From: Lucinisca nassula
Lineage: Eukaryota; Mollusca; Bivalvia; Lucinida; Lucinidae
Reading direction: 5' to 3'
Length of the DNA stretch: 64,000 nucleotides
NCBI GenBank assembly: GCA_963580285.1
Contig: OY757016.1
Coordinates: 44,531,124 to 44,595,123 of the forward strand
Part shown: positions 1 to 64,000 of the stretch, one piece after another
How positions within the stretch are numbered: the stretch's first letter is position 1
How the letters are laid out: each line of letters begins with the position of its first letter
Made by a program: the position numbers and the translations under genes
Notes under the pieces: generated by a model
Seen by the model: the letters and a program-made list of their open reading frames with translations, nothing else
Databases searched by the model: none
What the model was told of the DNA's origin: nothing

Positions 1-1480
1 GCATTTTTGGCCTCAGGGCTATAATTTAAACAATCTTGATAAAGGTCCACTAGATGAAGCTTCACACCAAATATCAAAGACCCAGGCCTTTCTGTTTCAG
101 AGAATAAGATTATCAAAGATTATCTCTATATAAGTCTATGTTAAACCAAAGGGCCCCAGGCGGTGGCATTTGTGGCCCAAAGGCTAAAATTTGTTCAATC
201 TTGGTAGAGGTCCACTAGATGAAGCTCCATACCAAATATCAAAGACATGGCCTTGCAGTTTCAGAGAAGAAGATTTTTAAAGATTTCCCTATATAAGTCT
301 ATGTAAAACCAAAGGGTCTCGGGGCGAGGGCATTTTTGGCCCCAGGCCTATATTTTGAACAATCTTGATAGAGGTGCACTAGTTGAAATTTCACACCAAA
401 TATCAAAGACCTAGGCCTTGTGGTTTCATAGAAGAAGATTTTGAAAGATTTTCCCTATGTAAGTCTATGTAAAACCAAAGGGCCCCGGGGCGGGGGAATT
501 TTTGGCCCCAGCACTTTAATTTGAACATTCTTGGTAGGGGTCCACTAGATGAAGCTTCATACCAAATAGCAAAGACCTGGGCCTTGCAGTTTCAGAGAAG
601 AAGATTTTTAAAGATTTTCCCTATATAAGCCCATGTAAAACCAAAGGGCCCCGGGGCAAAGGCATTTTTGGCCCCAGCAGTATAATTAGAACAATCTTGG
701 TAGGGGTCCACTAGACTAAGCTTCATACCAAATATCAAAGACCAGGGCCTTGCGGTTTCCGACAAGAAGATTTTTAAAGATTTTCCCTACATAAGCCCAT
801 GTAAAACCAAAGGGCCCCGGTGCGGGGGCATTTTTTGCCCCAGCACTATAATTTGAAACATCTTGGTAGGGGTCCACTAGATGAAGCTTCATACCAAATA
901 TCAAAGACCTGGGCCTTGCGGTTTCAGAGAAGAAGATTTTTAAAGATTTTCCCTATATAAGCCTATGTAAAACCAAAGGGCCCAGGGGCGGAGGCATTTT
1001 TGGCCCCAGCACTATAATTTGAACAATCTTGGTAGGGGTCCACTAGATGAAGCTTCATATAAAATATCAAAGACCTGGGCCTTGCGGTTTCAGAGAAGAA
1101 GATTTTTAAAGATTTTCCCTATATAAGCCTATGTAAAACCAAAGGGCCCCGGGATGGGGGCATTTTTTGCCCCAGCACTATAATTTGAACAATCTTGGTA
1201 GGGTTCCACTAGATAAAGCTTCATACCAAATATCAAAGACCTGGGCCTTGCGGTTTCAGAGAAGAAGATTTTTTAAGTTTTCGGTGAAAAAATATATTTT
1301 TGGCTCCCGTGACCTATATGTGCAACGGACCGGAACCATTTGAACAACTTTGAAAGGGGTCCACCTAAGGATCATTCCTGAGAAGTTTGGTCAAAATCCG
1401 ATCAGTGGTTTAGGAGGAGATGACGATTGAAGAAATTGTTTACGCACGGATGACAGACAAAAAGTGATCCTAATATAAAA
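1..1480 (+). repeat. Pearl/Helentron-like element A, ~167 bp tandem array, left-truncated
   Basis: About eight head-to-tail copies of a ~167 bp monomer, each running from an AAAACCAAAGGGCCC start through GGTCCACTAGATGAAGCTTC to TTTTCCCTATATAAGCC. From about 1270 the monomer gives way to a unique tail (CGGAACCATTTGAACAACTT, then GATCAGTGGTTTAGGAGGAG) and a short ACGGATGACAGAC stretch. Monomer array, tail and microsatellite remnant match the plan of pearl/Helentron-carried satellites of bivalves. The left end lies outside the window and the usual terminal hairpin is missing. Short ORFs here read through repeat units and are not genes. Confidence 0.75.
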
Positions 1481-2408
1481 CACAAGAGGGCCAAGATGGC
1501 CCTGGCTCGCTCACCTGATCAATAGTGTCACAAGTGGGCCCCAGAGAGGGCCATTATTTGCCCCAGGGCTTTAATGTGCCTAATGTTGAGGGAGGTCTTA
1601 AAGGTGAAGCTTCATACCAAACATCAACAAAGGCTATAATTTGAACAATCTTGGCAAAGGTCCACTAGATGAAGCTACACATCAAATATCAAAGACCTGG
1701 GCCTAGCGGTTTCAGAGAAGAAGATTTTAAAAGATTTTGCCTATATAAGCCTATGTAAAACCAAAGGGCCCTGGGACGGAAGCATTTTTTGCCCCAGCAC
1801 TATAATTTGAACAATCTTGGTAGGGGTCCACTAGATGAAGCTTCATACCAAATATCAAAGTCCTGGGCCTTGTGGTTTCAGAGAAGAAGATTTTTAAAGA
1901 TTTTCCCTATATAAGCCTATGTAAAACCAAAGGGCCCCCGGGCGGGGGCATTTTTGGCCCCAGCACTATAATTTGAACAATCTTGGTATGGGTCCACTAG
2001 ATAAAGCTTCATACCAAATATCAAAGACCTGGGCCTTGCGGTTTCAGAGAAGATTTTTAAAGATTTTCCCTATATAAGCCAATGTAAAACCAAAGGCCCT
2101 GTGGCGGGGGCATTTTTGTCCCAGCACTATAACTTGAACAATCTTGGTAGGGGTCCACTAGATGAAGCTTCATACCAAATATCAAAGTCCTGGGCCTTGT
2201 GGTTTCAGAGAAGAAGTTTTTTAAAGATTTTCCCTATATAAGCCTATGTAAAACCAAAGGGCCCCGTGGCGGGGGCATGTTTTGCCCCAGCACTATAATT
2301 TGAACAATCTTGGTAGAGGTCCACTAGATGTAGCTTCATACCAAATATCAAAGACCTGGGCCTTGTGGTTTCAGAGAAGAAGATTTTTAAAGATTTTCTC
2401 TATATAAG

Positions 2409-2876
2409 TAAGTGAGTAAGTAAGTAAGTAAGTAAGTAAAGACTTTATTTTACGAGGGTGACAACATTTAGCATATAAGTGTAGCTAATCTTCCATGAGG
2501 CCCTCGAATTATTGTACAAATCTACATAATAAACAGTTCTATATAACAACAAATGAAATATGCAAAATATATACAATATACAAAAGGTAAACAGTATGTA
2601 GTATTGTACTGTGAAATGCTTGTAGCATGATGTGTGGGTATCTCAAAGTACTCATTATTGAAATAATAATCATTACTGTTATTAATACGGGACAAAGATA
2701 ACAATATTTCTTGAATGCTTATAATTTAGCTGCAAGAAATATGTAGAAAATTACTAGTAATGTAGAAAAGAATAGTACTATAACTTAGATAAGGTGTACA
2801 ATACTCCATGTTTACTGATCTGATTAAATACAAAACAAGAATACAGAACAAAATGAAGGAGGATTGTGGACCTGCA
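2409..2876 (-). other. LINE 3' UTR and TTAC-repeat tail
   Basis: About 430 bp of AT-rich 3' UTR. On the minus strand it ends GTTGTCACCCTCG then TAAAATAAAGTCTTTAC, followed by about eight copies of a TTAC tetranucleotide (one variant). Short tandem-repeat 3' ends replace poly(A) in CR1/L2 elements and mark where reverse transcription starts. Confidence 0.75.
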
Positions 2877-3000
2877 TCATTGAGTCAGCCATTTTATACA
2901 TCGATTGTGGAAAGTTTCAAGAGTTGGTGCATATTTAATATCTTTGGGCAAACTGTTCCATACAAGACACCCTGAATAACGCAAGCTGTGCTTAAAGCAT
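2877..3000 (-). pseudogene. Frameshifted C-terminal tail of LINE ORF2
   Basis: Just after the ORF2 stop the minus strand reads GGAATGAATGC. Skipping one GAAT copy (4 bp) places the following ~42 codons in frame; they contain SLRYSGCLVWNSLPKDI and end at a TGA (2877-2879). A motif of the form YSG..WNSLP is the usual C terminus of CR1/L2-type ORF2 proteins. The simplest reading is a 4 bp tandem duplication that created the early stop. Confidence 0.75.
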
Positions 3001-6000
3001 TCATTCCTTTTTAGGTTGGGGAGGAACAAAGCAGCGAGATGCTGACAATCTTAGATTTACTGACATATAAGTTTCATTTCTCAATATGAAATTTTCAGAA
3101 ATATAAACAGGTGTCAGCTCATTATACACCTTAAACATAAATTTTGCCTTTCTAAGGAAAAGTCGGTCATATATGGATAGAATTTTCAAAGAACTCAAAG
3201 CCTCACAAGAGTTTTCGACATTATAATCCAAGATTACTTTACATGCTCGCTTTTGAAGTCTGTAAATCTTTATTTTATTAGACTCTGAAGTGCTGCCCCA
3301 AGCAATGTTACAAAAATCAATGTGTGGTTGTATGTAGGATTTGTAAAATTGAATACGATGGGTTTGTGATAAAAAAGTTTTGATTTTAGATAATAGCCAT
3401 ATATTAGATGAGATTTTCTTTGTTATATGTTTAACATGGTTAGACCATGATAAATTATTATCCACAAAGACACCTAAGACCTTTTCACTGGAAACAGTCT
3501 TCAAAGATTCCTCCATGTATTGAAGTTTAAGATCAGAAGCATTTAATCTTTGACGTCTTTGCTTATTAGTGACCAACATGACTTTAGTTTTTGCAGTATT
3601 AAGAAGCATACCATTACTTTTGCACCACATATGAAGTTGACTGAGAGCTAATTGAAGATTTTGTTCGATCATTTCCAAAGAATTTTGAATGTCATATAGA
3701 GTAGTGTCATCGGCATACAGATCGGCAGAAACATTATCGATGCATAAAGGTAAATCATTTATGAAAAGCAAAAACAACAGAGGACCTAGAATGGAACCTT
3801 GCGGAACCCCACAATTAACTGTTTCAAAATCAGACTTGCTATTGTTTACAGAAACTTGCTGTTGTCTGTGTGAAAGATATGTATCAAACCATTTAAGGCT
3901 TTTGCTTTCAATACCATATAGTTTCATTTTTGACAAAAGAATCTGATGATCAACAAGATCAAAGGCCTTTTTAAAGTCAACCAGTACAACTCCTACCATA
4001 TTCCCATTATCCATTGCATTTAACCATGAATCAGTCATATGTACCAAGGCAGTTTCACAGGAATGCTGGGTTCTGAATCCGGATTGAGTTTTGTGCAATA
4101 GATTATGGTCTTGAAGAAAGCTAGAAAGGCAGTCGTGGACATGTTTCTCCAGGACCTTTGACAAAACAGGTAAAATTGATATTGGGCGATAGTTATTAAC
4201 ATCGTCATGGGGACCACTTTTATGAAGAGGAGATACCTTAGCTTCTTTCCATTTATTTGGAAATGTAGCATTATTTATGCTATGATTGCAGATAAAAGCA
4301 ATATCTTCAGCAATATAGGGTGCTGCAAGTTTAAGCAGACGGGGTCCAATATTGTCAGTACCAGTTGATTTACTTATGTCTATACTTGAAAGGTGTTTTA
4401 AGACTTTTTCTTTTTCAATATTAGAGATTTTAAATTTTGTATTTTCTGAAAGCTTGGCTTGGCAAAATTCTTTTAATTTTTCATTGCTGGAATTAACGAC
4501 GGGTTCTTTAATTTTTGTAGCAACATTAACAAAGAACTTGTTGAATGTGTTGGCAATTTCAGTAGGATCCTCAGTATGCGACCCATTATTAGTGACAGAT
4601 GAAATACTAGATGTTTTTCTACAACCTTTGCCCGCACCTACTTCTTGAAAAAGTTTATAGATACTGCCTGGTTTATTCTTATTATTTTCTATAAAAGTTT
4701 GATACTGTAACTTTTTGTTTTCTTTTATTGACTTGGAAACTTTGTTTCTCCAGTACTTATATTCGTTCTCATTTCCAAGGGACTTATGCCTGTCTCTGGT
4801 TTTTATGGCATCTATGATGTCAGGAGTTATCCACTGAGGCTGGTTTTTGCGCCTGACCCTATGTTGTTTAATAGGAACATTTTTGTCGACTGCTTCCAAG
4901 AAAAGATCTGTCCATGTCTCCAATATATCATTTGTGTCATCAAATAATTTGATAAGGTCCCAAGGAATGGACTGGAGATCACTAATAAACTTAGCCTCAT
5001 CAAAGTTTTTAAATGACCTATATGAAATAGTGTAATGATTACCTGTTGATGGGCGATTATGCATTTTTCTTGTGAAAAATACTGGAAAGTGGTCACTTAG
5101 TCCTATCTTAGGTACAATTACAGATTTAACATTCTCCGGACAATTTGTATAAATGTGATCAAGTAGAGTTCTAGTGTCAGGGGTTACCCTTGTGGCTTCA
5201 GAGATCAATTGAGTTAAACCAAATGGTTCCATGTAATCAGCCCATGCCCTGTGTATTTGACCATTAAGGAGATCTCTATTTATGTCACCAAGTAGATAAA
5301 TTTCTTTTTCTTCCTGTAAAATTTTTTCAATGCTGTCTTCAAAGAACTCATTCCACTGAACAGTGGAATTTGGGGGTCTGTATATATGACCGACTAAAAA
5401 AGGCCTGCTTTTCACTGGTTTTATTTCGATCCATATACACTCAAGTTTTTCACTTTCTAGATCTGATCGTCTGTTACAACAGACACCATCTTTTACATAG
5501 ACTAATAGTCCCCCACCCGAATTTTCTTTTCTGTCCCGCCTAAATGGCTTTTGAAAGCCATTTATTTCAAAAGGTCTGTCAGGATGTGCTTCATGTAACT
5601 TGGTCTCACTCACGCCTAAAATGTGAATAAGATTATGTTCAGATTGAAGAAGTAATTTTAACTGATCTATTTTGTTACTTAGACCCTGAATATTCAGGTG
5701 CCCTATTCTAAAACCTTTATCTCTGAATCCTAGGTTTAAAGCATTGTGATTGTTTTCTACAGCCTGACTAAAAGATACCTCCTGTGGATCATGCATGGCT
5801 GAACTAAGGATACTCCCTGAAGTGGAACTTGATACCTGTGTATTTTGCACAGGTACCTGGCTAACTGATACCTGCTGGGTATCATAAAGAGAGGAGCTCA
5901 GATTACTATCAGAAATGGTGTTTGGAGACTGCAGGGTATCATTAGTCTGCTGATTGTAATAATTTTGATTATAATCACATTGGTAAGAACTGTGAAGCAA

Positions 6001-6249
6001 CATACAATTACTATCACTGACTGAAGTATTAGAAACATGTACATGAACATTGTCTTCATAAGTAAATGAGGGCCTCTGGAACAAAGTATCGTGAACATTG
6101 GAATCAGTATAACATAAAGTAGTGTTTTCTGACAGATTATTGTTAATGTAGCTAGAGTTTAACATTTTATTTTCTGCTATGCTGTTGTGACTTTCTGTTA
6201 TATGGGAAGTGTTATTCTGAGACATAAGCACTTCACTCAACAGTGTCAC
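3001..6249 (-). CDS. LINE ORF2: apurinic endonuclease and reverse transcriptase, C-terminally truncated
   Basis: 1082 residues counted from a GTG at 6249; the first ATG is residue 9 (6223-6225). Residues 1-175 are Ser/Asn/Gln-rich and without recognised domain. Residues 180-395 form the AP-type endonuclease that nicks target DNA: HLNIQG with Asn186, SETKL with Glu215, GDIN at 321-324 and SDHFPV with Asp386/His387. The reverse transcriptase spans about 660-935: NNYRPIS, LVDFKKAFDLVDH with catalytic Asp758, GVPQGSILGPLL at 814-825 and LYADDTT with Asp847/Asp848. Together these carry out target-primed reverse transcription. The frame stops after PPQPKKE; the family's usual C-terminal tail lies just downstream in another frame. 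The RT motifs resemble the L2/CR1 group. Confidence 0.93.
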   Translation of the reverse strand: MTLLSEVLMSQNNTSHITESHNSIAENKMLNSSYINNNLSENTTLCYTDSNVHDTLFQRPSFTYEDNVHVHVSNTSVSDSNCMLLHSSYQCDYNQNYYNQQTNDTLQSPNTISDSNLSSSLYDTQQVSVSQVPVQNTQVSSSTSGSILSSAMHDPQEVSFSQAVENNHNALNLGFRDKGFRIGHLNIQGLSNKIDQLKLLLQSEHNLIHILGVSETKLHEAHPDRPFEINGFQKPFRRDRKENSGGGLLVYVKDGVCCNRRSDLESEKLECIWIEIKPVKSRPFLVGHIYRPPNSTVQWNEFFEDSIEKILQEEKEIYLLGDINRDLLNGQIHRAWADYMEPFGLTQLISEATRVTPDTRTLLDHIYTNCPENVKSVIVPKIGLSDHFPVFFTRKMHNRPSTGNHYTISYRSFKNFDEAKFISDLQSIPWDLIKLFDDTNDILETWTDLFLEAVDKNVPIKQHRVRRKNQPQWITPDIIDAIKTRDRHKSLGNENEYKYWRNKVSKSIKENKKLQYQTFIENNKNKPGSIYKLFQEVGAGKGCRKTSSISSVTNNGSHTEDPTEIANTFNKFFVNVATKIKEPVVNSSNEKLKEFCQAKLSENTKFKISNIEKEKVLKHLSSIDISKSTGTDNIGPRLLKLAAPYIAEDIAFICNHSINNATFPNKWKEAKVSPLHKSGPHDDVNNYRPISILPVLSKVLEKHVHDCLSSFLQDHNLLHKTQSGFRTQHSCETALVHMTDSWLNAMDNGNMVGVVLVDFKKAFDLVDHQILLSKMKLYGIESKSLKWFDTYLSHRQQQVSVNNSKSDFETVNCGVPQGSILGPLLFLLFINDLPLCIDNVSADLYADDTTLYDIQNSLEMIEQNLQLALSQLHMWCKSNGMLLNTAKTKVMLVTNKQRRQRLNASDLKLQYMEESLKTVSSEKVLGVFVDNNLSWSNHVKHITKKISSNIWLLSKIKTFLSQTHRIQFYKSYIQPHIDFCNIAWGSTSESNKIKIYRLQKRACKVILDYNVENSCEALSSLKILSIYDRLFLRKAKFMFKVYNELTPVYISENFILRNETYMSVNLRLSASRCFVPPQPKKE

Positions 6250-6426
6250 ACTATTCTTATCATTGAAAGAAGTGCGATTCAGTTCATCTGAATGAACAAC
6301 ATGACTGTCAGTGATACAATAACAAATACTTGAGTTACATTCTGAGCAAACTGCATATAAAGAGGAAAACCTGTTGGAAACGGAAAAAGACTGATATTTG
6401 CAAGCGGCACCATTGCCGTGTTCCTA
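6250..6426 (-). promoter_or_regulatory. In-frame UAG and 58-codon open spacer joining ORF1 to ORF2 (possible readthrough site)
   Basis: The ORF1 stop is TAG at 6424-6426, followed by GAA CAC GGC. Reading on in the same frame there are 58 sense codons and no stop before the GTG at 6247-6249 that opens the ORF2 frame, so 8259 to 3001 is one frame broken by a single UAG. The spacer encodes a Cys- and Ser-rich stretch containing CSECNSSICYC and no ATG. It could be programmed readthrough, a nonsense mutation in a fused ORF, or chance with reinitiation at the first ORF2 ATG (6223-6225). Confidence 0.5.
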
Positions 6427-8259
6427 TTTATTTAAGCACCTAGAAGATTTGTGACCATAGAAGCCACAATGGAAACATTTTAATTGCACAGCATGTCTAC
6501 ATAAATGAGTTTCATGATTAGTTTCTCCACATTTATAGCAAGCAGAGTCTTTCTTAGCACTTTCCGTATGGTGTCTACCTGTAGACCTTGATGAACGGGC
6601 AGACTGTCTTTGACCATTCATTTGAACTTGTCTGTTGTGAAAATGAACTTTCTTCTGTTGGTGATTTTTGTAAACACAACTGTCGAAATTAGACACAATC
6701 GTAATTTCTGAGTCGATAACACCTAGCAACCTCTTCACTCCTGAGGCTGACAGATGAATTGAATCTTTAGCATAGTATCTTTCAATGATAGAACCATGTT
6801 TGTCATAAAAAGCCTTATTAATATCAATCATGCTAATGCTGTGGTGCTGGCACAATCTATAAATAACTTCATTCATGTCTGATGTGTCCGTGTCTCCCCT
6901 AGGGCATAGATTACAAAGGTATATCTGGCAAGAGTTATTCGCTTGCTTCAGATACTGAATGACTTGTTCGTAAATTTCTTCAAAGTATTCAGTATCTGAA
7001 CCACTCGACGCATCATTTCCTCCCACATATATGATAACATGTGAGAACTGATCAATGTTAAACACTTTAGCTTGTTTCAATATATGATCAACTTTTGCGC
7101 CAGATATGCCTTGCTTAAAGACTCCTTGTTTTAAACCCTTAGAATTAACCGATGAAATTAATGAGTCACCCATAAGCAGAATGTTCTGTGGGATATTTCT
7201 GTTCTGTGATGTAGGATTGGCTGTAGGTCTGGATGGGCGGTCTGACCTATGCTGATGTCTAGGCCTTGGTCTTGGGCTTGGTCTGTTTGTATTTTGTTGT
7301 TTGGTGGTCTTAGGTGTAGAGGTACGTTGAACCACTTCACTATATGACGAGTTGCCTGGTTGGGGGGTCTCGGCAATGGGCAGTACCTCTGTGTTATTCC
7401 TGCCCTCTCTTGATTGACTTTCAGCCTCATTTGATGTATTGCCTAATGTGCTCGAGATGTACGTTTCATCGACTGTTCTGTAGACTTTCTTACTAGCTGC
7501 CTGGCATACTAACTCATTTACTTGCTTTGTCAGTGTAGTCATCTGACACTGCAGCATATGAATCATGTCCATTAGAGTAGATATCTGTCTCAATATTTGT
7601 GCATCTTGTGGCTGAGTAGATTCTACCTGTTGAGAAGGTTCTGGCTGCTGTATCGAATGCTGTGTTACTGGTGCTGTAGGGGGTATCACATATGTTTCAT
7701 CTATTGTGGTGTAATTACTCCCAGACTGATTTTCATGTGTTGAGATCTGGGTATCTGATAAGATTTGATTGTTTTGGTTTTGTGAGCTTGAGTTGAGTAT
7801 AGAATTAGTATTATCTACAAAACTCCTATACATATTTTCTGAGAGTTTCCTGAAGTTATTTTCTTTCCAGAGGACATGACCAGGTCCACTGGCACAAATA
7901 GACATGACTTCCCTGTCTATATAAATATTACACCTTTTGCTGTCCACATGTGTCTTGATATGAAATTTCTTAGCATCATCAGATGGAAATTTGAATTCTT
8001 TACTTAGCACTGTCAGTATATTATTGTATAGTGGTTTGTTATAAAACAGAATATTAAATTTTGTGCTGTCCTGGGCTGGCATCAGATGGTAAAAAATGTT
8101 ATTGAATGGGTCAGTTATGCCTGATTCTGGGCTGACATCACTACTGGCAAATCCTGAAAGTTCTTCCATAGCACGGCTGTCTGAAAGTAAAACACTATTT
8201 CCAGGAGAAGACTCAGTCAGTCCACTAGAATTTGTAGAATCTCCTTGTAATCCTGCCAT
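6424..8259 (-). CDS. LINE ORF1: coiled coil, SGNH hydrolase-like domain, two CCHC zinc knuckles
   Basis: 611 residues. The ATG at 8257-8259 has a favourable context (ACAATGG). Residues 1-50 are Ser-rich; 55-148 form a compact conserved-looking domain I cannot name; about 150-220 are Gln/Ser/Thr-rich; 221-252 is a likely coiled coil, expected to mediate ORF1p multimerisation; 320-355 is basic and Pro/Arg-rich. Residues 358-515 look like an SGNH/GDSL hydrolase: GDS at 364-366 (Ser366), GGND at 413-416, and DSIHLS with Asp499 and His502. The C terminus has two knuckles of form CX2CX4HX4C (C574/C577/H582/C587 and C595/C598/H603/C608), expected to bind the element RNA. An esterase domain in ORF1 is known from CR1-group LINEs. 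It ends in TAG and is in frame with ORF2 downstream. Confidence 0.9.
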   Translation of the reverse strand: MAGLQGDSTNSSGLTESSPGNSVLLSDSRAMEELSGFASSDVSPESGITDPFNNIFYHLMPAQDSTKFNILFYNKPLYNNILTVLSKEFKFPSDDAKKFHIKTHVDSKRCNIYIDREVMSICASGPGHVLWKENNFRKLSENMYRSFVDNTNSILNSSSQNQNNQILSDTQISTHENQSGSNYTTIDETYVIPPTAPVTQHSIQQPEPSQQVESTQPQDAQILRQISTLMDMIHMLQCQMTTLTKQVNELVCQAASKKVYRTVDETYISSTLGNTSNEAESQSREGRNNTEVLPIAETPQPGNSSYSEVVQRTSTPKTTKQQNTNRPSPRPRPRHQHRSDRPSRPTANPTSQNRNIPQNILLMGDSLISSVNSKGLKQGVFKQGISGAKVDHILKQAKVFNIDQFSHVIIYVGGNDASSGSDTEYFEEIYEQVIQYLKQANNSCQIYLCNLCPRGDTDTSDMNEVIYRLCQHHSISMIDINKAFYDKHGSIIERYYAKDSIHLSASGVKRLLGVIDSEITIVSNFDSCVYKNHQQKKVHFHNRQVQMNGQRQSARSSRSTGRHHTESAKKDSACYKCGETNHETHLCRHAVQLKCFHCGFYGHKSSRCLNK

Positions 8260-8568
8260 TGTGCAAGTAACTCTCCACTTTGAACCTTTATCACTGTTCT
8301 TTAACAGTCAGCCATTATCAGATACAACAGGTATCCATTTCTCCCCAGGGGTCTCAGGAAGAAACAAAGAAGCTGAGTAAATACACCCAAATAACTTTTT
8401 ATCACAACACTTTTTCTTTTTAAAAATTATAAATCCTAAATCCTTGTTTCAAGATCTTTCTTTTAATATAAAAATTATAAGTAGATTCCATAAGAACACA
8501 TTTTAACTTAAATTATTAGCTCTGCATTGTAAACCATGTCTGACTCCTCTCCCAAAAGCAAAATATTG
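8260..8568 (-). promoter_or_regulatory. LINE 5' UTR, presumed internal promoter
   Basis: About 310 bp between the presumed 5' end and the ORF1 ATG, with AT-rich blocks near 8400-8530. No TATA box or initiator can be assigned with confidence; promoter function is inferred from LINE biology. Confidence 0.4.
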
Positions 8569-9751
8569 ATATAAGCCAATGTAAAACCAAAGGGCCCCGT
8601 GGCGGGGGCATTTTTTTTCGTCCCAGCACTATAATTTGAACAATCTTGGTAGGGGTCCACTAGATGAAGCTTCATACCAAATATCAAAGTCCTGGGCCTT
8701 GTGGTTTCAGAGAAGAAGATTTTTAAAGATTTTCCCTATATAAGCCTATGTAAAACCAAAGGGCCCCGGGGCGGGTGCATTTTGGCCCAAGCACTATAAA
8801 TTGAACAATCTTGGTAGAGGTCCACTAGATGAAGCTTCATACCAAATATCAAAGACCGGGGCCTTGTGGTTTCAGAGAAGAAGATTTTTAAAGATTTTCC
8901 CTATATAAGCCAATGTAAAACCAAAGGGCCCCGTGGCAGGGGCATTTTTTGTCCCAGCACTTAAATTTGAACAATCTTGGTAGGGGTCCACTAGATGAAG
9001 CTTCATACAAAATATCAAAGACCTGGGCCTTGTGGCTAAAATTTGAACAATCTTGGCAAAGGTCCACTAGATGAAGCTACACATCAAATATCAAAGACCT
9101 GGGCCTAGCGGTTTCAGAGAAGAAGATTTTTAAAAATTTTGCCTACATAAGCCTATGTTAAATAAAAAGGGCCCCGGGACAGGGGCATTTTTTGCCCCAG
9201 CACTATAATTTGAACAATCTTGGTAGGGGTCCACTAGATGAAGCTTCATACCAAATATCAAAGTCCTGGGCCTTGTGGTTTCAGAGAAGAAGATTTTTAA
9301 AGATTTTCCCTATATAAGCCTATGTAAAACCAAAGAGCCCCATGGCGGGGGCATTTTTTGTCCCAGCACTATAATTTAAACAAAGAAGATTTTTAAAGAT
9401 TTTCCCTATATAAGCCTATGTAAAACCAAAGGGCCCCGTGGTGGGGGCATTTTTGGCCCCAGCACTATAATTTGAACAATCTTCGTAGGGGTCCACTAGA
9501 TGAAGCTTCATACCAAATATCAAAGACCTGGGCCTTGTGGTTTCAGAGAAGAAGATTTTTAAAGATTTTCCCTATATAAGCCAATGTAAAACCAAAGGGC
9601 CCCGTGGCGGGGGCATTTTTTGTCCCAGCACTAAAATTTGAACAATCTTGGTAGGGGTCCACTAGATGAAGCTTCATACCAAATATCAAAGTCCTGGGCC
9701 TTGTGGTTTCAAAGAAGAAAATTTTTAAAGATTTTCCCTATATAAGCCTAT
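8569..9751 (+). repeat. Continuation of the ~167 bp satellite array right of the LINE
   Basis: Some seven monomers, several truncated or fused (junctions near 9037 and 9380), resuming at the ATATAAGCC point where the LINE inserted. A cluster near 9037-9160 repeats the GGCAAAGGTCCACTAGATG variant also seen at 1650, so higher-order duplication inside the array is likely. Confidence 0.75.
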
Positions 9752-9967
9752 TCTTACGACCTGAAAGCCGTAACAAAGGAAAGATGCATAGCCTGAAAAA
9801 AATCCCCGCCTATGGTGGGATTCGAACCCGGGCCGCCCGGGTGATAGTCCACTGCTCTTACCCCTGAGCCAAAGAGTCGACTCTCTGACGCAGGTGTCAG
9901 AGAGTGTTTATAAACCTAGAAGCTATGCATATGATCTACCAAGGTAGATAATGGAAGGGAGGTAACA
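9752..9967 (-). repeat. 3' LTR of the TRIM-like element
   Basis: Same length and, by eye, same sequence as the 5' LTR. The A-box match is at 9871-9861 and the B-box match at 9828-9818. A purine tract (GAAGAGGGGG, within 9968-9983) sits immediately 5' of it on the minus strand, where plus-strand priming would start. Confidence 0.8.
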
Positions 9968-10040
9968 CACCCCCTCTTCAAGGAAGTCATCATTTATGAT
10001 GACGTGAAGGATACCAACTTCGGCACAAGCCAATTCTGGC

Positions 10041-10058
10041 ATTTCGGACGAGCCCCCA
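10041..10058 (-). promoter_or_regulatory. Primer-binding site, proline-tRNA type
   Basis: The 18 bases TGGGGGCTCGTCCGAAAT directly follow the 5' LTR on the minus strand. The known proline-tRNA primer site ends CCGGGAT rather than CCGAAAT, giving 16 of 18 matches. Position and sequence together make chance unlikely. Confidence 0.8.
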
Positions 10059-10274
10059 TCTTACGACCTGAAAGCCGTAACAAAGGAAAGATGCATAGCC
10101 TGAAAAAAATCCCCGCCTATGGTGGGATTCGAACCCGGGCCGCCCGGGTGATAGTCCACTGCTCTTACCCCTGAGCCAAAGAGTCGACTCTCTGACGCAG
10201 GTGTCAGAGAGTGTTTATAAACCTAGAAGCTATGCATATGATCTACCAAGGTAGATAATGGAAGGGAGGTAACA
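10059..10274 (-). repeat. 5' LTR of the TRIM-like element
   Basis: Runs TGTTACC to GTAAGA on the minus strand. It contains perfect matches to Pol III A-box (TGGCTCAGGGG, 10178-10168) and B-box (GGTTCGAATCC, 10135-10125) consensuses in tRNA-like spacing and order, so it could drive Pol III transcription. The anticodon and T arms pair poorly, so this is tRNA-like rather than a tRNA gene. Confidence 0.8.
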
Positions 10275-13206
10275 CTATGTAAAACCAAAGGGCCCCGGGG
10301 CGGGGGCATTTTAGGCCCCAGCACTATAATTTGAACAATCTTGGTAGGGGTCCACTAGATGAAGCTTCATACCAAATATCAAAGACCTGGGCCTTGTGGT
10401 TTCAGAGAAGAAGATTTTTAAAGATTTTCCCTTTATAAGCCTATGTAAAACCAAAGGGCCCCGGGGCGGGGGCATTTTTGGCCCCAGCACTGTAATTTGA
10501 ACAATCTTGGTAGGGATCAACTAGATGAAGCTTCATACCAAATATCAAAGACCTGGGCCTTGTGGTTTCAGAGAAGAAGATTTTTAAAGATTTTCCCTAT
10601 ATAAGCCAATGTAAACTAAAGGGCCCCATGGCGGGGGCATTTTTTGTCCCAGCACTAAAATTTGAACAATCTTGGTAGGGGTCCACTAGATGAAGCTTCA
10701 TACCAAATATCAAAGTCCTGGGCCTTGTGGTTTCAGAGAAGAAGATTTATAAAGATTTTCCCTATATATGCCTATGTAAAACCAAAGGGCCCCGGGGCGG
10801 GGGCATTTTTGGCCCCAGCACTATAATTTGAACAATCTTGGTAGGGGTCCACTAGATGAAGCTTCATACCAAATATCAAAGACCTGGGATTTGTGGTTTC
10901 AGAGAAGAAGATTTTTAAAGATTTTCCCTATATAGCCTATGTAAAACCAAAGGGCCCCAGGGCGGGGGCATTTTTGGCCCCAGCATTATAATTTGAACAA
11001 TCTTGGTAGGGGTCCACTAGATGAAGCTTCATACCAAATATCAAAGACCTGGGCCTTGTGGTTTCAGAGAAGAAGATTTTTTAAGTTTTTGGTGAAAAAA
11101 AATCTATTTTTTGCTCCTGTGACCTAGATGTGTAACGGACCGGAACCATTTGAACAACTTTGAAAGGGGACCACCTAAGGATCATTCCTGTGAAGTTTGG
11201 TCAAAATCCGATCAGTGGTTTAGGAGGAGATGTCGTTTAAAGAAATTGTTTACGCACGCACGGACGGACGCACGCACGCACGACGGATATTCCCTACATA
11301 AGCCTACGTAAGCCGAGGCGGGGGCATTTTTGGCCTCAGGGCTATAATTTGAACAATCTTGGTAGACATCCACTAGATGAAGCTTCACACCAAATATCAA
11401 AGATCTGAGCCTTGTGGTTTCAGAAGAAAGATTTTCCCTGTATAAGCCTATGTAAAACCAAAGGCCCCCGGGGCGGGGCATTTTTGGCCCTAGGACTATA
11501 ATTTGAACAATCTTGGTAGAGGTCCACTAGGAGAAGCTTCACACCAAATATCAAAAACCTGGGCCTTGTGGTTTTAGAGGAGAAGATTTTTAAAGATTTT
11601 CCCTATATAAGCCTATGTAAACCGAAAGGCCCCTGGGGCGGGGGCATTTCTGGCCCAAGTGCCATAATTTTGAACAATCTTGGTAGAGGTCCAATAGATG
11701 AAGCTTCATACCAAATATCGAAGACCTGCGCCTTTCGGTTTCGGAGAAGAAGATTTTCCCTGCATAAGCCTATGTAAAACCAAAGGCCCCACGGGAGGGG
11801 GCATTTTTGCCCCCTAGAGCTATAATTTGAACAATCTTGGTAGAGGTCCACTAGGTGAAGCTTCACACCAAATATCAGAGACCTGGGCCTTGTGGTTTCA
11901 GAGAAGAAGATTTTTAAAGATTTTCCCTATATAAGCCTATGTAAATCCAAAGGCCCCCGGGGCAGAGGCATTTCTGGCCCATTTTTGCCCCCTAGGGCTA
12001 TAATTTGAACAATCTTGGTAGAGGTCCACTAGGTGAAGCTTCACACCAAATATCAAAGACCTGGGCCTTGTGGTTTCAGAGAAGAAGATTTTTAAAGATT
12101 TTCCCTATATAAGCCTATGTGAATCCAAAGGCCCCCGGGGCAGGAGCATTTCTGGCCCAAGGGCCATAATTTGAACAATCTTGGTAGAGGTCCACTAGAT
12201 GAAGCTTCACACCAAATATAGAAGACATGGGCCTTTCGGTTTCAGAGAAGAAGATTTTTAAAGATTTTCCCTGTATAAGCCTATGTAAAACCAAAGGCAC
12301 AAGGGGCGGGGGTATTTTTGGCCCTAGGGCTATAATTTTAACAATCTTGGTAGAGGTCCACTAGGTGAAGCTACACACCAAATATCAAAGACCTGGGCCT
12401 TGTGGTTTCAGAGAAGAAGATTTTTAAAGATTTTCCCTATATAAGCCTATGTAAATCCAAAGGCCCCCGGAGCAGGGGCATTTCTGGCCCAAGGGCAAAA
12501 ATTTGAACAATATTGGTAGAGGTCCACTAGATGAAGCTTCACACCAAATATAGAAGACCTGGGCCTTGCGGTTTCAGAGAAGAAGATTTTTAAAGATTTT
12601 CCCTGTATAAGCCTATGTAAAACCAAAGGCCCCCGGGGCGGGGGTATTTTTGGCCCTAGGGCTATAATTTTAACAATCTTGGTAGAGGTCCACTAGGTGA
12701 AGCTTCACACCAAATATCAAAGACCTGGGCCTTGTGGTTTCAGAGAAGAAGATTTTTAAAGATTTTCCCTATATAAGCCTATGTAAGCCCAAAGGCCCCC
12801 GGGGCGGGGGCATTTCTGGCCCAAGGGCCATAATTTGAACAATCTTGGTAGAGGTCCACTAGATGAAGCTTCATACCAAATATCAAAGACCTGGGCCTTG
12901 CGGTTTCGGAGAAGAAGATTTTTAAAGTTTTCATTTTAAAAATCTATTTTTAGCTCCTGTGACCTAGATGTGCAATGGACCGGAACCATTTGAACAACTT
13001 TGAAAGGGGACCACCTAAGGATCATTCCTGTGAAGTTTGGTTAAAATCCAATCAGTGGTTTAGGAGGAGATGTCATTTGAAGAAAAAGTTTACGCACACA
13101 CGCACACACACACGCACGCACGCACACACGCACACACGCACGACGGACGACGGACAAAAAGTGATCCCAAAAGCTCACCTTGTCACTACGTGACAGGTGA
13201 GCTAAA

Positions 13207-14384
13207 AACCAGAGCATCCAGAGTTGTAATTCTTGAGCACGACACACCTGCTTAACCTCATGTACATCTGCATCAAGTACCACAAATATGTCTCAAAGGG
13301 TATTGGAGGTAGGATGATCACAAGGTTGTCATACTGTTATATTGGAAGGGGAGATAACTCAAATATCATAGCACCCAGAGTGGTTGTTCTTTGGCATGAA
13401 GCGCCGTCTCAATGTTGTATACAACTGTGCCAAGTACCATCAATATACATGTATCTCAAAGGGTATTGGAGTTATGGCCATATCACAAGGCTATATTGTC
13501 AGGGGAGATAATTAAAAAACTAGGGCACCCAGAGTTGTGGTTCTTGCATGTGACACACCTGCTTAACCTCATGTACAACTGTACCAAGTATCATCAATAT
13601 ATCTCAAAGAGTGCTGGAGATGTGGCCATCACTAGGTAGTGATTCGATATTATTGGAAGGGGAGATAACTAAAAAACCATGACACCCAGAGTTGTGGTTC
13701 TTGTGCATGACACACCGTCTTGGCCTTGTGAACAACTGTGCCAGGTATCATCAATATATCTCAAAGGGTATTAGAGTTATGACCATCACAAAGTAGTCAT
13801 TCTATTTTATTAAAAGGGGAGATAACTAACAAAGTATGGCATCCAGAGTTCTGGTTCTTGCGCATGACACGCCGTCTCAGCCTTGTGAACAATTGTGCCA
13901 AGAACCATCAATGAATCTCAAAGGGTATAGGAGTTATGGCCATCACAAGGTTGTCACTCTATTGTATTGGAAGGGGAGATAACTCCAAAACCATGGCAAC
14001 CAGAGTTGTGGTTCTTGTGCATGACACGCCGTCTTAGCCTTGTGAACAACTGTGCCAGGTACCATCAATATATCTCAAAAGGTATTGGAGTTATGGCCAT
14101 CACAAAGCAGTCATTCTATTTTATTAAAAGGGGGAGGTAACTAAAAAAGTATGGCATCCAGAGTTCTGGTTCTTGCGCATGACACGCCGTCTCAGCCTTG
14201 TGAACAATTGTGCCAAGAACCATCCATGAATCTCAAAGGGTATAGGAGTTATGGCCATCACAAGGTTGCGTCTACGGACGGACGGACAGACAGACGGACG
14301 GACAGACAGACGGACGGACGGACGGACGCCAGGCTGATCGCTATATCCCCCGAACCTATTCGGTCGGGGGATAAAAATGGGTAC
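13207..14384 (+). mobile_element. Satellite-carrying element C, ~156 bp monomers
   Basis: About seven copies of a ~156 bp monomer (landmarks CACCCAGAGTTGTGGTTCTT and TCTCAAAGGGTATTGGAGTT). At 14272 they pass into an ACGG/ACAG microsatellite (to about 14329), then an end with the hairpin TATCCCCCGAAC / GTCGGGGGATA (14345-14374). This is the same monomer-microsatellite-hairpin order as element B but with unrelated sequence. The left end is not distinct; it abuts element B directly. Confidence 0.7.
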
Positions 14385-14727
14385 CTGTTGGTATATAAGG
14401 TAGAAGATTACATTCAGTACAAAATAAGTTAATTGATAGAGACCCTTGTTTTGGAATAATGGTTCTGTCCAGGTTTGAAGATGGAAATTCATTTATTAAA
14501 CCATCATCATAATCACAATCAACCACTATATACAACAATAGTACAACACAGAATTAACTGGCTGATAAAAAACATCTTAAGAGAAAATTTTTATCTGACA
14601 AGTCCGTATGCAGGCTAAAAATTGGAGGAGCATGCTTTACCTTGCATACGACTATTGTCACTATAAACATGTAATATACTAATAGGTGCATGAATTGGTT
14701 ACCCTTCAAGTTTCAATATTAACATGC

Positions 14728-14905
14728 TTTTATTTGTTTGTTTTGAGGTTTTATGTCCCCGTCAACACTAGGTGATATTGGAGACGTTGCTTCCACTTTT
14801 GTGGGACTATTACCCGACATCGAGATGAAATGACATCTCAAGCCCTACTGCCAAAAGAAACCGCTATGGTTTTAGAAAGGGTCAGACTCACTACTTTGCT
14901 AGGCA
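14728..14905 (-). repeat. SINE family C, partial
   Basis: Begins with a TTTGTTTG tail (reverse of a CAAA tail) and contains GTCCCCGTCAACACTA, GGAGACGTTGCTTCCA and GAAATGACATCTCAAGCCC. Many copies occur in the window in both orientations. No clear A or B box is seen, so a SINE nature is inferred from size, copy number and tail. Confidence 0.6.
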
Positions 14906-14935
14906 GACTTGACCTTCAAAGTGATTTCCCAGTAT

Positions 14936-15148
14936 TTAACCCTTATCTTGCTGTTCACGACAACCCCAATCTTTGCAAACAGTGTAGATCCAGATCAGAT
15001 GGCTTCTGAAGAAGCCATCTGATCAGGATCTACACTGTTTGGCATTCAGTTTATGAATTTGTAGCAACAAATTACATCAAGTAATTTGATTGGTTGATAG
15101 ACAGAAATGGGTGTGGCTTAAATGAATATTCAGCAAGAGAAGGGTTAA
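14936..15148 (+). mobile_element. TTAA-flanked MITE (piggyBac-like ends), subfamily 1
   Basis: TTAA, then inverted ends CCCTTATCTTGCTG / CAGCAAGAGAAGGG, then TTAA. The centre is a hairpin, CAGTGTAGATCCAGATCAGA / TGATCAGGATCTACACTG. TTAA duplication with ends starting CCC is the signature of piggyBac-type mobilisation. It is too short to code. Confidence 0.75.
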
Positions 15149-15178
15149 GTTAGGTCGGTTTCAGCTCTGTGCTAAAGC

Positions 15179-15491
15179 CCCCCCCCCCCCCCCCCCCCCA
15201 CCCATAGGGGCTTGAAGAAATATATGGGCTGCATGATGCTTCCACGCAGAGCTGAATCCGGCCCGCACACTAGTACTGGTAAACCGCTTAGAGGATCTAA
15301 GCCTGTCCAGGAACCGCGGTGCGAGGCGGACGGTCCATGCTAATAAACCCTATTGGTTTCATTGGGCGACAGGGCTTGAGATATCATTTGATCTCAATGT
15401 CGGGTAAAAGTCCCACAAAATTGGAAGCAACGTCTCCAAAATGACCTTTACAGTGTTGACGGGGACGTTAAACCTCAAATCAAACAAACAA
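15179..15491 (+). repeat. SINE family C, near-complete, with poly-C tract
   Basis: A run of about 21 C leads into GGGGCTTGAAGAAATA, the family body, and the end GACGTTAAACCTCAAATC followed by a CAAA tail at 15481-15491. Confidence 0.65.
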
Positions 15492-15940
15492 AATCAACAG
15501 TGTTTTTACCTTCTACTAGTGGACCACTTTTTGTGTACTTCAACAGCTACTCAGACATGATGGATACCTCATCTGAAATTACATACAAAGAACGGAAATT
15601 AAACAAAATCTGACATTTATTTCATTCTTAGGCTGTGTTCACAAGATCATTCTTGTCGAATTTGACAAGATCGATCATGTGGACAGGCTGCTCATTATAT
15701 TTTTCACTGAATTCAACATCTGGAAAAGCTGATTTTGAGAGTTTCGATATGTGAGGACACCTACACACTTGACTGTACATGTTAGTAGACCTTTGATAAC
15801 TGCTTCCAGGCTAGGTAGTAAATGGTAAGTGCAATTGCTCAATTTCTCTGAAAATGGAAAAGTTTACCAGTACCAGTATCTACTTTGTATCTATGCTTGG
15901 TACTTTGAAGGGATAACTGCCTCAGTCAACATATCTCACA

Positions 15941-16166
15941 TTTTTTTTTTTTTTTTTGGTTTTGGTTTTACAGCCTTTTCAAGATTATTTCACTCATATC
16001 GAGCAGATCGTTAATCAGAGGTGGGCGAAAACCAGAGTACCCGGAGAAAAACCACCTGACCTTCCGTTTCAGAACTTGGCGTCTCACGTGACCCGAGTGA
16101 GGCTAGAACCACAGCGGTGAGAGACCTAATGATCAAGAGTCAGCGATCTTAACCACGGAGGCCTGT
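15941..16166 (-). repeat. SINE family B (tRNA-derived), full-length
   Basis: On the minus strand: tRNA-like head GGCCTCCGTGGTTAAGATC with a degenerate B-box, body, and A-rich tail (15941-15957 as T on the plus strand). The flanking AACATATCTCACA repeats (15928-15940 and 16167-16179) are a clear target-site duplication. Confidence 0.85.
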
Positions 16167-16256
16167 AACATATCTCACATTGTTCAAGGAAGACAACTAC
16201 AGTAAAACTTCAAAAACTCAAACATGGATATCTCATTTACCATGGCTAATTCATAT

Positions 16257-16682
16257 AAGAATCTTATATGGGTGTGAGGGGTGGATGGAAAAATCCGTCC
16301 CAAGGAACACTGTCCGGCATCACGAGGCTTGCCGAGTGATGCCGGACAGTGATCCCGAGGGACAGATTTTTCTATCCACCCCTCAAATCCATTTTGGATT
16401 CTTTTTCTTGCATACCTTCCATTTCTTAGCACGGATTTTCATGGTGCAGTCATTTCGGGTACCAACGTCCACCATATTGTGTTGACAATGCAGGAATGTT
16501 TAGTGACGTCAGGTAACGTGCTGTGACGTCAACCTTAACGACGGTGCATACGAGGTCGTAATCAACCAGTGCATTTCTCAAACATGCGAGTATATCTGAT
16601 TTTGGGTCGGAACACCACGGTCAGAACATAAATTTCTATCCCAGGGTAAAATCATGGATTTCCTTGTCTGGTGTGCAAGAAA
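16257..16682 (+). mobile_element. Large-hairpin repeat, copy 1
   Basis: Starts with a near-perfect palindrome at 16266-16395 (arms about 55 nt, with CACTGTCCGGCATCAC / GTGATGCCGGACAGTG), followed by about 290 bp containing TGACGTCA-like boxes near 16507-16535. An inverted copy lies at 20179-20940. Overlapping short ORFs arise from the palindrome. Confidence 0.65.
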
Positions 16683-16776
16683 ACTTGTTCCTGAGTCCCT
16701 AGAGAATTCATCCCAACCTCCAGATATCCATTGGATATTTTGGGTTGTGTTTTTTCCTGATTTAGTCTGTAAAAGG

Positions 16777-16838
16777 TATGTTGTGTGTACTCATTAGAAT
16801 CGCCTCAATGAGGCGATTCTAATGAGTACAAACAACAT
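16777..16838. repeat. Hairpin of the GTACTCATTAGAATCGCC family (family H)
   Basis: Perfect arms GTACTCATTAGAATCGCCTC / GAGGCGATTCTAATGAGTAC. Related hairpins occur near 19346, 46427, 50386, 50668, 56410 and 57500. This copy has no defined ends. Confidence 0.6.
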
Positions 16839-16868
16839 AACTATCTTTTATAGAAGATAGTAAAGATA

Positions 16869-17127
16869 TTAACCCATTGTATGCTAGTGGACTCTTCCAC
16901 TGCTATATGTTAAGACAAGTCAAGAGCTCATCACAAGCTCCTTGACAAGTCCATTGTCATGTAAGGGGTGTCAGACTTTTTTTTCGTTTTCATTCTATTT
17001 TTGACGGAAAAGTCTGTTAGCATATAGTGCAGGCCCTGATCAGACGCCGCTTTCTGTGGCCTCTGATCCGGGCCTGCACTATTTGCCAGGGTACTCATTT
17101 TGGGGTTTCTGGTAGAAAATGGGTTAA
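16869..17127 (+). mobile_element. TTAA-flanked MITE, AACCCATT family (family 2)
   Basis: TTAA with ends CCCATTGTATGCTAG and GTAGAAAATGGG. The central hairpin CAGGCCCTGATCAGACGCC / GCCTCTGATCCGGGCCTG resembles that of subfamily 1. Related copies: 27734, 33904, 49266 and 54104. Confidence 0.65.
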
Positions 17128-17439
17128 AGTGATCCCCATTGTGATGATTGTGCTTCTTGAACTGAAACTGTTATTTAACCTCAGCAGTTCGAACTACCAT
17201 TACTTTGAACAAATTTTTATGGTCCCCAAGGTGTTTAATGCTTTGGTCACAAACCCTTCCGATTAGACTTAGGATATACTCCCGGCATGATTTTTAGACA
17301 TTTTGGCCTGGTCCCTGCCCGGACACCATATATAGTGCTGGCGACCAGGGCTCTCAGGCAGCATTGGGGAGGTGACCAAAGAGTTTTAACTCGAAGTTAA
17401 AATTCCTCCGGTGTCCAGTACATTTTCATAATCGGCCAC

Positions 17440-18110
17440 ATATCCTTCACACATTGTTTAAGTATCGTCCAATATCTGGCCGGGAATCAAGCGGTAATCG
17501 GCCGGTGTATGTAGCCTCAGAAGAGAATTTTGTGGGACCGGACATGGGCCGATATCCGGCCAATGTCTGTTTACACACTGGAAAGTAACCCACCGATGTC
17601 CAATCGGCTTGGACCGGTGTGGACCGGATATGTTACAGACATCGGCCGGTCACTGGACGGCTAGAACCGGACATCTGCCGGGCTTCAGGCGGACTGTATA
17701 AACCCCGTAAGTTGCTGTGTACCACATTATAGCCCGTTTCTACAATCGCCCAACATTCGACCGGGCCTGGTACAAGCATCGTTCGTTGTCCGTAGGATAC
17801 TCGGGCGATATTTGTAGGATGTCCGGTGAATAGGCCGGTTATCACCCGGACATCATAGGATAATCGGCCGATTAGTATTAGATGTTCTGTCGGTATTCAC
17901 TGCCTCGCCTGCCCCCCAAAAATATCTCTTTGGAAACAGACGCCGTACAATTACCAGACGGTCTTCGGACAGCCTCCGAACGGTGTCACTTATGTAAACG
18001 ATGTGTGACAAATATTTTGACCGGTGTTGTCAGATGTCGGAAAAAGGGCAAAACCAGCGGTGTACTCCCGATTACCCCCTATCCCCGGATACCGGCCGAT
18101 CTTTGAGACC
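17440..18110. other. CpG-rich region dense in CGGCCG/ACCGGACAT motifs
   Basis: Against an AT-rich background this ~670 bp stretch is crowded with short related motifs in both orientations: ATCGGCCGG, ACCGGACAT, TAATCGGCCGAT, GATGTCCGGT. No monomer period, coding frame or ends are seen. It may be a degenerate transposon interior, or an unmethylated CpG-rich regulatory segment. Confidence 0.45.
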
Positions 18111-18339
18111 ATAGCATTAGTTGTGGAAGTTCGACTGTATGATTTCTCGCAGTATTTTGCAACTTATTTATACCATCAACAAATTGATTCTCATTTCTGC
18201 TGCCTATAAGCTTCATATAAGCTTCTTAAAGACATCGATCAAAAATTGTCAGAACTGAATATTGTGATTTATTTTCAAAACAATGTAGAGCTCATAAGAA
18301 CAACCTAAAAAATATTCCAACTCATACACGGTAACCTTT

Positions 18340-18540
18340 ATATACTGTAATTGACAGACAGGCCTAAGCAAACAGTGTAGACCCTGATCAGACTGCTCCT
18401 TTTCAGGAGCAGTCTGATCTGGGTCTACACTGTTTGCCATTCAGCCTGCACTGTTTGGAATGCAAGAAATTTGTTTAAATTTTGGGAAAGTTACAGGAAG
18501 TCCTCAAGGTGTCTGAATTTTTTGGTTTTTACGGTAACAA
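18340..18540. mobile_element. Hairpin MITE with TACGGTAAC-type ends (family 3)
   Basis: Ends ACACGGTAACC and TTTTACGGTAAC. The central hairpin is AAACAGTGTAGACCCTGATC / GATCTGGGTCTACACTGTTT. Related copies: 26245, 41150, 51180 and 53055. Confidence 0.55.
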
Positions 18541-19127
18541 TTTTGCGGGTCCAGGGGTGGTTGGGTGGGGTGAAGGTGTCTTGTACCTTGTGTCACCTGG
18601 GTGTCCAACTGATGTTTGTTTTACAGTTGGGCAAGGCCTGCTGTCCCTAACCTAACCTGAGCTGAGCTAACCAAGGCAATTCTAACAAGTACCCATAGCA
18701 TATGTTTCTGTAAAGATTTAAGAAAAAAATACCCCTGAATTTTCTAAATAAGGGTTAATTTTCTTTTCTCATTTAACCCTTAAAATGCCGAGACAAACTA
18801 TAGATGAAAATATTGTCTGCTTATGTCGACTGCTGAATTTTTTTTGCAAAATTTTTAAAAATATTTTTTGCATACAGGCAAACAGTGTGGGCCCAGATCA
18901 GATTGCTCCTGTAATCAGACTGCTGTTACAGGAGCAGTCTGCTCTGGATCCACACTGTTTGCAAAAATACTTTTAAGGTAACAGGCAGATGCCAAAGTAG
19001 ACGACAATTGTCGTGATTAGCATTTTGTGGGTCTGTAACATAATTATGTTTTGGGTACTTGTTTACAATTACCTGAGGTGATCCTTATAAGAACCCACAT
19101 CATGTTTCTATAAAAGCTTTGTGTGTT
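18541..19127. other. AT-rich spacer with one decayed hairpin MITE
   Basis: Holds a decayed TTAA-type hairpin at about 18776-18975 (arms GTGTGGGCCCAGATCAGA and TCTGCTCTGGATCCACACTG). Nothing else is recognised. Confidence 0.4.
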
Positions 19128-19265
19128 TGTTTGAATTGGGGTTTAACATTTAACACTATTTAGGTCATTTTGGAGACGTTGCTTCCAATTTTGTGGGACT
19201 TTTAACTGACATTGAGGTGAAATGACATCTCAAGCTCTGTCGTCCAATGAAACCAGAAGGCTTAT
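19128..19265 (-). repeat. SINE family C, partial
   Basis: TTTGTTTGAATTGGGGTTTA, then GGAGACGTTGCTTCCAATTT and GAAATGACATCTCAAGC; broken off at the tRNA-distal side. Confidence 0.6.
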
Positions 19266-19829
19266 ATGCATTATGAGGAAAAATACCCCCAAATTATCCT
19301 CATTACTCCTCCTATATAAGGCTTATTTGTTCTCATTTCTTGTTTGAAATGTATGTTGTGGGTACTTGTTAGAATCAAGAATTACCTCAGAGAGACGATT
19401 CTAATAAGTACTCACCAGACTGTCACAACATTATCCCTGAATTATTCTCATACTCCTTTTCAATACTGTAAGGGTTATTTTTTCTCATTTCGTGTTTATA
19501 AACATGTCCTGGGTAGTGCCCGGTACATGTTAGAATCGCTTCAGTGAGGCCATTCCAATAAGTACCCACAACATGTTTTTATAAAGAAATAAGGAAAATT
19601 ATCCCTATTACTCCTCCTAAATGAGGGTTATTTTTTTCTCACTTCTTGTTTGAAACATACATGTATGTTGTGGGTATATTCAAGTACACACAACATGTTT
19701 TTGTAAAGAAATAAGAAAAATTATCCCAGAGTTATCCCAATCATTCCTCCTAATCTGGGCTCAGATTCATTAGAATTGCCTCAACATGTTTTTATAAAGA
19801 AATACTAAAACTATCCTTGATTTGTTCGT

Positions 19830-20125
19830 ATTGGAGTTTAATGGACCAGTCAACACTATTTAGGTCATTTTTGAGCAGGTAAGTTTACCTATCCACACTT
19901 TTCCTGGGCAGGTTTATACGTAAGCGGTTAACCAGTACAGTGCACATTCTTACGCCAGAAACTGACAACTGCCCTTCTTGAATCAGTGGAAGGAAGAGAA
20001 TGACTGAAGAAAAGATTTCATGATCAATATCCACGAAAGAATGCTGCCCACTCCGGCAGGTATCAAACCCACGTCCTCCTGATCACCAGTCAGACGCGCA
20101 TCCGATGAGCTAGCGAGGCCGGCAA
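19830..20125 (-). repeat. SINE family D (tRNA-derived), near-complete
   Basis: The minus-strand head has a TAGCTCATCGG A-box-like sequence and a degenerate B-box; the body includes GTCAGTTTCTGGCGTAAGAA; the 3' end is GACCTAAATAGTGTTGACTG. The tail lies at the left. Other copies: 26553-27095, 32493-32798 and several fragments. Confidence 0.7.
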
Positions 20126-20178
20126 AATTATCCATGAGATATCCCTATTTTTCCCCTTGTTCTGGGTCCAGATTCAGA

Positions 20179-20940
20179 TTTCTTGCACACCAGAAAAGGA
20201 AATCCGAGATTTTACCCTGGGATATAAATTTATGTTCTAACCCTGGTGTACCGGCCCCGATAGCTCAGTTGGTAGAGTGTCCGCTCCGGGGAACGGGAGG
20301 TCTCGGGTTCGATCCCGGGCCGCAACATACCAAAGTCGTTAAAAATGGTACTAGCTGCTCCTCGTTTGGCACTCAGATTTACGGGGTAAAGCTAGGACTG
20401 GTCGATCCAGTGTCAGGATAATGTGACTGGGTGTGGTATCATGTAATGTGTCTGGGACATGATACTTCAGTGAGGCAGCACTATAAACGTGAGCATTGAG
20501 CTCCCTGTCGCAACCAGACAACGTCGTGATATGACTGAAAAATTGTTGAAAGCGACATTAAACCCGAATTCACACACACACACACACACTGACCCTGGTG
20601 TTCCGACCCCAAATCGAATATAATCGCGTGTTTGATAAATGCACTGGTTGATTACAACCTCATGCGCGGCGGCGTCATGCGTGATGTCACTAACATTCCT
20701 GCTGTGTCATCACAAAATGGCAGAAGTCAGTAATTGAAGTGACAGCAGCATTAAAAATCCGCGCTAAGAAATGAATGGTATGCAAGAAAAAGAACCCAAT
20801 ATGGGTGTGAGGGGTGGATAGAAAAATCTGTCCCTCGGGATCACTGTCCGGCATCACAAGGCAAGCCTCGTGATGCCGGACAGTGACCCTTGGGACAGAT
20901 TTTTCCATCCACCCCTGACACCCATATAAGATTCTTATAT
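20179..20940 (-). mobile_element. Large-hairpin repeat, copy 2, split by SINE A
   Basis: Inverted copy of 16257-16682: 20179-20249 and 20602-20940 match it in reverse and are separated by a SINE. The hairpin (20799-20927) has arms of about 57 nt, TATGGGTGTGAGGGGTGGAT to GGATCACTGTCCGGCATCAC and their complement. No TIR or transposase is seen. Confidence 0.65.
20250..20591 (+). repeat. SINE family A (tRNA-derived), full-length
   Basis: tRNA-like head with A-box TAGCTCAGTTGG and B-box GGTTCGATCC (20306-20315), ~240 bp body, 3' end GCGACATTAAACCCGAATTC and a CA-repeat tail. The flanking ACCCTGGTGT repeats (20240-20249 and 20592-20601) are the target duplication. A reverse copy is at 36636-36972. 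Confidence 0.88.
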
Positions 20941-20956
20941 TACTTGTAAGGTTTCC

Positions 20957-21180
20957 ATAACCCTTATCCTGCTGGATAATTTAATTTAGACACACCCATT
21001 TCTGACTATCGACCAATCAAATTACTTACTGAAATGTATTAATTGGGTCAATTCACAAACAGAATGACAGTGTAGATCCTGATCAGATGGCTTCTGAAAG
21101 ATCCTGATCTGGCTTCTTCAGAAGCCATCATCAGATCTGTTTGTGAAGGTAGGGGTTGTCGTGTTCAGCAGGATAAGGTA
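20957..21180 (+). mobile_element. Decayed TTAA-type MITE, subfamily 1
   Basis: Ends CCCTTATCCTGCTG and CAGCAGGATAAGG; the hairpin arms are scrambled. Directly fused to the next MITE. Confidence 0.55.
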
Positions 21181-21374
21181 CCGGATATGTCTTATCTTTC
21201 AAACAATGAAGATCCAGATCAGATGGCTTCTGAAGAAGCCATCTGATCAGGATCTACATTGTTTGTCATTCAGTTTATGAATTTGTTGCAATAATTTGCA
21301 TCAAGTAATCTGATTGGTTGATAATCGGTAGTGGGTGTGGCATATATGAATATTCAGCATGTCAAGGGTTAATG
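21178..21374 (+). mobile_element. TTAA-type MITE, subfamily 2, left end lost
   Basis: Retains CCGGATATG, the hairpin GAAGATCCAGATCAGATGGC / GCCATCTGATCAGGATC and the right end TTCAGCATGTCAAGGGTTAA. The left terminal 20 bp are replaced by the preceding copy. Confidence 0.6.
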
Positions 21375-21500
21375 TGTAGGGATGTCCAACTTGCACCATT
21401 TTGCAGGCTTAGATCCTTAAGTAGTTTACCAGTACTCATGTGTGGCTGGTTTCAGCTCTGCATGGAAGCATCATGCAGCCCAATCTATTTCTCAAGGGTT
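21375..21500 (-). repeat. SINE family C fragment (uninterrupted TTAA site)
   Basis: Carries the uninterrupted GATCCTTAAGTAGTTTACC sequence; the homologous SINE at 25674-26033 has a MITE at exactly this TTAA. Confidence 0.65.
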
Positions 21501-21564
21501 AAGTAATGAAATTTTATGAAGTTTTGAAGCATTTAAAGCCTAGTTTTGTCTATATTATCATGAT

Positions 21565-21777
21565 TTAACCCTTGTCATGCTGAATATTTAAATATGTCAC
21601 ACCCACTACCGATTATCAACCAATCAGATTACTTGATGCAAATTATTGCAACAAATTCATAAACTGGATGGGAAACAATGAAGATCCTGATCAGATGGCT
21701 TCTTCAGAAGCCATCTGATCTGGATCTACGTTGTTTCAAAGATAAGGCATATCCGGGCTCAGCAGGACAAGGGTTAA
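21565..21777 (-). mobile_element. TTAA-flanked MITE, subfamily 2, inverted orientation
   Basis: TTAA, CCCTTGTCATGCTGAA ... TCAGCAGGACAAGGG, TTAA. Reads as the reverse complement of the copy at 44737. Confidence 0.75.
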
Positions 21778-22024
21778 GTTGAGGTTTTACATCCACATAA
21801 ACACTATTCAGGTCATTTTGGAGGCATTGCTTCCAATTTTGTGGGACTTTTACCCGAGATCGAGATGAAAAGACATCTCCAAACAAACCAATTGGGTTTA
21901 TATGACTCCCAGCACTTTGCCTGGATAGGCTTATTTTACAAGTACTCATGAGCGGTCTGTTTCAGCTCTGTGCGGAAGCATCATGCAGCCCAATCTATTT
22001 CTCCAAGCCCCGATTGGTGGGCGC
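21778..22024 (-). repeat. SINE family C copy
   Basis: Starts at the TTAA of the preceding MITE and runs from TTGAGGTTTTACATCC to CAAGCCCCGATTGGTGG. Confidence 0.6.
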
Positions 22025-22503
22025 CAATATTATTATGGTATGTCAACTCATTTGAAAAGGCATAGTTTCACCAACACAAGAAGAAATATGGCTTTGAAAA
22101 TGAAATCTCATTTCTAAATGTAAGGAACCAGCAAATCTTTCCTGTACTGGCCGTGGGTCAGGCAAGTTGAAATGGAATTTTATCAATGTCATGCAGCTCA
22201 GGAACCTATTTATAAAACAATAAGGCCTAACAATTCAAAATCAAGTTACAGAAAAACAATCAATAACCCCCATATTTATTTATTTATTTGCTCAGCCAAG
22301 GGCAAGACATACCCTTTGGCTGGTCATAATATGTACATTAGATGTAAATCTACATATCTTTATAATAAAGATAAAAGCATTGCAACAGATATGATTATAG
22401 TTTTAACATATTTTTTTTCTTCGTACATACATAATTATGGGTGACAGGCTGTTTGTTTGTTTTCACATTTTATATCCCAACAAACTTTCCCTAACCCTGC
22501 TTG
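22025..22503. other. AT-rich spacer, no recognised content
   Basis: Short ORFs only, with ordinary AT-rich composition. Confidence 0.4.
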
Positions 22504-22583
22504 GTCGCCCCCGCCCATCGGGGCTTGAAGAAATAAATTGGGCTGCATGATGCTTCCAGGCAGAGCTGAAACTAACCACAGAT
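22504..22583 (+). repeat. SINE family C, 5' fragment
   Basis: CGCCCCCGCCCATCGGGGC followed by TTGAAGAAATAAATTGGGC and GCAGAGCTGAAAC; the rest is missing. Confidence 0.5.
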
Positions 22584-22789
22584 GAGAAGCTGATTGCGGC
22601 ACCTTATCAGGGTCAACACTGTTTACTACTCATTCGGCTATCTGAATCAACAAAATCGGGTAATTAATTGTACTTGTTCAAATTTTAGAACAAGCATGGT
22701 AAGGAGTTTAGGTGTCTGAATATTTAGCCTTTTATGGTAAATATGATAATACACATTCTTTCCATAGTATTACTGACAGCTGCCCTGTG

Positions 22790-23002
22790 TTAGCTCTTAT
22801 CATGCTGTTCACGACAACCCCTATCTTTGGAAACAGTGTAGATCCAGATCAGATGGCTTCTTCAGAAGCCATCTGATCAGGATCTATAATGTTTGACATT
22901 AAGTTTATGGCTTTGTAAGAATAAATTACATCAAGTAATCTCATTGGTTCAAAGTCAGAAATGGGTGTGGTTAAAATGAATATTCAGCAAGAGAAGGGTT
23001 AG
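22790..23002 (+). mobile_element. TTAA-type MITE, subfamily 1, slightly decayed ends
   Basis: TTAGCTCTTATCATGCTG ... CAGCAAGAGAAGGGTTAG with the canonical hairpin. Confidence 0.65.
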
Positions 23003-23154
23003 ATAAATAACAGTGTTAGATGGTACAGAAGCTGTGCTAGAAAAATAACAAACAAAAATGTAGATATTTCTAAATAACCCGTAAATAATGTATTTTTAGG
23101 ATCCAAGTGTGTTATACTCAAATTCGTGTTAGAATGAACAGTTATTAAGATGTT

Positions 23155-23386
23155 TGTTTGTTTGAATTGAGGTTTTACACCCCCATCATCATGAAATCTT
23201 TTCTATGGTCATTCTCTCCCTTCCGCTGATTCAAAATGGGCAGTTGTCAGTTTCTGGCGAAAGAATGTGCACTATACTGGTTAACCACTTACATATAAGC
23301 CTGCCCAGGAAAGTGTGGATAGGTAAACTGACCAGCTCAAAAATGACCTAAATAGTGTTGACTGGGCCGATAATACAAACAAACAA
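23155..23386 (+). repeat. SINE family D, 3' portion
   Basis: GTTTGTTTGAATTGAGG precedes ATCATGAAATCTTTTCTATG and the body, ending in GACCTAAATAGTGTTGACTG and a CAAA tail. The tRNA head is missing. Confidence 0.6.
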
Positions 23387-23387
23387 A

Positions 23388-25328
23388 AAAGAGGGCCATG
23401 ATGCCCCTGGATCGCTCACCTGATCCATAGGGTATCAAGTGGGACCCTGGGAGAGCCATTATTGGCCCAGGCTATAATATGAAATCGGGTCAAAGGGCTA
23501 GGAGGAGATGTTGTTTAAAGGTATTTCTATTTTTAGCTCTGGTGGCCATTTTGTTCAGCGGAGCGGAAGTATTTTAGCAATTTCGGTAGAGGGTCATCCA
23601 AGAAACATTTCAGTGAAATTATTTTGAAATCGGGCCAAAGGGCTAGGAGGAGATGTCATTTAAAGGTTTTTCTATTTTTAGCTCTGGCGGCCATTTTGTT
23701 CAGCAGAGCGGAACCATTTTAGCAATTTCGGTAAAGGGTCATCCAAGGAACATTTCAGTGAAATAATTTTGAAATCGGGCCAAAGGGCTAGGAGGAGATG
23801 TCGTTTAAAGGTTTTTTCTATTTTTAGCTCTGGCGGCCATTTTTTTCAGCAGAGCGGAACCATTTTAGCAATTTTGGTAGAGGGTCATCCAAGGAACATT
23901 TCTGTGAAATTATTTTGAAATCGGGCCAAAGGGCTAGGAGGAGATCTCGTTTAAAGGTTTTTCTATTTTTAGCTCTTGCGGCCATTTTGTTCAGCGGAGC
24001 GGAACCATTTTAGCAATTTCGGTAGAGGGTCATCCAAGAAACATTTCAGTGAAATTATTTTGAAATCGGGCCAAAGGGCTAGGAGGAGATGTCGTTTAAA
24101 GGTTTTTCTATTTTTAGCTCTTGCGGCCATTTTGTTCAGCGGAGCCGAACCATTTTAGCAATTTCGGTAGAGGGTCATCCAAGACACATTTCAGTGAAAT
24201 TATTTTGAAATCGGGCCAAAGGGCTAGGAGGAGATGTCTTTTAAAGGTTTTTTTATTTTTAGCTCTGGCGGCCATTTTTTCAGCAGAGGGGAACCATTTT
24301 AGCAATGTTGGTAGAGGGTCATCCAAGGAACATTTCTGTGAAATTATTTTGAAATCGGGCCAAAGGGCTAGGAGGAGATGTCGTTTAAAGGTTTTTCTAT
24401 TTTTAGCTCTGGTGGCCATTTCGTTCAGCGGAGTGGAACCATTTTAGCAATTTTGGTAAAGGGTCATCCAAGGAACATTTCAGTGAAATTATTTTGAAAT
24501 CGGGCCAAAGGGCTAGGAGGAGATGTCGTTTAAAGGTTTTTCTATTTTTAGCTCTGGTGGCCATTTTTTTCAGCGAAGCGGAACCATTTTAGCAATTTTG
24601 GTAGAGGGTCATCCAAGGAAAATTTCTGTGAAATTATTTTGAAATCGGGCCAAAGGGCTAGGAGGAGATGTCGTTTAAAGGTTTTTCTATTTTTAGCTCT
24701 GGCGGCCATTTTGTTCAGCGGAGGGAACCATTTTAGCAATTTCGGTAGAGGGTCATCCAAGAAACATTTCAGTGAAATTATTTTGAAATCGGGCTAAAGG
24801 GCTAGGAGATGTCGTTTAAAGGTTTTTCTATTTTTAGCTCTGGCGGCCATTTTGTTCAGTGCAGCGGAACCATTTTAGCAATTTCTGTATAGGGTCATCC
24901 AAGGAACATTTCAGTGAAATTATTTTGAAATCGGGCCAAAGGGCTAGGAGGAGATGTCGTTTAAAGGTTTTTCTATTTTTAGCTCTGGCGGCCATTTTTT
25001 CCAGCGGAGCAGAACCATTTTAGCAATTTTGGTAGAGGGTCATCCAAGGAACATTTCTGTGAAATTATTTTGAAATCGGGCCAAAGGGCTAGGAGGAGAT
25101 GTCGTTTAAAGGTTTTTCTATTTTTAGCTCTGGTGGCCATTTTGTTCTGCAGAGCAGAACCATTTTAGCAATTTTGGTAGAGGGTCACCCAAGGATCATT
25201 TCTATGAAAGTATTTTGAAATCCATTCACTGGTTTAGGAGATGTCATTTAAGTGAATTGTTGACGACGCACGACGCACAGACGCACGACGGACAAAGGGC
25301 GATCACAATAGCTCACCTTGAGCACTTC
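23388..25328 (+). mobile_element. Pearl/Helentron-like element D, ~145 bp monomers
   Basis: The left end AGAGGGCCATGATGCCCCTG + GCTCACCTGATCC closely matches element B. About twelve ~145 bp monomers follow (GAAATCGGGCCAAAGGGCTA, TTTAGCTCTGGCGGCCATTT), then an ACGACGCACAG microsatellite, and a terminal hairpin AGCTCACCTTGAGCAC / GTGCTCAGGTGAGCT (25310-25334). The ends are shared with element B while the monomer is a different sequence. ORFs of 60-108 codons in both strands are by-products of the repeat. Confidence 0.78.
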
Positions 25329-25472
25329 GTGCTCAGGTGAGCTAAAAACAAACACCCCCATCAACACTTTTTAGGTCATTTTGGAGACATTGTTTCCAAT
25401 TTTGTGGGACTTTAACCCGACACTGAGATGAAATGACATCTCAATCCCTGCTGCCCAAACAAACCAAAAGGG

Positions 25473-25673
25473 TTAACCCTTGTCCTGCTGAGCCCGGATA
25501 TGATTTATTTCCCAAACAATGGAGATCCAGATCAGATGGCTTCTGACATCTGATCAGGATCTACATTGTTTGCCATTCAGATTGTGATTTGTTGCAATAA
25601 TTTGCATCTAGTAATCTGATTGGTTGATAATTGGTAGTGGGTGAATATAAATATTCAGCAGGTCAAGGGTTAA
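25473..25673 (+). mobile_element. TTAA-flanked MITE, subfamily 2
   Basis: TTAA, CCCTTGTCCTGCTGAGC ... TTCAGCAGGTCAAGGG, TTAA; the hairpin loop is shortened. Confidence 0.72.
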
Positions 25674-26033
25674 TGTGTAGGGATGTCCAACTTGCACCAT
25701 TTTGCAGGCTTAGACCCTTAACCCTTGTACTGCTGAATATTCATTTAAGCCACACCCACTTCCGATTATCAACCAATCAGATTACTTGATGCAAATTATT
25801 GCAACAAATTCACAATCTGAATGACAAAACAATGTAGATCCTGATCAGATGGCTTCTGAAGAAGCCATCTGATCAGGATCTACATTGTTTCAAAGATAAG
25901 GCATATCCGGGCTCAGCAGAACAAGGGTTAAGTAGTTTACCAGTACTCATGTGTGGCTGGTTTCAGCAGCTCTGCATGGAAGCATCATGCAGCCCAATCT
26001 ATTTCTTCAAGCCCCGATGGGCGGGGGCGAATA
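25674..26033 (-). repeat. SINE family C fragment split by a MITE
   Basis: 25674-25717 and 25932-26033 join across the MITE at 25718-25931 into the sequence found uninterrupted at 21375-21500. Confidence 0.65.
25718..25931 (-). mobile_element. TTAA-flanked MITE, subfamily 2, inserted in SINE C
   Basis: TTAA, CCCTTGTACTGCTGAATATT ... TCAGCAGAACAAGGG, TTAA. The homologous empty site at 21375-21500 has a single TTAA, which demonstrates the target duplication. Confidence 0.82.
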
Positions 26034-26244
26034 TAAAGATGTTTATGTGTACTTACAAGAAATGACTCAATAATATTCCAAGATATTGGAAGTCACAGGT
26101 TCACAATAAACTTTGACACTAAGTTTGTTAGTACATCAAACCATGTCAACAGAATGACAGCTAATATTTAATCATAAAAACAATGTGTGACAGGTGGACA
26201 TTAGTTAAAACTATTAATATGCTAATCCTACCCCATCCTATACT

Positions 26245-26443
26245 GTAAAACTCCTAAACATTTGGACAATTTGTGAGATCTTGCTGTAATGCTCCTAAAA
26301 TTTTTAACAAAATTGTTTCACGATCCAGCAGTGAGTCCAAAAAGTGCAGACAGAATGACAAACAGTGTAGACCCTGAACAGATGATCTGGACCTGCACTG
26401 TTTGCTTAGGCCTGTCTGTCCCAATACTTAGGATCTTTATAGT
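26245..26443. mobile_element. Hairpin MITE family 3
   Basis: TACTGTAAAACTCCTAAACA ... ACTTAGGATCTTTATAGTA inverted ends. The central hairpin is AAACAGTGTAGACCCTGA / TCTGGACCTGCACTGTTT with the loop deleted. Confidence 0.6.
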
Positions 26444-26552
26444 ACAAATTTCGAATCCAAATGCCCTTAACCAAGTTTAGATGGGATAGGACTTGAAAAT
26501 TCTTCAAAATTTTACTTCTTCTGCACGACCAATGTGGATTATGGTTGGTTTG

Positions 26553-27095
26553 TTTTGGAGTTTAATGGCCCAGTCAATACTATTTAGGACGGGCCTCCGT
26601 GGCCTTATGGATAAGAACGCTGACTCTTAGTCATTAGGTCTCTCACCGCCGTCGGTTCGAGCCTCGCTCGGGTCACGTGTGAGACTCCAAGTTCTGCAAC
26701 AGAAGGTCAGGTGGGTTTTCTCCGGGTACTCCGGTTTTCGCCCACCTATGATTAACGATCGGCTCGATATGAGTGAAATAATCTTGAAAGGGCCGTAAAA
26801 CCCAAACCAAAAAAAAAAAAAATAATATTTAGGTCATTTTGAAGCTGGTCAGTTTACCTATTCACAAATTTCCTTAGCAGGCTTATATGTAAGCAGTTAA
26901 CCAGTACAGTGAACCTTCTTTCGCCAGAAACTGACAGCTGCCCTTCTTGAATCAGTCGAAGAGAATGACTATAGGAAAGATTTCATGATCAATCTCAACG
27001 AAAGAATGCTGTTGATCCCGGCAGGTATCCAACACCCGCATCCTCCTGATCACCAGTCAGACGCGCATCCGACTGAGCTATCGAGGCTCACATGT
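26553..27095 (-). repeat. SINE family D, full-length, split by SINE B
   Basis: On the minus strand: head CGATAGCTCAGTCGGATGC, body and 3' end; the 3' part lies left of the inserted SINE B at 26589-26825. Nesting shows D inserted before B. Confidence 0.75.
26589..26825 (+). repeat. SINE family B, full-length
   Basis: tRNA-like head GGCCTCCGTGGCCTTATGGA and B-box GGTTCGAGCC, ~150 bp body, poly(A) tail. Flanked by TATTTAGG at 26581-26588 and 26826-26833. Confidence 0.86.
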
Positions 27096-27305
27096 GCGAA
27101 TCCATCTGCACTTCTTGGACTCCTTCCTGGATTGTGAAACAAAATTTGTTAAAATTTTAGGAGTAAGTCTTCATGAAATTTAGCAAAATATGCCCTTGGT
27201 CATGCAGGATGTGTAAGTTTTTGAAGAATTCGTTAGCCCTAACTCATCCCCCAGCATTAGGGACTGCCATAGCAAGTGGGCAAGTTTTTTCCAGCCCCTA
27301 GACCC

Positions 27306-27499
27306 TTAATTATCCTGCTATTCATGACAACCCCCTTCATCTGCAAACAGTGTAGAACCAGATCAGATGGCTTTTGAAGAAGCCATCTGATCAGGATCTA
27401 CACTGTCATACAATGTGTGAATCTGAATGTAAACATTGTTTCATGTAATCTGATTGGCTGGGTGTGGCTAACTGAATTATTCAACTGGATAAGGGTTAA
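27306..27499 (+). mobile_element. TTAA-flanked MITE, subfamily 1
   Basis: TTAA ... hairpin AGAACCAGATCAGATGGC / GCCATCTGATCAGGATC ... ACTGGATAAGGGTTAA; the left end is decayed. Confidence 0.6.
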
Positions 27500-27733
27500 G
27501 GGGAACCCCAAAATAGAACATTGCAAACTGCAGGACCTTCACTGCTTGCAAAAACTTCAAATTTATTCCTAAAAATTCACGAAAATCAGAGTCAGTGTAG
27601 GTACTGATCAGATTTCTTCTTGATTAAAAGCCATCTGATTAAAAGAAGTAATCTGATCTGTATCTACACTGTTTGCAAAGGTAGAGCATATTCAAATTCA
27701 ACAGGACAACATTCTTTCATAGAGGACTGATCA

Positions 27734-27963
27734 TTAACCCTTTTTGTACCAAATGGAATCTTCCTCCTTATATACATGTACAGCAGTTCATTTCAAAATT
27801 AAGGGGTGTCAGGTTGCGTTTTCATCAAAATTTATCTGTAAAATGACTGAACTTTTAGCAAACAGTGTAGGCCCTGATCAGACGCCGCTTTCTGCGGCGT
27901 CTGATCTGGGCCTGCACTGTTTGCCCATTGTTTACCAGTTTTGGGGTTTCCGGTGCTAAATGG
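27734..27963 (+). mobile_element. TTAA-type MITE, family 2
   Basis: TTAACCCTTTTTGTACCAAAT start. The hairpin CCCTGATCAGACGCCGC / GCGGCGTCTGATCTGGG is perfect; the right end is decayed (GGTGCTAAATGGTG). Confidence 0.6.
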
Positions 27964-28184
27964 TGTGGTCATTCTCATCGTAATACTGATTCAAGAAGGA
28001 GGTTGTCAGTTTCTGAATGACTGCACTATAATGGTTAACCACTGATGTATTAGCCCATTAAAGAAATGTGTGGCTAGTAAAACTGACTCACTCAATGTGA
28101 CCTAGATAGTGTTGGCCAGGCTGTAAAACTATTTAAAGCAGGAGCTCATTTTTAATTTTTGGCGTGCCAGTAGAAGTTATTTTT

Positions 28185-28396
28185 TATTCCTTAAACTGCT
28201 GAATAAGTTAGTTTAGCAGCACCCATTTTTGATTATCAGCCAATCAAATCACTTGATATAATGTATTCATTCTAATTTGCAGACTGAACAACCAACAGTG
28301 TAGATTCAGATCAGATGGCTTCTTCAGAAGCCATCTGATCTGGATCTACACTGTTTGCAACAGTAGGGGTTGTCGTGTTCATCAGCATAAGAGTTA
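28185..28396 (-). mobile_element. TTAA-type MITE, subfamily 1, diverged ends
   Basis: Reverse orientation; the hairpin and GTAGGGGTTGTCGTGTTCA are conserved while the termini have drifted. Confidence 0.58.
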
Positions 28397-28435
28397 GATT
28401 CAGTTAGAAAATGGCTGAGCTATTTGCAAACAGTG

Positions 28436-28662
28436 AAAGTTTGTTTGTTTGTTTCTGTTTTATGTACCACCAACAATAATTAAGGTCATATGGAAATCAG
28501 AACTTGCTTTAAGAACTCATCCAGAATCCGGTGCTTTAAAAACTCATCAGAAAGCCTGGAGAAGCCTGGAATCGAACCAACAACTCCTGGTTAAGCCTGG
28601 AATCGAACCAACAACTGGTTTATGATGCAAGAAGTGTAACCACTATGTCATGGAAGCTTCAA
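28436..28662 (-). repeat. SINE family E, diverged, internally duplicated
   Basis: Minus-strand tRNA-like head with GGTTCGATTCC occurring twice in tandem (AAGCCTGGAATCGAACCAAC repeated near 28561 and 28594), body, and a CAAA-type tail at the left. Confidence 0.5.
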
Positions 28663-29000
28663 AACAGTAAAGGCCCTGATCAGATGCATCTAACGAACTT
28701 TTCCTGGGCAGGATTAAACACAAACATTTAAGTACAGTGCATATTCTTTTATCAGAAACTGCCACCAGAAAGGAGAATTACCATAGAAAATATTCCATGA
28801 AAAAAAGTTGCCAACCCAGCAGGTATCAAAACTTTATCAGTTACCCCTTATATTAATTGCATTGTAACACACTGACATGATAAAGATATGCTATCACAGG
28901 TCAAAGTGACATCGCATTTTTTATGAAGTCTATGAACTGGACTACTGGAAAAATTGGCAAAATTGTAAGAGTACACAAGAAGATTAACTGATAAACAGAA

Positions 29001-29131
29001 TACTAGAATTCATGTCATTTGATATCAAGTTTATCAGGCTCAGCTTTGAGAACGCATGTAGAATCACTCAGCAAGCCTCGCGACTCAACCTTGCGTGATA
29101 AACTTGATATCAAAAGACACGAACCTGGTAT
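29001..29131. mobile_element. Short inverted-repeat element (36 bp arms)
   Basis: TTTGATATCAAGTTTATCA (29018-29036) and its complement (29097-29115), extendable to about 36 bp arms with mismatches, around a ~60 bp centre. No target duplication identified. Confidence 0.5.
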
Positions 29132-29256
29132 TCTCTATTCAGAGCCAGACGCCCGGACTGAGACACCTACATGTAGGCAAGCATTCATCTAAACTGACAG
29201 AAAACTACAATATAAGAAGAAAACTACCAGACTTCTACTACCCTGAGCTGAATTAA

Positions 29257-29405
29257 GAATATGCATACCTTGTCATTGGTGCCAGGGCTGAACTGCATTG
29301 TGCAGGTTAAGATGCGTAGATGTGTGGCCATAACCTTCCAGTGTTGCCAGCAACAGAGACAGATGAGCCAACATGGATGCCAGAGAGCCTGCCTTTTGTC
29401 AAAAC
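29257..29405 (-). other. Possible single exon of an unidentified gene
   Basis: One of the few stretches with no repeat relatives here. On the minus strand an AG near 29395 is followed by an open frame ending in MATHLRILTCTMQFSPGTND, then AAG|GTATGC resembling a splice donor near 29264. I do not recognise the product and the acceptor lacks a pyrimidine tract. Coding nature is a guess. Confidence 0.2.
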
Positions 29406-29664
29406 TTTTTAAAGGCAAAAAGGCAACCTCTGTCAGACACTCTCATGGGCACTGATTTGCACGTCGGAACCATATTCCATAGCCGCGAATGATAGCCCAC
29501 CATTTTTTTTTTAGAAAGTCATTCAAAATTACTGTGACTTACAGGCTACTTCCATCTGTATTGCACTGTGTCTGTGGCGAGAGGGATGCATTGGCAATGA
29601 TGTATCCTTCAATGTGAAAGCCTTTTAGAAAGTGAGAAAGCTAGAGAAAGCGACCAGTGGGTCA

Positions 29665-30418
29665 CGTATACCCCTGGCCAGCGCCACACTCTGATATATC
29701 TTTCGAGCTTGTATGTAATATGAATGAAGAAGTCAAGAAGCTATAAGAATCTTTAAATGTGCTTGTAAAACTAAACCAAACATATAAGTTCTAAATGGAC
29801 CAAGGGAGTGAGGGCATTAAAGTTACTGAAGGGGTGGGGGCATCAATGTTATTGAAGCAGCAGGGTGGGATATGCATCAATGAAATCTTTGGACTGGTAT
29901 GCAACATTGATGCAAGTATCAATTGAATTTGTCTTAGAGTTTACAACATACAGGCATCTATAAACTTTGTCATAAAACTTTAACCAAATGTAAAATTTCT
30001 AAGTCCGTGACCCTGAGGTCAAGGTCACTGTGGGTGGGGGAAGGGACATGGATCAAGAAATCTTTGGACTGCTATGCAACATTGATGCAAGTATTAACTG
30101 AATTTGCCTTAGAGTTTAGAACATACAGGCATCTATAAACTTTGTCACAAAACTTTAACCAAAAATGTAAAATTTCTAAGTCTGTGACCTTGACCTCAAG
30201 GTTAGAGGGGGGTGGGACATGCATCAATTAAATTTTTAGACCAGTATGTAACTTCTGTGTATCAACTAAATCTACCAAAGGGTTCAGAAGATACAATAAG
30301 TTTAACGCAAAACTTTAACCAAAATGTTAATGGACGGACGGACGAACACTCGGACGGACGAACGGTAGTACGAAAACTATATAGCCTCATAGCATACTTC
30401 CTATGCCAGGGTATAATT
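29665..30418 (+). mobile_element. Satellite-carrying element E, ~177 bp monomers
   Basis: Subterminal inverted repeats TATACCCCTGGC / GCCAGGGTATA, about three ~177 bp monomers (AATTTCTAAGTCCGTGACC, CATACAGGCATCTATAAACT), and a GGACGGACGAAC microsatellite at 30332-30365 before the right end. Same plan as elements B, C and D, unrelated sequence. Confidence 0.65.
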
Positions 30419-30819
30419 AAACCTGGACTAGTTCTTGGGGTAGCCCCTATGCGTTTAAAACTTCCGGTTACCTTAAAAACCGTTCACGAATGAACGAGAC
30501 TTCTACAAACAATTTTGTACAAGTAACCCTAACAACATAATTACTTTTATGGGATACCTCACACTTTCTTATTACGGGTAGTCAGCCATTTAGCAGATTT
30601 ATTCAAGATTCCTATCTTTTCTCCTTTTTTTACTAAAGAAAACTCTCAAATATCTTTAAATTGTAACAGGTGAAATGTGAAACTATTTAGTCCAGTGAAT
30701 TATACATCCCTATGTTTATCAGTCAAAAGAAATCTACAATTTAAACTTCAAAACTGACTATATTGAATGTCAAATAAACTGTTTTGTTGCTCTATCAACC
30801 TCCATTACATACATTAGGA
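30419..30819. other. AT-rich spacer, no recognised content
   Basis: No ORF, repeat relative or structured RNA recognised. Confidence 0.4.
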
Positions 30820-31031
30820 TAACTCTTGTCATGCTGTTCACGACAACCCATATCTTTGGAAACAGTGTAGATCCAGATCAGATGGCTTCTGAAGAAGCCA
30901 TCTGATCAGGATCTACACTGTTTGACATTCAATTTATGAATTTGTAGGAATAAATTACATCAAGTAATCTGATTGGTTCAAAGTCAGAAATGGGTGTGGC
31001 TAAACTGAATAGTCAGCAAGAGAAGGGTTAA
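30820..31031 (+). mobile_element. TTAA-type MITE, subfamily 1
   Basis: AACTCTTGTCATGCTGTTCA ... GTCAGCAAGAGAAGGGTTAA with a perfect central hairpin; the left TTAA is mutated. Confidence 0.68.
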
Positions 31032-32191
31032 TAGTGCATTTTTTCACAACTCCAATAAAACTGCAAGCAATGCATGATGCCCCACCACTATAATTACATC
31101 AAGCAAGTGCCATATCAGAGTGAAACAAAACCTAATGGCTGTTTTCCCCCATCCTATTGATGCAACCAGGCAAGTTTGGTCAGAATCAATCATTAAGTTC
31201 AGGAGAGGTAGTGCTTCAAACAGACTATATGACAGAAATGGCTGTGTTCAATGTTCAAGGGGCAATAACTCCGAAAGTAGGAAAATCAAAGTTATGGTTC
31301 ATATGTTCTGCATGTCATCTCAGGCTGCTCTACATATCTGTAAAGTTTCATGAAAATATCTCAAATGGTATCAGAGTTATGGAGCGGACTCGAAACTGAT
31401 GGCAACTGCTATATTCAAAGTTCAAATGGCAATAACTCCAAAAGTAGGAAAATTAGAGTTTTGGTTCATATGTTCTGCATGTCAGCTCATGGTGCTCTAC
31501 ATATCTATGAAGTTTCACAGAAATATCTCAAATGGTATCGAAGTTATGGAGCCGACACAAAATTACGATAGAAATGGCTATTTCAAATGTTCAAAGGGCA
31601 ATACCGTAACTCCTAAAGTAGGAAAATCAGAGTAACGCTTCATATCTTCTGCATGTCGTCTGATGGTGCTCTACACATCTGTGAAGTTTCGTGAAAATAT
31701 CTTAAATGGTATTAGAGTTATGGAGCGGACACGAAACTGATAGCAACAGCTATAGTCAAAATTCAAAGGGCAATAACTCCAAAAGTAGGAAAATCAGACT
31801 TAAGGTTTATATGTTCTGCACGTCGTCTCATGGTGCTCTACATATCTGTGAAGTTTCATGGAAATATCTCAAATGGAATCGCAGTTATGGAGCAGACACG
31901 AAACTATGATTGCAATGCCTATGTTCAATGTTCAAAAATAACTCCAAAAATAGGAAAATCAAAGTTAGGGTTTATATGTTCTGCATGTCGTCTAATAGTG
32001 CTTTACATATCTCGTCCCCTCAGCGCAAGACTGCAGTAACTCCGTGTTTTGGTGAAAATGAGTTTTTTTGCAGAAATGGAAATAATTGTTAATCATACAC
32101 ATCCTGTAAAAATCTTGTGGTACTTTGATAAACCATTTTCAAGATATTTGAAATTGAAAAAAAAGTTGTATCTCAACGACCAGTATTTTGG

Positions 32192-32442
32192 AATGCAAAA
32201 CTGCAGTATCTGTAGATACAACACTGTTGCATTTAATTTTTCTTATTTTTCTATGTTTTATTTTTTGCAACACTGCAGTAACTCTAGATACAACAGTATT
32301 GCATTAACATATATTTCTTTTCAGATAATGCAATACTGCGGTAACTCTACATACAACTGTATTGCATTTTTATCTTTGTCTTTCCAGCAAGAAACTTTAA
32401 TGCAAGACTGCAGTAACTCAACATACAACAGTATTCCATTCA
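32192..32442. repeat. Left subterminal repeats of the 10.95 kb element
   Basis: Four units about 70 bp apart, each an imperfect inverted repeat of form TGCAA.ACTGCAGTA and TACAACAGTATTGCATT. Confidence 0.7.
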
Positions 32443-32492
32443 TTTTTTATCCTACTGTAAAGTTGAAGTTAAATGCAAAACAGTGGTAACTT

Positions 32493-32798
32493 GTTTGTTT
32501 GTTTGTTTGCACTGAGTTTAATGGCCCAGTCAACACTATTTTAGGTCATTTTTGAGCCGGTCAGTTTACCTATCCATACTTTTCCTGGGCAGGCTTAAAC
32601 GTAAGTGGTTAACCAGTACAGCGCAGAAACTGACGACTGCCCTTCTTGAATCAGCGGAAGGGAGAGAATGACCGTAGAAAAGATTTCATGATCTATCTAC
32701 ATGAAAGAATGTTGCCGACCCCGGCAGATTATCGAACCCGCATCCTCCTGATCACCAGTCAGACGCGCATCCCACTGAGCTACCAAGGCCGGCTTCAT
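32493..32798 (-). repeat. SINE family D, full-length
   Basis: The head on the minus strand has TAGCTCAGTGGGATGCGCG and a degenerate B-box; the 3' end and CAAA tail lie left. TGGTAACTT flanks it (32484-32492 and 32799-32807). Confidence 0.82.
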
Positions 32799-32807
32799 TG
32801 GTAACTT

Positions 32808-33580
32808 AATTCACAGTATGGCATTGCATGAATATTTGTTTCAAAATCACACCAAATCCTGTATGCAAGGCCCAGGGCACATTTATTTTACACAACTGTA
32901 ATCTTATTCAGCATTTTTGTACAAGAAAATGCAGAACTTTCCTCTTTTTGTTTTATCAAACTAATTAATGATTACTCCCTCTCTATGACCTTCACCTTAA
33001 CTGGTTGTTTTGAAGCGGGAAGATTTGAACCACACCAGCAGGTAAGTTGATACAATTTGTGATGAAAATGAAACCTTTTAAGAGTTCACACAAAACTCAA
33101 CATTTCTTGCAATTATAAAATTTGGGATGCTGACTGTGAAGAAATGTTGTCTCTCACACTTTTTTTTCCAATTTTCTCAGGGAGGCATCATTATTCAAAA
33201 AAAATATTTCGAACAATCCTAACACAAAACTGTGGTTAAAAATAGCACTGCTCGGTTGTACTAGAAAGCAACAGGTGACTATGCCCCTTCAGGGAATATC
33301 ATAAGAGCATTTTTCTGTTTTTCTGGTGTCCAAAATCTTAGGAGTTTTACAGTATTGCTGAAGACCTTTGTGCGCGGCCTGCAGGCCATAAATCCTAAAC
33401 CCTATGGAATATTTTCATGAAATATCACAGCAGCATGAACCATATCATGAAGATGTGTTGCAAGCAAGGAAAAAAAAACTCTTGCTCACTTGGGTTTTGA
33501 ATAACCTTCTCTTGACTTAATTCAATGTAGTGTAATTAATGGTCCTCTATTTGCCATCACGTTAATGATCTTTGTCTTTT
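32808..33580. other. AT-rich spacer inside the 10.95 kb element
   Basis: No element, RNA or reading frame recognised. Confidence 0.4.
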
Positions 33581-33581
33581 T

Positions 33582-33876
33582 GATTGATTGATTTGGCTTT
33601 AACGTCCCCATCAACACTGTATAGGTAATTTTGGAGACATTGCTTCCAATTTTGTGGGACTTTTACCTGACATTGAGATGAAATGACATCTCAAGCCCTG
33701 TCGCCCAATGAAACCAATAGTGTTTATAAGCATGGAGGGTCCGGCTCACACTGCTTTGCCTGGGCAGGCTTAGATCCACTAAGCGGTTTACCAGTTCTTG
33801 TGTGCGGTCTGTTTCAGCTCTGCGTGGAAGCATCATGCAGCCCATCTATTTCTTAAAGCCCTGATGGGCGGGGGCT
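33582..33876 (-). repeat. SINE family C, near-complete
   Basis: TTGATTTGGCTTTAACGTCC to AAGCCCTGATGGGCGGGGGC with all internal landmarks. Confidence 0.65.
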
Positions 33877-33903
33877 ATAATGATCTTTGTCTAATTTGCG
33901 AAT

Positions 33904-34103
33904 TTAACCCATTGTATACATGATTGTGGACTCTTCCATTGCTATATGTTGGACAAAGCCCATTTGCCATTTATGGGGTGTCAGGCCTATTTTCTTTTTC
34001 TTTCTCATTTAATTTTTGAAGGAAAATCCTGTTGCATCTGATCTGGGTCTGCACTGTTTGCCGGGCCACACCTTTTAGGGGCTTCCCACCTACAATGGGT
34101 TAT
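33904..34103 (+). mobile_element. TTAA-type MITE, family 2, hairpin half deleted
   Basis: TTAACCCATTGTATACA ... CTACAATGGGTTA. Only the right half of the hairpin (CATCTGATCTGGGTCTGCAC) remains. Confidence 0.6.
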
Positions 34104-34196
34104 TATAGAATGGATTTCAAGTTGGAAGTGTCCACTTCAGTGACTCAGGGGTAATTGGGTTAAGGCTGAATGCTATCACTGTACAGAATGCTAACT

Positions 34197-34735
34197 GTTG
34201 GTTTATCGTCCCCGTCCACAGTATATAGGTGCGGGCCTCCGTGGCCTAGTGGATAAGAGCTCTGACTCTTAATCATTAGGTCTGTCACTGCTGTGGGTTC
34301 GAGTCTGGCTTGGGTCACATGTGAAAAGCCAAGTTCTGCAATGGAAGGTCAGGTGGTTTTTCTCTGGATACTCCGGTTCTCTCCCACCTCTGACTAACGA
34401 TCAGCTCGATATGAGTGAAATAATTTTGAAAGGGCCCTACACCCCCCCCCCCCCCCCCCCCCCCCCCCGCAAAAAAAAAAATATATATAGGTCATTTTGG
34501 AGACGTTGCTTTCAAATTTGTGAGCTTTTACCCGACATTGAGATGAAATGACATCTCAAGCCCTATCGACCAATGAAACCTATAGGGTTTATAAGCATGG
34601 ATGGTCCAACTTGCACTGTTTCGCCTGGGCAGGCTTAGATCCTCACAACAGTTTAAGAATTCTTGTGTGCGGTTGGTTTCAGGTCTGGGTGGAAGCATCA
34701 TGCAGTCCATATATTTCTTCAAGCTCTGGTGCTTG
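34197..34735 (-). repeat. SINE family C split by SINE B
   Basis: GTTTATCGTCCCCGTCCACA at the left and GGAGACGTTGCTTTC to AGCTCTGGTGCTTG at the right are one SINE C interrupted at 34231-34483. Confidence 0.62.
34231..34483 (+). repeat. SINE family B with expanded poly-C in the tail
   Basis: Head GGCCTCCGTGGCCTAGTGGA, B-box GGTTCGAGTC. The tail has about 27 C residues (34442-34468) where sister copies have CCCAAACC, then poly(A). TATATAGGT flanks it (34222-34230 and 34484-34492). Confidence 0.85.
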
Positions 34736-35251
34736 CTTGTATGGTTTATAAATTATCTGCGCATGGTAAAATTCAATTCAGTGCAACGCTGAAAGTTACT
34801 GACAGCACCATAGCTCCTAAGCAGTATTAAAAAAATATATATTCATGAAAATGAATGCATAAATCAAAGCACTGACAGTACTCAGTCTGGTGGGCTGATT
34901 GTCTCTGAATTCTAAAGGTTGGGGAAATAGTCCTGGACTGAGATTTAAACTGTTTCATTCAACTATAAAATTCCAGTTTTTAAACAAATAGTGCAGATCT
35001 TGATCAGATGCTGCAGCATCTGATCTGTCTCTACACTGTTTGCCAAGCCCACCCTATGATTCCAAGAAAAGCCTCTTTAGTCTTACCCAACACTCTTACC
35101 TCATGGCGGCTATTTTCTATTAAAAAGTTATTCTGACAAGTCAGTGACAGTCACATGGACCTTAAGCACTGAACAGCTTTTCTTCTTAGTAACTTAGGGT
35201 CGATTGACATTCAATCAACCAAAATTTAGCAGCGTTATTTGTACCTCTATG
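34736..35251. other. Spacer with a short degenerate hairpin
   Basis: Contains a small hairpin TCAGATGCTGCAGCATCTGA near 35006 with GTTTGCC, a worn-down MITE. Nothing else recognised. Confidence 0.4.
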
Positions 35252-35386
35252 AGGGGCCCTTCATTTTTAGATTGACTTATATAGGGAAATTTTAAAAAAA
35301 TCTTCTACTCTGAAACCGCAAGGCCCAGGTCTTTGATATCTGGTGTGAAGCTTCATCTAAATTGTTCTTATTATAGCCCTAGGAAA
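35252..35386 (-). repeat. Isolated fragment of the 167 bp satellite monomer
   Basis: Reverse complement of about 130 bp of the monomer of elements A and B (CTTATATAGGGAAA, CAAGGCCCAGGTCTTTGATA, TGAAGCTTCATCTA), 22 kb from the main array and in the opposite orientation. Confidence 0.7.
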
Positions 35387-35699
35387 TAGAAGTCAAGGCA
35401 ATGAAAACCTTTGAAAGGGAAAGAAATACAAACATTAAGCGACCAGACCATAATGGAAACCTAAACAAAGGAAGGCCATAAGGACAGTTACTTTCCCACA
35501 AAATTGCCATATGGCCATCCAAAATTAAAAAACACAAGTGATGCACACAGTAAGTAACAAACAACAACATAAATAAATCGCCACAGAAGAACCGCCTTGG
35601 AAGGGTCAGTGGAAAGATTTCCACTGGGGGGGGGGCTTAAATCGATTTTACGTGGCCACAATCCCAAGCCCGGGTCAGAGTAAGTGTATGTGTTACCTG

Positions 35700-38600
35700 T
35701 ATGGGACTGCATGATGGGGTCATGACAGGACAGGAGTCATGGGTGGAGGGATGGGAGAATGGACTGTTCAGGACAGCGCAGGAATAATGGGAAGAGGGAC
35801 TATTTAGGATGGGGCAGGAGTTATGGGAGAAGGGGTGGTTCAGGACAGGACAGGAGTCTTTGGTGGAGGTATGGGAGAAGGGATTGTTCAGGACAGCAGA
35901 GGAATAATGGGAGGAGGGCATTTTCAGGATGGGGCAGGAGTCGTGGGAGAAGGGGTGGTTCAGGACAAGACAGGAGTCTTCAGTGGAGGCATTGGAGAAG
36001 GGATTGTTCAGGACAGCACAGGAATAATGGGAGGACATTTTCAGGATGGGACAGGAGTCATGGGAGAAGGGGTGGTTCAGGACAGCACAGGAGTAGAGGG
36101 TGGAGGGATTGGAAAGGGACTGTTCAGGACAGCCCATGAATAATGGAAGGCGGGACTACAGTGTCATGTTTTCAGGATGGGGCAGGAGTCATGGAAGGAT
36201 GGATGGTTCAGAGCAGGGCAGGAGTGATTGAAAGAGGAACAGTTCAGGACAGTGATAGAGTCATGGGAGGAGGGACTATTCAGGATGGGGCAGGAGTCAT
36301 GGGAGGAGAGATGGTTCAGGACAGGACAGGAGTCGGACTATTCAGGATGGGACAGGGGTCATGGGAGAAGGGGTGGTTCAGGGCAGGACAGGAGCCATGG
36401 GTGGAGGGATGAGAGAAGGGACTGTTCAGGGCAGTGCAGGAATAATTGGAGACTGGACCATTCAGGATGGGAGAGGAGTCATGGGAGAAGGGGTGGTTTA
36501 GGACAGGACTTAGGAGGGACTACATGTATTCAGAATGGGGCACTCACCAGGAGTCATGGAAGGATGGATGGCTCAGGGCAGGGCAGCATTGATTGAAAGA
36601 GGAACAGTTCAGGACAGTGATGGAGTCATGGGAGGTGTGTGTGTGTGTGTGAATTCAGGTTTAACGTCGCTTTCAACAATTTTTCAGTCATATCACGACG
36701 GTGTCTGGTTGCGACAGGGAGCTCAATGCTCACGTTTATAGTGCTGCCTCACTGAAGTATCATGTCCCAGACACATTACATGACACCACACCCAGTCACA
36801 TTATCCTGACACTGGATCGACCAGTCCTAGCTCTACCCCGTAAATCTGAGTGCCAAACGAGGAGCAGCTAGTACCATTTTTAACGACTTTGGTATGTCGC
36901 GGCCCGGGATGGAACCCGAGACCTCCCGTTCCCCGGAGCGGACACTCTACCAACTGAGCTATCGGGGCCGGTAGTCATGGGAGGAGGGGTGGTTCAGGAC
37001 AGGGTAGGATTTATGGAAGAAGGGATAATTCACAATAGTGCAGGAATAATGGGAGGATGGACTGTTCAGGATGGGACAAGGGCCATGGGAGAAGAGGTGG
37101 TTCAGGTCAGGACAGGAGTCATGGGTGGAGGGATGGGAGAAGGGACTGTGCAGGACAGCCCAGGACTAATGAGAGGATGGATTACATGTACCGGTATTCT
37201 GGATGGGGCAGGAGTCATGGAAGGATGGATGGTTCAGGACAGGGCAGCAGTGATTGAAAGAGGGACAGTTCAGGACAGTGCTGGGGTAACGGGAGGAGGG
37301 AGAGGTCCTGATGGAGCAGGAATACCATGTGAGGAGATATGGTTCAGTATAGGGCAAGAGTCGTAGGAGGAGGGATGGTTCAGGACAGGGTAGGAGTTAT
37401 GGAAGAAGGGACAATTCACGACAGTGCAGGAATAATTGGAGGAGGGACTATTCAGGATGGGACGGGGGTCATGGGAGAAGGGGATTCAGGACGGGACAGG
37501 AGTCATTGATGGAGGGATGGGAGGAGGGACTGTTCAGGGCAGTGCAGGAATAATTGGAGGAGGGACTATTCAGGATTGGGCAGGAGTCATGGAAGACAGG
37601 GTGGTTCAGGACAGGACATAGGTCAATGGTGGAGGGATGGGAGAAGGCAGTGTTCAGGACAGCAAGGAATAATGGGAGGAGGGACTTTTCAGGCTAAGAC
37701 AGGAGTCATGGAATTAGGGATATTCAGGACAGGGCAGCAGTGATTGAAAAAGGGACAGTTCAGGACAGTGCATGGGGTAATGGAAGGAGGGACTTTTCAG
37801 GATGGGGCAGGAGTCATGGGAGGAGGGATGGTTCAAGATAGGGTAAGAGTTATGGAAGAAGGAAAAATTCATGACAGTGTATGAATAATGGGAGGAGGGA
37901 CTATTCAGGATAGGGCAGGGGTCATGGGAGAAAGCATGCTTCTGGACATGGCAGGAGTCATGGGTGGATGTATGAGAGAAGGGACTGTTCAGGATAGCAA
38001 AGGATTAATGGGAGTTGGGACAATTCAGGATGGGGCAGGAATCATGGAAGGAGGGATGGTTGAGGACAGGACAGCAGTCATTGAAAGAGGGACAGTTCAG
38101 GGTGGTGCAGAAGTAATGAGAGGAGGGACTATTCAGAATGGGGCAGGGGTCATGGGAAGAGGGATGTTTCAGGACAGAGTAGGAGCTATGGGAGAAGGGA
38201 CAATTCCCAGAAGTGCTAGAATAATGGGAGGAGGGACTATTCAGGATGGGACAGATGTCATGGGTGAAGGGATGGTTCAGATCAGGGCAGGAGTTAAGGG
38301 AGGAGTGATGGTTCAAGATAAGGAAGGAATTATAGGAGGAGGGATGGCTTAGCATAGGGTATGAGTTATGGTAGAAGGAACAGTTCAGTGCGGGATAAGA
38401 TTTATGGGAGGAGGGACAGTACAGGATGGTACAGGAGAAAAAGGTGGAGGAATTATTCGGGACAGGTCAGGTGTTATGGATGGAGGAGTGGTTCAGGACA
38501 GGCCAGGCGCTATGGGAGGAGGGACAGTACAGGATGGGACAGAAATTATGGGGGGAGGGATAGTTCAGGATATGGCAGGAGTTAAAGGAGGAGGTATTGC

Positions 38601-39430
38601 TCAGGACAGGACAGGGGCTATGGGAGGAAGGTTAGCACAGGAAGGGACAGGAGTCATGGGAGAATGTATGATCTGAGACAGGACAGGAGTTATGGGAGGA
38701 AGGTTAGTACAGGAAGGGACAGGAGTCATGGGAGGAGGTATGTTTCAGGACAGGATAGGAGTTATAGCAGGAGAGATAGTACAGGATTGGGCAGGAGGCA
38801 TGGGAGAAGGTATGATTCAGGGCAGGGCAGGACAGGAGTTATGGGAGGAAGGGTAGTGCATTAAGGGGCAGGGGTCATGGGAGGAGGTTTGTTTCAGGAC
38901 AGGATATAAGTTATAGTAGGAGAGATAGTACAGGATTGGGCAGCAGGCATGGGGGATGGACAGTACAGGATGGGATAGAAGTTATGGGAGGAAAGGTAGT
39001 ACATGAAGGGGCAGGAGTCATGGGAGGAGGTATGTTTCAGGACAGGATAGGAGTTATAGTAGGAGAGATAGTACAGGATTGGGCAGGAGGCATGAGGGAG
39101 GGACAGTACAGGATGGGACAGGAGTTATGGGAGGAAGGGTAGTACATTAACGGTCAGGAGTCATGGGAGGAGGTATGTTTCAGGACAGGACAGGAGTTAC
39201 AGCAGGAGAGATAGTACAGGATTGGGCAGGAGGCATGGGGGAGGGACAGTACAGGATGGGACAGAAGTTATGGAAGGAGTAACAATACAGGACAGGACAG
39301 GAGTTATAGGAGGTATGGTTGAGGACAGGACATGAATTATGGTAGGAACAGTACAGCATAGGGCAGATGTTAAGGGAGCAGGTAAGGTTCAGGACAGGAC
39401 AGAAATTATGGGAGGAGGGACAATACAGTT
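35700..39430 (+). repeat. 3.7 kb minisatellite, 36 bp unit
   Basis: About 90-100 degenerate copies of a purine-rich 36 bp unit (GGACAGGACAGGAGTCATGG followed by GAGGAGGGATGGTTCA), interrupted by SINE A at 36636-36972. Because 36 is divisible by three and the unit has few stops, frames on both strands stay open for 100-166 codons, giving Gly/Val/Gln/Asp repeats on one strand and Ser/Cys/Pro/His repeats on the other. I treat these as non-coding. Purine strand bias over 3.7 kb is pronounced. Confidence 0.85.
36636..36972 (-). repeat. SINE family A, full-length, inside the minisatellite
   Basis: Minus-strand copy of 20250-20591, including head (A-box TAGCTCAGTTGG; the B-box has one change), body and GT/CA tail. 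Flanked by AGTCATGGGAGG, which is also part of the 36 bp unit. Confidence 0.86.
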
Positions 39431-39612
39431 CTTAGTCAAACATTTACTATTTTTAATAAGTTGCTTGACAAAAAGATTTTGGTCTTCAGACTTCTGTATT
39501 GTGTTAAGTCGCAGTCTCATTGTTACGTGGTGAGTGTTAGTTTCATGCAGAAGGCAATTGGAGGTGAGAAGGCTATATAAACAGCACTGGAACTAAAACT
39601 AGAACTGTCAGA

Positions 39613-41141
39613 GGATCTGACTATAGCCCCGCTATAGCCCTGTCAGAAGAGAAATACTCATGAGTTAAAGGTAAAGACTTGTGAGAGGGCTAAATCCCTA
39701 ACAAGGTACTTACGCCTTATAGACTTTTCGCGTTATTAGATCTGAAAAACAGTCTAAGTTAAAAAATAAGTTTTGGATAATGAAAAAAGCACATGCACAT
39801 CTTCAGACCTATATGAAAACACCTGTAAAGTTTCAAAAGGATCGATCAAGAACTATAGGGGGAGTTGTGGTCACAAGGTAGCTACTCCCTATACATTTTA
39901 ACATTAGCAGATCTCAAAAATTGTCTAAGTTATAAAAGGTGAAATAAGTGATAAAAATTATTTAAGGATAATGAAAAAAGAATATGCACATCTTCAGACC
40001 TATATGAAAACACCTGTAAAGTTTCAAAAGGATTGACCTAGAACTGTAAGAGGAGTTGCGGTAACAAGGTAGCTACTCCCTATACATTTTAACATTAGTA
40101 GATCTCAAAAATTGTCTAAGTTAAAAAAGGTGAAATAAGTGAAAAAAATTATTTAAGGATAAAGAAAAAAGAATATGCACATCTTCAGACCTATATGAAA
40201 ACACCTGTAAAGTTTCAAAAGGATTGACCTAGAACTGTAAGAGGAGTTGCGGTAACAAGGTAGCTACTCCCTATACATTTTAACATTAGTAGATCTCAAA
40301 AAGTGTCTAAGTTAAAAAAGGTGAAATAAGTGAAAAAAATTATTTAAGGATAATGAAAAAAGAATATGCACATCTTCAGACCTATATGAAAACACCTGTA
40401 AAGTTTCAAAAGGATTGACCTAGAACTGTAAGAGGAATTGCGGTAACAAGGTAGCTACTCCCTATACATTTTAACATTAGTAGATCTCAAAAATTGTCTA
40501 TGTTAAAAAAGGTGAAATAAGTGAAAAAAAATTATTTAAGGATAATGAAAAAAGAATATGCACATCTTCAGACCTATATGAAAACACCTGTAAAGTTTCA
40601 AAAGGATTGACCTAGAACTGTAAGAGGAGTTGCGGTAACAAGGTAGCTACTCCCTATACATTTTAACATTAGTAGATCTCAAAAATTGTCTAAGTTAAAA
40701 AAGGTGAAATAAGTGAAAAAAATTATTTAAGGATAATGAAAAAAGCATATGCACATCTTCAGACCTATATGAAAACACCTGTAAAGTTTCAAAAGGATTG
40801 ACCTAGAACTGTAAGAGGAGTTGCGGTAACAAGGTAGCTACTCCCTATACATTTTAACATTAGTAGATCTCAAAAATTGTCTAAGTTAAAAAAGGTGAAA
40901 TAAGTGAAAAAAATTACTTACATGTAAGGATAATGAAAAAAGAATATGCACATCTTCAGACCTATATGAAAACACCTGTAAAGTTTCAAAAGGATTGACC
41001 TAGAACTGTAAGAGGAGTTGCGGTAACAAGGTACCCACTATCAAATATTACAGACAGACAGACTGACTGACAGACAGACAGACGGAATTCCGGACAAGCC
41101 AAATCCAATATAGCCCCCACTTTTTCAAAGCGGGGCTATAA
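39613..41141 (+). mobile_element. Satellite-carrying element G, ~190 bp monomers
   Basis: Inverted ends TATAGCCCCGCT / AGCGGGGCTATA, six to seven highly similar ~190 bp monomers (GGTAGCTACTCCCTATACAT, AAGTTTCAAAAGGATTGACC), then a CAGACAGACAGACTGACTGA microsatellite (41043-41082). Monomers in the middle differ by only a few bases, so the array expanded recently. Confidence 0.75.
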
Positions 41142-41149
41142 ATAGAAAA

Positions 41150-41350
41150 ATTACTGTAAACATCCTAGAATTTCGGACACCCAAATCTGTTATTGTAATC
41201 ATTCTAAAATTTGAACATTGTGGTTTTACCATAGAAGTGTTTAAATGGCAGACAGCGGCGATACTGATCATACTGCTCCTCATGAGAAATCGGATCTGGA
41301 TCTGCTCTGTTTGTCCAGGCTTATCTGCCTGAAAAGTCAGGATCTTTTCA
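41150..41350. mobile_element. Hairpin MITE family 3, diverged
   Basis: TTACTGTAAACATCCTAGAA start, a degraded TGATCATACTGCTCCTCATG hairpin and a GTCAGGATCTTTTCAGTA end. Confidence 0.45.
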
Positions 41351-41838
41351 GTATGCAGCTGTGTTGTATAAAACGTGCTTTGCTGAACTTTGTTACAAAG
41401 AGATACAGTGTATTGCCAAGGGTTTATAGTTTAATGGTTAAAAAAAAAAACTCCGTTCAGAAAATATGAAACATCGATTTTTTCGTTTCTTGCTTTTAAT
41501 GCTCATTTGAGCCCATACATCACAACGGGAAAGTTTTAGACCTGACCCTCTGCCAACTTCTCCAGTAAGTCGCATGTCTCTGCGACAGTCAGGAAAGGCT
41601 GTGATTATATGGAGAAAATTGCAAAATCTAAATTTTCTTTCACAGACTAAGACATTCTGACAGATTCAACACACCCTTTTAAATCATATATAGAAGTGGT
41701 CACTGCTCTTGTAAATTACAAGGGTGTCTATGTTTTATTTGCACGGTCACTTCATGGAAAATCATAAGCTGTGACACCATATCGGTATAATTCTTATTTA
41801 CCACTGTTGACATCACATTGCAGTTTATACTTTATACT
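41351..41838. other. Spacer, no recognised content
   Basis: No element or frame recognised. Confidence 0.35.
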
Positions 41839-41839
41839 T

Positions 41840-42076
41840 GACGGGCTTCCGAGGCCTAGTGGATAAGAGCGCTGATTCTTAATCATTAGGTCTCTCACTC
41901 CTGTGGGTTCCAGCCTACATATAGCTGGGGTCACATGTGAGACGCCAAGTTCTGCAGCGGAAGGGCAGGTGTTCTTTCTCCGGGTACTCCAGTTTTCTTC
42001 GCCCACTCCTGATTAAGGATTGACTCGATATGAGTGAAACAATTTTGAAAGGGTCGTAAAAACAAAAAAAAAAAAA
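41840..42076 (+). repeat. SINE family B, full-length
   Basis: Head GGCTTCCGAGGCCTAGTGGA, body, poly(A) tail. Flanks share ATACTTTA.ACTT, a probable target duplication with one mismatch. Confidence 0.8.
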
Positions 42077-42323
42077 TACTTTAAACTTATAGGATTGCCA
42101 CAGACTGGAGTTTTCAGCGGTATACTTTATTTTTCTTATGTCTACTCAAAAACATAAGGTGTAGGTACTCTTTAGAACCGCCTCAACGAGAACCCCATTC
42201 TATGTTTTGTGCAGAAATAAGAAAAATATCATATTTTTTCATCTAAAAATCTTCGTATTTGGTAGTAAAATTTATATTGTATTTGTATAGACGTGTTTTC
42301 GTAATGTCATTAACACTCGAAAG

Positions 42324-42431
42324 CACCCAGAGCTCATACTCAGTGTGTCTCACCCAGAGCTCATACTCAGTGTGTCTCACCCAGAGCTCATACTCAGTGT
42401 GTCTCACCCAGAGCTCGTACTCAGTGTGTCT
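42324..42431 (+). repeat. 27 bp x 4 minisatellite
   Basis: Four head-to-tail copies of CACCCAGAGCTCATACTCAG + TGTGTCT with one substitution in the last; 27 bp keeps the frame open on both strands. Confidence 0.85.
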
Positions 42432-42552
42432 CAAAGTACTCCTAAGGACTCTGAGTGCACTTGATCTTAATGGTCACCGAGTAATGAGGGAATAGAGTTT
42501 TCCAACAGAACTGTAGTGTATCTAATATCCATTTTGATCATTTTTATATCTT

Positions 42553-42765
42553 TCCTGCATCAGATACAACACTTTTGCATGTGAGATCAAGTAGATAATG
42601 AGCCAAAGATTAAATGCAACACTGTTGTAAGTGCAGTTACAACAGTCTTGCATTGAGGATTTTACACAATTTTTTAATGCAATACTGTCGTAAATAAAGT
42701 TACAACAGTGTTGCATTCAAAAAGTGATCATAGCAACAGTTTTTTTTATGCAGTACTGTTGTATC
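42553..42765. repeat. Right subterminal repeats of the 10.95 kb element
   Basis: AATGCAACACTGTTGTAA / TTACAACAGTGTTGCATT units, mirror images of those at the left end. Confidence 0.7.
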
Positions 42766-43266
42766 TTATATTTTGATTAATTACTGTTCTCAGATTAAAT
42801 GTTAACATAAAAATCACCTTGTATTTTATTTCTAACCCTTTTATTGTGCAGTTAAGCATATATATTACTGCAGACTGTCCACAAACAAGAAAATAGCACA
42901 GTTTTTTGTCTCTCCTGAAAATTTTTCAAAACCTGAGTTACTGCAGTCTTGCACTAAGGGGACGATCTGTGAAATTTCATGAAAATATCTCAAATGGTAT
43001 CAGAGTTGTAAAGCAGACAGGGGACTATGGGGCGCTGACGGATGGATGGACGGACACTCAAACTTTCGGAGATATAACATAATACCCAGCCATTTTTTGA
43101 ATGGCGGGCCATAAAAAGGTAAACCAAGACACCTGATCATGTAAAGCTACTGATTGATTGTGTGTGGGTCATTTTGTGTTGTGAGAAAAGAACCACATCA
43201 CCTTTGCACCTCCACCCCCCACCCCACACACACACACCCCTAGAGCCAGACTCAGACTCTTAGGCT

Positions 43267-43312
43267 TAACCCTTATCCTACCATTGCAAACAGTGAAGAT
43301 CCAGATCAGATA
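43267..43312 (+). mobile_element. Truncated TTAA-type MITE
   Basis: TTAACCCTTATCCTACC and the left hairpin arm only. Confidence 0.5.
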
Positions 43313-43323
43313 AGGTCAGTGGT

Positions 43324-43401
43324 AAAAGTTGGAGCAACATCTCCAAAATGACCTTTACAGTGTTGACAGGGACGTTAAACCTCAAATCAAACAAACAAAC
43401 A
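43324..43401 (+). repeat. SINE family C, 3' fragment
   Basis: GGAGCAACATCTCCAAAATG to a CAAACAAACAAA tail. Confidence 0.55.
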
Positions 43402-44039
43402 AAGGTCAGTGGTAATCAAGCTTTTGGATCATTTAATCACTTTTGGTCGAATTTGATAAATAATCAACCCCAAAATTTTATCAATACATCAAAAAACGTA
43501 TATCATTCTATGTCCTGTGGCTCAGACTGAGGTATGGAAAGTAAAATTTCATTAATGTAAATATCATTCTGATTTATTATTCAAATCTTAGTGCCTTTAC
43601 TATAATAATCGCAAGTAGTTTTATGTCTAATGTCATTTTATGCATTCTTGTATTATGAAGCATAACTATTAAAAGTATATCACTATGTCATTTTAGTAAG
43701 GGCACATATGTACAATGTTGAATGTAGTACCAGTAACATAGCACCAGATAAAAGGGGGTATCCACAAATTATTTTTTCTTATTTGTGCACGAAAATGTAC
43801 ACTGTGGGTACTCATTAGATGCACCAATGCAAACATATTAACATTTTTGCTGAAAAAATGTAAGTAGCTTTTGTGTATGCCAAAGCTACTTACATTTTTT
43901 TCAGCAAAAATAGCAGAATTTTATATATTACATTTGCTAGAGCAGTTAACAATCTGACCAATATCATGCCCGTTAAGCTAATGAGGCCTTGAACAACTGG
44001 ACCCTAGTGTTTTAGAATTTTCTAAAAAATACTATACAG
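43402..44039. other. AT-rich spacer with a 28 bp-arm hairpin
   Basis: A strong hairpin at about 43850-43909 (TTTTTGCTGAAAAAATGTAA / TTACATTTTTTTCAGCAAAA) and part of a family H MITE near 43744-43824. Otherwise featureless. Confidence 0.45.
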
Positions 44040-44215
44040 AGAAGCCTCCGTGGTGTAGTGGTTATGCTACCCGCCGTGTAAACCAGGGTTTGCAGGTTAG
44101 ATCCTGGGCTTCTCCAGACTTTCAGATGAGTCTTTATGAGTCTTTAAACCGAGGTCTCATCTCCGTATGACCTTAGCTGTAAATCTCCAACACTCACTCA
44201 GTATACATGTTCTAT
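44040..44215 (+). repeat. SINE family E (tRNA-derived)
   Basis: Head GCCTCCGTGGTGTAGTGGTT with A-box match and B-box-like GGTTAGATCC, then TTAAACCGAGGTCTCATCTC. The 3' end is lost in flanking sequence. Confidence 0.6.
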
Positions 44216-44736
44216 ACAAATCATCAAACAAGGCTGTTTTCTTGGTACCCCCTCTCTCCAGCGTAACTCTTTTCTCCTCTTTACCCCCCCCCCCCCCCCT
44301 CCAACCAAGCTGGCTCAAGACAGCGCAGTCAGATGTGCGTCAGACTACACAGGAGGTCATATATTCGATCCCTACCGAGTCACTGAGTCGGCTAAGTATT
44401 TTTCTCTCCCATTCACTGATTCTAGAATGGCAGTTGTAAGAATTTGCACTGAAATTATGTGTTGGGCTGCCCAGGTAAAGTGTGGTTGGACAACATAACC
44501 AAAATAGTTTTGACAGGGCCATTAAACTCCGAACAAACCCAAATCCTCTCCCCAAGAACCCTACAATAGCATGCTTATATGATTGGAATGTGGCTATGTA
44601 AGCTGTGTTAACCCATAACATGCCAATCACAACAACTGTCATCTGCTTTGACCTCTGTTGTCACTTTAAGAAGTCATTTTTGCAAACTAGTAGTCTGATC
44701 TGGGTCCAAACTGTTTGCCTGTATGCAGAAATAATT

Positions 44737-44949
44737 TTAACCCTTGTCCTGCTGAGCCCGGATATGCCTTATTTTCCAAACAATGAAGATCCAGATCAGA
44801 TGGCTTCTGACGAAGCCATCTGATCAGGATCTACATTGTTTGCCATTCAGATTGTGAATTTGTTGCAATAATTTGCATCAAGTAATCTGATTGGTTGATA
44901 ATCGGTAGTGGGTGTGGCATATATGAATATTCAGCAGGACATGGGTTAA
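44737..44949 (+). mobile_element. TTAA-flanked MITE, subfamily 2
   Basis: TTAA, CCCTTGTCCTGCTGAGC ... TTCAGCAGGACATGGG, TTAA. Best-preserved copy of the subfamily. Confidence 0.78.
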
Positions 44950-45059
44950 GAAGTTTGTCAGAAGATGCAGCAGACGACGTAAACTGGTAAACAGACAACA
45001 TTTTCAGATGCAATTTTTTCTTGACATCTGAAGGGTTTATTATTCAGTTGATGAATTGC

Positions 45060-45347
45060 GACCCCCGCCCATCGGGGCTTGAAGAAATAAATGGGCTGCT
45101 TCCATGCAGAGCTGAATCCGGCCACACAAGTCACGAGTACTGGTAAACCGCTTAGAGGATTTAAGTTTGCCAAAGCAAAGCTGTGCGAGTGAGACTGTCA
45201 ATGTTTATAAACCCTATTGGTTTCATTGGGCAACAGGGCTTGAGATGCCATTTCATCTTAAGGTTCGGATAAAAGTCCCACAAAACTGGGAGCAACGTCT
45301 CCAAAATGACCTATTTAGAGTTGACGGGGACGTTAAACATCAAATGA
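45060..45347 (+). repeat. SINE family C, near-complete
   Basis: GACCCCCGCCCATCGGGGCT through GACGTTAAACATCAAATG. Confidence 0.62.
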
Positions 45348-45348
45348 A

Positions 45349-45470
45349 ACCAATTTTGTGGGACTTTTACCCGACATTGAGATGAAATGACATCTCAAGC
45401 CCTATCGCCCAATGAAACCAATAGGGTTAATAAGCATGGACGCTCAGACTCGCACCGCTTTGTCTGGGCA
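45349..45470 (-). repeat. SINE family C, opposite orientation, abutting the previous copy
   Basis: CCAATTTTGTGGGACTTTTA to GCACCGCTTTGTCTGG; tail-to-tail with 45060-45347. Confidence 0.58.
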
Positions 45471-46373
45471 TAACATCAAGTAATCTGATTGTCTGATAGT
45501 AAAAAAATAAATGTTACAAAATTAATTTATTCAGCAGAACAAGGATTACCTGTTCTATATTGCATAAACAGGTCAATTTCAAGTGTTTAAACTTTTACTC
45601 TCATGTCAGTCAATCTGAACGGGTGAAATCTATGTTCTTAAGCCCCAGCACCAAAAACTGTGTCTTCAATGAGGTCATCCAAACAGTGATGACACATCTG
45701 TACACCCACTGCTTCTTGCCCCAGGGATACACCCAGGGATACTTGTTTGCCCCTGGGATACCTGGGTGCACATTGAAGCTTTGTGTGGGCAGTAAAGTCT
45801 CTGGTCAGCCTGCACATCCGTGCAGGCTAGAGCCTTTGCTGCCCAATGATGTCATAAATTACATTTTCCCACAATGTGGCACATAATTTTATATGATCAA
45901 TTACAAAGCCTAAAAAGAGACAAAACGTCAAAAATTCCCATGAATATTCTACTGCACACTTACCTGTACAAATCCTGACCTTAATCACAATTTTACCAAA
46001 AAAAAAAAAAAAAATCAACAAACTTTAAAATCCAGGCCACTGTTGAATTTACCTTTACTGAATACCATAGGCTGACCATACAAGATGTATTTCCATATTT
46101 AGTTCTCGATTTGTTTGTTTATCCCTGTCATAAAACCGATTATCTGCCAGCGACCCACCGTGTATATACCGAATGACCCAGTTATTGCATGTAATTGTTG
46201 ATATTGTAAGGAAGACAGTGGCTTTATCGCCATATCACTGATGGTATCGGAGCAGCGATGATAATCATTTTGTTGTGACGATAAGCCTATTTTTTGTCAT
46301 TGTTTAAAGTTAGAATATTGAAAGAGAGGTCCAAGTGTGCCTTATTTGCCCACCTGAGAACAGTGTCATAGCC
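45471..46373. other. Spacer, mostly unrecognised
   Basis: A truncated MITE right end (to about 45548), an imperfect palindrome of CCCAGGGATAC / CCTGGGATACCTGGG near 45720-45768, and otherwise nothing supported. A 108-codon ORF here matches no family I know. Confidence 0.35.
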
Positions 46374-46553
46374 CTAGATAAGAAGGGGTATCCACATTTT
46401 ATTTTTCTTATTTCTGAATAAAAAGATATGTTATGGGTACTCATTAGAAGCGCCTGACTGAGGCGCTTCTTATTAGAACTCACAACATATGTTTTCATGA
46501 AGAAAAAAAGAGAAAAATATCAGTACTTTTCGGATGAAAAAGCGCCTTATCTG
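46374..46553. mobile_element. Hairpin MITE family H with AGATAAG ends
   Basis: AGATAAGAAGGGGTATCCAC ... AAAAAGCGCCTTATCT ends around the hairpin GTACTCATTAGAAGCGCCTG / GAGGCGCTTCTTATTAGAAC. Confidence 0.6.
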
Positions 46554-46599
46554 GAGCAATGAGTGTGTGACAAGCCAAATAAAATATGAACAAGAATTC

Positions 46600-47515
46600 T
46601 GCGGAAGTGGGCGCAAAGTCTGCGAACCATGACATCTAGGCCAAGATCAAACATAAATGCTTGCATAAAAGGCTTGAACTAAGTATCATTAATGAAGTTC
46701 AAATAATTCTTGAGAAATGAACTTAACCATTAGGATGAACGCTAGGATGGTGGCAACATTTTACAAAGTCAGTGAACCATGAAATGTAGGTCATGGTCAA
46801 ATATGGATGCTTGCATTTAAGTTGCCATCCCGAGATATAAGTTTGTACCAAGTATCATTAATGAAGCTCTTATGGTTATTGAGAAATTAACTTGACCAGT
46901 AGGGTGAACGCTAGGGTGGTCGCAATATTTTACAAAGTCAGTGAACCACGAAATTTAGGTCAAGGTCAAATATGGATGCTTGCATTGAGGTTACAATCCA
47001 CAGATTCAAGTTTGTACCAAATATCATTAAAGAAGCTCTTATAGTTCTTGAGAAATAAACTTGACCATTAGGGTGAACGCTAGGGTGGTCGCAATATTTT
47101 ACAAAGTCCGTGAACCATGAAATGTAGGTCAAGGTGAAATATGGATGCTTCCATGTAAGTTGCCATCCCCAGACACAAGTTTGTATGAAGTATCATTAAT
47201 GAAGCTCTAATAGTTCTTGAGAAATAAACTTGACCATTAGGGTGAACGCTAGGATGGTCGCAATATTTTACAAAGTCAGTGAAAGATGAAATGTTTGTCA
47301 AGGTCAAATATGGATGCTTGCATGTAAGTTGTCTTTCCCAGACACAAGTTTGTACCAAGTATCATTAATGAAGCTCTTATGTTCTTGAGAAATAAACTTG
47401 ACCATTAGGGTGAACGCTTGGGCGGTCGCAAATGTTGCATCTTGACAAACGGACGGATGAACGAATGGAGGGAAAACAGGACGCCTATATCGCCCCATGC
47501 TAATAGCAGGCTCGA
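46600..47515 (+). mobile_element. Satellite-carrying element H, ~165 bp monomers
   Basis: Five or so ~165 bp monomers (TTTGTACCAAGTATCATTAA, AACTTGACCATTAGGGTGAA), then GACAAACGGACGGATGAACG microsatellite-like sequence (47443-47470) and an end GCCTATATCGCCCCATGC. Same architecture as the other satellite carriers. Short minus-strand ORFs are repeat artefacts. Confidence 0.65.
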
Positions 47516-47574
47516 CAAAAACCCTTTATATGGGTAACCCCAAAACAAACAGTGCAGGCCCCGATCAGACACGC

Positions 47575-47760
47575 CAGCCTCAGTAGCTCAGTCGGATGGG
47601 CGGGTTCGTTACCTGCCGGGGTCGGCAACGTTCTTTCGTGGAGATTGATCATGAAATCTTTTCTATAAGCCTGCCAAGAAAAAGTGTGGTCAGGTAAACT
47701 GACCGGCTCAAAAATGACCTAAATAGTGTTGACTGGGCCATTAAAATCCAATACAATGAA
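47575..47760 (+). repeat. SINE family D, internally deleted
   Basis: Head GTAGCTCAGTCGGATGGGCG, B-box region GGTTCGTTACC, CATGAAATCTTTTCTATAAG with about 90 bp of body missing, 3' end GTGTTGACTGGGCC. Confidence 0.6.
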
Positions 47761-48136
47761 CCAACCGATCAGACACATTTGCACTGTGTGCAAATAGAAG
47801 ATTCCTCTGGCATAATCCATTCTGCTAATCACAACAACTGTCGTCTGCTTTGTTGTCTGCCTGTTACTTTGGTTGGCTGTGTTACGGTTTAACAACACTT
47901 CTCTTTGGGTCATTTTGTGTTGTTTCCCTGAGAAAGGGCGAAAAGATAGAGATAGAGAGGGCCACGGGAGAAAAAGAGGATATGGATTGAAAGTGAAGAA
48001 ACAGAATAACAATATTCTCCCTCAACCCTTACCTGCTGCAAGGACAGCAGGCCTTGCCCAACTGTAAACCAATATCAAATGCCCACCACATTGACGCAAG
48101 CTATATGACACCTTTGCCTCAACGCAGATCCCCGCC

Positions 48137-48290
48137 AGGAAGCCTCCGTGCTATAGCTGCCCGTCTTGTAAACTGGGGGTTGTAAGTTCGATTCCGGACG
48201 TCTTTAAACTTTCGGATGAGTCTTAAAACCAAGGTCCATCTCCATATGATCTTAGTTATTGGTGGGACAAAAAACGCAAACACACACACA
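48137..48290 (+). repeat. SINE family E
   Basis: GAAGCCTCCGTGCTATAGC head with GTTCGATTCC, body CGGATGAGTCTTAAAACC, CA-repeat tail at 48274-48290. Confidence 0.6.
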
Positions 48291-48382
48291 CCACCTCCAC
48301 TGATAACTTTAATACGAGAACTTCAAATATGAATGCAACTAAGCACATAAAAATGATTCTGTGATAGATTTCAATGAAAAAT

Positions 48383-48975
48383 TTATTTTGTCCCCTCAAA
48401 GTATTCCCCTTTAACAGAAATACAAACTTTCAGTCTTCTGATCCAAACATTGAATGCATTTTGGTAGTCTTTTCGAGGTATACTATGAAGGCACAGGAAT
48501 ATTGCAGAACCGAGGTGTTTGCGCTGTACAAATTTTCGACCAGAAAGGTATTTTTCAGCCGCGGGAACAAAAATAAGTCACACGTGGCAAGGTCAGGGGA
48601 ATACGGGGGATGAGGGAGTTCAACAGCCTTTTCCTGCTTCAGATAGTCTTGCACAATGAACGCTTTGTGCGATGACGCATTGTCATGTAGCAATCTGACA
48701 TTGGCCAAACCAGTTGCGGGTCTTCGTTCTTTGAAATATTTCTTCAATTTTCACCTGTGACGACATTAGCGAAAGACCATGCATTGTAATTTGGAAACTT
48801 TTTAAGCAACTTCTTGGCGCACTGAACGCGTGTCTTTTTCTGCTCATCTGTCAACAGATGGGGAATCCATCTAGCACAGATCTTTCTCATTTTCAAATCC
48901 CGTTTCAGAATTGTATGAGCTGCTCCTAATGAGATGCCAACCATACTAGGTATTTGAACAGTCCTCGTACTAAAT
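48383..48975 (-). pseudogene. mariner-type transposase pseudogene, N-terminal and central parts missing
   Basis: Minus strand. The proximal part reads TVQIPSMVGISLGAAHTILK and LTDEQKKTRVQCAKKLLKKF, the usual HTH-to-linker region of mariner transposases. It then jumps from VVTGEN, where the first catalytic Asp block should follow, to LLHDNASSHKA (second Asp block) and HPPYSPDLATCDLFLFPRLK (third Asp block). The C terminus needs one frameshift and contains WIRRLKVCISVKGEYFEGTK before a TAA at 48383-48385. Family proteins are about 345 residues; here the first ~90 and a central block are absent. No ITRs were found. It is dead and old. Confidence 0.85.
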
Positions 48976-49265
48976 CAGTGTTGCAAAGTGTGGACCCAGA
49001 TTGGACTGCTTCTCTACATCAGTTTAGAGTAGTCTGGTCTGAGTCCATGCTGTTTCCATTTATGCAAAAATATGTTTGAAAGGTTTGCAAGAAGATGCAG
49101 CAGACAATATAATAACAGACAACATTGTCAGGTGCAGTTGTTCTTGGCATTTCTGAAACTCTATATTTTTTTATTTACAGAGCCACTCATCAGAATGCTC
49201 ATGATCATCTGTTAGTTAAATGTCTGTAATTTTTGGGATATTTACTATAATCTAGAGAAGGATAG
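48976..49265. other. Spacer with a decayed hairpin MITE
   Basis: GTGTGGACCCAGATTGGAC / GTCTGGTCTGAGTCCATGC arms near 48990-49050, ends worn away. Confidence 0.45.
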
Positions 49266-49770
49266 TTAACCCATTGTATACTAGTGAACTCTTCCATCGC
49301 TATGCACTAGTCATTTGTAACCACTGCCCCCCCCCCCCCACCACCTACAGGGATAGGCGGGGGAGTTACCCTCTGTGTTCCCCGGCAGTGCCAGGTTAAT
49401 GCTGGTGTTTTGATATTATGCAAATATACCCCCAGTGGAATGAACTATTATAAACAGCGGGGCTGTGACCTTCTAGAAGTCCCCCGCAGTGCAGGGCTTC
49501 TAGCAGGGCTGTGAAAAGTCATTATCCTCGCTATCCCCGTAGGTGAGGGGGCAGTGGTTACAAATGACTGGTGCACTATATGTTGGACAAATGCATTTAT
49601 CATGTAAGGGGTGGTAGGCCTATTTTTTCGTTTTTATTCTATTTTTGACAGAAAATTCTGTTGGCAAATAGTGTGACCCTGATCAGACACCACGTTTTGT
49701 GGCGTCTGATCTGGGCCTGCAATGTTTGCCAAGGTACCACTTTAGGGATTTCCCGCATACAATGGGTTAA
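49266..49770 (+). mobile_element. TTAA-flanked MITE, family 2, with a second MITE nested inside
   Basis: TTAA, CCCATTGTATACTAG ... ATACAATGGG, TTAA. The interior is interrupted at 49303-49575; removing this restores the CGCTATATGTTGG of other copies. Confidence 0.75.
49303..49575. mobile_element. 273 bp TIR element with 3 bp CTA target duplication
   Basis: TIRs TGCACTAGTCATTTGTAACC and GGTTACAAATGACTGGTGCA (about 28 bp in all, extending into a C/G run). CTA at 49300-49302 and 49576-49578 is the duplication, confirmed by related unoccupied MITE copies. Superfamily uncertain; a 3 bp duplication fits PIF/Harbinger or CACTA. Confidence 0.75.
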
Positions 49771-49820
49771 ACAATATTTTTTCCTTATTTCTTCATAAAA
49801 ATCTGTGTTGTGGGTACTTG

Positions 49821-50033
49821 TTAACCTTTATCTTGCTGTTCACGACAACCCCTATCTTTGCAAACAGTATATATCCAGATCAGATGGCTTCTGAAGAAGC
49901 CATCTGATCAGGATCTACACTGTTCGGCATTCAGTTTATGAATTTGTAGCAATAAATTACATCAAGTAATTTGATTGGTTGATAGACAGAAATGGGTGTG
50001 GCTTAAATGAATATTCAGCAAGATAAGGGTTAA
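49821..50033 (+). mobile_element. TTAA-flanked MITE, subfamily 1
   Basis: TTAA, CCTTTATCTTGCTGTTCACG ... TTCAGCAAGATAAGGG, TTAA with the standard hairpin. Confidence 0.75.
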
Positions 50034-50100
50034 TATTGCTGCAATGAGGCAATTCTAACAAGTGCCAAGATTTCTGAACAGAAATAAGGAAAATTAGCCC

Positions 50101-50262
50101 TTAACCCATTTTGTAATGGAAACACCAAAACGGATGCAGGCCCGGCTTAGACGCCCCAGAATGCAGCGGCTAATCAGTGCCTACACTGCTTGCAAAAACT
50201 TCAGCCATTTTCTAAGTCAACTTTGAAGAAATCACAATCTGACACCCCTAAATTTTTAATGG
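50101..50262 (-). mobile_element. TTAA-type MITE, family 2, truncated
   Basis: TTAACCCATTTTGTAATGGA start, degraded hairpin and TCTGACACCCCTAAATTTT; no right end. Confidence 0.5.
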
Positions 50263-50319
50263 ACTTGTGCAATATATCATCACGTGAACAAGTCCATGAA
50301 ATGAAGACCCCCCTACACC

Positions 50320-50522
50320 CCACTTTATATAGAGAAAACGGGGGTTTACAGGGTATACATTATTTTTCTAATTTTTGCTCCAAGACATAGGTTGTGGGTA
50401 CTTGTTAGAACCGCCACAACCTATGTTTGCAGTACTAATAAGAAAAATATCAAGGATTTTCATCAGAAAATGGCCAATTTGGAGATGTGAAAAAATGCAC
50501 CATGTCGCACGGGTGTGTTATC
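50320..50522. mobile_element. Family H hairpin MITE
   Basis: ATATAGAGAAAACGGGGGTT ... TTGGAGATGTGAAAAAATGC. The hairpin is shortened to ACATAGGTTGTGG / CCACAACCTATGT. A fuller relative lies at 56346-56575. Confidence 0.55.
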
Positions 50523-50667
50523 GTAATGTACAGTCAAACTTCAATGACTGGAACACCTTTGGGACCATGAAAACCTGTTCAAGACAGGGGTAGTTCGAGC
50601 CACTGAGGGTTACTCCCAGGAGGCATAACGGGGTTACCTTTGGGACATCTTTTTAGTGTTCTATAAT

Positions 50668-50735
50668 AAAAATGTATGCTGTGTGTACTCATTAGAATCG
50701 CCTCATCGAGGCAATTCTAATGAGTACATATAGCA
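50668..50735. repeat. Family H hairpin
   Basis: TGTGTGTACTCATTAGAATC / ATTCTAATGAGTACATATAG. Confidence 0.5.
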
Positions 50736-51179
50736 CACATTGACAAGATAAAAGTCGAAAATATTCTTAATTATCTCGCACTATTTCTTACGAAGAGGAA
50801 TTCCCTAGGGACTCAGTAACGGGTTCGACTCAGCCATGGAATACGAGCCATCAAAGTTCTACTGTATAAGGTGGAAGATTCCATTCACTGCAAAATGAGT
50901 TAATTTTCCTTGTTATGCCTCCTTATCTGGAGCTGTACATTTGAAATATAATTTGCATAAACAAGTAAATCCGGATGGAAAACAGCCAACTAGTTGATCC
51001 ATTAATCCATATGTTCAGGGAAACCCTACGGTAAATCGGGACAAGGGCAAACAAGTGCAGACCGAGACCACATGCTACAGAATGCAACACCTGATCAAGG
51101 CCTAAAGGCCTTCAATGTTTGCAAAAATTTGCGCCATTTCTTTAAAATAAACTAATACTATAGCAATATAATCCTAAGT

Positions 51180-51395
51180 ATTGGCCGCGACAGACAGACC
51201 AAAGAAAACAGTGCCATCCCAGATCAGACTGCTCCCAAAGGAGCAGTCTGATCAGGGTCTACACTGTTTGCCATTGCGTTTGTACTTATTGGACCCCTTG
51301 CTGGATTGTGACACAAATTTGTTAAAATTTTTGGAGAATTACAGCAAGTCCACAAGGTGTCCGAATTTTTAGGATTTTTATGGTAATTCAACTTG
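51180..51395. mobile_element. Hairpin MITE family 3
   Basis: Hairpin CAGATCAGACTGCTCC / GGAGCAGTCTGATCAGGG, then GCTGGATTGTGACACAAATT and the end TTTAGGATTTTTATGGTAA. The left end is lost. Confidence 0.55.
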
Positions 51396-51600
51396 ACACC
51401 CCTAAATTTAACAATGAACTCCTGCTACATATAATGTGGAAGATGCCATTAAGTACACAGTGGGTAACTGATCAAACATTTTCGCACTTGGGGTAACTTT
51501 TTTTTTGTATGGAGTTTAATGACCTAGTCAACACTATTTAGGTCATATTGAGTCAGCCAGTTTGTTCTGAATTGAGGTTTTAAGTCCCTGTCAACACTTT

Positions 51601-51812
51601 GTTTGTTTGTTTGATTTGAGGTTTAACGTCCCCGTCAACACTGTAAAGGTCATTTTGGAGACGTTGCTTCCAATTTTGTGGGACTTTTACCCGAGATTGA
51701 GATGAAATGACATCTCAAGCCCTGTCGCCCAATGAAACCAATAGGGTTTATTAGCATGGACGGTCCGCCTCGCACCGCGGTTCCTGGACAGGCTTAGATC
51801 CTCTAAGCGGTT
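51601..51812 (-). repeat. SINE family C
   Basis: TTTGTTTGATTTGAGG tail to TCTAAGCGGTTTACC; the first of two tandem copies. Confidence 0.62.
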
Positions 51813-52000
51813 TACCCTGTCAACACTATTTAGGTCATTTTGGAGACATTGCTTCAAATTTTGTGGGACTTTTACCTAACACTGAGACAAGCCTTACCGC
51901 CCAAAACAAACCAATAGGGTTTATATGCATGGATGGTCTGACCCGTACCACTTTGCCTGGGAAGGCTTAGACCTTCTAAGTGGTCAAAAGACTGAACCAC
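51813..52000 (-). repeat. SINE family C, second tandem copy
   Basis: CTGTCAACACTATTTAGG to GACCTTCTAAGTGGTC. Confidence 0.6.
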
Positions 52001-52039
52001 TTCCATACAAGCTTTCTTTGAAAACTTTTAAAGATTAGG

Positions 52040-52435
52040 TGACAGGACAGGATTCCAGACATAGAAGTCCTGAATAAGGCAGGGATGCAGAGTGTACATA
52101 CTCTTCTGAAACTGGCAGAGTGACATGGACAGGCCATGTTACCAGGCTGGCTGGGGAATGTTTGCCAAAGAAAATTCTCTATGGAGAACTAGAAATGGGC
52201 AATTGCGCCGATGGTGGTCTGAAACAAGGGCACACTCAAAGCCTCCCTCGAGGACTTCTGTTCAACATATCAACAGAGTTGTGGTACAAACTGCATAGGG
52301 CCGAGCAAAGTAGCGAAGCCTCATCAGAAGGGATGCTAGTGAATATGGGAAACGAATAAGCAAAGCCCAGGAGAAACATGCACAGCACAAAGCACCTTTA
52401 AGACATCATCAACAGAACTTTCTTCCTCTAAAGTC
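52040..52435 (+). pseudogene. C-terminal remnant of an RTE-like LINE reverse transcriptase ORF
   Basis: Across two or three frames the plus strand encodes a tail common in RTE-type ORF2 proteins of invertebrates: IPDIEVLNKAGMQSVHTLLK, then TWTGHVTRLAGECLPKKILY and GELEMGN, then an RYKDTLKASL-like block in another frame. Several frameshifts and stops; no RT core nearby. I see no target duplication. Confidence 0.65.
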
Positions 52436-53050
52436 TCTTGCTCAGCTTAGAGCTAGAATTGGTCTCATCAGCCATCTTAGAACAATTTCATTGCCCTATG
52501 CGCATTCAGAGCACACAGAGATGAAGAGGAGCTAATTCCAGAAAATATCAGAATGAGGTTAATAATTCAACTAGAACACACAAAGTTTTTAGAGGATTTT
52601 CAACAATATTTATATGGAAATCTGACAGACATTTGTTCTTGAAAGCTGTTTCTTAGAGTGATATCCACGAGAGGAACTTTTCTGCGGAGTTATTGGCTGA
52701 ATGGCCACCGCATAACGGAGTTCTGAACTTGTTGCTGGAACCACGATGTGGAATTCCAGGCAGTAATGGCGACCAAGCCATAAGAGTTTCAGATCTTAAC
52801 TTTAAGATTGTTTTTGTGGGAAACAGTAGCCTTTCTCACATGTGATCTAGACTGGTCATTGTCAGAAATGACAGACAAACTATTGTTTGAAACCTTGTTT
52901 TGAGTACAGTAACATGTTACAAGAGGTGATTCAAATGAGTAAACACAACATACAATTTTTTGAAGACAAATTAACTCAAAACTATCCTTATTCATCTTCC
53001 CTATCTGGAAATATGGATGTGAATAATCCATAAGCATTCTCTTATAATTT
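52436..53050. other. Spacer, no recognised content
   Basis: The first ~150 bp could be the 3' end of the LINE remnant. Nothing else supported. Confidence 0.35.
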
Positions 53051-53054
53051 GGCT

Positions 53055-53280
53055 ATATCGTAAAATCCTAAAAAAAAAATTGGACGCCTTGAGGACTTGT
53101 TGTAATCATCCTAAAATTTCAACAAATTTGATTCATGATCCAGCAAGGAGTCCAAAAAGAACAGAAGGAATGGCAAACAGTGCAGACCCTGATCAGACTG
53201 CTCCTTCAGGAGCAGTCTGATCTGGGTCTGGACTATTTGCTAAGGCCTGTCTATCCCAATATTTAGGATCATTATGGTAT
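53055..53280. mobile_element. Hairpin MITE family 3, best preserved
   Basis: Ends ATCGTAAAATCCTAAA and TTTAGGATCATTATGGTAT, hairpin AAACAGTGCAGACCCTGATC / GATCTGGGTCTGGACTATTT. The target duplication is unclear. Confidence 0.62.
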
Positions 53281-53299
53281 ATGCCATAAGCTCAAGTCT

Positions 53300-53575
53300 A
53301 CTGTCGGCCCCCGCCCATCGGGGCTTGAAGAAATAAATGGGCTGCATGATGCTTCCACCCAGAGCTGAATCTGATCGCATATGAGCACTGGTAAACCGCC
53401 TAGAGAATCTAAGCCTGCCCAGGCAAAGTGGTGCGAGTTGGGTAACAGGGCTTGAGATGTCATTTCATCTCAATGTCGGGTAAAAGTCCCACAAAATTGG
53501 AAGCAATGTCTCCAAAATGACCTATATATAGTGTCGACGGGATCTTTAAACATCAATTCAAACAAAACCAAATCA
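53300..53575 (+). repeat. SINE family C, near-complete
   Basis: GTCGGCCCCCGCCCATCGGG to TTTAAACATCAATTCAAAC. Confidence 0.65.
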
Positions 53576-54103
53576 AGTCTATTGTTTAACAGCTACAATG
53601 TATCAATATCATTGTAAAATTTTCAGCATTTCTATACGTTTTGAATTTTTTTCAACTTAACTTGCGCATCTTTTGAGCAAAAGACGAAGATAACTTCTGT
53701 AGATAAATCAAAAAGCTGTCTGAATACTTACAAAAATTATGGTATGTCACAGCTGCAAAATAAAATCAACATCATCAGGATGAAATATTTTTTTTAACGA
53801 TTTAATATTGATCACCTACTTCTACCAATAAAGACATTACAATGACAGGTCAGTTGTCCCCCTTGGCATTTAAGTTGTAAAGAAATCAATTTGGTGTCAA
53901 TAATGTGTAATATACACTTTAAGATTCAAAACTTGATAGAGGTTATTACTGACCTTGAAGGAGAATTTCTTTTTATTAATGCCAATCAAACTTTCAAGCA
54001 TTTGCACTTAGGAAAGCAAACATTTACAAAAAGCCCCAAAAACTACTGAACTGTTAGACTACTGAACTGTCAAAAGCTTCAGATAAGGAGGCGTAATTCT
54101 ATA
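53576..54103. other. AT-rich spacer, no recognised content
   Basis: No repeats shared with the rest of the window, no frame over 60 codons. Confidence 0.4.
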
Positions 54104-54362
54104 TTAACCCTTTTTGTAGCAAATGGAATATTCCTCCTTATATATAGCAGGAGTCCATTTTAAAATTTTGGGGTGTCAGGCTGTGTTTTCTTCGAAATTG
54201 ATTTGGAAAATGACTGAACTTTTGCAAATACATGTAGTGTAGGTTTTGTATTTTTTTTGGAGGGGGGGGGGGGGGGGTAGGCCCTGATCAGATGCCACCT
54301 GATCTGGGCCTGCACTGTTTGCCAGGGTACCCGTTTTGGGTTTCGGGTACAAAATGGGTTAA
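54104..54362 (+). mobile_element. TTAA-flanked MITE, family 2, with poly-G tract
   Basis: TTAACCCTTTTTGTAGCAAA ... GGGTACAAAATGGGTTAA; a G run (54254-54278) interrupts the left side of the hairpin. Confidence 0.7.
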
Positions 54363-54765
54363 GACCACAATAGGAACTGTTCAAAGGTGGTCTTAATGAC
54401 CACTTTTGAACAGTAGTGGTCTTAAAGGCATTTATTCTGTAACAGTAGAACACACCGTGTGTCCATAATTGTTTTATTGCCCCCTGTGATATACTGACTA
54501 CAGCAGATCAAAGGCGGCCCTTAGTAGGGTGATTAGTAGCTCTTGTTGAATCCCCTGACTGAGACACTTAAGGGGAAAATCAATAATGTACACCAGTCAA
54601 CAGTAAGTAATTTATTGATTTTCCCCAAGGCGGCCCCTTACCTGTTGAAGACAGAGGACTTCTCTTAGTGAGCACTGAGGGCTACATAATATTATGTAAT
54701 GAAATGATAGTCCTCAATAATCAAGAATAAATGCCTTTAAGGACCACTTTTGAACAGTCCCAAAG
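54363..54765. mobile_element. TIR element with GGAACTGTTCAAAGGTGGTC ends
   Basis: Left GGAACTGTTCAAAGGTGGTC and right GGACCACTTTTGAACAGTCC are inverted. The left TIR also forms a local hairpin with GACCACTTTTGAACAGT at 54398. An internal inverted pair is GGGGAAAATCAATAA / TTATTGATTTTCCCC. No transposase. Confidence 0.65.
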
Positions 54766-55326
54766 ATTGTCTCTTAGAATAAGACACTGGCTGCAGAAGA
54801 CAAAAAGGACTGCAAGCTGCTATGAACTTTAATATTTGGGGATAATTTTTCCAACTTTTTGTGTATTTTTAGAATTGCCTCTTGTTAGAAACATGTTGTG
54901 GGGACTTGTTACCATTGCTAACAAGTAACCACAACAGAAATACAGACACTGCTTAGAATCACCACAATGCTAAAAAGTACATATGAATTTAACCAGATGA
55001 GATCCTAATAACTGACCCCTAAATGGAAGCTTCATTAACATTAATGTAACAAGATTCCATTTATACTGTGAAAAAGTAATACACATTCTAATAGGTACAC
55101 TGTACTTTTCTATATAATGTACAGTACAGTATTTCAGCTACCCGTGACATTTTCCCATTTCAATTTTTTTAGGATTCTATGAATCCCCTAGACTCATAGT
55201 TATAATACGGTAAAATTAACTGTGAACGTATAACTTGTATACATTTTCCAAGTACGCTTTTATTTATAACATACAGAATAGAGATGCGACAATTGACAGA
55301 ATCATAACGTAATCATGCAGCAAACT
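54766..55326. other. AT-rich spacer, no recognised content
   Basis: Faint family H remnants (ACATGTTGTGGGGACTTGTT near 54890). Nothing else. Confidence 0.35.
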
Positions 55327-55498
55327 GTAATTTGTGATGTGAGTGTTAAGAGTTTTACATCTCACCAACAGCTAAGGTCATAAGGAGACGGCTCTTCGGT
55401 TTAAAGACTCACCCGAAAGTCTGGAGAAGCCCGGGATCGATCTTGCGACTCCCGGCTTATAAGGAGAATAGCATAATCACTACAACATGGAGGCTTCT
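55327..55498 (-). repeat. SINE family E, full-length
   Basis: Minus-strand head GAAGCCTCCATGTTGTAGTG, B-box-like GATCGATCCCG, body GACTTTCGGGTGAGTCTTTA and 3' end TGTTGGTGAGATGTAAAACT. Confidence 0.68.
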
Positions 55499-56345
55499 GT
55501 AATTTGTGATGTAAACTTTTGCTGGTTAGCCTGGTTTGGCAGGTATTTGTGGCAACACATTACAAATTTACTTTTTTTCACTTCATGTATAGTACATTTA
55601 ATTACTTCTAAGTACATGTACTTATATTTGAGTACATGTATTGCATAATGCTGATTTTAAGGAATAACTTCTTCAGGTGGAAACGTGCATCGCGTTATGT
55701 ATACAGAGATAATGTGACATGCATCGTAACCTGAAGTATTAGGGAAGTCCTAGTGCAAAACCATATTCTGCCCAGCTCCAGAGAAGACACTTTCCTCATC
55801 CAAAAAAAAAAAAACCCTGATATCTTTATTATATCTGCATCATGCAAACATATGTTGTAGGTATTCATTAGAAGCGCCTCAGTGAGCAGGACCTGACAAA
55901 TCCATTGCCCGGCTGCCTGAGACAAGTCCAAATTTTGGCTGGGCAAGTGATTTTCCATTTATCTTGCCCAGAAAAATGTATAGAATATGTAAGGAAATTT
56001 GTAGTTCCAAGAAATTTCCAAGATACTGTTGACTGCCAGGCAAGTGGTTGAACCGTGGATTTGTCAGGCCCTGAGTGAGGCACTTCTAATGAGTACCCAC
56101 AATGTACGTCTTTGTGCAGAAATAAGAATAATACTATCTGGTGCTATGCTGTCTGGCAGTATCATTGATCATTGATTAATTGTTCATTGATTACTTGCAT
56201 AAACTGGTGACAGATCATAAAATCTGAGGTACGCCAAATCCCCAATTACCATATTTACCTAAGTATTCAAATTCCTCAACTCCTTACCATACTCATTCTC
56301 ATCACGCTAACAAGTCCGTGAAACGAACACCCCCTTACACCCCAC
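55499..56345. other. Spacer with split inverted repeat
   Basis: Two family H-like pieces (CATATGTTGTAGGTATTCAT near 55850 and CTTCTAATGAGTACCCACAA near 56082) flank about 200 bp that itself has inverted ends CAGGACCTGACAAATCCA and TGGATTTGTCAGGCCCTG, so a ~180 bp TIR element (about 55888-56072) sits in the loop of a family H hairpin. Confidence 0.5.
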
Positions 56346-56575
56346 TTTATATAGAGAAATCTGGGGTTTAGGGGGTATACATTATTTTCCTTATTCCTGC
56401 TCATAGACATAGGTTGTGGGTACTCGTTAGAACCACCTCAATGAGGCGGTTCTAACGAGCACCTACAACCTATGTTTGCAGTATTAATAAGAAAAATATC
56501 ACATATTTTCATCCGAAAAGTAGCCATTTTGGAGATGTGAAAAAATCCACTATGTAGCATGGGTGTGTTATCGTG
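56346..56575. mobile_element. Family H hairpin MITE
   Basis: Perfect hairpin GGGTACTCGTTAGAACC / GGTTCTAACGAGCACC with flanks shared with 50320-50522. Confidence 0.58.
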
Positions 56576-56765
56576 ATGTAAAATTTGAACAAGTACAATT
56601 TGCCTTCAAACAGCAATCGCTGCCACTTCAGTGGTGCACCTGATTTTACATAACTGTTGGGTTTTACTTATTCTATTACTCCAGTGAGGTGTTAAAATAA
56701 AGAATGACAACTGTGAAGACAGATGTCCTAATATGATGTGTACCCATAAGTTTTCGAGCATAAGA

Positions 56766-56960
56766 GCCCAGACAAAACTATTTAGGTCATAAAGAGCGGG
56801 TCCCTTTACAATACAATACTTTTTATGACAAAACTTTCCATGGACAAGCTTTATACATAAGCTGTTAACAACTTTATACATAAGCTGTTAACCAGGACAG
56901 TGTACTTTCAGAAACTGACAACTGCCCTTCTTGAATCAGCAGACGGGAAAGAATGGTGAC
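56766..56960 (-). repeat. SINE family D fragment
   Basis: AACTATTTAGGTCAT to AGAAACTGACAACTGCCCTT; contains a short duplication of CTTTATACATAAGCTGTTAA. Confidence 0.5.
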
Positions 56961-57077
56961 AATTATTATATATACATATTTGTCCTGAGCTTGCTTTCCA
57001 TGGCTCTAAAACTATCAAGAAAATGTGTCCATATCATATTGTTTACCTACTTAAAGTTTATACATAGATTTTGCCTT

Positions 57078-57362
57078 GGCAATTAGTCGGATGCATGTCT
57101 GACTGTTGATCGGGAGGTCCTTGATTCGATACCTGCTGGGTCAATGAAATCTTTTTTATGGTCATCATCTCCCTTCAGGGCAGTCGTCGGTTTCTGGCTA
57201 AAGAATCTAACCTGCATAATATGACCTAGATAGTGTTGACTTGGCATTTAACTGACTTTCGGATGTGTCTTTAAACCGAGGTCCCGTCTCTGTATGACCT
57301 TAGCTGTTGGTGGGACATAAAACTCAAACTCACTCACTTGGCATTTAACTCCAAACAAACAA
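57078..57362 (+). repeat. SINE D head joined to SINE E 3' part
   Basis: A family D body (AATGAAATCTTTTTTATGGT ... GACCTAGATAGTGTTGACTT) is followed by family E 3' sequence (CTTTCGGATGTGTCTTTAAA ... GTTGGTGGGACATAAAACTC). It may be a chimera or one element inserted into the other. Confidence 0.5.
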
Positions 57363-57633
57363 ACAAAGCCTGATAGAGCGTATTCTAACAAGGACCAGCA
57401 GAGGCATTTAAGTCATGGCTTTATATGTATGTATTCTTTCAAAACTGTAAAAGTAGAAATTGTCTGATGTATTTTTTCAGTTTATTTCTGCTTCATCATA
57501 GGTTGTGGGTCACCAGGGTTCACGTTAAGAACTGCCTCATTGAGGCAGTTCTGACGAGTACCAACACTATGTTTTGAAAAAGAATTCACCTTATTTGCAT
57601 TATCTGCTGGTTCCTAGTCTGAAGGTTATCAGT
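57363..57633. repeat. Family H hairpin and short spacer
   Basis: Imperfect hairpin at about 57500-57562 (GAACTGCCTCAT / TGAGGCAGTTCTGACGAGTA). Nothing else. Confidence 0.45.
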
Positions 57634-58486
57634 GTTGGAAAAACAGGTAACCAGACCCCACTGACCTTGAAAGGTCAGGGGGCTCTGGTTACCAGTGTTC
57701 AATCTAGGCTGCGCCATTGCGCCCTGGGCCCGCTTTTTACATGAGGGGCGCACTAGAGATCATTCAATGGGCCCGTCGGGCGCAACTGTAGTATTTAGAG
57801 ACTGTTTCTTCTGGAGTTCATTTTTGCGATTTTCTCGAGGTTTTTCGGCTGCCTGTTACGTATTGTTGAATTGATCAAAAACCGCATGTTGCCTTATCGA
57901 AATAACTTAGAACAACATTTTGTTTCATCTGTTTAACTAGTAACAATTCTTATTTTTATAAACCCAAATCGACGTTTTGTTTACCGGGGATGCGGCCATG
58001 TTCGGTATACTTGTGTGCGCCGGGCGGCTTACGCCAAATTCGTGTGCGCCGTGCGGCTTACGCTAAATACCGGACCGAAATACCGCAATATACCGATGCG
58101 GGCGCTATTTATTTTAGAGTTCTTCTCTTCCAAATATATTTTTAATGGCATTCATTCTAAATAAAACATGCATTTAGCGCTTGAGCGAGACACTTATCCA
58201 AATTGCTTTGTACTGGTTAAATGAGGTAATGAGCAAATGTGACCAACTCAGAATTAGAATATGGATAGATAAACTAAATAGATTTTGACTGTTCTGATAA
58301 ACTTGTTTTGTGTCCATTTTTATCATGCAGCTAAAACCTTAAGATAAATCTGGTAACTTTATATAGTATAATTTAAGGGCCCCCTAAATTTTCAAATGAC
58401 CCCCTTTTCCAAGGCCTGTGGGCCCAGAAGGCCCCCGAACCCCAAATCATGGATTGAACACTGGGTTACCTGTTTTTTCCAATATT
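57634..58486. mobile_element. Palindromic repeat GGAAAAACAGGTAACC split by a hAT-like element
   Basis: TTGGAAAAACAGGTAACCAG ... GGTTACCTGTTTTTTCCAA with an inner CCACTGACCTT / AAGGTCAGGGGG hairpin; its right arm was entered by the element at 57693-58463. Confidence 0.6.
57693..58463. mobile_element. 771 bp TIR element, hAT-like CAGTGTTC ends, 6 bp target duplication
   Basis: CAGTGTTCAATC and GATTGAACACTG termini with GGTTAC flanking (57687-57692 and 58464-58469). CAGTG-type ends suggest hAT, but hAT usually makes 8 bp duplications. The interior is CpG-rich around 57960-58110, with a tandem GTGTGCGCCGGGCGGCTTAC pair, and has no ORF. Confidence 0.65.
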
Positions 58487-59019
58487 GACAATGTGCAAGC
58501 TGGGAGCCAGCAAATATGGTGAATAAGGGAAATAATGTATATTCATGTATACCCAATTTTCCCTAACATAAAGTGGGGTTTACAGGCGATTTCTTCAAAT
58601 GGATGTGTTATGTGATGGAGAAAGGAAAAAGCTCTACAGTATGCTTAATTCTCCAACTCCCTATTACCTGTTTGGGTAGATCTAGTGGAAAATAAAAATT
58701 ACTCTATGAATTCCCACACAATTTTTTTGGTTGAAAAGTTTTGCATTTTTTATGATTTGTGCAATGTTGACAACACCCCCTTTGAAATGAAATGCATGAA
58801 AGAAACTAGCAATTCAGTTATGTCTAAATCTTATGTTTACAAACTAGTCAACTGAACTGTCAATACTGTTGACAATAAATCTCAGCGATAAACGAGGTGG
58901 CACTTTGTTTTGAAACATATTTAAAATTACCTTACCTGAATTTTCACCGCCACCTGAGAATTGTCAACATAGGAAACGGTGTTTAAGTAAATTTCTCTCC
59001 GTAATATGAACTGGTAATA
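58487..59019. other. AT-rich spacer, no recognised content
   Basis: No supported element or reading frame. Confidence 0.35.
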
Positions 59020-59158
59020 GGTGCATCGATTTTGGGAAATGCCCAGTACAGATTACATGTCAGGCACAGAATCAGAAGTGTTACTGGTGACAAGTCAAAT
59101 GACATTCATACACCAGGACCTGTGATATGGGAAGTAAGTCCCTAGCTCTAACCAAAGA

Positions 59159-60554
59159 ACCGGGACGTTTCGCCCCCAAACCGTTTCCTCCCCTAGTCGT
59201 TTCGCCCACAAGACGTTTCCTCCCTGGTCGTTTCCCCCCTAGTCGTTTCGCCCCCCCTAGTCGATTCGTCCCCCTAGTCGTTTCGTCCCCCTAGTCGTTT
59301 CGCCCACTTTTCACTGTAAGGCTAATGTTCAATGTTGAACTTTTATTAGAGGTAAGAAGAGGCAAATATTTAAGTAGCATCATCGCCCTGTCTCGTCAGC
59401 CTAAGTATCTGTATCTGTTAGTTAAGGGACTTCATTCATACTTGAACAGTATGTCTCTGATGGCGCGTGAAAAAGAGAAAGTGGGAAATATTGGAAAGAA
59501 AGAGAAATAGTGGATAGACAAGAAAGAAAAGAAAGATTCCTGCCTGCTTTTTCAAATCATCATTGGCAACCAGACCTCTCTGGCTACAGAAGTGTCGCCC
59601 AACCGGCACAGGTTAAAAAATCCCTCAGACTTTACTTACAGACCGGCCCCTACCTAGCTATTAAAACGAGAGGGTAGACGGTCCCTGCTTGAATGAAACC
59701 AAGTCAGGGGCCTCAGAAACAGATGCTGGTAAACAATTCCAACCGGGTATAGTCCTAGGGAAGAAGCTGTACTTGAATGTATCAAGCTAACCGCGTTGCC
59801 TGATCAGGGTCTGCATTATTTGCTTACAGTTCAGGAATTACTGAGTCGGAGGCCGCTAATCCGATCAGAGTATACATAAATTGCTGACAGAACATTGATG
59901 AAAGGAATCGACTTGATCATTGCTTCCACTTCTATTTATTACGCTGCATCGGCGTTGACGCGTCGTTGCGTAGACGACATTTACGGCAATACTCAACCAT
60001 GTATTACCTAGTGCAACGTCGTATCAACGCCGATGCAACGTAATTAAGTTGCATCGGCGTTGACCTGATGTTGCGTCTAGACGGCATTTGCGGCAATATT
60101 CAACAATGTATTACTGGCCGACTCTGTTAACGAACCAAGAGACCAATTTAAAACAAAACTGGTAAAGGTGCTTAAGCGATAATTAAAGACGTTTAACTTT
60201 GCAAAGAGCGCATGCTTTCACACCTTATCATTAAGGGAATTAATTGCATGATTAATGTGTCAAATCAAATAAACAATATGAATAACGGTATTGATCAAAA
60301 CAGGTGATACTTATCATAATCCCTAATTAACATTTTCATTCAAAGAACAGGTTCTTCTCTTTTTCTCTCTCTCATATATGAATCTTTTATATATAAAATA
60401 TAGTAAAATAGTTTGGGGGGCGAAACGACTAGGGTCTGGGGGCGAATCGACTAGGGTAAGGGGGCGAAACGACTAGGGTCCAAAAAAGGGGGCGAAACGA
60501 CTAGGGGGGAAACGACAAGGGGGGAAACGTCTTGGGGACGAAACGTCTTGTTAC
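59159..60554. mobile_element. 1.4 kb TIR element with ends made of CCTAGTCGTTTCG repeats
   Basis: The left end (59159-59310) has about eight ~16-18 bp repeats of the form CCCCTAGTCGTTTCG; the right end (60412-60550) has a similar number in reverse, CGAAACGACTAGGGG. CTAACCAAAGA flanks it (59148-59158 and 60555-60565), 11 bp, and removing the element rejoins the LINE coding frame at TSLVRARDLL. Long repeat-containing TIRs and 9-11 bp duplications suggest a Mutator-like element. The interior has a perfect GCATCGGCGTTGA / TCAACGCCGATGC pair near 59946-60035 and no transposase ORF. Confidence 0.72.
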
Positions 60555-60565
60555 CTAACCAAAGA

Positions 60566-61237
60566 GGTAAATTTAGCTACACAATCCTCAGCACCTTCAG
60601 CCGTCGAAATAATCGAATCGGGCAGGGCATTCCAATCACTGATGGTTCGGGGGAAGAATGATTCTTTATAAATGTCATTTCTTGCAGTAACGGTCTGAAA
60701 TGTCATTGAATGGTGCTTTCTACAGTGCCTAGCTGGGGGAATTTGTTGGATGCTGGCAGCACCTTTTAGACCTTTGTATAAGAGTATGAGCCTACTGCCT
60801 CTTCTCCTTTTCTGGAGAGACTCCCATCTTAATTTTTTACTAGAATTCCAGTCATGTTCCCAGTTTCAAAGCAGTAATTTCCTGTTACGAATCTAGCAGC
60901 TCTATTCTGAACTTTTTCAATTTCTTCATTAAGGACCACTCCGATTGGGTCCCAGATGCAACTACCATATTCCAAGATTGGGCGAACAAGTCCCATATAT
61001 GCTGTCTCTTTCACATCCTGAGGACACTGATGAAGATTTCTCCCCAGGAAACCAAGTGTTCTATTCGCCTTTGTACACATGTTGCTAATCGTGATGATTG
61101 TCACACCAAGGTATTTAATGGAATTCAAATTTTCGAGGACCGTTCCCTATAAGGTGTAAGAAGCCTCAACTCTATTTATTCTTTTCCTAGTTATCTGCAT
61201 AATGTTACATTTAACGGGGGGTTGAAATCTCATGCCC
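60566..61237 (-). pseudogene. C-terminal half of the old LINE RT ORF
   Basis: Reads, with about two frame changes, from WGMRFQPPVKCNIMQI through YLGVTI and VRPILEYGSCIWDP to NALPDSIISTAEGAEDCVAK. The layout is that of CR1/Rex-type ORF2 thumb and C-terminal regions. Confidence 0.8.
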
Positions 61238-61242
61238 CATTT

Positions 61243-61664
<422 letters not shown>

Positions 61665-61671
61665 CATTTTC

Positions 61672-61815
61672 GTGCCCAACATCCTAATCTATCTATATCC
61701 TCCTGAAGTTTCATTGAGTCCTCAGTATCTCTGATTTCCCGACAGCAAATGCAGTCGTCTGCGAACAGTCTTATTTCCGAGACAATGTCAGTGGAAATAT
61801 CATTGATATATAGTC
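61672..61815 (-). pseudogene. LINE RT fragment with FADD motif
   Basis: LYINDIS, RLFADDCICC and EDIDRLGCWARK in one open frame; FADD is the catalytic YADD-type box. Confidence 0.8.
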
Positions 61816-63608
61816 GCTTCCGGTAACATCGCGGATTCTGAAACATCGCGTTATCGGTATTTTCCACTGACGTAATTGCACAGCGCCCCGAGATCCCGTT
61901 CAAGTGGAAAAATCCACAACCAAGAAGTCACGTGATTCATTACAAAACAAAAATGGGATAATGAATCGTTTCCTGATAAGTTTTATTAATATTTTCACTT
62001 TTCTTATATGAAACTCGCAATTTAGAATGTCTGCATACCCCTTATGTTATTTTTCATTCCCTAGCAGCTGAGAAAATTATCCGATGCTGACCCCGACTTT
62101 GACAGGTGATCGTCTGCTTAGCCCTTTAAAAATGGCCGCGTGTTTCGATCACGTGGAGACACCATCAAACTTTGCAAACAAAATAAGGCTCCAAAGGGGA
62201 TAATTACTAATTGGCAATTAATTAACTTTTATGTGAGGTTACTTTCTGTCCGTTTGTAACAGTTTCTGGTATTTTTGTGTATATGAAAACTGCATGTTTT
62301 TTTTATTTTGGATCCTGTAATGAAAAAATTGGTTGACTGTATGTACTTAATTTTTTAAGCCTATTGATACTAAGCTCCACCACCATGAAAACTATATTAA
62401 AGGGACCACATCAACAGCCTGTCAGGACATAACATGCCATAAAGTCACCCAACGTTGCTTCAGTTTCAGCTAAAGTGAACTTTAAACCCATGCTCAGTGC
62501 ACCTAGCTTAAATACTAACAATGACTAACTTCAATTGACATATGAGGACAACTATGACTGATTTTTCAGTTAATGCTAGAGAGAAGTGTTGTAAATGTGT
62601 GCTGTGGGGGACGAAGGCTTTTCGCGGGTGTTCTATCTATCTATCTATCTTCTGATACTGCGTCGGTCACATTTGACCATTACCGCAGGTGTATATTACA
62701 TACACTCCAGGTTTTGCAGGATGAAAGCCTACACAGTAATCATGTAATTACGGTAGGGATCTTTAACCTGCACAGGGGATGGTTCTCCCTGCACAGGGGG
62801 CCTCCAGTTAACGTCCTGGTCCGAAGGACGGTGCACTTTATGACATTCATCCCTGCAAATGATGCCAATGGAGCGTGTTCGGACACCGAAATTTTATCGC
62901 CGCTGCCGGGGATCGAACCCGGGACCTCTAGCATCAGAGGCAAGTGCACTAACCACTGAGCTATCACGCTCCACGAACAGTACTAGTATCCTTATTCTAG
63001 AATCTATCACGTTCTAGTATCCTTATTGCTAAATGGACCAAATGTTATATTTGCTCTCCTTGTACAAACCTCATGTATTGTTCTGAAGTCATGGTTGTGA
63101 GTCTTGGTTGCATTTTCAGGTGCCCACAAGGCTTCTCTAAACCATAAATGCGACAACGACTAAAAAATAAATGTCAAAGCACTGAAACAAATATCCTGTA
63201 AATACGTTAAGTTTCTGTTTATATGTTCATGGTTTCTATTAAAGCTGATCTACCTTGGTCAAACTTAAACCGGCACAAATCAATATTAAGTGTTCAAACA
63301 GTGACAGCCCTAGGTGTAAAAAAAAAATAATTTACTTTCCTCTTATGGAGCCTCAATTGTTTACCGCGATGTTAGGATACTCTCCCTTGACAGACATTTT
63401 TCAATATGGCTACCGGTTGAACCAGAACTTACGCTAAGTATTGAATTTCAAAGGACTTCATGATACATAAGATTGAGGAAGAATAAATGAACTTCACACC
63501 TATCAAAAAATTGTTTAAAGGTGACTGTTGCAAATTTATTTATTTTATTTTTTTCCGTAAGTACCGCGATATTCTCGAATGCCGGGCTACAGGGAGAATA
63601 GCAGCGGA
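61816..63608. other. ~1.8 kb block inserted in the LINE, unidentified, contains SINE F copy 2
   Basis: Separates the LINE GESSVWAAVLS region from LYINDIS. The left edge has a GCGATGTT/AACATCGCG-rich segment (61826-61860). Otherwise AT-rich with no ORF of interest. The expected GVPQG box of the LINE is missing, so a deletion probably accompanied the insertion. Confidence 0.4.
62632..62974 (-). repeat. SINE family F, second copy, short GATA tail
   Basis: Differs from 61245-61664 by scattered substitutions, and its tetranucleotide tail is only about 5 units. No clear target duplication. Confidence 0.8.
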
Positions 63609-63923
63609 CCAAGATAAAACTGCCGCCCATACTGAAGATTCACCATTAACAACAACACGCTGTTTTCTGTAGCAAAGGAAGGAATCTATCCATTTGAGAG
63701 TGAGTGAGTGAGTGAGTGTTTGAGTTTTACGTCCCATCAACAGCTAAGGTCATACGGAGACGGGACCTCGGTTTAAAGACTCATCCAAAAGTCTGTTATC
63801 CATTTAAGAGTATTCCCTCCAATTCCATAACCAAATAATTTGAATTCAAGTAGTTCATGAGGAGTGGTGTCAAAAGCCTTCTCGAAGTCCAGAATAAATG
63901 TGTCCACCTGCCATCTCTCTCCC

Positions 63924-63955
<32 letters not shown>

Positions 63956-64000
63956 TTGTCCAAGATTTTTGCCCAGTCATTAATAACCCTGCTCAACTGA
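63609..64000 (-). pseudogene. LINE RT fragment with first catalytic Asp, split by SINE E and a microsatellite
   Basis: NDWAKILDK, then a TG/poly-G tract (63923-63955), then VDTFILDFEKAFDTTPHELL and FGYGIGGNTLKW, SINE E, IDSFLCYRKQRVVVNGESS. ILDFEKAFD carries the first catalytic Asp of the RT. Confidence 0.78.
63702..63796 (-). repeat. SINE family E, 3' part
   Basis: GTGAGTGAGTGAG tail, TTTGAGTTTTACGTCCC, TTTAAAGACTCATCC. TATCCATTTGAGAGT / TATCCATTTAAGAGT flank it as a 15 bp duplication with one change. Confidence 0.78.

What the first reader, a model, noticed from the sequence alone, without database searches (positions are those of the whole stretch)
9752..10274. Miniature LTR retroelement whose LTRs carry a tRNA-like Pol III promoter
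Sequence shows two matching 216 bp direct repeats, an 18-base primer site at 16/18 to proline-tRNA type directly abutting the 5' LTR, a polypurine tract abutting the 3' LTR, a 4 bp CTAT duplication, and only 91 bp between the repeats. Each LTR holds perfect A-box and B-box matches in tRNA order. The plant TRIM Cassandra, whose LTRs contain 5S rRNA promoter sequence, is the closest known parallel. A tRNA-bearing animal TRIM would be a distinct type: a SINE-like promoter inside a retrovirus-like replication layout.
Basis: partly seen in the sequence, partly recalled or inferred. Interest (0 to 1): 0.88.

Follow-up and report, generated by a model that had tools for sequence, protein, structure and literature searches.

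The report
tRNA-promoter mini-retroelement paired with Gypsy
This 523-base stretch is a tiny retrovirus-like jumping element of a recently described kind (Helenus) whose repeated ends carry a tRNA-like sequence predicted to act as its promoter, and its genome also holds hybrids joining this element to a full-size Gypsy retroelement, the element that likely copies it.

Summary
On the minus strand, two identical 216-bp LTRs flank a 91-bp core with an 18-nt primer site (16/18 to the proline-tRNA type) and a polypurine tract; CTAT flanks the element. It belongs to a high-copy family: one 18-base LTR end occurs 662 times. Of 38 parsed copies, 30 have 4-bp and 6 have 5-bp target duplications; solo LTRs and tandem arrays exist. 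It is not a SINE dimer.

The kind is published: Helenus/TRIMp3 (Kojima 2024), with bivalve families that use tRNA-Pro. So this is a new member, not a new type.

Not found in the papers I read or searched: fossils of its replication. (1) A Gypsy family in the same genome has the same primer site but a different LTR, with TATA box and AATAAA. Thirteen places join the Helenus LTR end to that Gypsy's leader; one chimera has two identical Helenus LTRs and a CTTT duplication. (2) Three of these have Gypsy U3 joined to Helenus R-U5. (3) Twenty-five fold-back loci look like dimers of minus-strand strong-stop DNA, some with arms from different copies. Hybrids and fold-backs point to an RNA 5' end near LTR 85, 12 nt before the A box. 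Pol III transcription is predicted, not tested.

The parts
9748..9751 (.). target-site duplication CTAT, left copy
   Evidence: sequence; interrupts a 166-bp satellite unit
9752..9967 (-). 3' LTR (element reads on the minus strand), 216 bp, TGTTACC...CGTAAGA
   Evidence: identical to 10059-10274
9796..9802 (-). T7 run, Pol III terminator-like, in the 3' LTR (LTR 166-172)
   Evidence: LTR 167-172 is T in 85-97% of 41 other LTRs, position 166 in 17%
9818..9828 (-). B box GGTTCGAATCC in the 3' LTR (LTR 140-150)
9861..9871 (-). A box TGGCTCAGGGG in the 3' LTR (LTR 97-107)
9873..9884 (-). 12-nt palindrome AGAGTCGACTCT (LTR 84-95); inferred start of R and dimer contact, 3' LTR copy
   Evidence: centre of 23 fold-back loci; joint of hybrid LTRs
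9968..9979 (-). polypurine tract GAAGAGGGGGTG abutting the 3' LTR
9986..10003 (-). core stem-loop GTCATCATAAATGATGAC
   Evidence: matching motif in 28 of 40 copies of mixed subfamilies; function unknown
9968..10058 (-). 91-bp core, no coding capacity
10041..10058 (-). primer-binding site TGGGGGCTCGTCCGAAAT, proline-tRNA type (recalled), 16/18; many other copies and the Gypsy partner carry CCGGGAT
10059..10274 (-). 5' LTR, 216 bp
10103..10109 (-). T7 run in the 5' LTR
10125..10135 (-). B box in the 5' LTR
10168..10178 (-). A box in the 5' LTR
10180..10191 (-). palindrome AGAGTCGACTCT in the 5' LTR; inferred RNA 5' end about 10190 (LTR 85)
10275..10278 (.). target-site duplication CTAT, right copy

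Best explanation
The feature is a Helenus-type TRIM (TRIMp3): two identical 216-bp LTRs with tRNA-type A and B boxes around a 91-bp core with primer site and polypurine tract, flanked by a 4-bp duplication, and it is predicted to be transcribed by RNA polymerase III and likely copied and inserted by the proteins of a Gypsy family in the same genome. The RNA likely starts at about LTR 85, reads past the T-run of the 5' LTR and ends in the 3' LTR (as reported for Cassandra). It would be packaged with Gypsy RNA, primed at the shared tRNA-Pro-type site, reverse-transcribed with two strand transfers and integrated through the LTR ends TGTTA.../...CGTAAGA. Shown: structure, duplications, LTR-LTR identity, solo LTRs, Helenus-Gypsy joins, hybrid LTRs, fold-backs. 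Inferred: Pol III, the RNA ends, co-packaging, use of Gypsy enzymes.
For: Structure. Family: 662 exact LTR-end 18-mers, backward control 0. Duplications: 30 of 38 at 4 bp, 6 of 38 at 5 bp, the other 2 lie in arrays. Within-copy LTR difference averages 0.83 with 24 of 36 identical, against 3.9 between copies. Three solo LTRs with 4-bp duplications. One other copy's LTR passes the tRNA cut-off. B box and T-run kept in most of 41 LTRs; no AATAAA or ATTAAA in LTR or core. Gypsy: same primer site TGGGGGCTCGTCCGGGAT in 7 of 7 copies read, LTR with TATA at 259 and AATAAA at 484-492; frame with a SCAN match (CCHC match below its cut-off) and a Gypsy-type RNase H. Thirteen Helenus-LTR/Gypsy-leader joins, control 0: 10 read, the others are L032, L122, L065. 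Chimera C2:132956272-132967400 has Helenus LTRs identical 215/215 and duplication CTTT. Hybrid LTRs L144, L145, L152 join at GAGTC, Gypsy 285-289 and Helenus 85-89. Fold-backs: 25 loci, 15 with the U5 end on both sides, 12 of those with 4-bp duplications; arms that differ.
Against: No transcript data. A TATA-like TATAAA at LTR 56-61 would place a Pol II start near 86, so the mapped 5' end does not separate the polymerases; but it is poorly conserved (0.68). The joints used for mapping lie in short shared sequence (GAGTC; GAG in L109) or in a native palindrome, so they could mark homology rather than the RNA end. The T-run in the 5' LTR should stop Pol III early, so read-through is required. 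The A box is not more conserved than the rest (0.79 vs 0.80 for LTR 60-216); the window copy has G where many others have C or T. The window copy is missed by Rfam's tRNA model and only 1 of 12 other loci passes it in the LTR. Helenus LTRs end in GA, the Gypsy's in CA with a 5-nt spacer before the primer site. I did not read the Gypsy's integrase, 3' end or target duplications. In the C2 chimera one sampled 2-kb piece (L135) has no Gypsy frame and resembles other repeats, so most of its 10.7-kb middle is not shown to be Gypsy.
Confidence: 0.82

Rival explanations
1. The element is a TRIM transcribed by Pol II from the TATA-like box at LTR 56-61, and the tRNA-like sequence is a relic of a SINE insertion.
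For: TATAAA at LTR 56 sits about 30 bp before the inferred RNA 5' end, the same geometry as in the Gypsy partner (TATA 259, joint 285-289). The tRNA body is degenerate in the window copy.
Against: The window's bases at 56-61 are kept in 0.68 of 41 LTRs on average, against 0.88 for the B box. No AATAAA or ATTAAA in LTR or core. T-run kept just downstream of the tRNA-like body.
Confidence: 0.2
2. A different autonomous element moves Helenus; the Gypsy found here only recombined with it occasionally because they share a primer site.
For: Only 13 leader joins in a family with at least 662 LTR ends. LTR ends differ (GA vs CA, spacer). None of 40 loci fetched by the LTR-end/primer junction held an autonomous core; the chimeras came to light later.
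Against: Leader joins, hybrid LTRs and the L109 capture all involve this one Gypsy family, which is high-copy (1605 first-look candidates, the 40 scored at 97-100%). But after L065/L066 my searches were aimed at this family and would not show another partner.
Confidence: 0.25
3. The fold-back copies are inverted duplications made in chromosomal DNA at the palindrome AGAGTCGACTCT, not products of reverse transcription.
For: The centre is a native palindrome, and palindromes can seed inverted duplications (general knowledge).
Against: 12 of 15 copies with the U5 end on both sides have exact 4-bp duplications at those ends, so they were inserted as such. Arms carry different variants (L126, L130, L133 at 12, 11 and 9 sites).
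Confidence: 0.08
4. Tandem SINE dimer with a chance primer-site match.
For: A and B boxes as in a SINE.
Against: LTR-core-LTR copies with 4-5 bp duplications, matched LTR pairs, primer site and PPT kept across subfamilies (copies sampled by the primer junction), chimeras joined at the primer site.
Confidence: 0.01

Closest known systems
Helenus (Kojima 2024, PMC10886601), animal/bivalve families
   Same: TRIM with tRNA-like sequence (boxes A and B) in LTRs, PBS and PPT, 4-bp duplications, tRNA-Pro among bivalve primers, Gypsy as the proposed helper; tandem arrays (zebrafish) and solo LTRs (fungi) reported.
   Different: Not compared to Repbase consensus (not held). For animals the paper infers the helper from primer-site similarity. 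In the sections read I saw no chimeras, hybrid LTRs, fold-backs or mapping of the RNA start; its text has no 'palindrom' or 'inverted'.
Cassandra (plant TRIM with 5S rRNA sequence in LTRs)
   Same: Pol III-type internal promoter and terminator in LTRs, TRIM layout, tandem arrays (PMC7215508 passages; PMC10886601).
   Different: tRNA-type, not 5S: no 5S family hit in the window copy; animal; a Gypsy partner seen through joins.
biv-TRIM (Satovic 2019, PMC6934838; abstract, first part of results and passages seen)
   Same: Bivalve TRIM of similar size, tandem arrays, solo repeats.
   Different: No canonical PBS reported there; its conserved core motif (best 9/14) and primers (12/20) are absent from this element.
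Copia-9_PGr / LTR-1_PTrit pair (fungal Helenus and likely helper, in Kojima 2024)
   Same: Helper recognised through shared internal sequence, LTRs unrelated.
   Different: Fungal, Copia, 5-bp duplications; there the core is shared between families, here individual recombinants between two families are seen.

Membership tests
Helenus (TRIMp3) | short non-autonomous element: two LTRs and a non-coding core, 311-1263 bp in all | tested here: met
   523 bp, core 91 bp, no long frame
Helenus (TRIMp3) | tRNA-like sequence with box A (TRGCY...YGG) and box B (GGTTC) in the LTR | tested here: met
   TGGCT and GGTTC present; many other copies have C/T before GG, the window copy G; 1 of 12 other loci passes the tRNA cut-off in its LTR, the window copy has no match
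Helenus (TRIMp3) | PBS next to 5' LTR and PPT next to 3' LTR | tested here: met
   37 of 38 parsed copies begin the core TGGGGGCTCG, L021 GGGGGGCTCG (those had been chosen for a 100% core match); PPT
Helenus (TRIMp3) | 4-bp target duplications in animals | tested here: met
   30 of 38 are 4 bp, 6 of 38 are 5 bp
Helenus (TRIMp3) | helper is a Gypsy element (animals) | tested here: inconclusive
   13 leader joins, three with hybrid LTRs, with one Gypsy family support it; use of its enzymes is untested
Helenus (TRIMp3) | transcription by RNA polymerase III | not testable with these tools
   no RNA or ChIP data; also unproven in the founding paper
Helenus (TRIMp3) | sequence similarity to published bivalve Helenus consensus | not tested
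   Repbase and supplementary tables not available
Cassandra | 5S rRNA sequence in LTR | tested here: not met
   no 5S match at E<=10
tRNA-derived SINE (dimer) | single units without core or LTR-type insertion signature | tested here: not met
biv-TRIM | core motif TGATCCCAAAGGAC | tested here: not met
   best 9/14 in the element

The most novel reading that the evidence does not exclude
Pol III-made Helenus RNA and Pol II-made Gypsy RNA are packaged in the same particles, and this genome keeps the fossils: strong-stop DNAs that dimerise through a 12-nt palindrome at the RNA 5' end and integrate by two U5 ends, template-switch chimeras, and Gypsy elements whose LTR is Gypsy U3 plus Helenus R-U5, which places a tRNA-type promoter inside an autonomous element. 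These fossils map the start of a tRNA-promoter TRIM's RNA without any RNA data.
Probability: 0.55. Interest if true: 0.78.

Novelty: new member of a known kind. Interest (0 to 1): 0.6.

Why it matters
Who moves animal TRIMs with Pol III-type promoters was proposed from primer-site resemblance, and where their RNA starts was not mapped in what I read. Physical joins between one Helenus family and one Gypsy family, hybrid LTRs and dimer-like fold-backs turn both questions into sequence tests that can be repeated in any genome with Helenus. They also suggest a retrotransposon particle can carry RNAs made by two different polymerases.

Tried and rejected
SINE dimer: rejected. Autonomous element with the same LTR end and primer junction: 20 loci from the 100 places listed (L077-L096) and 20 of the 29 hits (L097-L116) were short Helenus copies or remnants (L082, L098, L099, L101 weak, L108 truncated); the partner was then found through L065/L066. 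Host species: genome notes with 19 chromosomes did not fit 2.93 Gb (listings), and an assembly-length search found nothing relevant. Homologues of the window's LINE include proteins binned with Candidatus Thiodiazotropha and a Lucinoma symbiont; that these are clam symbionts is partly recalled, and it fits a bivalve without naming it. Since contig C20 is still 102 Mb, a 19-chromosome guess was dropped. Inverted copies as a palindromic lineage that breeds true: rejected, because arms and own 3' LTR can differ. L143's joint at Gypsy LTR 290 and L109's joint lie in short homologies, so I count them as weak for mapping RNA ends. In one search (13 loci) the row of L131 was mis-parsed and is not used. 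Count of hybrid LTRs genome-wide (CTCATTGAGTCGACTCTTTGGCTC): not completed. Two other unanswered patterns were dropped (HATGGGGGCTCGTCCGGGA, AAGAGGGGGTGTGTTACD). Literature searches on strong-stop palindromes and TRIM chimeras: listings and abstract starts only, nothing matching seen; papers outside the open library are not covered.

Full report
OBSERVATION. The window holds two identical 216-bp repeats, 9752-9967 and 10059-10274, with 91 bp between them. CTAT flanks them on both sides, and the element interrupts a 166-bp satellite unit that continues on either side. All directional features read on the minus strand: LTR TGTTACC...CGTAAGA; primer site TGGGGGCTCGTCCGAAAT directly after the 5' LTR (10041-10058), 16/18 to the proline-tRNA type, which I recalled; polypurine tract GAAGAGGGGGTG directly before the 3' LTR; A box TGGCTCAGGGG at LTR 97-107 and B box GGTTCGAATCC at LTR 140-150.

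FAMILY. The genome (G000, 2.93 Gb, 696 contigs, unnamed) holds many copies. A search with the element scored 40 of 2067 first-look candidates and listed 47 matches. An exact 18-base LTR end occurs 662 times, with 0 for the reversed control. I fetched 20 copies from the first list and 20 from the core search, the latter all with a 100% core match. With the window, 38 of 41 had two complete LTRs; L032, L038 and L043 were set aside. Of the 38, 30 have an exact 4-bp duplication, 6 an exact 5-bp one, and 2 none; the latter sit in tandem arrays. Mismatched flank pairs agree in 8 of 1406. LTRs of one copy differ by 0.83 bases on average, with 24 of 36 pairs identical (the two array copies dropped); LTRs of different copies differ by 3.9. 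Among the first 100 listed LTR ends I fetched the 13 that seemed alone: 3 are solo LTRs with 4-bp duplications (L059, L063, L064), 3 are whole copies with a changed second LTR end (L060, L061, L069), 2 are fragments (L062, L068), and 5 belong to larger structures described below or arrays (L057, L058, L065, L066, L067). This is LTR-retrotransposon replication, not a SINE dimer.

SUBFAMILIES AND CONSERVATION. Forty further copies chosen by the LTR-end/primer junction (20, 20 of 29) reach down to about 70-80% identity. CCGGGAT follows the primer-site start in 26 of the 40, but the first 20 had been chosen for CCGGG; of the 20 not so chosen, 9 have CCGGGAT and none has the window's CCGAAAT. In an alignment of 41 other LTRs with the window's (figures are the share with the window's base, gaps counted as misses) the best conserved block is LTR 167-216 (T-run and U5), though the sampling pattern fixes its last bases. 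The B box averages 0.88, the A box 0.79 (LTR 60-216: 0.80) and the TATA-like 56-61 averages 0.68. The tRNA covariance model misses the window copy. Of 12 other loci given, one Helenus LTR (L103) fits the model from end to end at 29.6 bits against a cut-off of 29, and one more (L081) scores 21.5. From the L103 fit the tRNA body corresponds to about LTR 90-161; the T-run follows a few bases later in the family (in L103 itself it is TTTCTT). That is the layout of a tRNA gene with its terminator. Neither LTR nor core of the window copy has AATAAA or ATTAAA. A core stem-loop GTCATCATAAATGATGAC is matched in 28 of 40 copies.

THE GYPSY PARTNER. L065 and L066 lie 10.9 kb apart on one strand: a Helenus LTR followed by TGGGGGCTCGTCCGGGATAAAACC and a long frame with a SCAN match (a CCHC match stays below its cut-off), and a Gypsy-type RNase H (RT_RNaseH_2, 1.3e-33) followed by the Helenus core and LTR. 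The two LTRs are identical over 215 bases and the flanks repeat CTTT. Most of the 10.7 kb between them was not read; one 2-kb sample (L135) shows no Gypsy frame and resembles other repeats, so a nested insertion is likely. The joint between RNase H and the Helenus core lies exactly at the first base of the primer site, where a template trimmed to the primer site would end; that reading is inference. A search with the leader found a high-copy Gypsy family: 1605 first-look candidates, the 40 scored at 97-100%. Seven of these copies were read at their 5' ends: LTR 552-561 bp, TGTTATGCATAAG...TTCGTAACA, TATA at 259, AATAAA at 484-492, then a 5-nt spacer and the same primer site. Apart from the ends TGTTA and CGTAA(C/G)A its LTR does not resemble Helenus (best hit 10 bases). 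Its 3' half and target duplications were not examined.

JOINS. The pattern for Helenus LTR end plus Gypsy leader occurs 13 times, reversed control 0. I read 10 of them; the other three are L065, L032 and L122. L147, L149 and L150 are a Helenus LTR with its own flank followed by the leader (in L150 the leader breaks off after 70 bases into an inverted Gypsy LTR). L143, L146, L148 and L151 follow a Helenus core, that is, they continue tandem Helenus units into the leader; L143 and L146 then break off into Gypsy LTR and Helenus sequence. L144, L145 and L152 have hybrid LTRs: Gypsy U3 (from about position 176, where the fetched stretch begins) up to the shared GAGTC, then Helenus R-U5. The joint is Gypsy 285-289 and Helenus 85-89; a start about 26-30 bp after the TATA box is expected there. 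L144 and L145 are 5.75 kb apart in tandem and probably one event. In L109 both Helenus LTRs contain Gypsy leader and gag start, joined to Helenus at LTR 85-88, with flanking CTAT. L057 has an inverted Gypsy leader next to its Helenus core and was not resolved further. The simplest reading is strand transfer of Helenus strong-stop DNA, whose 3' end lies near LTR 85, onto Gypsy RNA. Against it: the joints use short shared sequence, which could choose the place by itself.

FOLD-BACKS. Some copies have a 5' LTR replaced by inverted R-U5 joined to R-U5. The centre GCCAAAGAGTCGACTCTTTGGC occurs 23 times; all 23 were read, plus L038 and L114, whose joints lie a little further in. Of the 25, 15 carry the U5 end on both sides and 12 of these have exact 4-bp duplications. 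Of the three without, L032 and L122 run into the Gypsy leader and L128 continues as an array. The other 10 are truncated, nested or run off the fetched stretch. In the six first parsed, only AGAGTCGACTCT (LTR 84-95) is native at the centre. Arms can come from different molecules: they differ at 12, 11 and 9 sites in L126, L130 and L133, and in L058 the inverted arm shares two private variants with its own 3' LTR while the other arm does not. In L128 the arms are identical, in L032 they differ at one site, and in L058, L071, L072, L073, L124 and L127 at 2-4 sites, some of which may be later mutations. I read these as dimers of two minus-strand strong-stop DNAs annealed at a palindrome at their 3' ends and, in the longer copies, used in place of plus-strand strong-stop DNA. 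This mechanism is inference.

MECHANISM. Hybrid LTRs, the fold-back centre and L109 put the RNA 5' end at about LTR 85, 12 bp upstream of the A box and just ahead of the tRNA body, as expected for a tRNA-type Pol III gene. A TATA-like box at 56-61 would allow a Pol II start at the same place, so this does not decide the polymerase; lack of AATAAA, the conserved T-run and B box, and the variable TATA favour Pol III. A Pol III transcript must read through the first T-run; Kojima's introduction states that Cassandra RNA starts in the 5' LTR and ends in the 3' LTR (passage).

WHAT IS KNOWN. Kojima 2024 (abstract, results, discussion, figure legends and tables read) defines Helenus: tRNA-like LTRs, PBS, PPT, 4-bp duplications in animals, bivalve families in five orders of Pteriomorphia, tRNA-Pro among primers, and Gypsy helpers proposed from primer-site similarity. 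The present element meets the features I could test. I did not compare it with Repbase. I found no report of Helenus-Gypsy chimeras, hybrid LTRs or integrated strong-stop dimers in the searches made or by term in Kojima's text, but the library is open-access only.

VERDICT. Real, correctly located, and already a known kind; new member. The added interest lies in the recombinant fossils that point to the likely helper and to the RNA start.

Noticed in passing
window 3001-6249 and 6424-8259, minus strand: Non-LTR retrotransposon with two long frames: 1082 aa (endonuclease, reverse transcriptase) and 611 aa (GDSL-type esterase); several named database relatives are binned with bivalve symbionts, which fits host carry-over.
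   Followed up: partly
window 1-1282, 1634-2408 and around 9400-10700: 166-bp satellite-like tandem arrays; the element sits inside one unit.
   Followed up: no
window 61597-61654 and 62906-62963, minus strand: Two tRNA-model matches inside near-identical sequence, probably copies of a tRNA-derived SINE.
   Followed up: no
window 32714-32791, minus strand: ARAGORN calls a tRNA-Thr (ggt) that Rfam's tRNA model does not list at its cut-off.
   Followed up: no
L009-L048 and window copy: Duplication length is mixed: 30 of 38 copies at 4 bp and 6 of 38 at 5 bp, within one family.
   Followed up: partly
L075 (C5:3444100-3447200): Array of Helenus units in both orientations, flanked by CAGC on both sides.
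   Followed up: no
L123 position 152: Exact core motif of biv-TRIM, so a second TRIM family may live in this genome.
   Followed up: no
LTR 173-200 in 41 copies: A U5 block (GCTATGC.TCTTTCCTTTGTTACGG) is the most conserved part of the LTR, more than the promoter boxes; reason unknown.
   Followed up: no
L077-L079: Helenus subfamily with a core of about 390 bp containing extra sequence.
   Followed up: no
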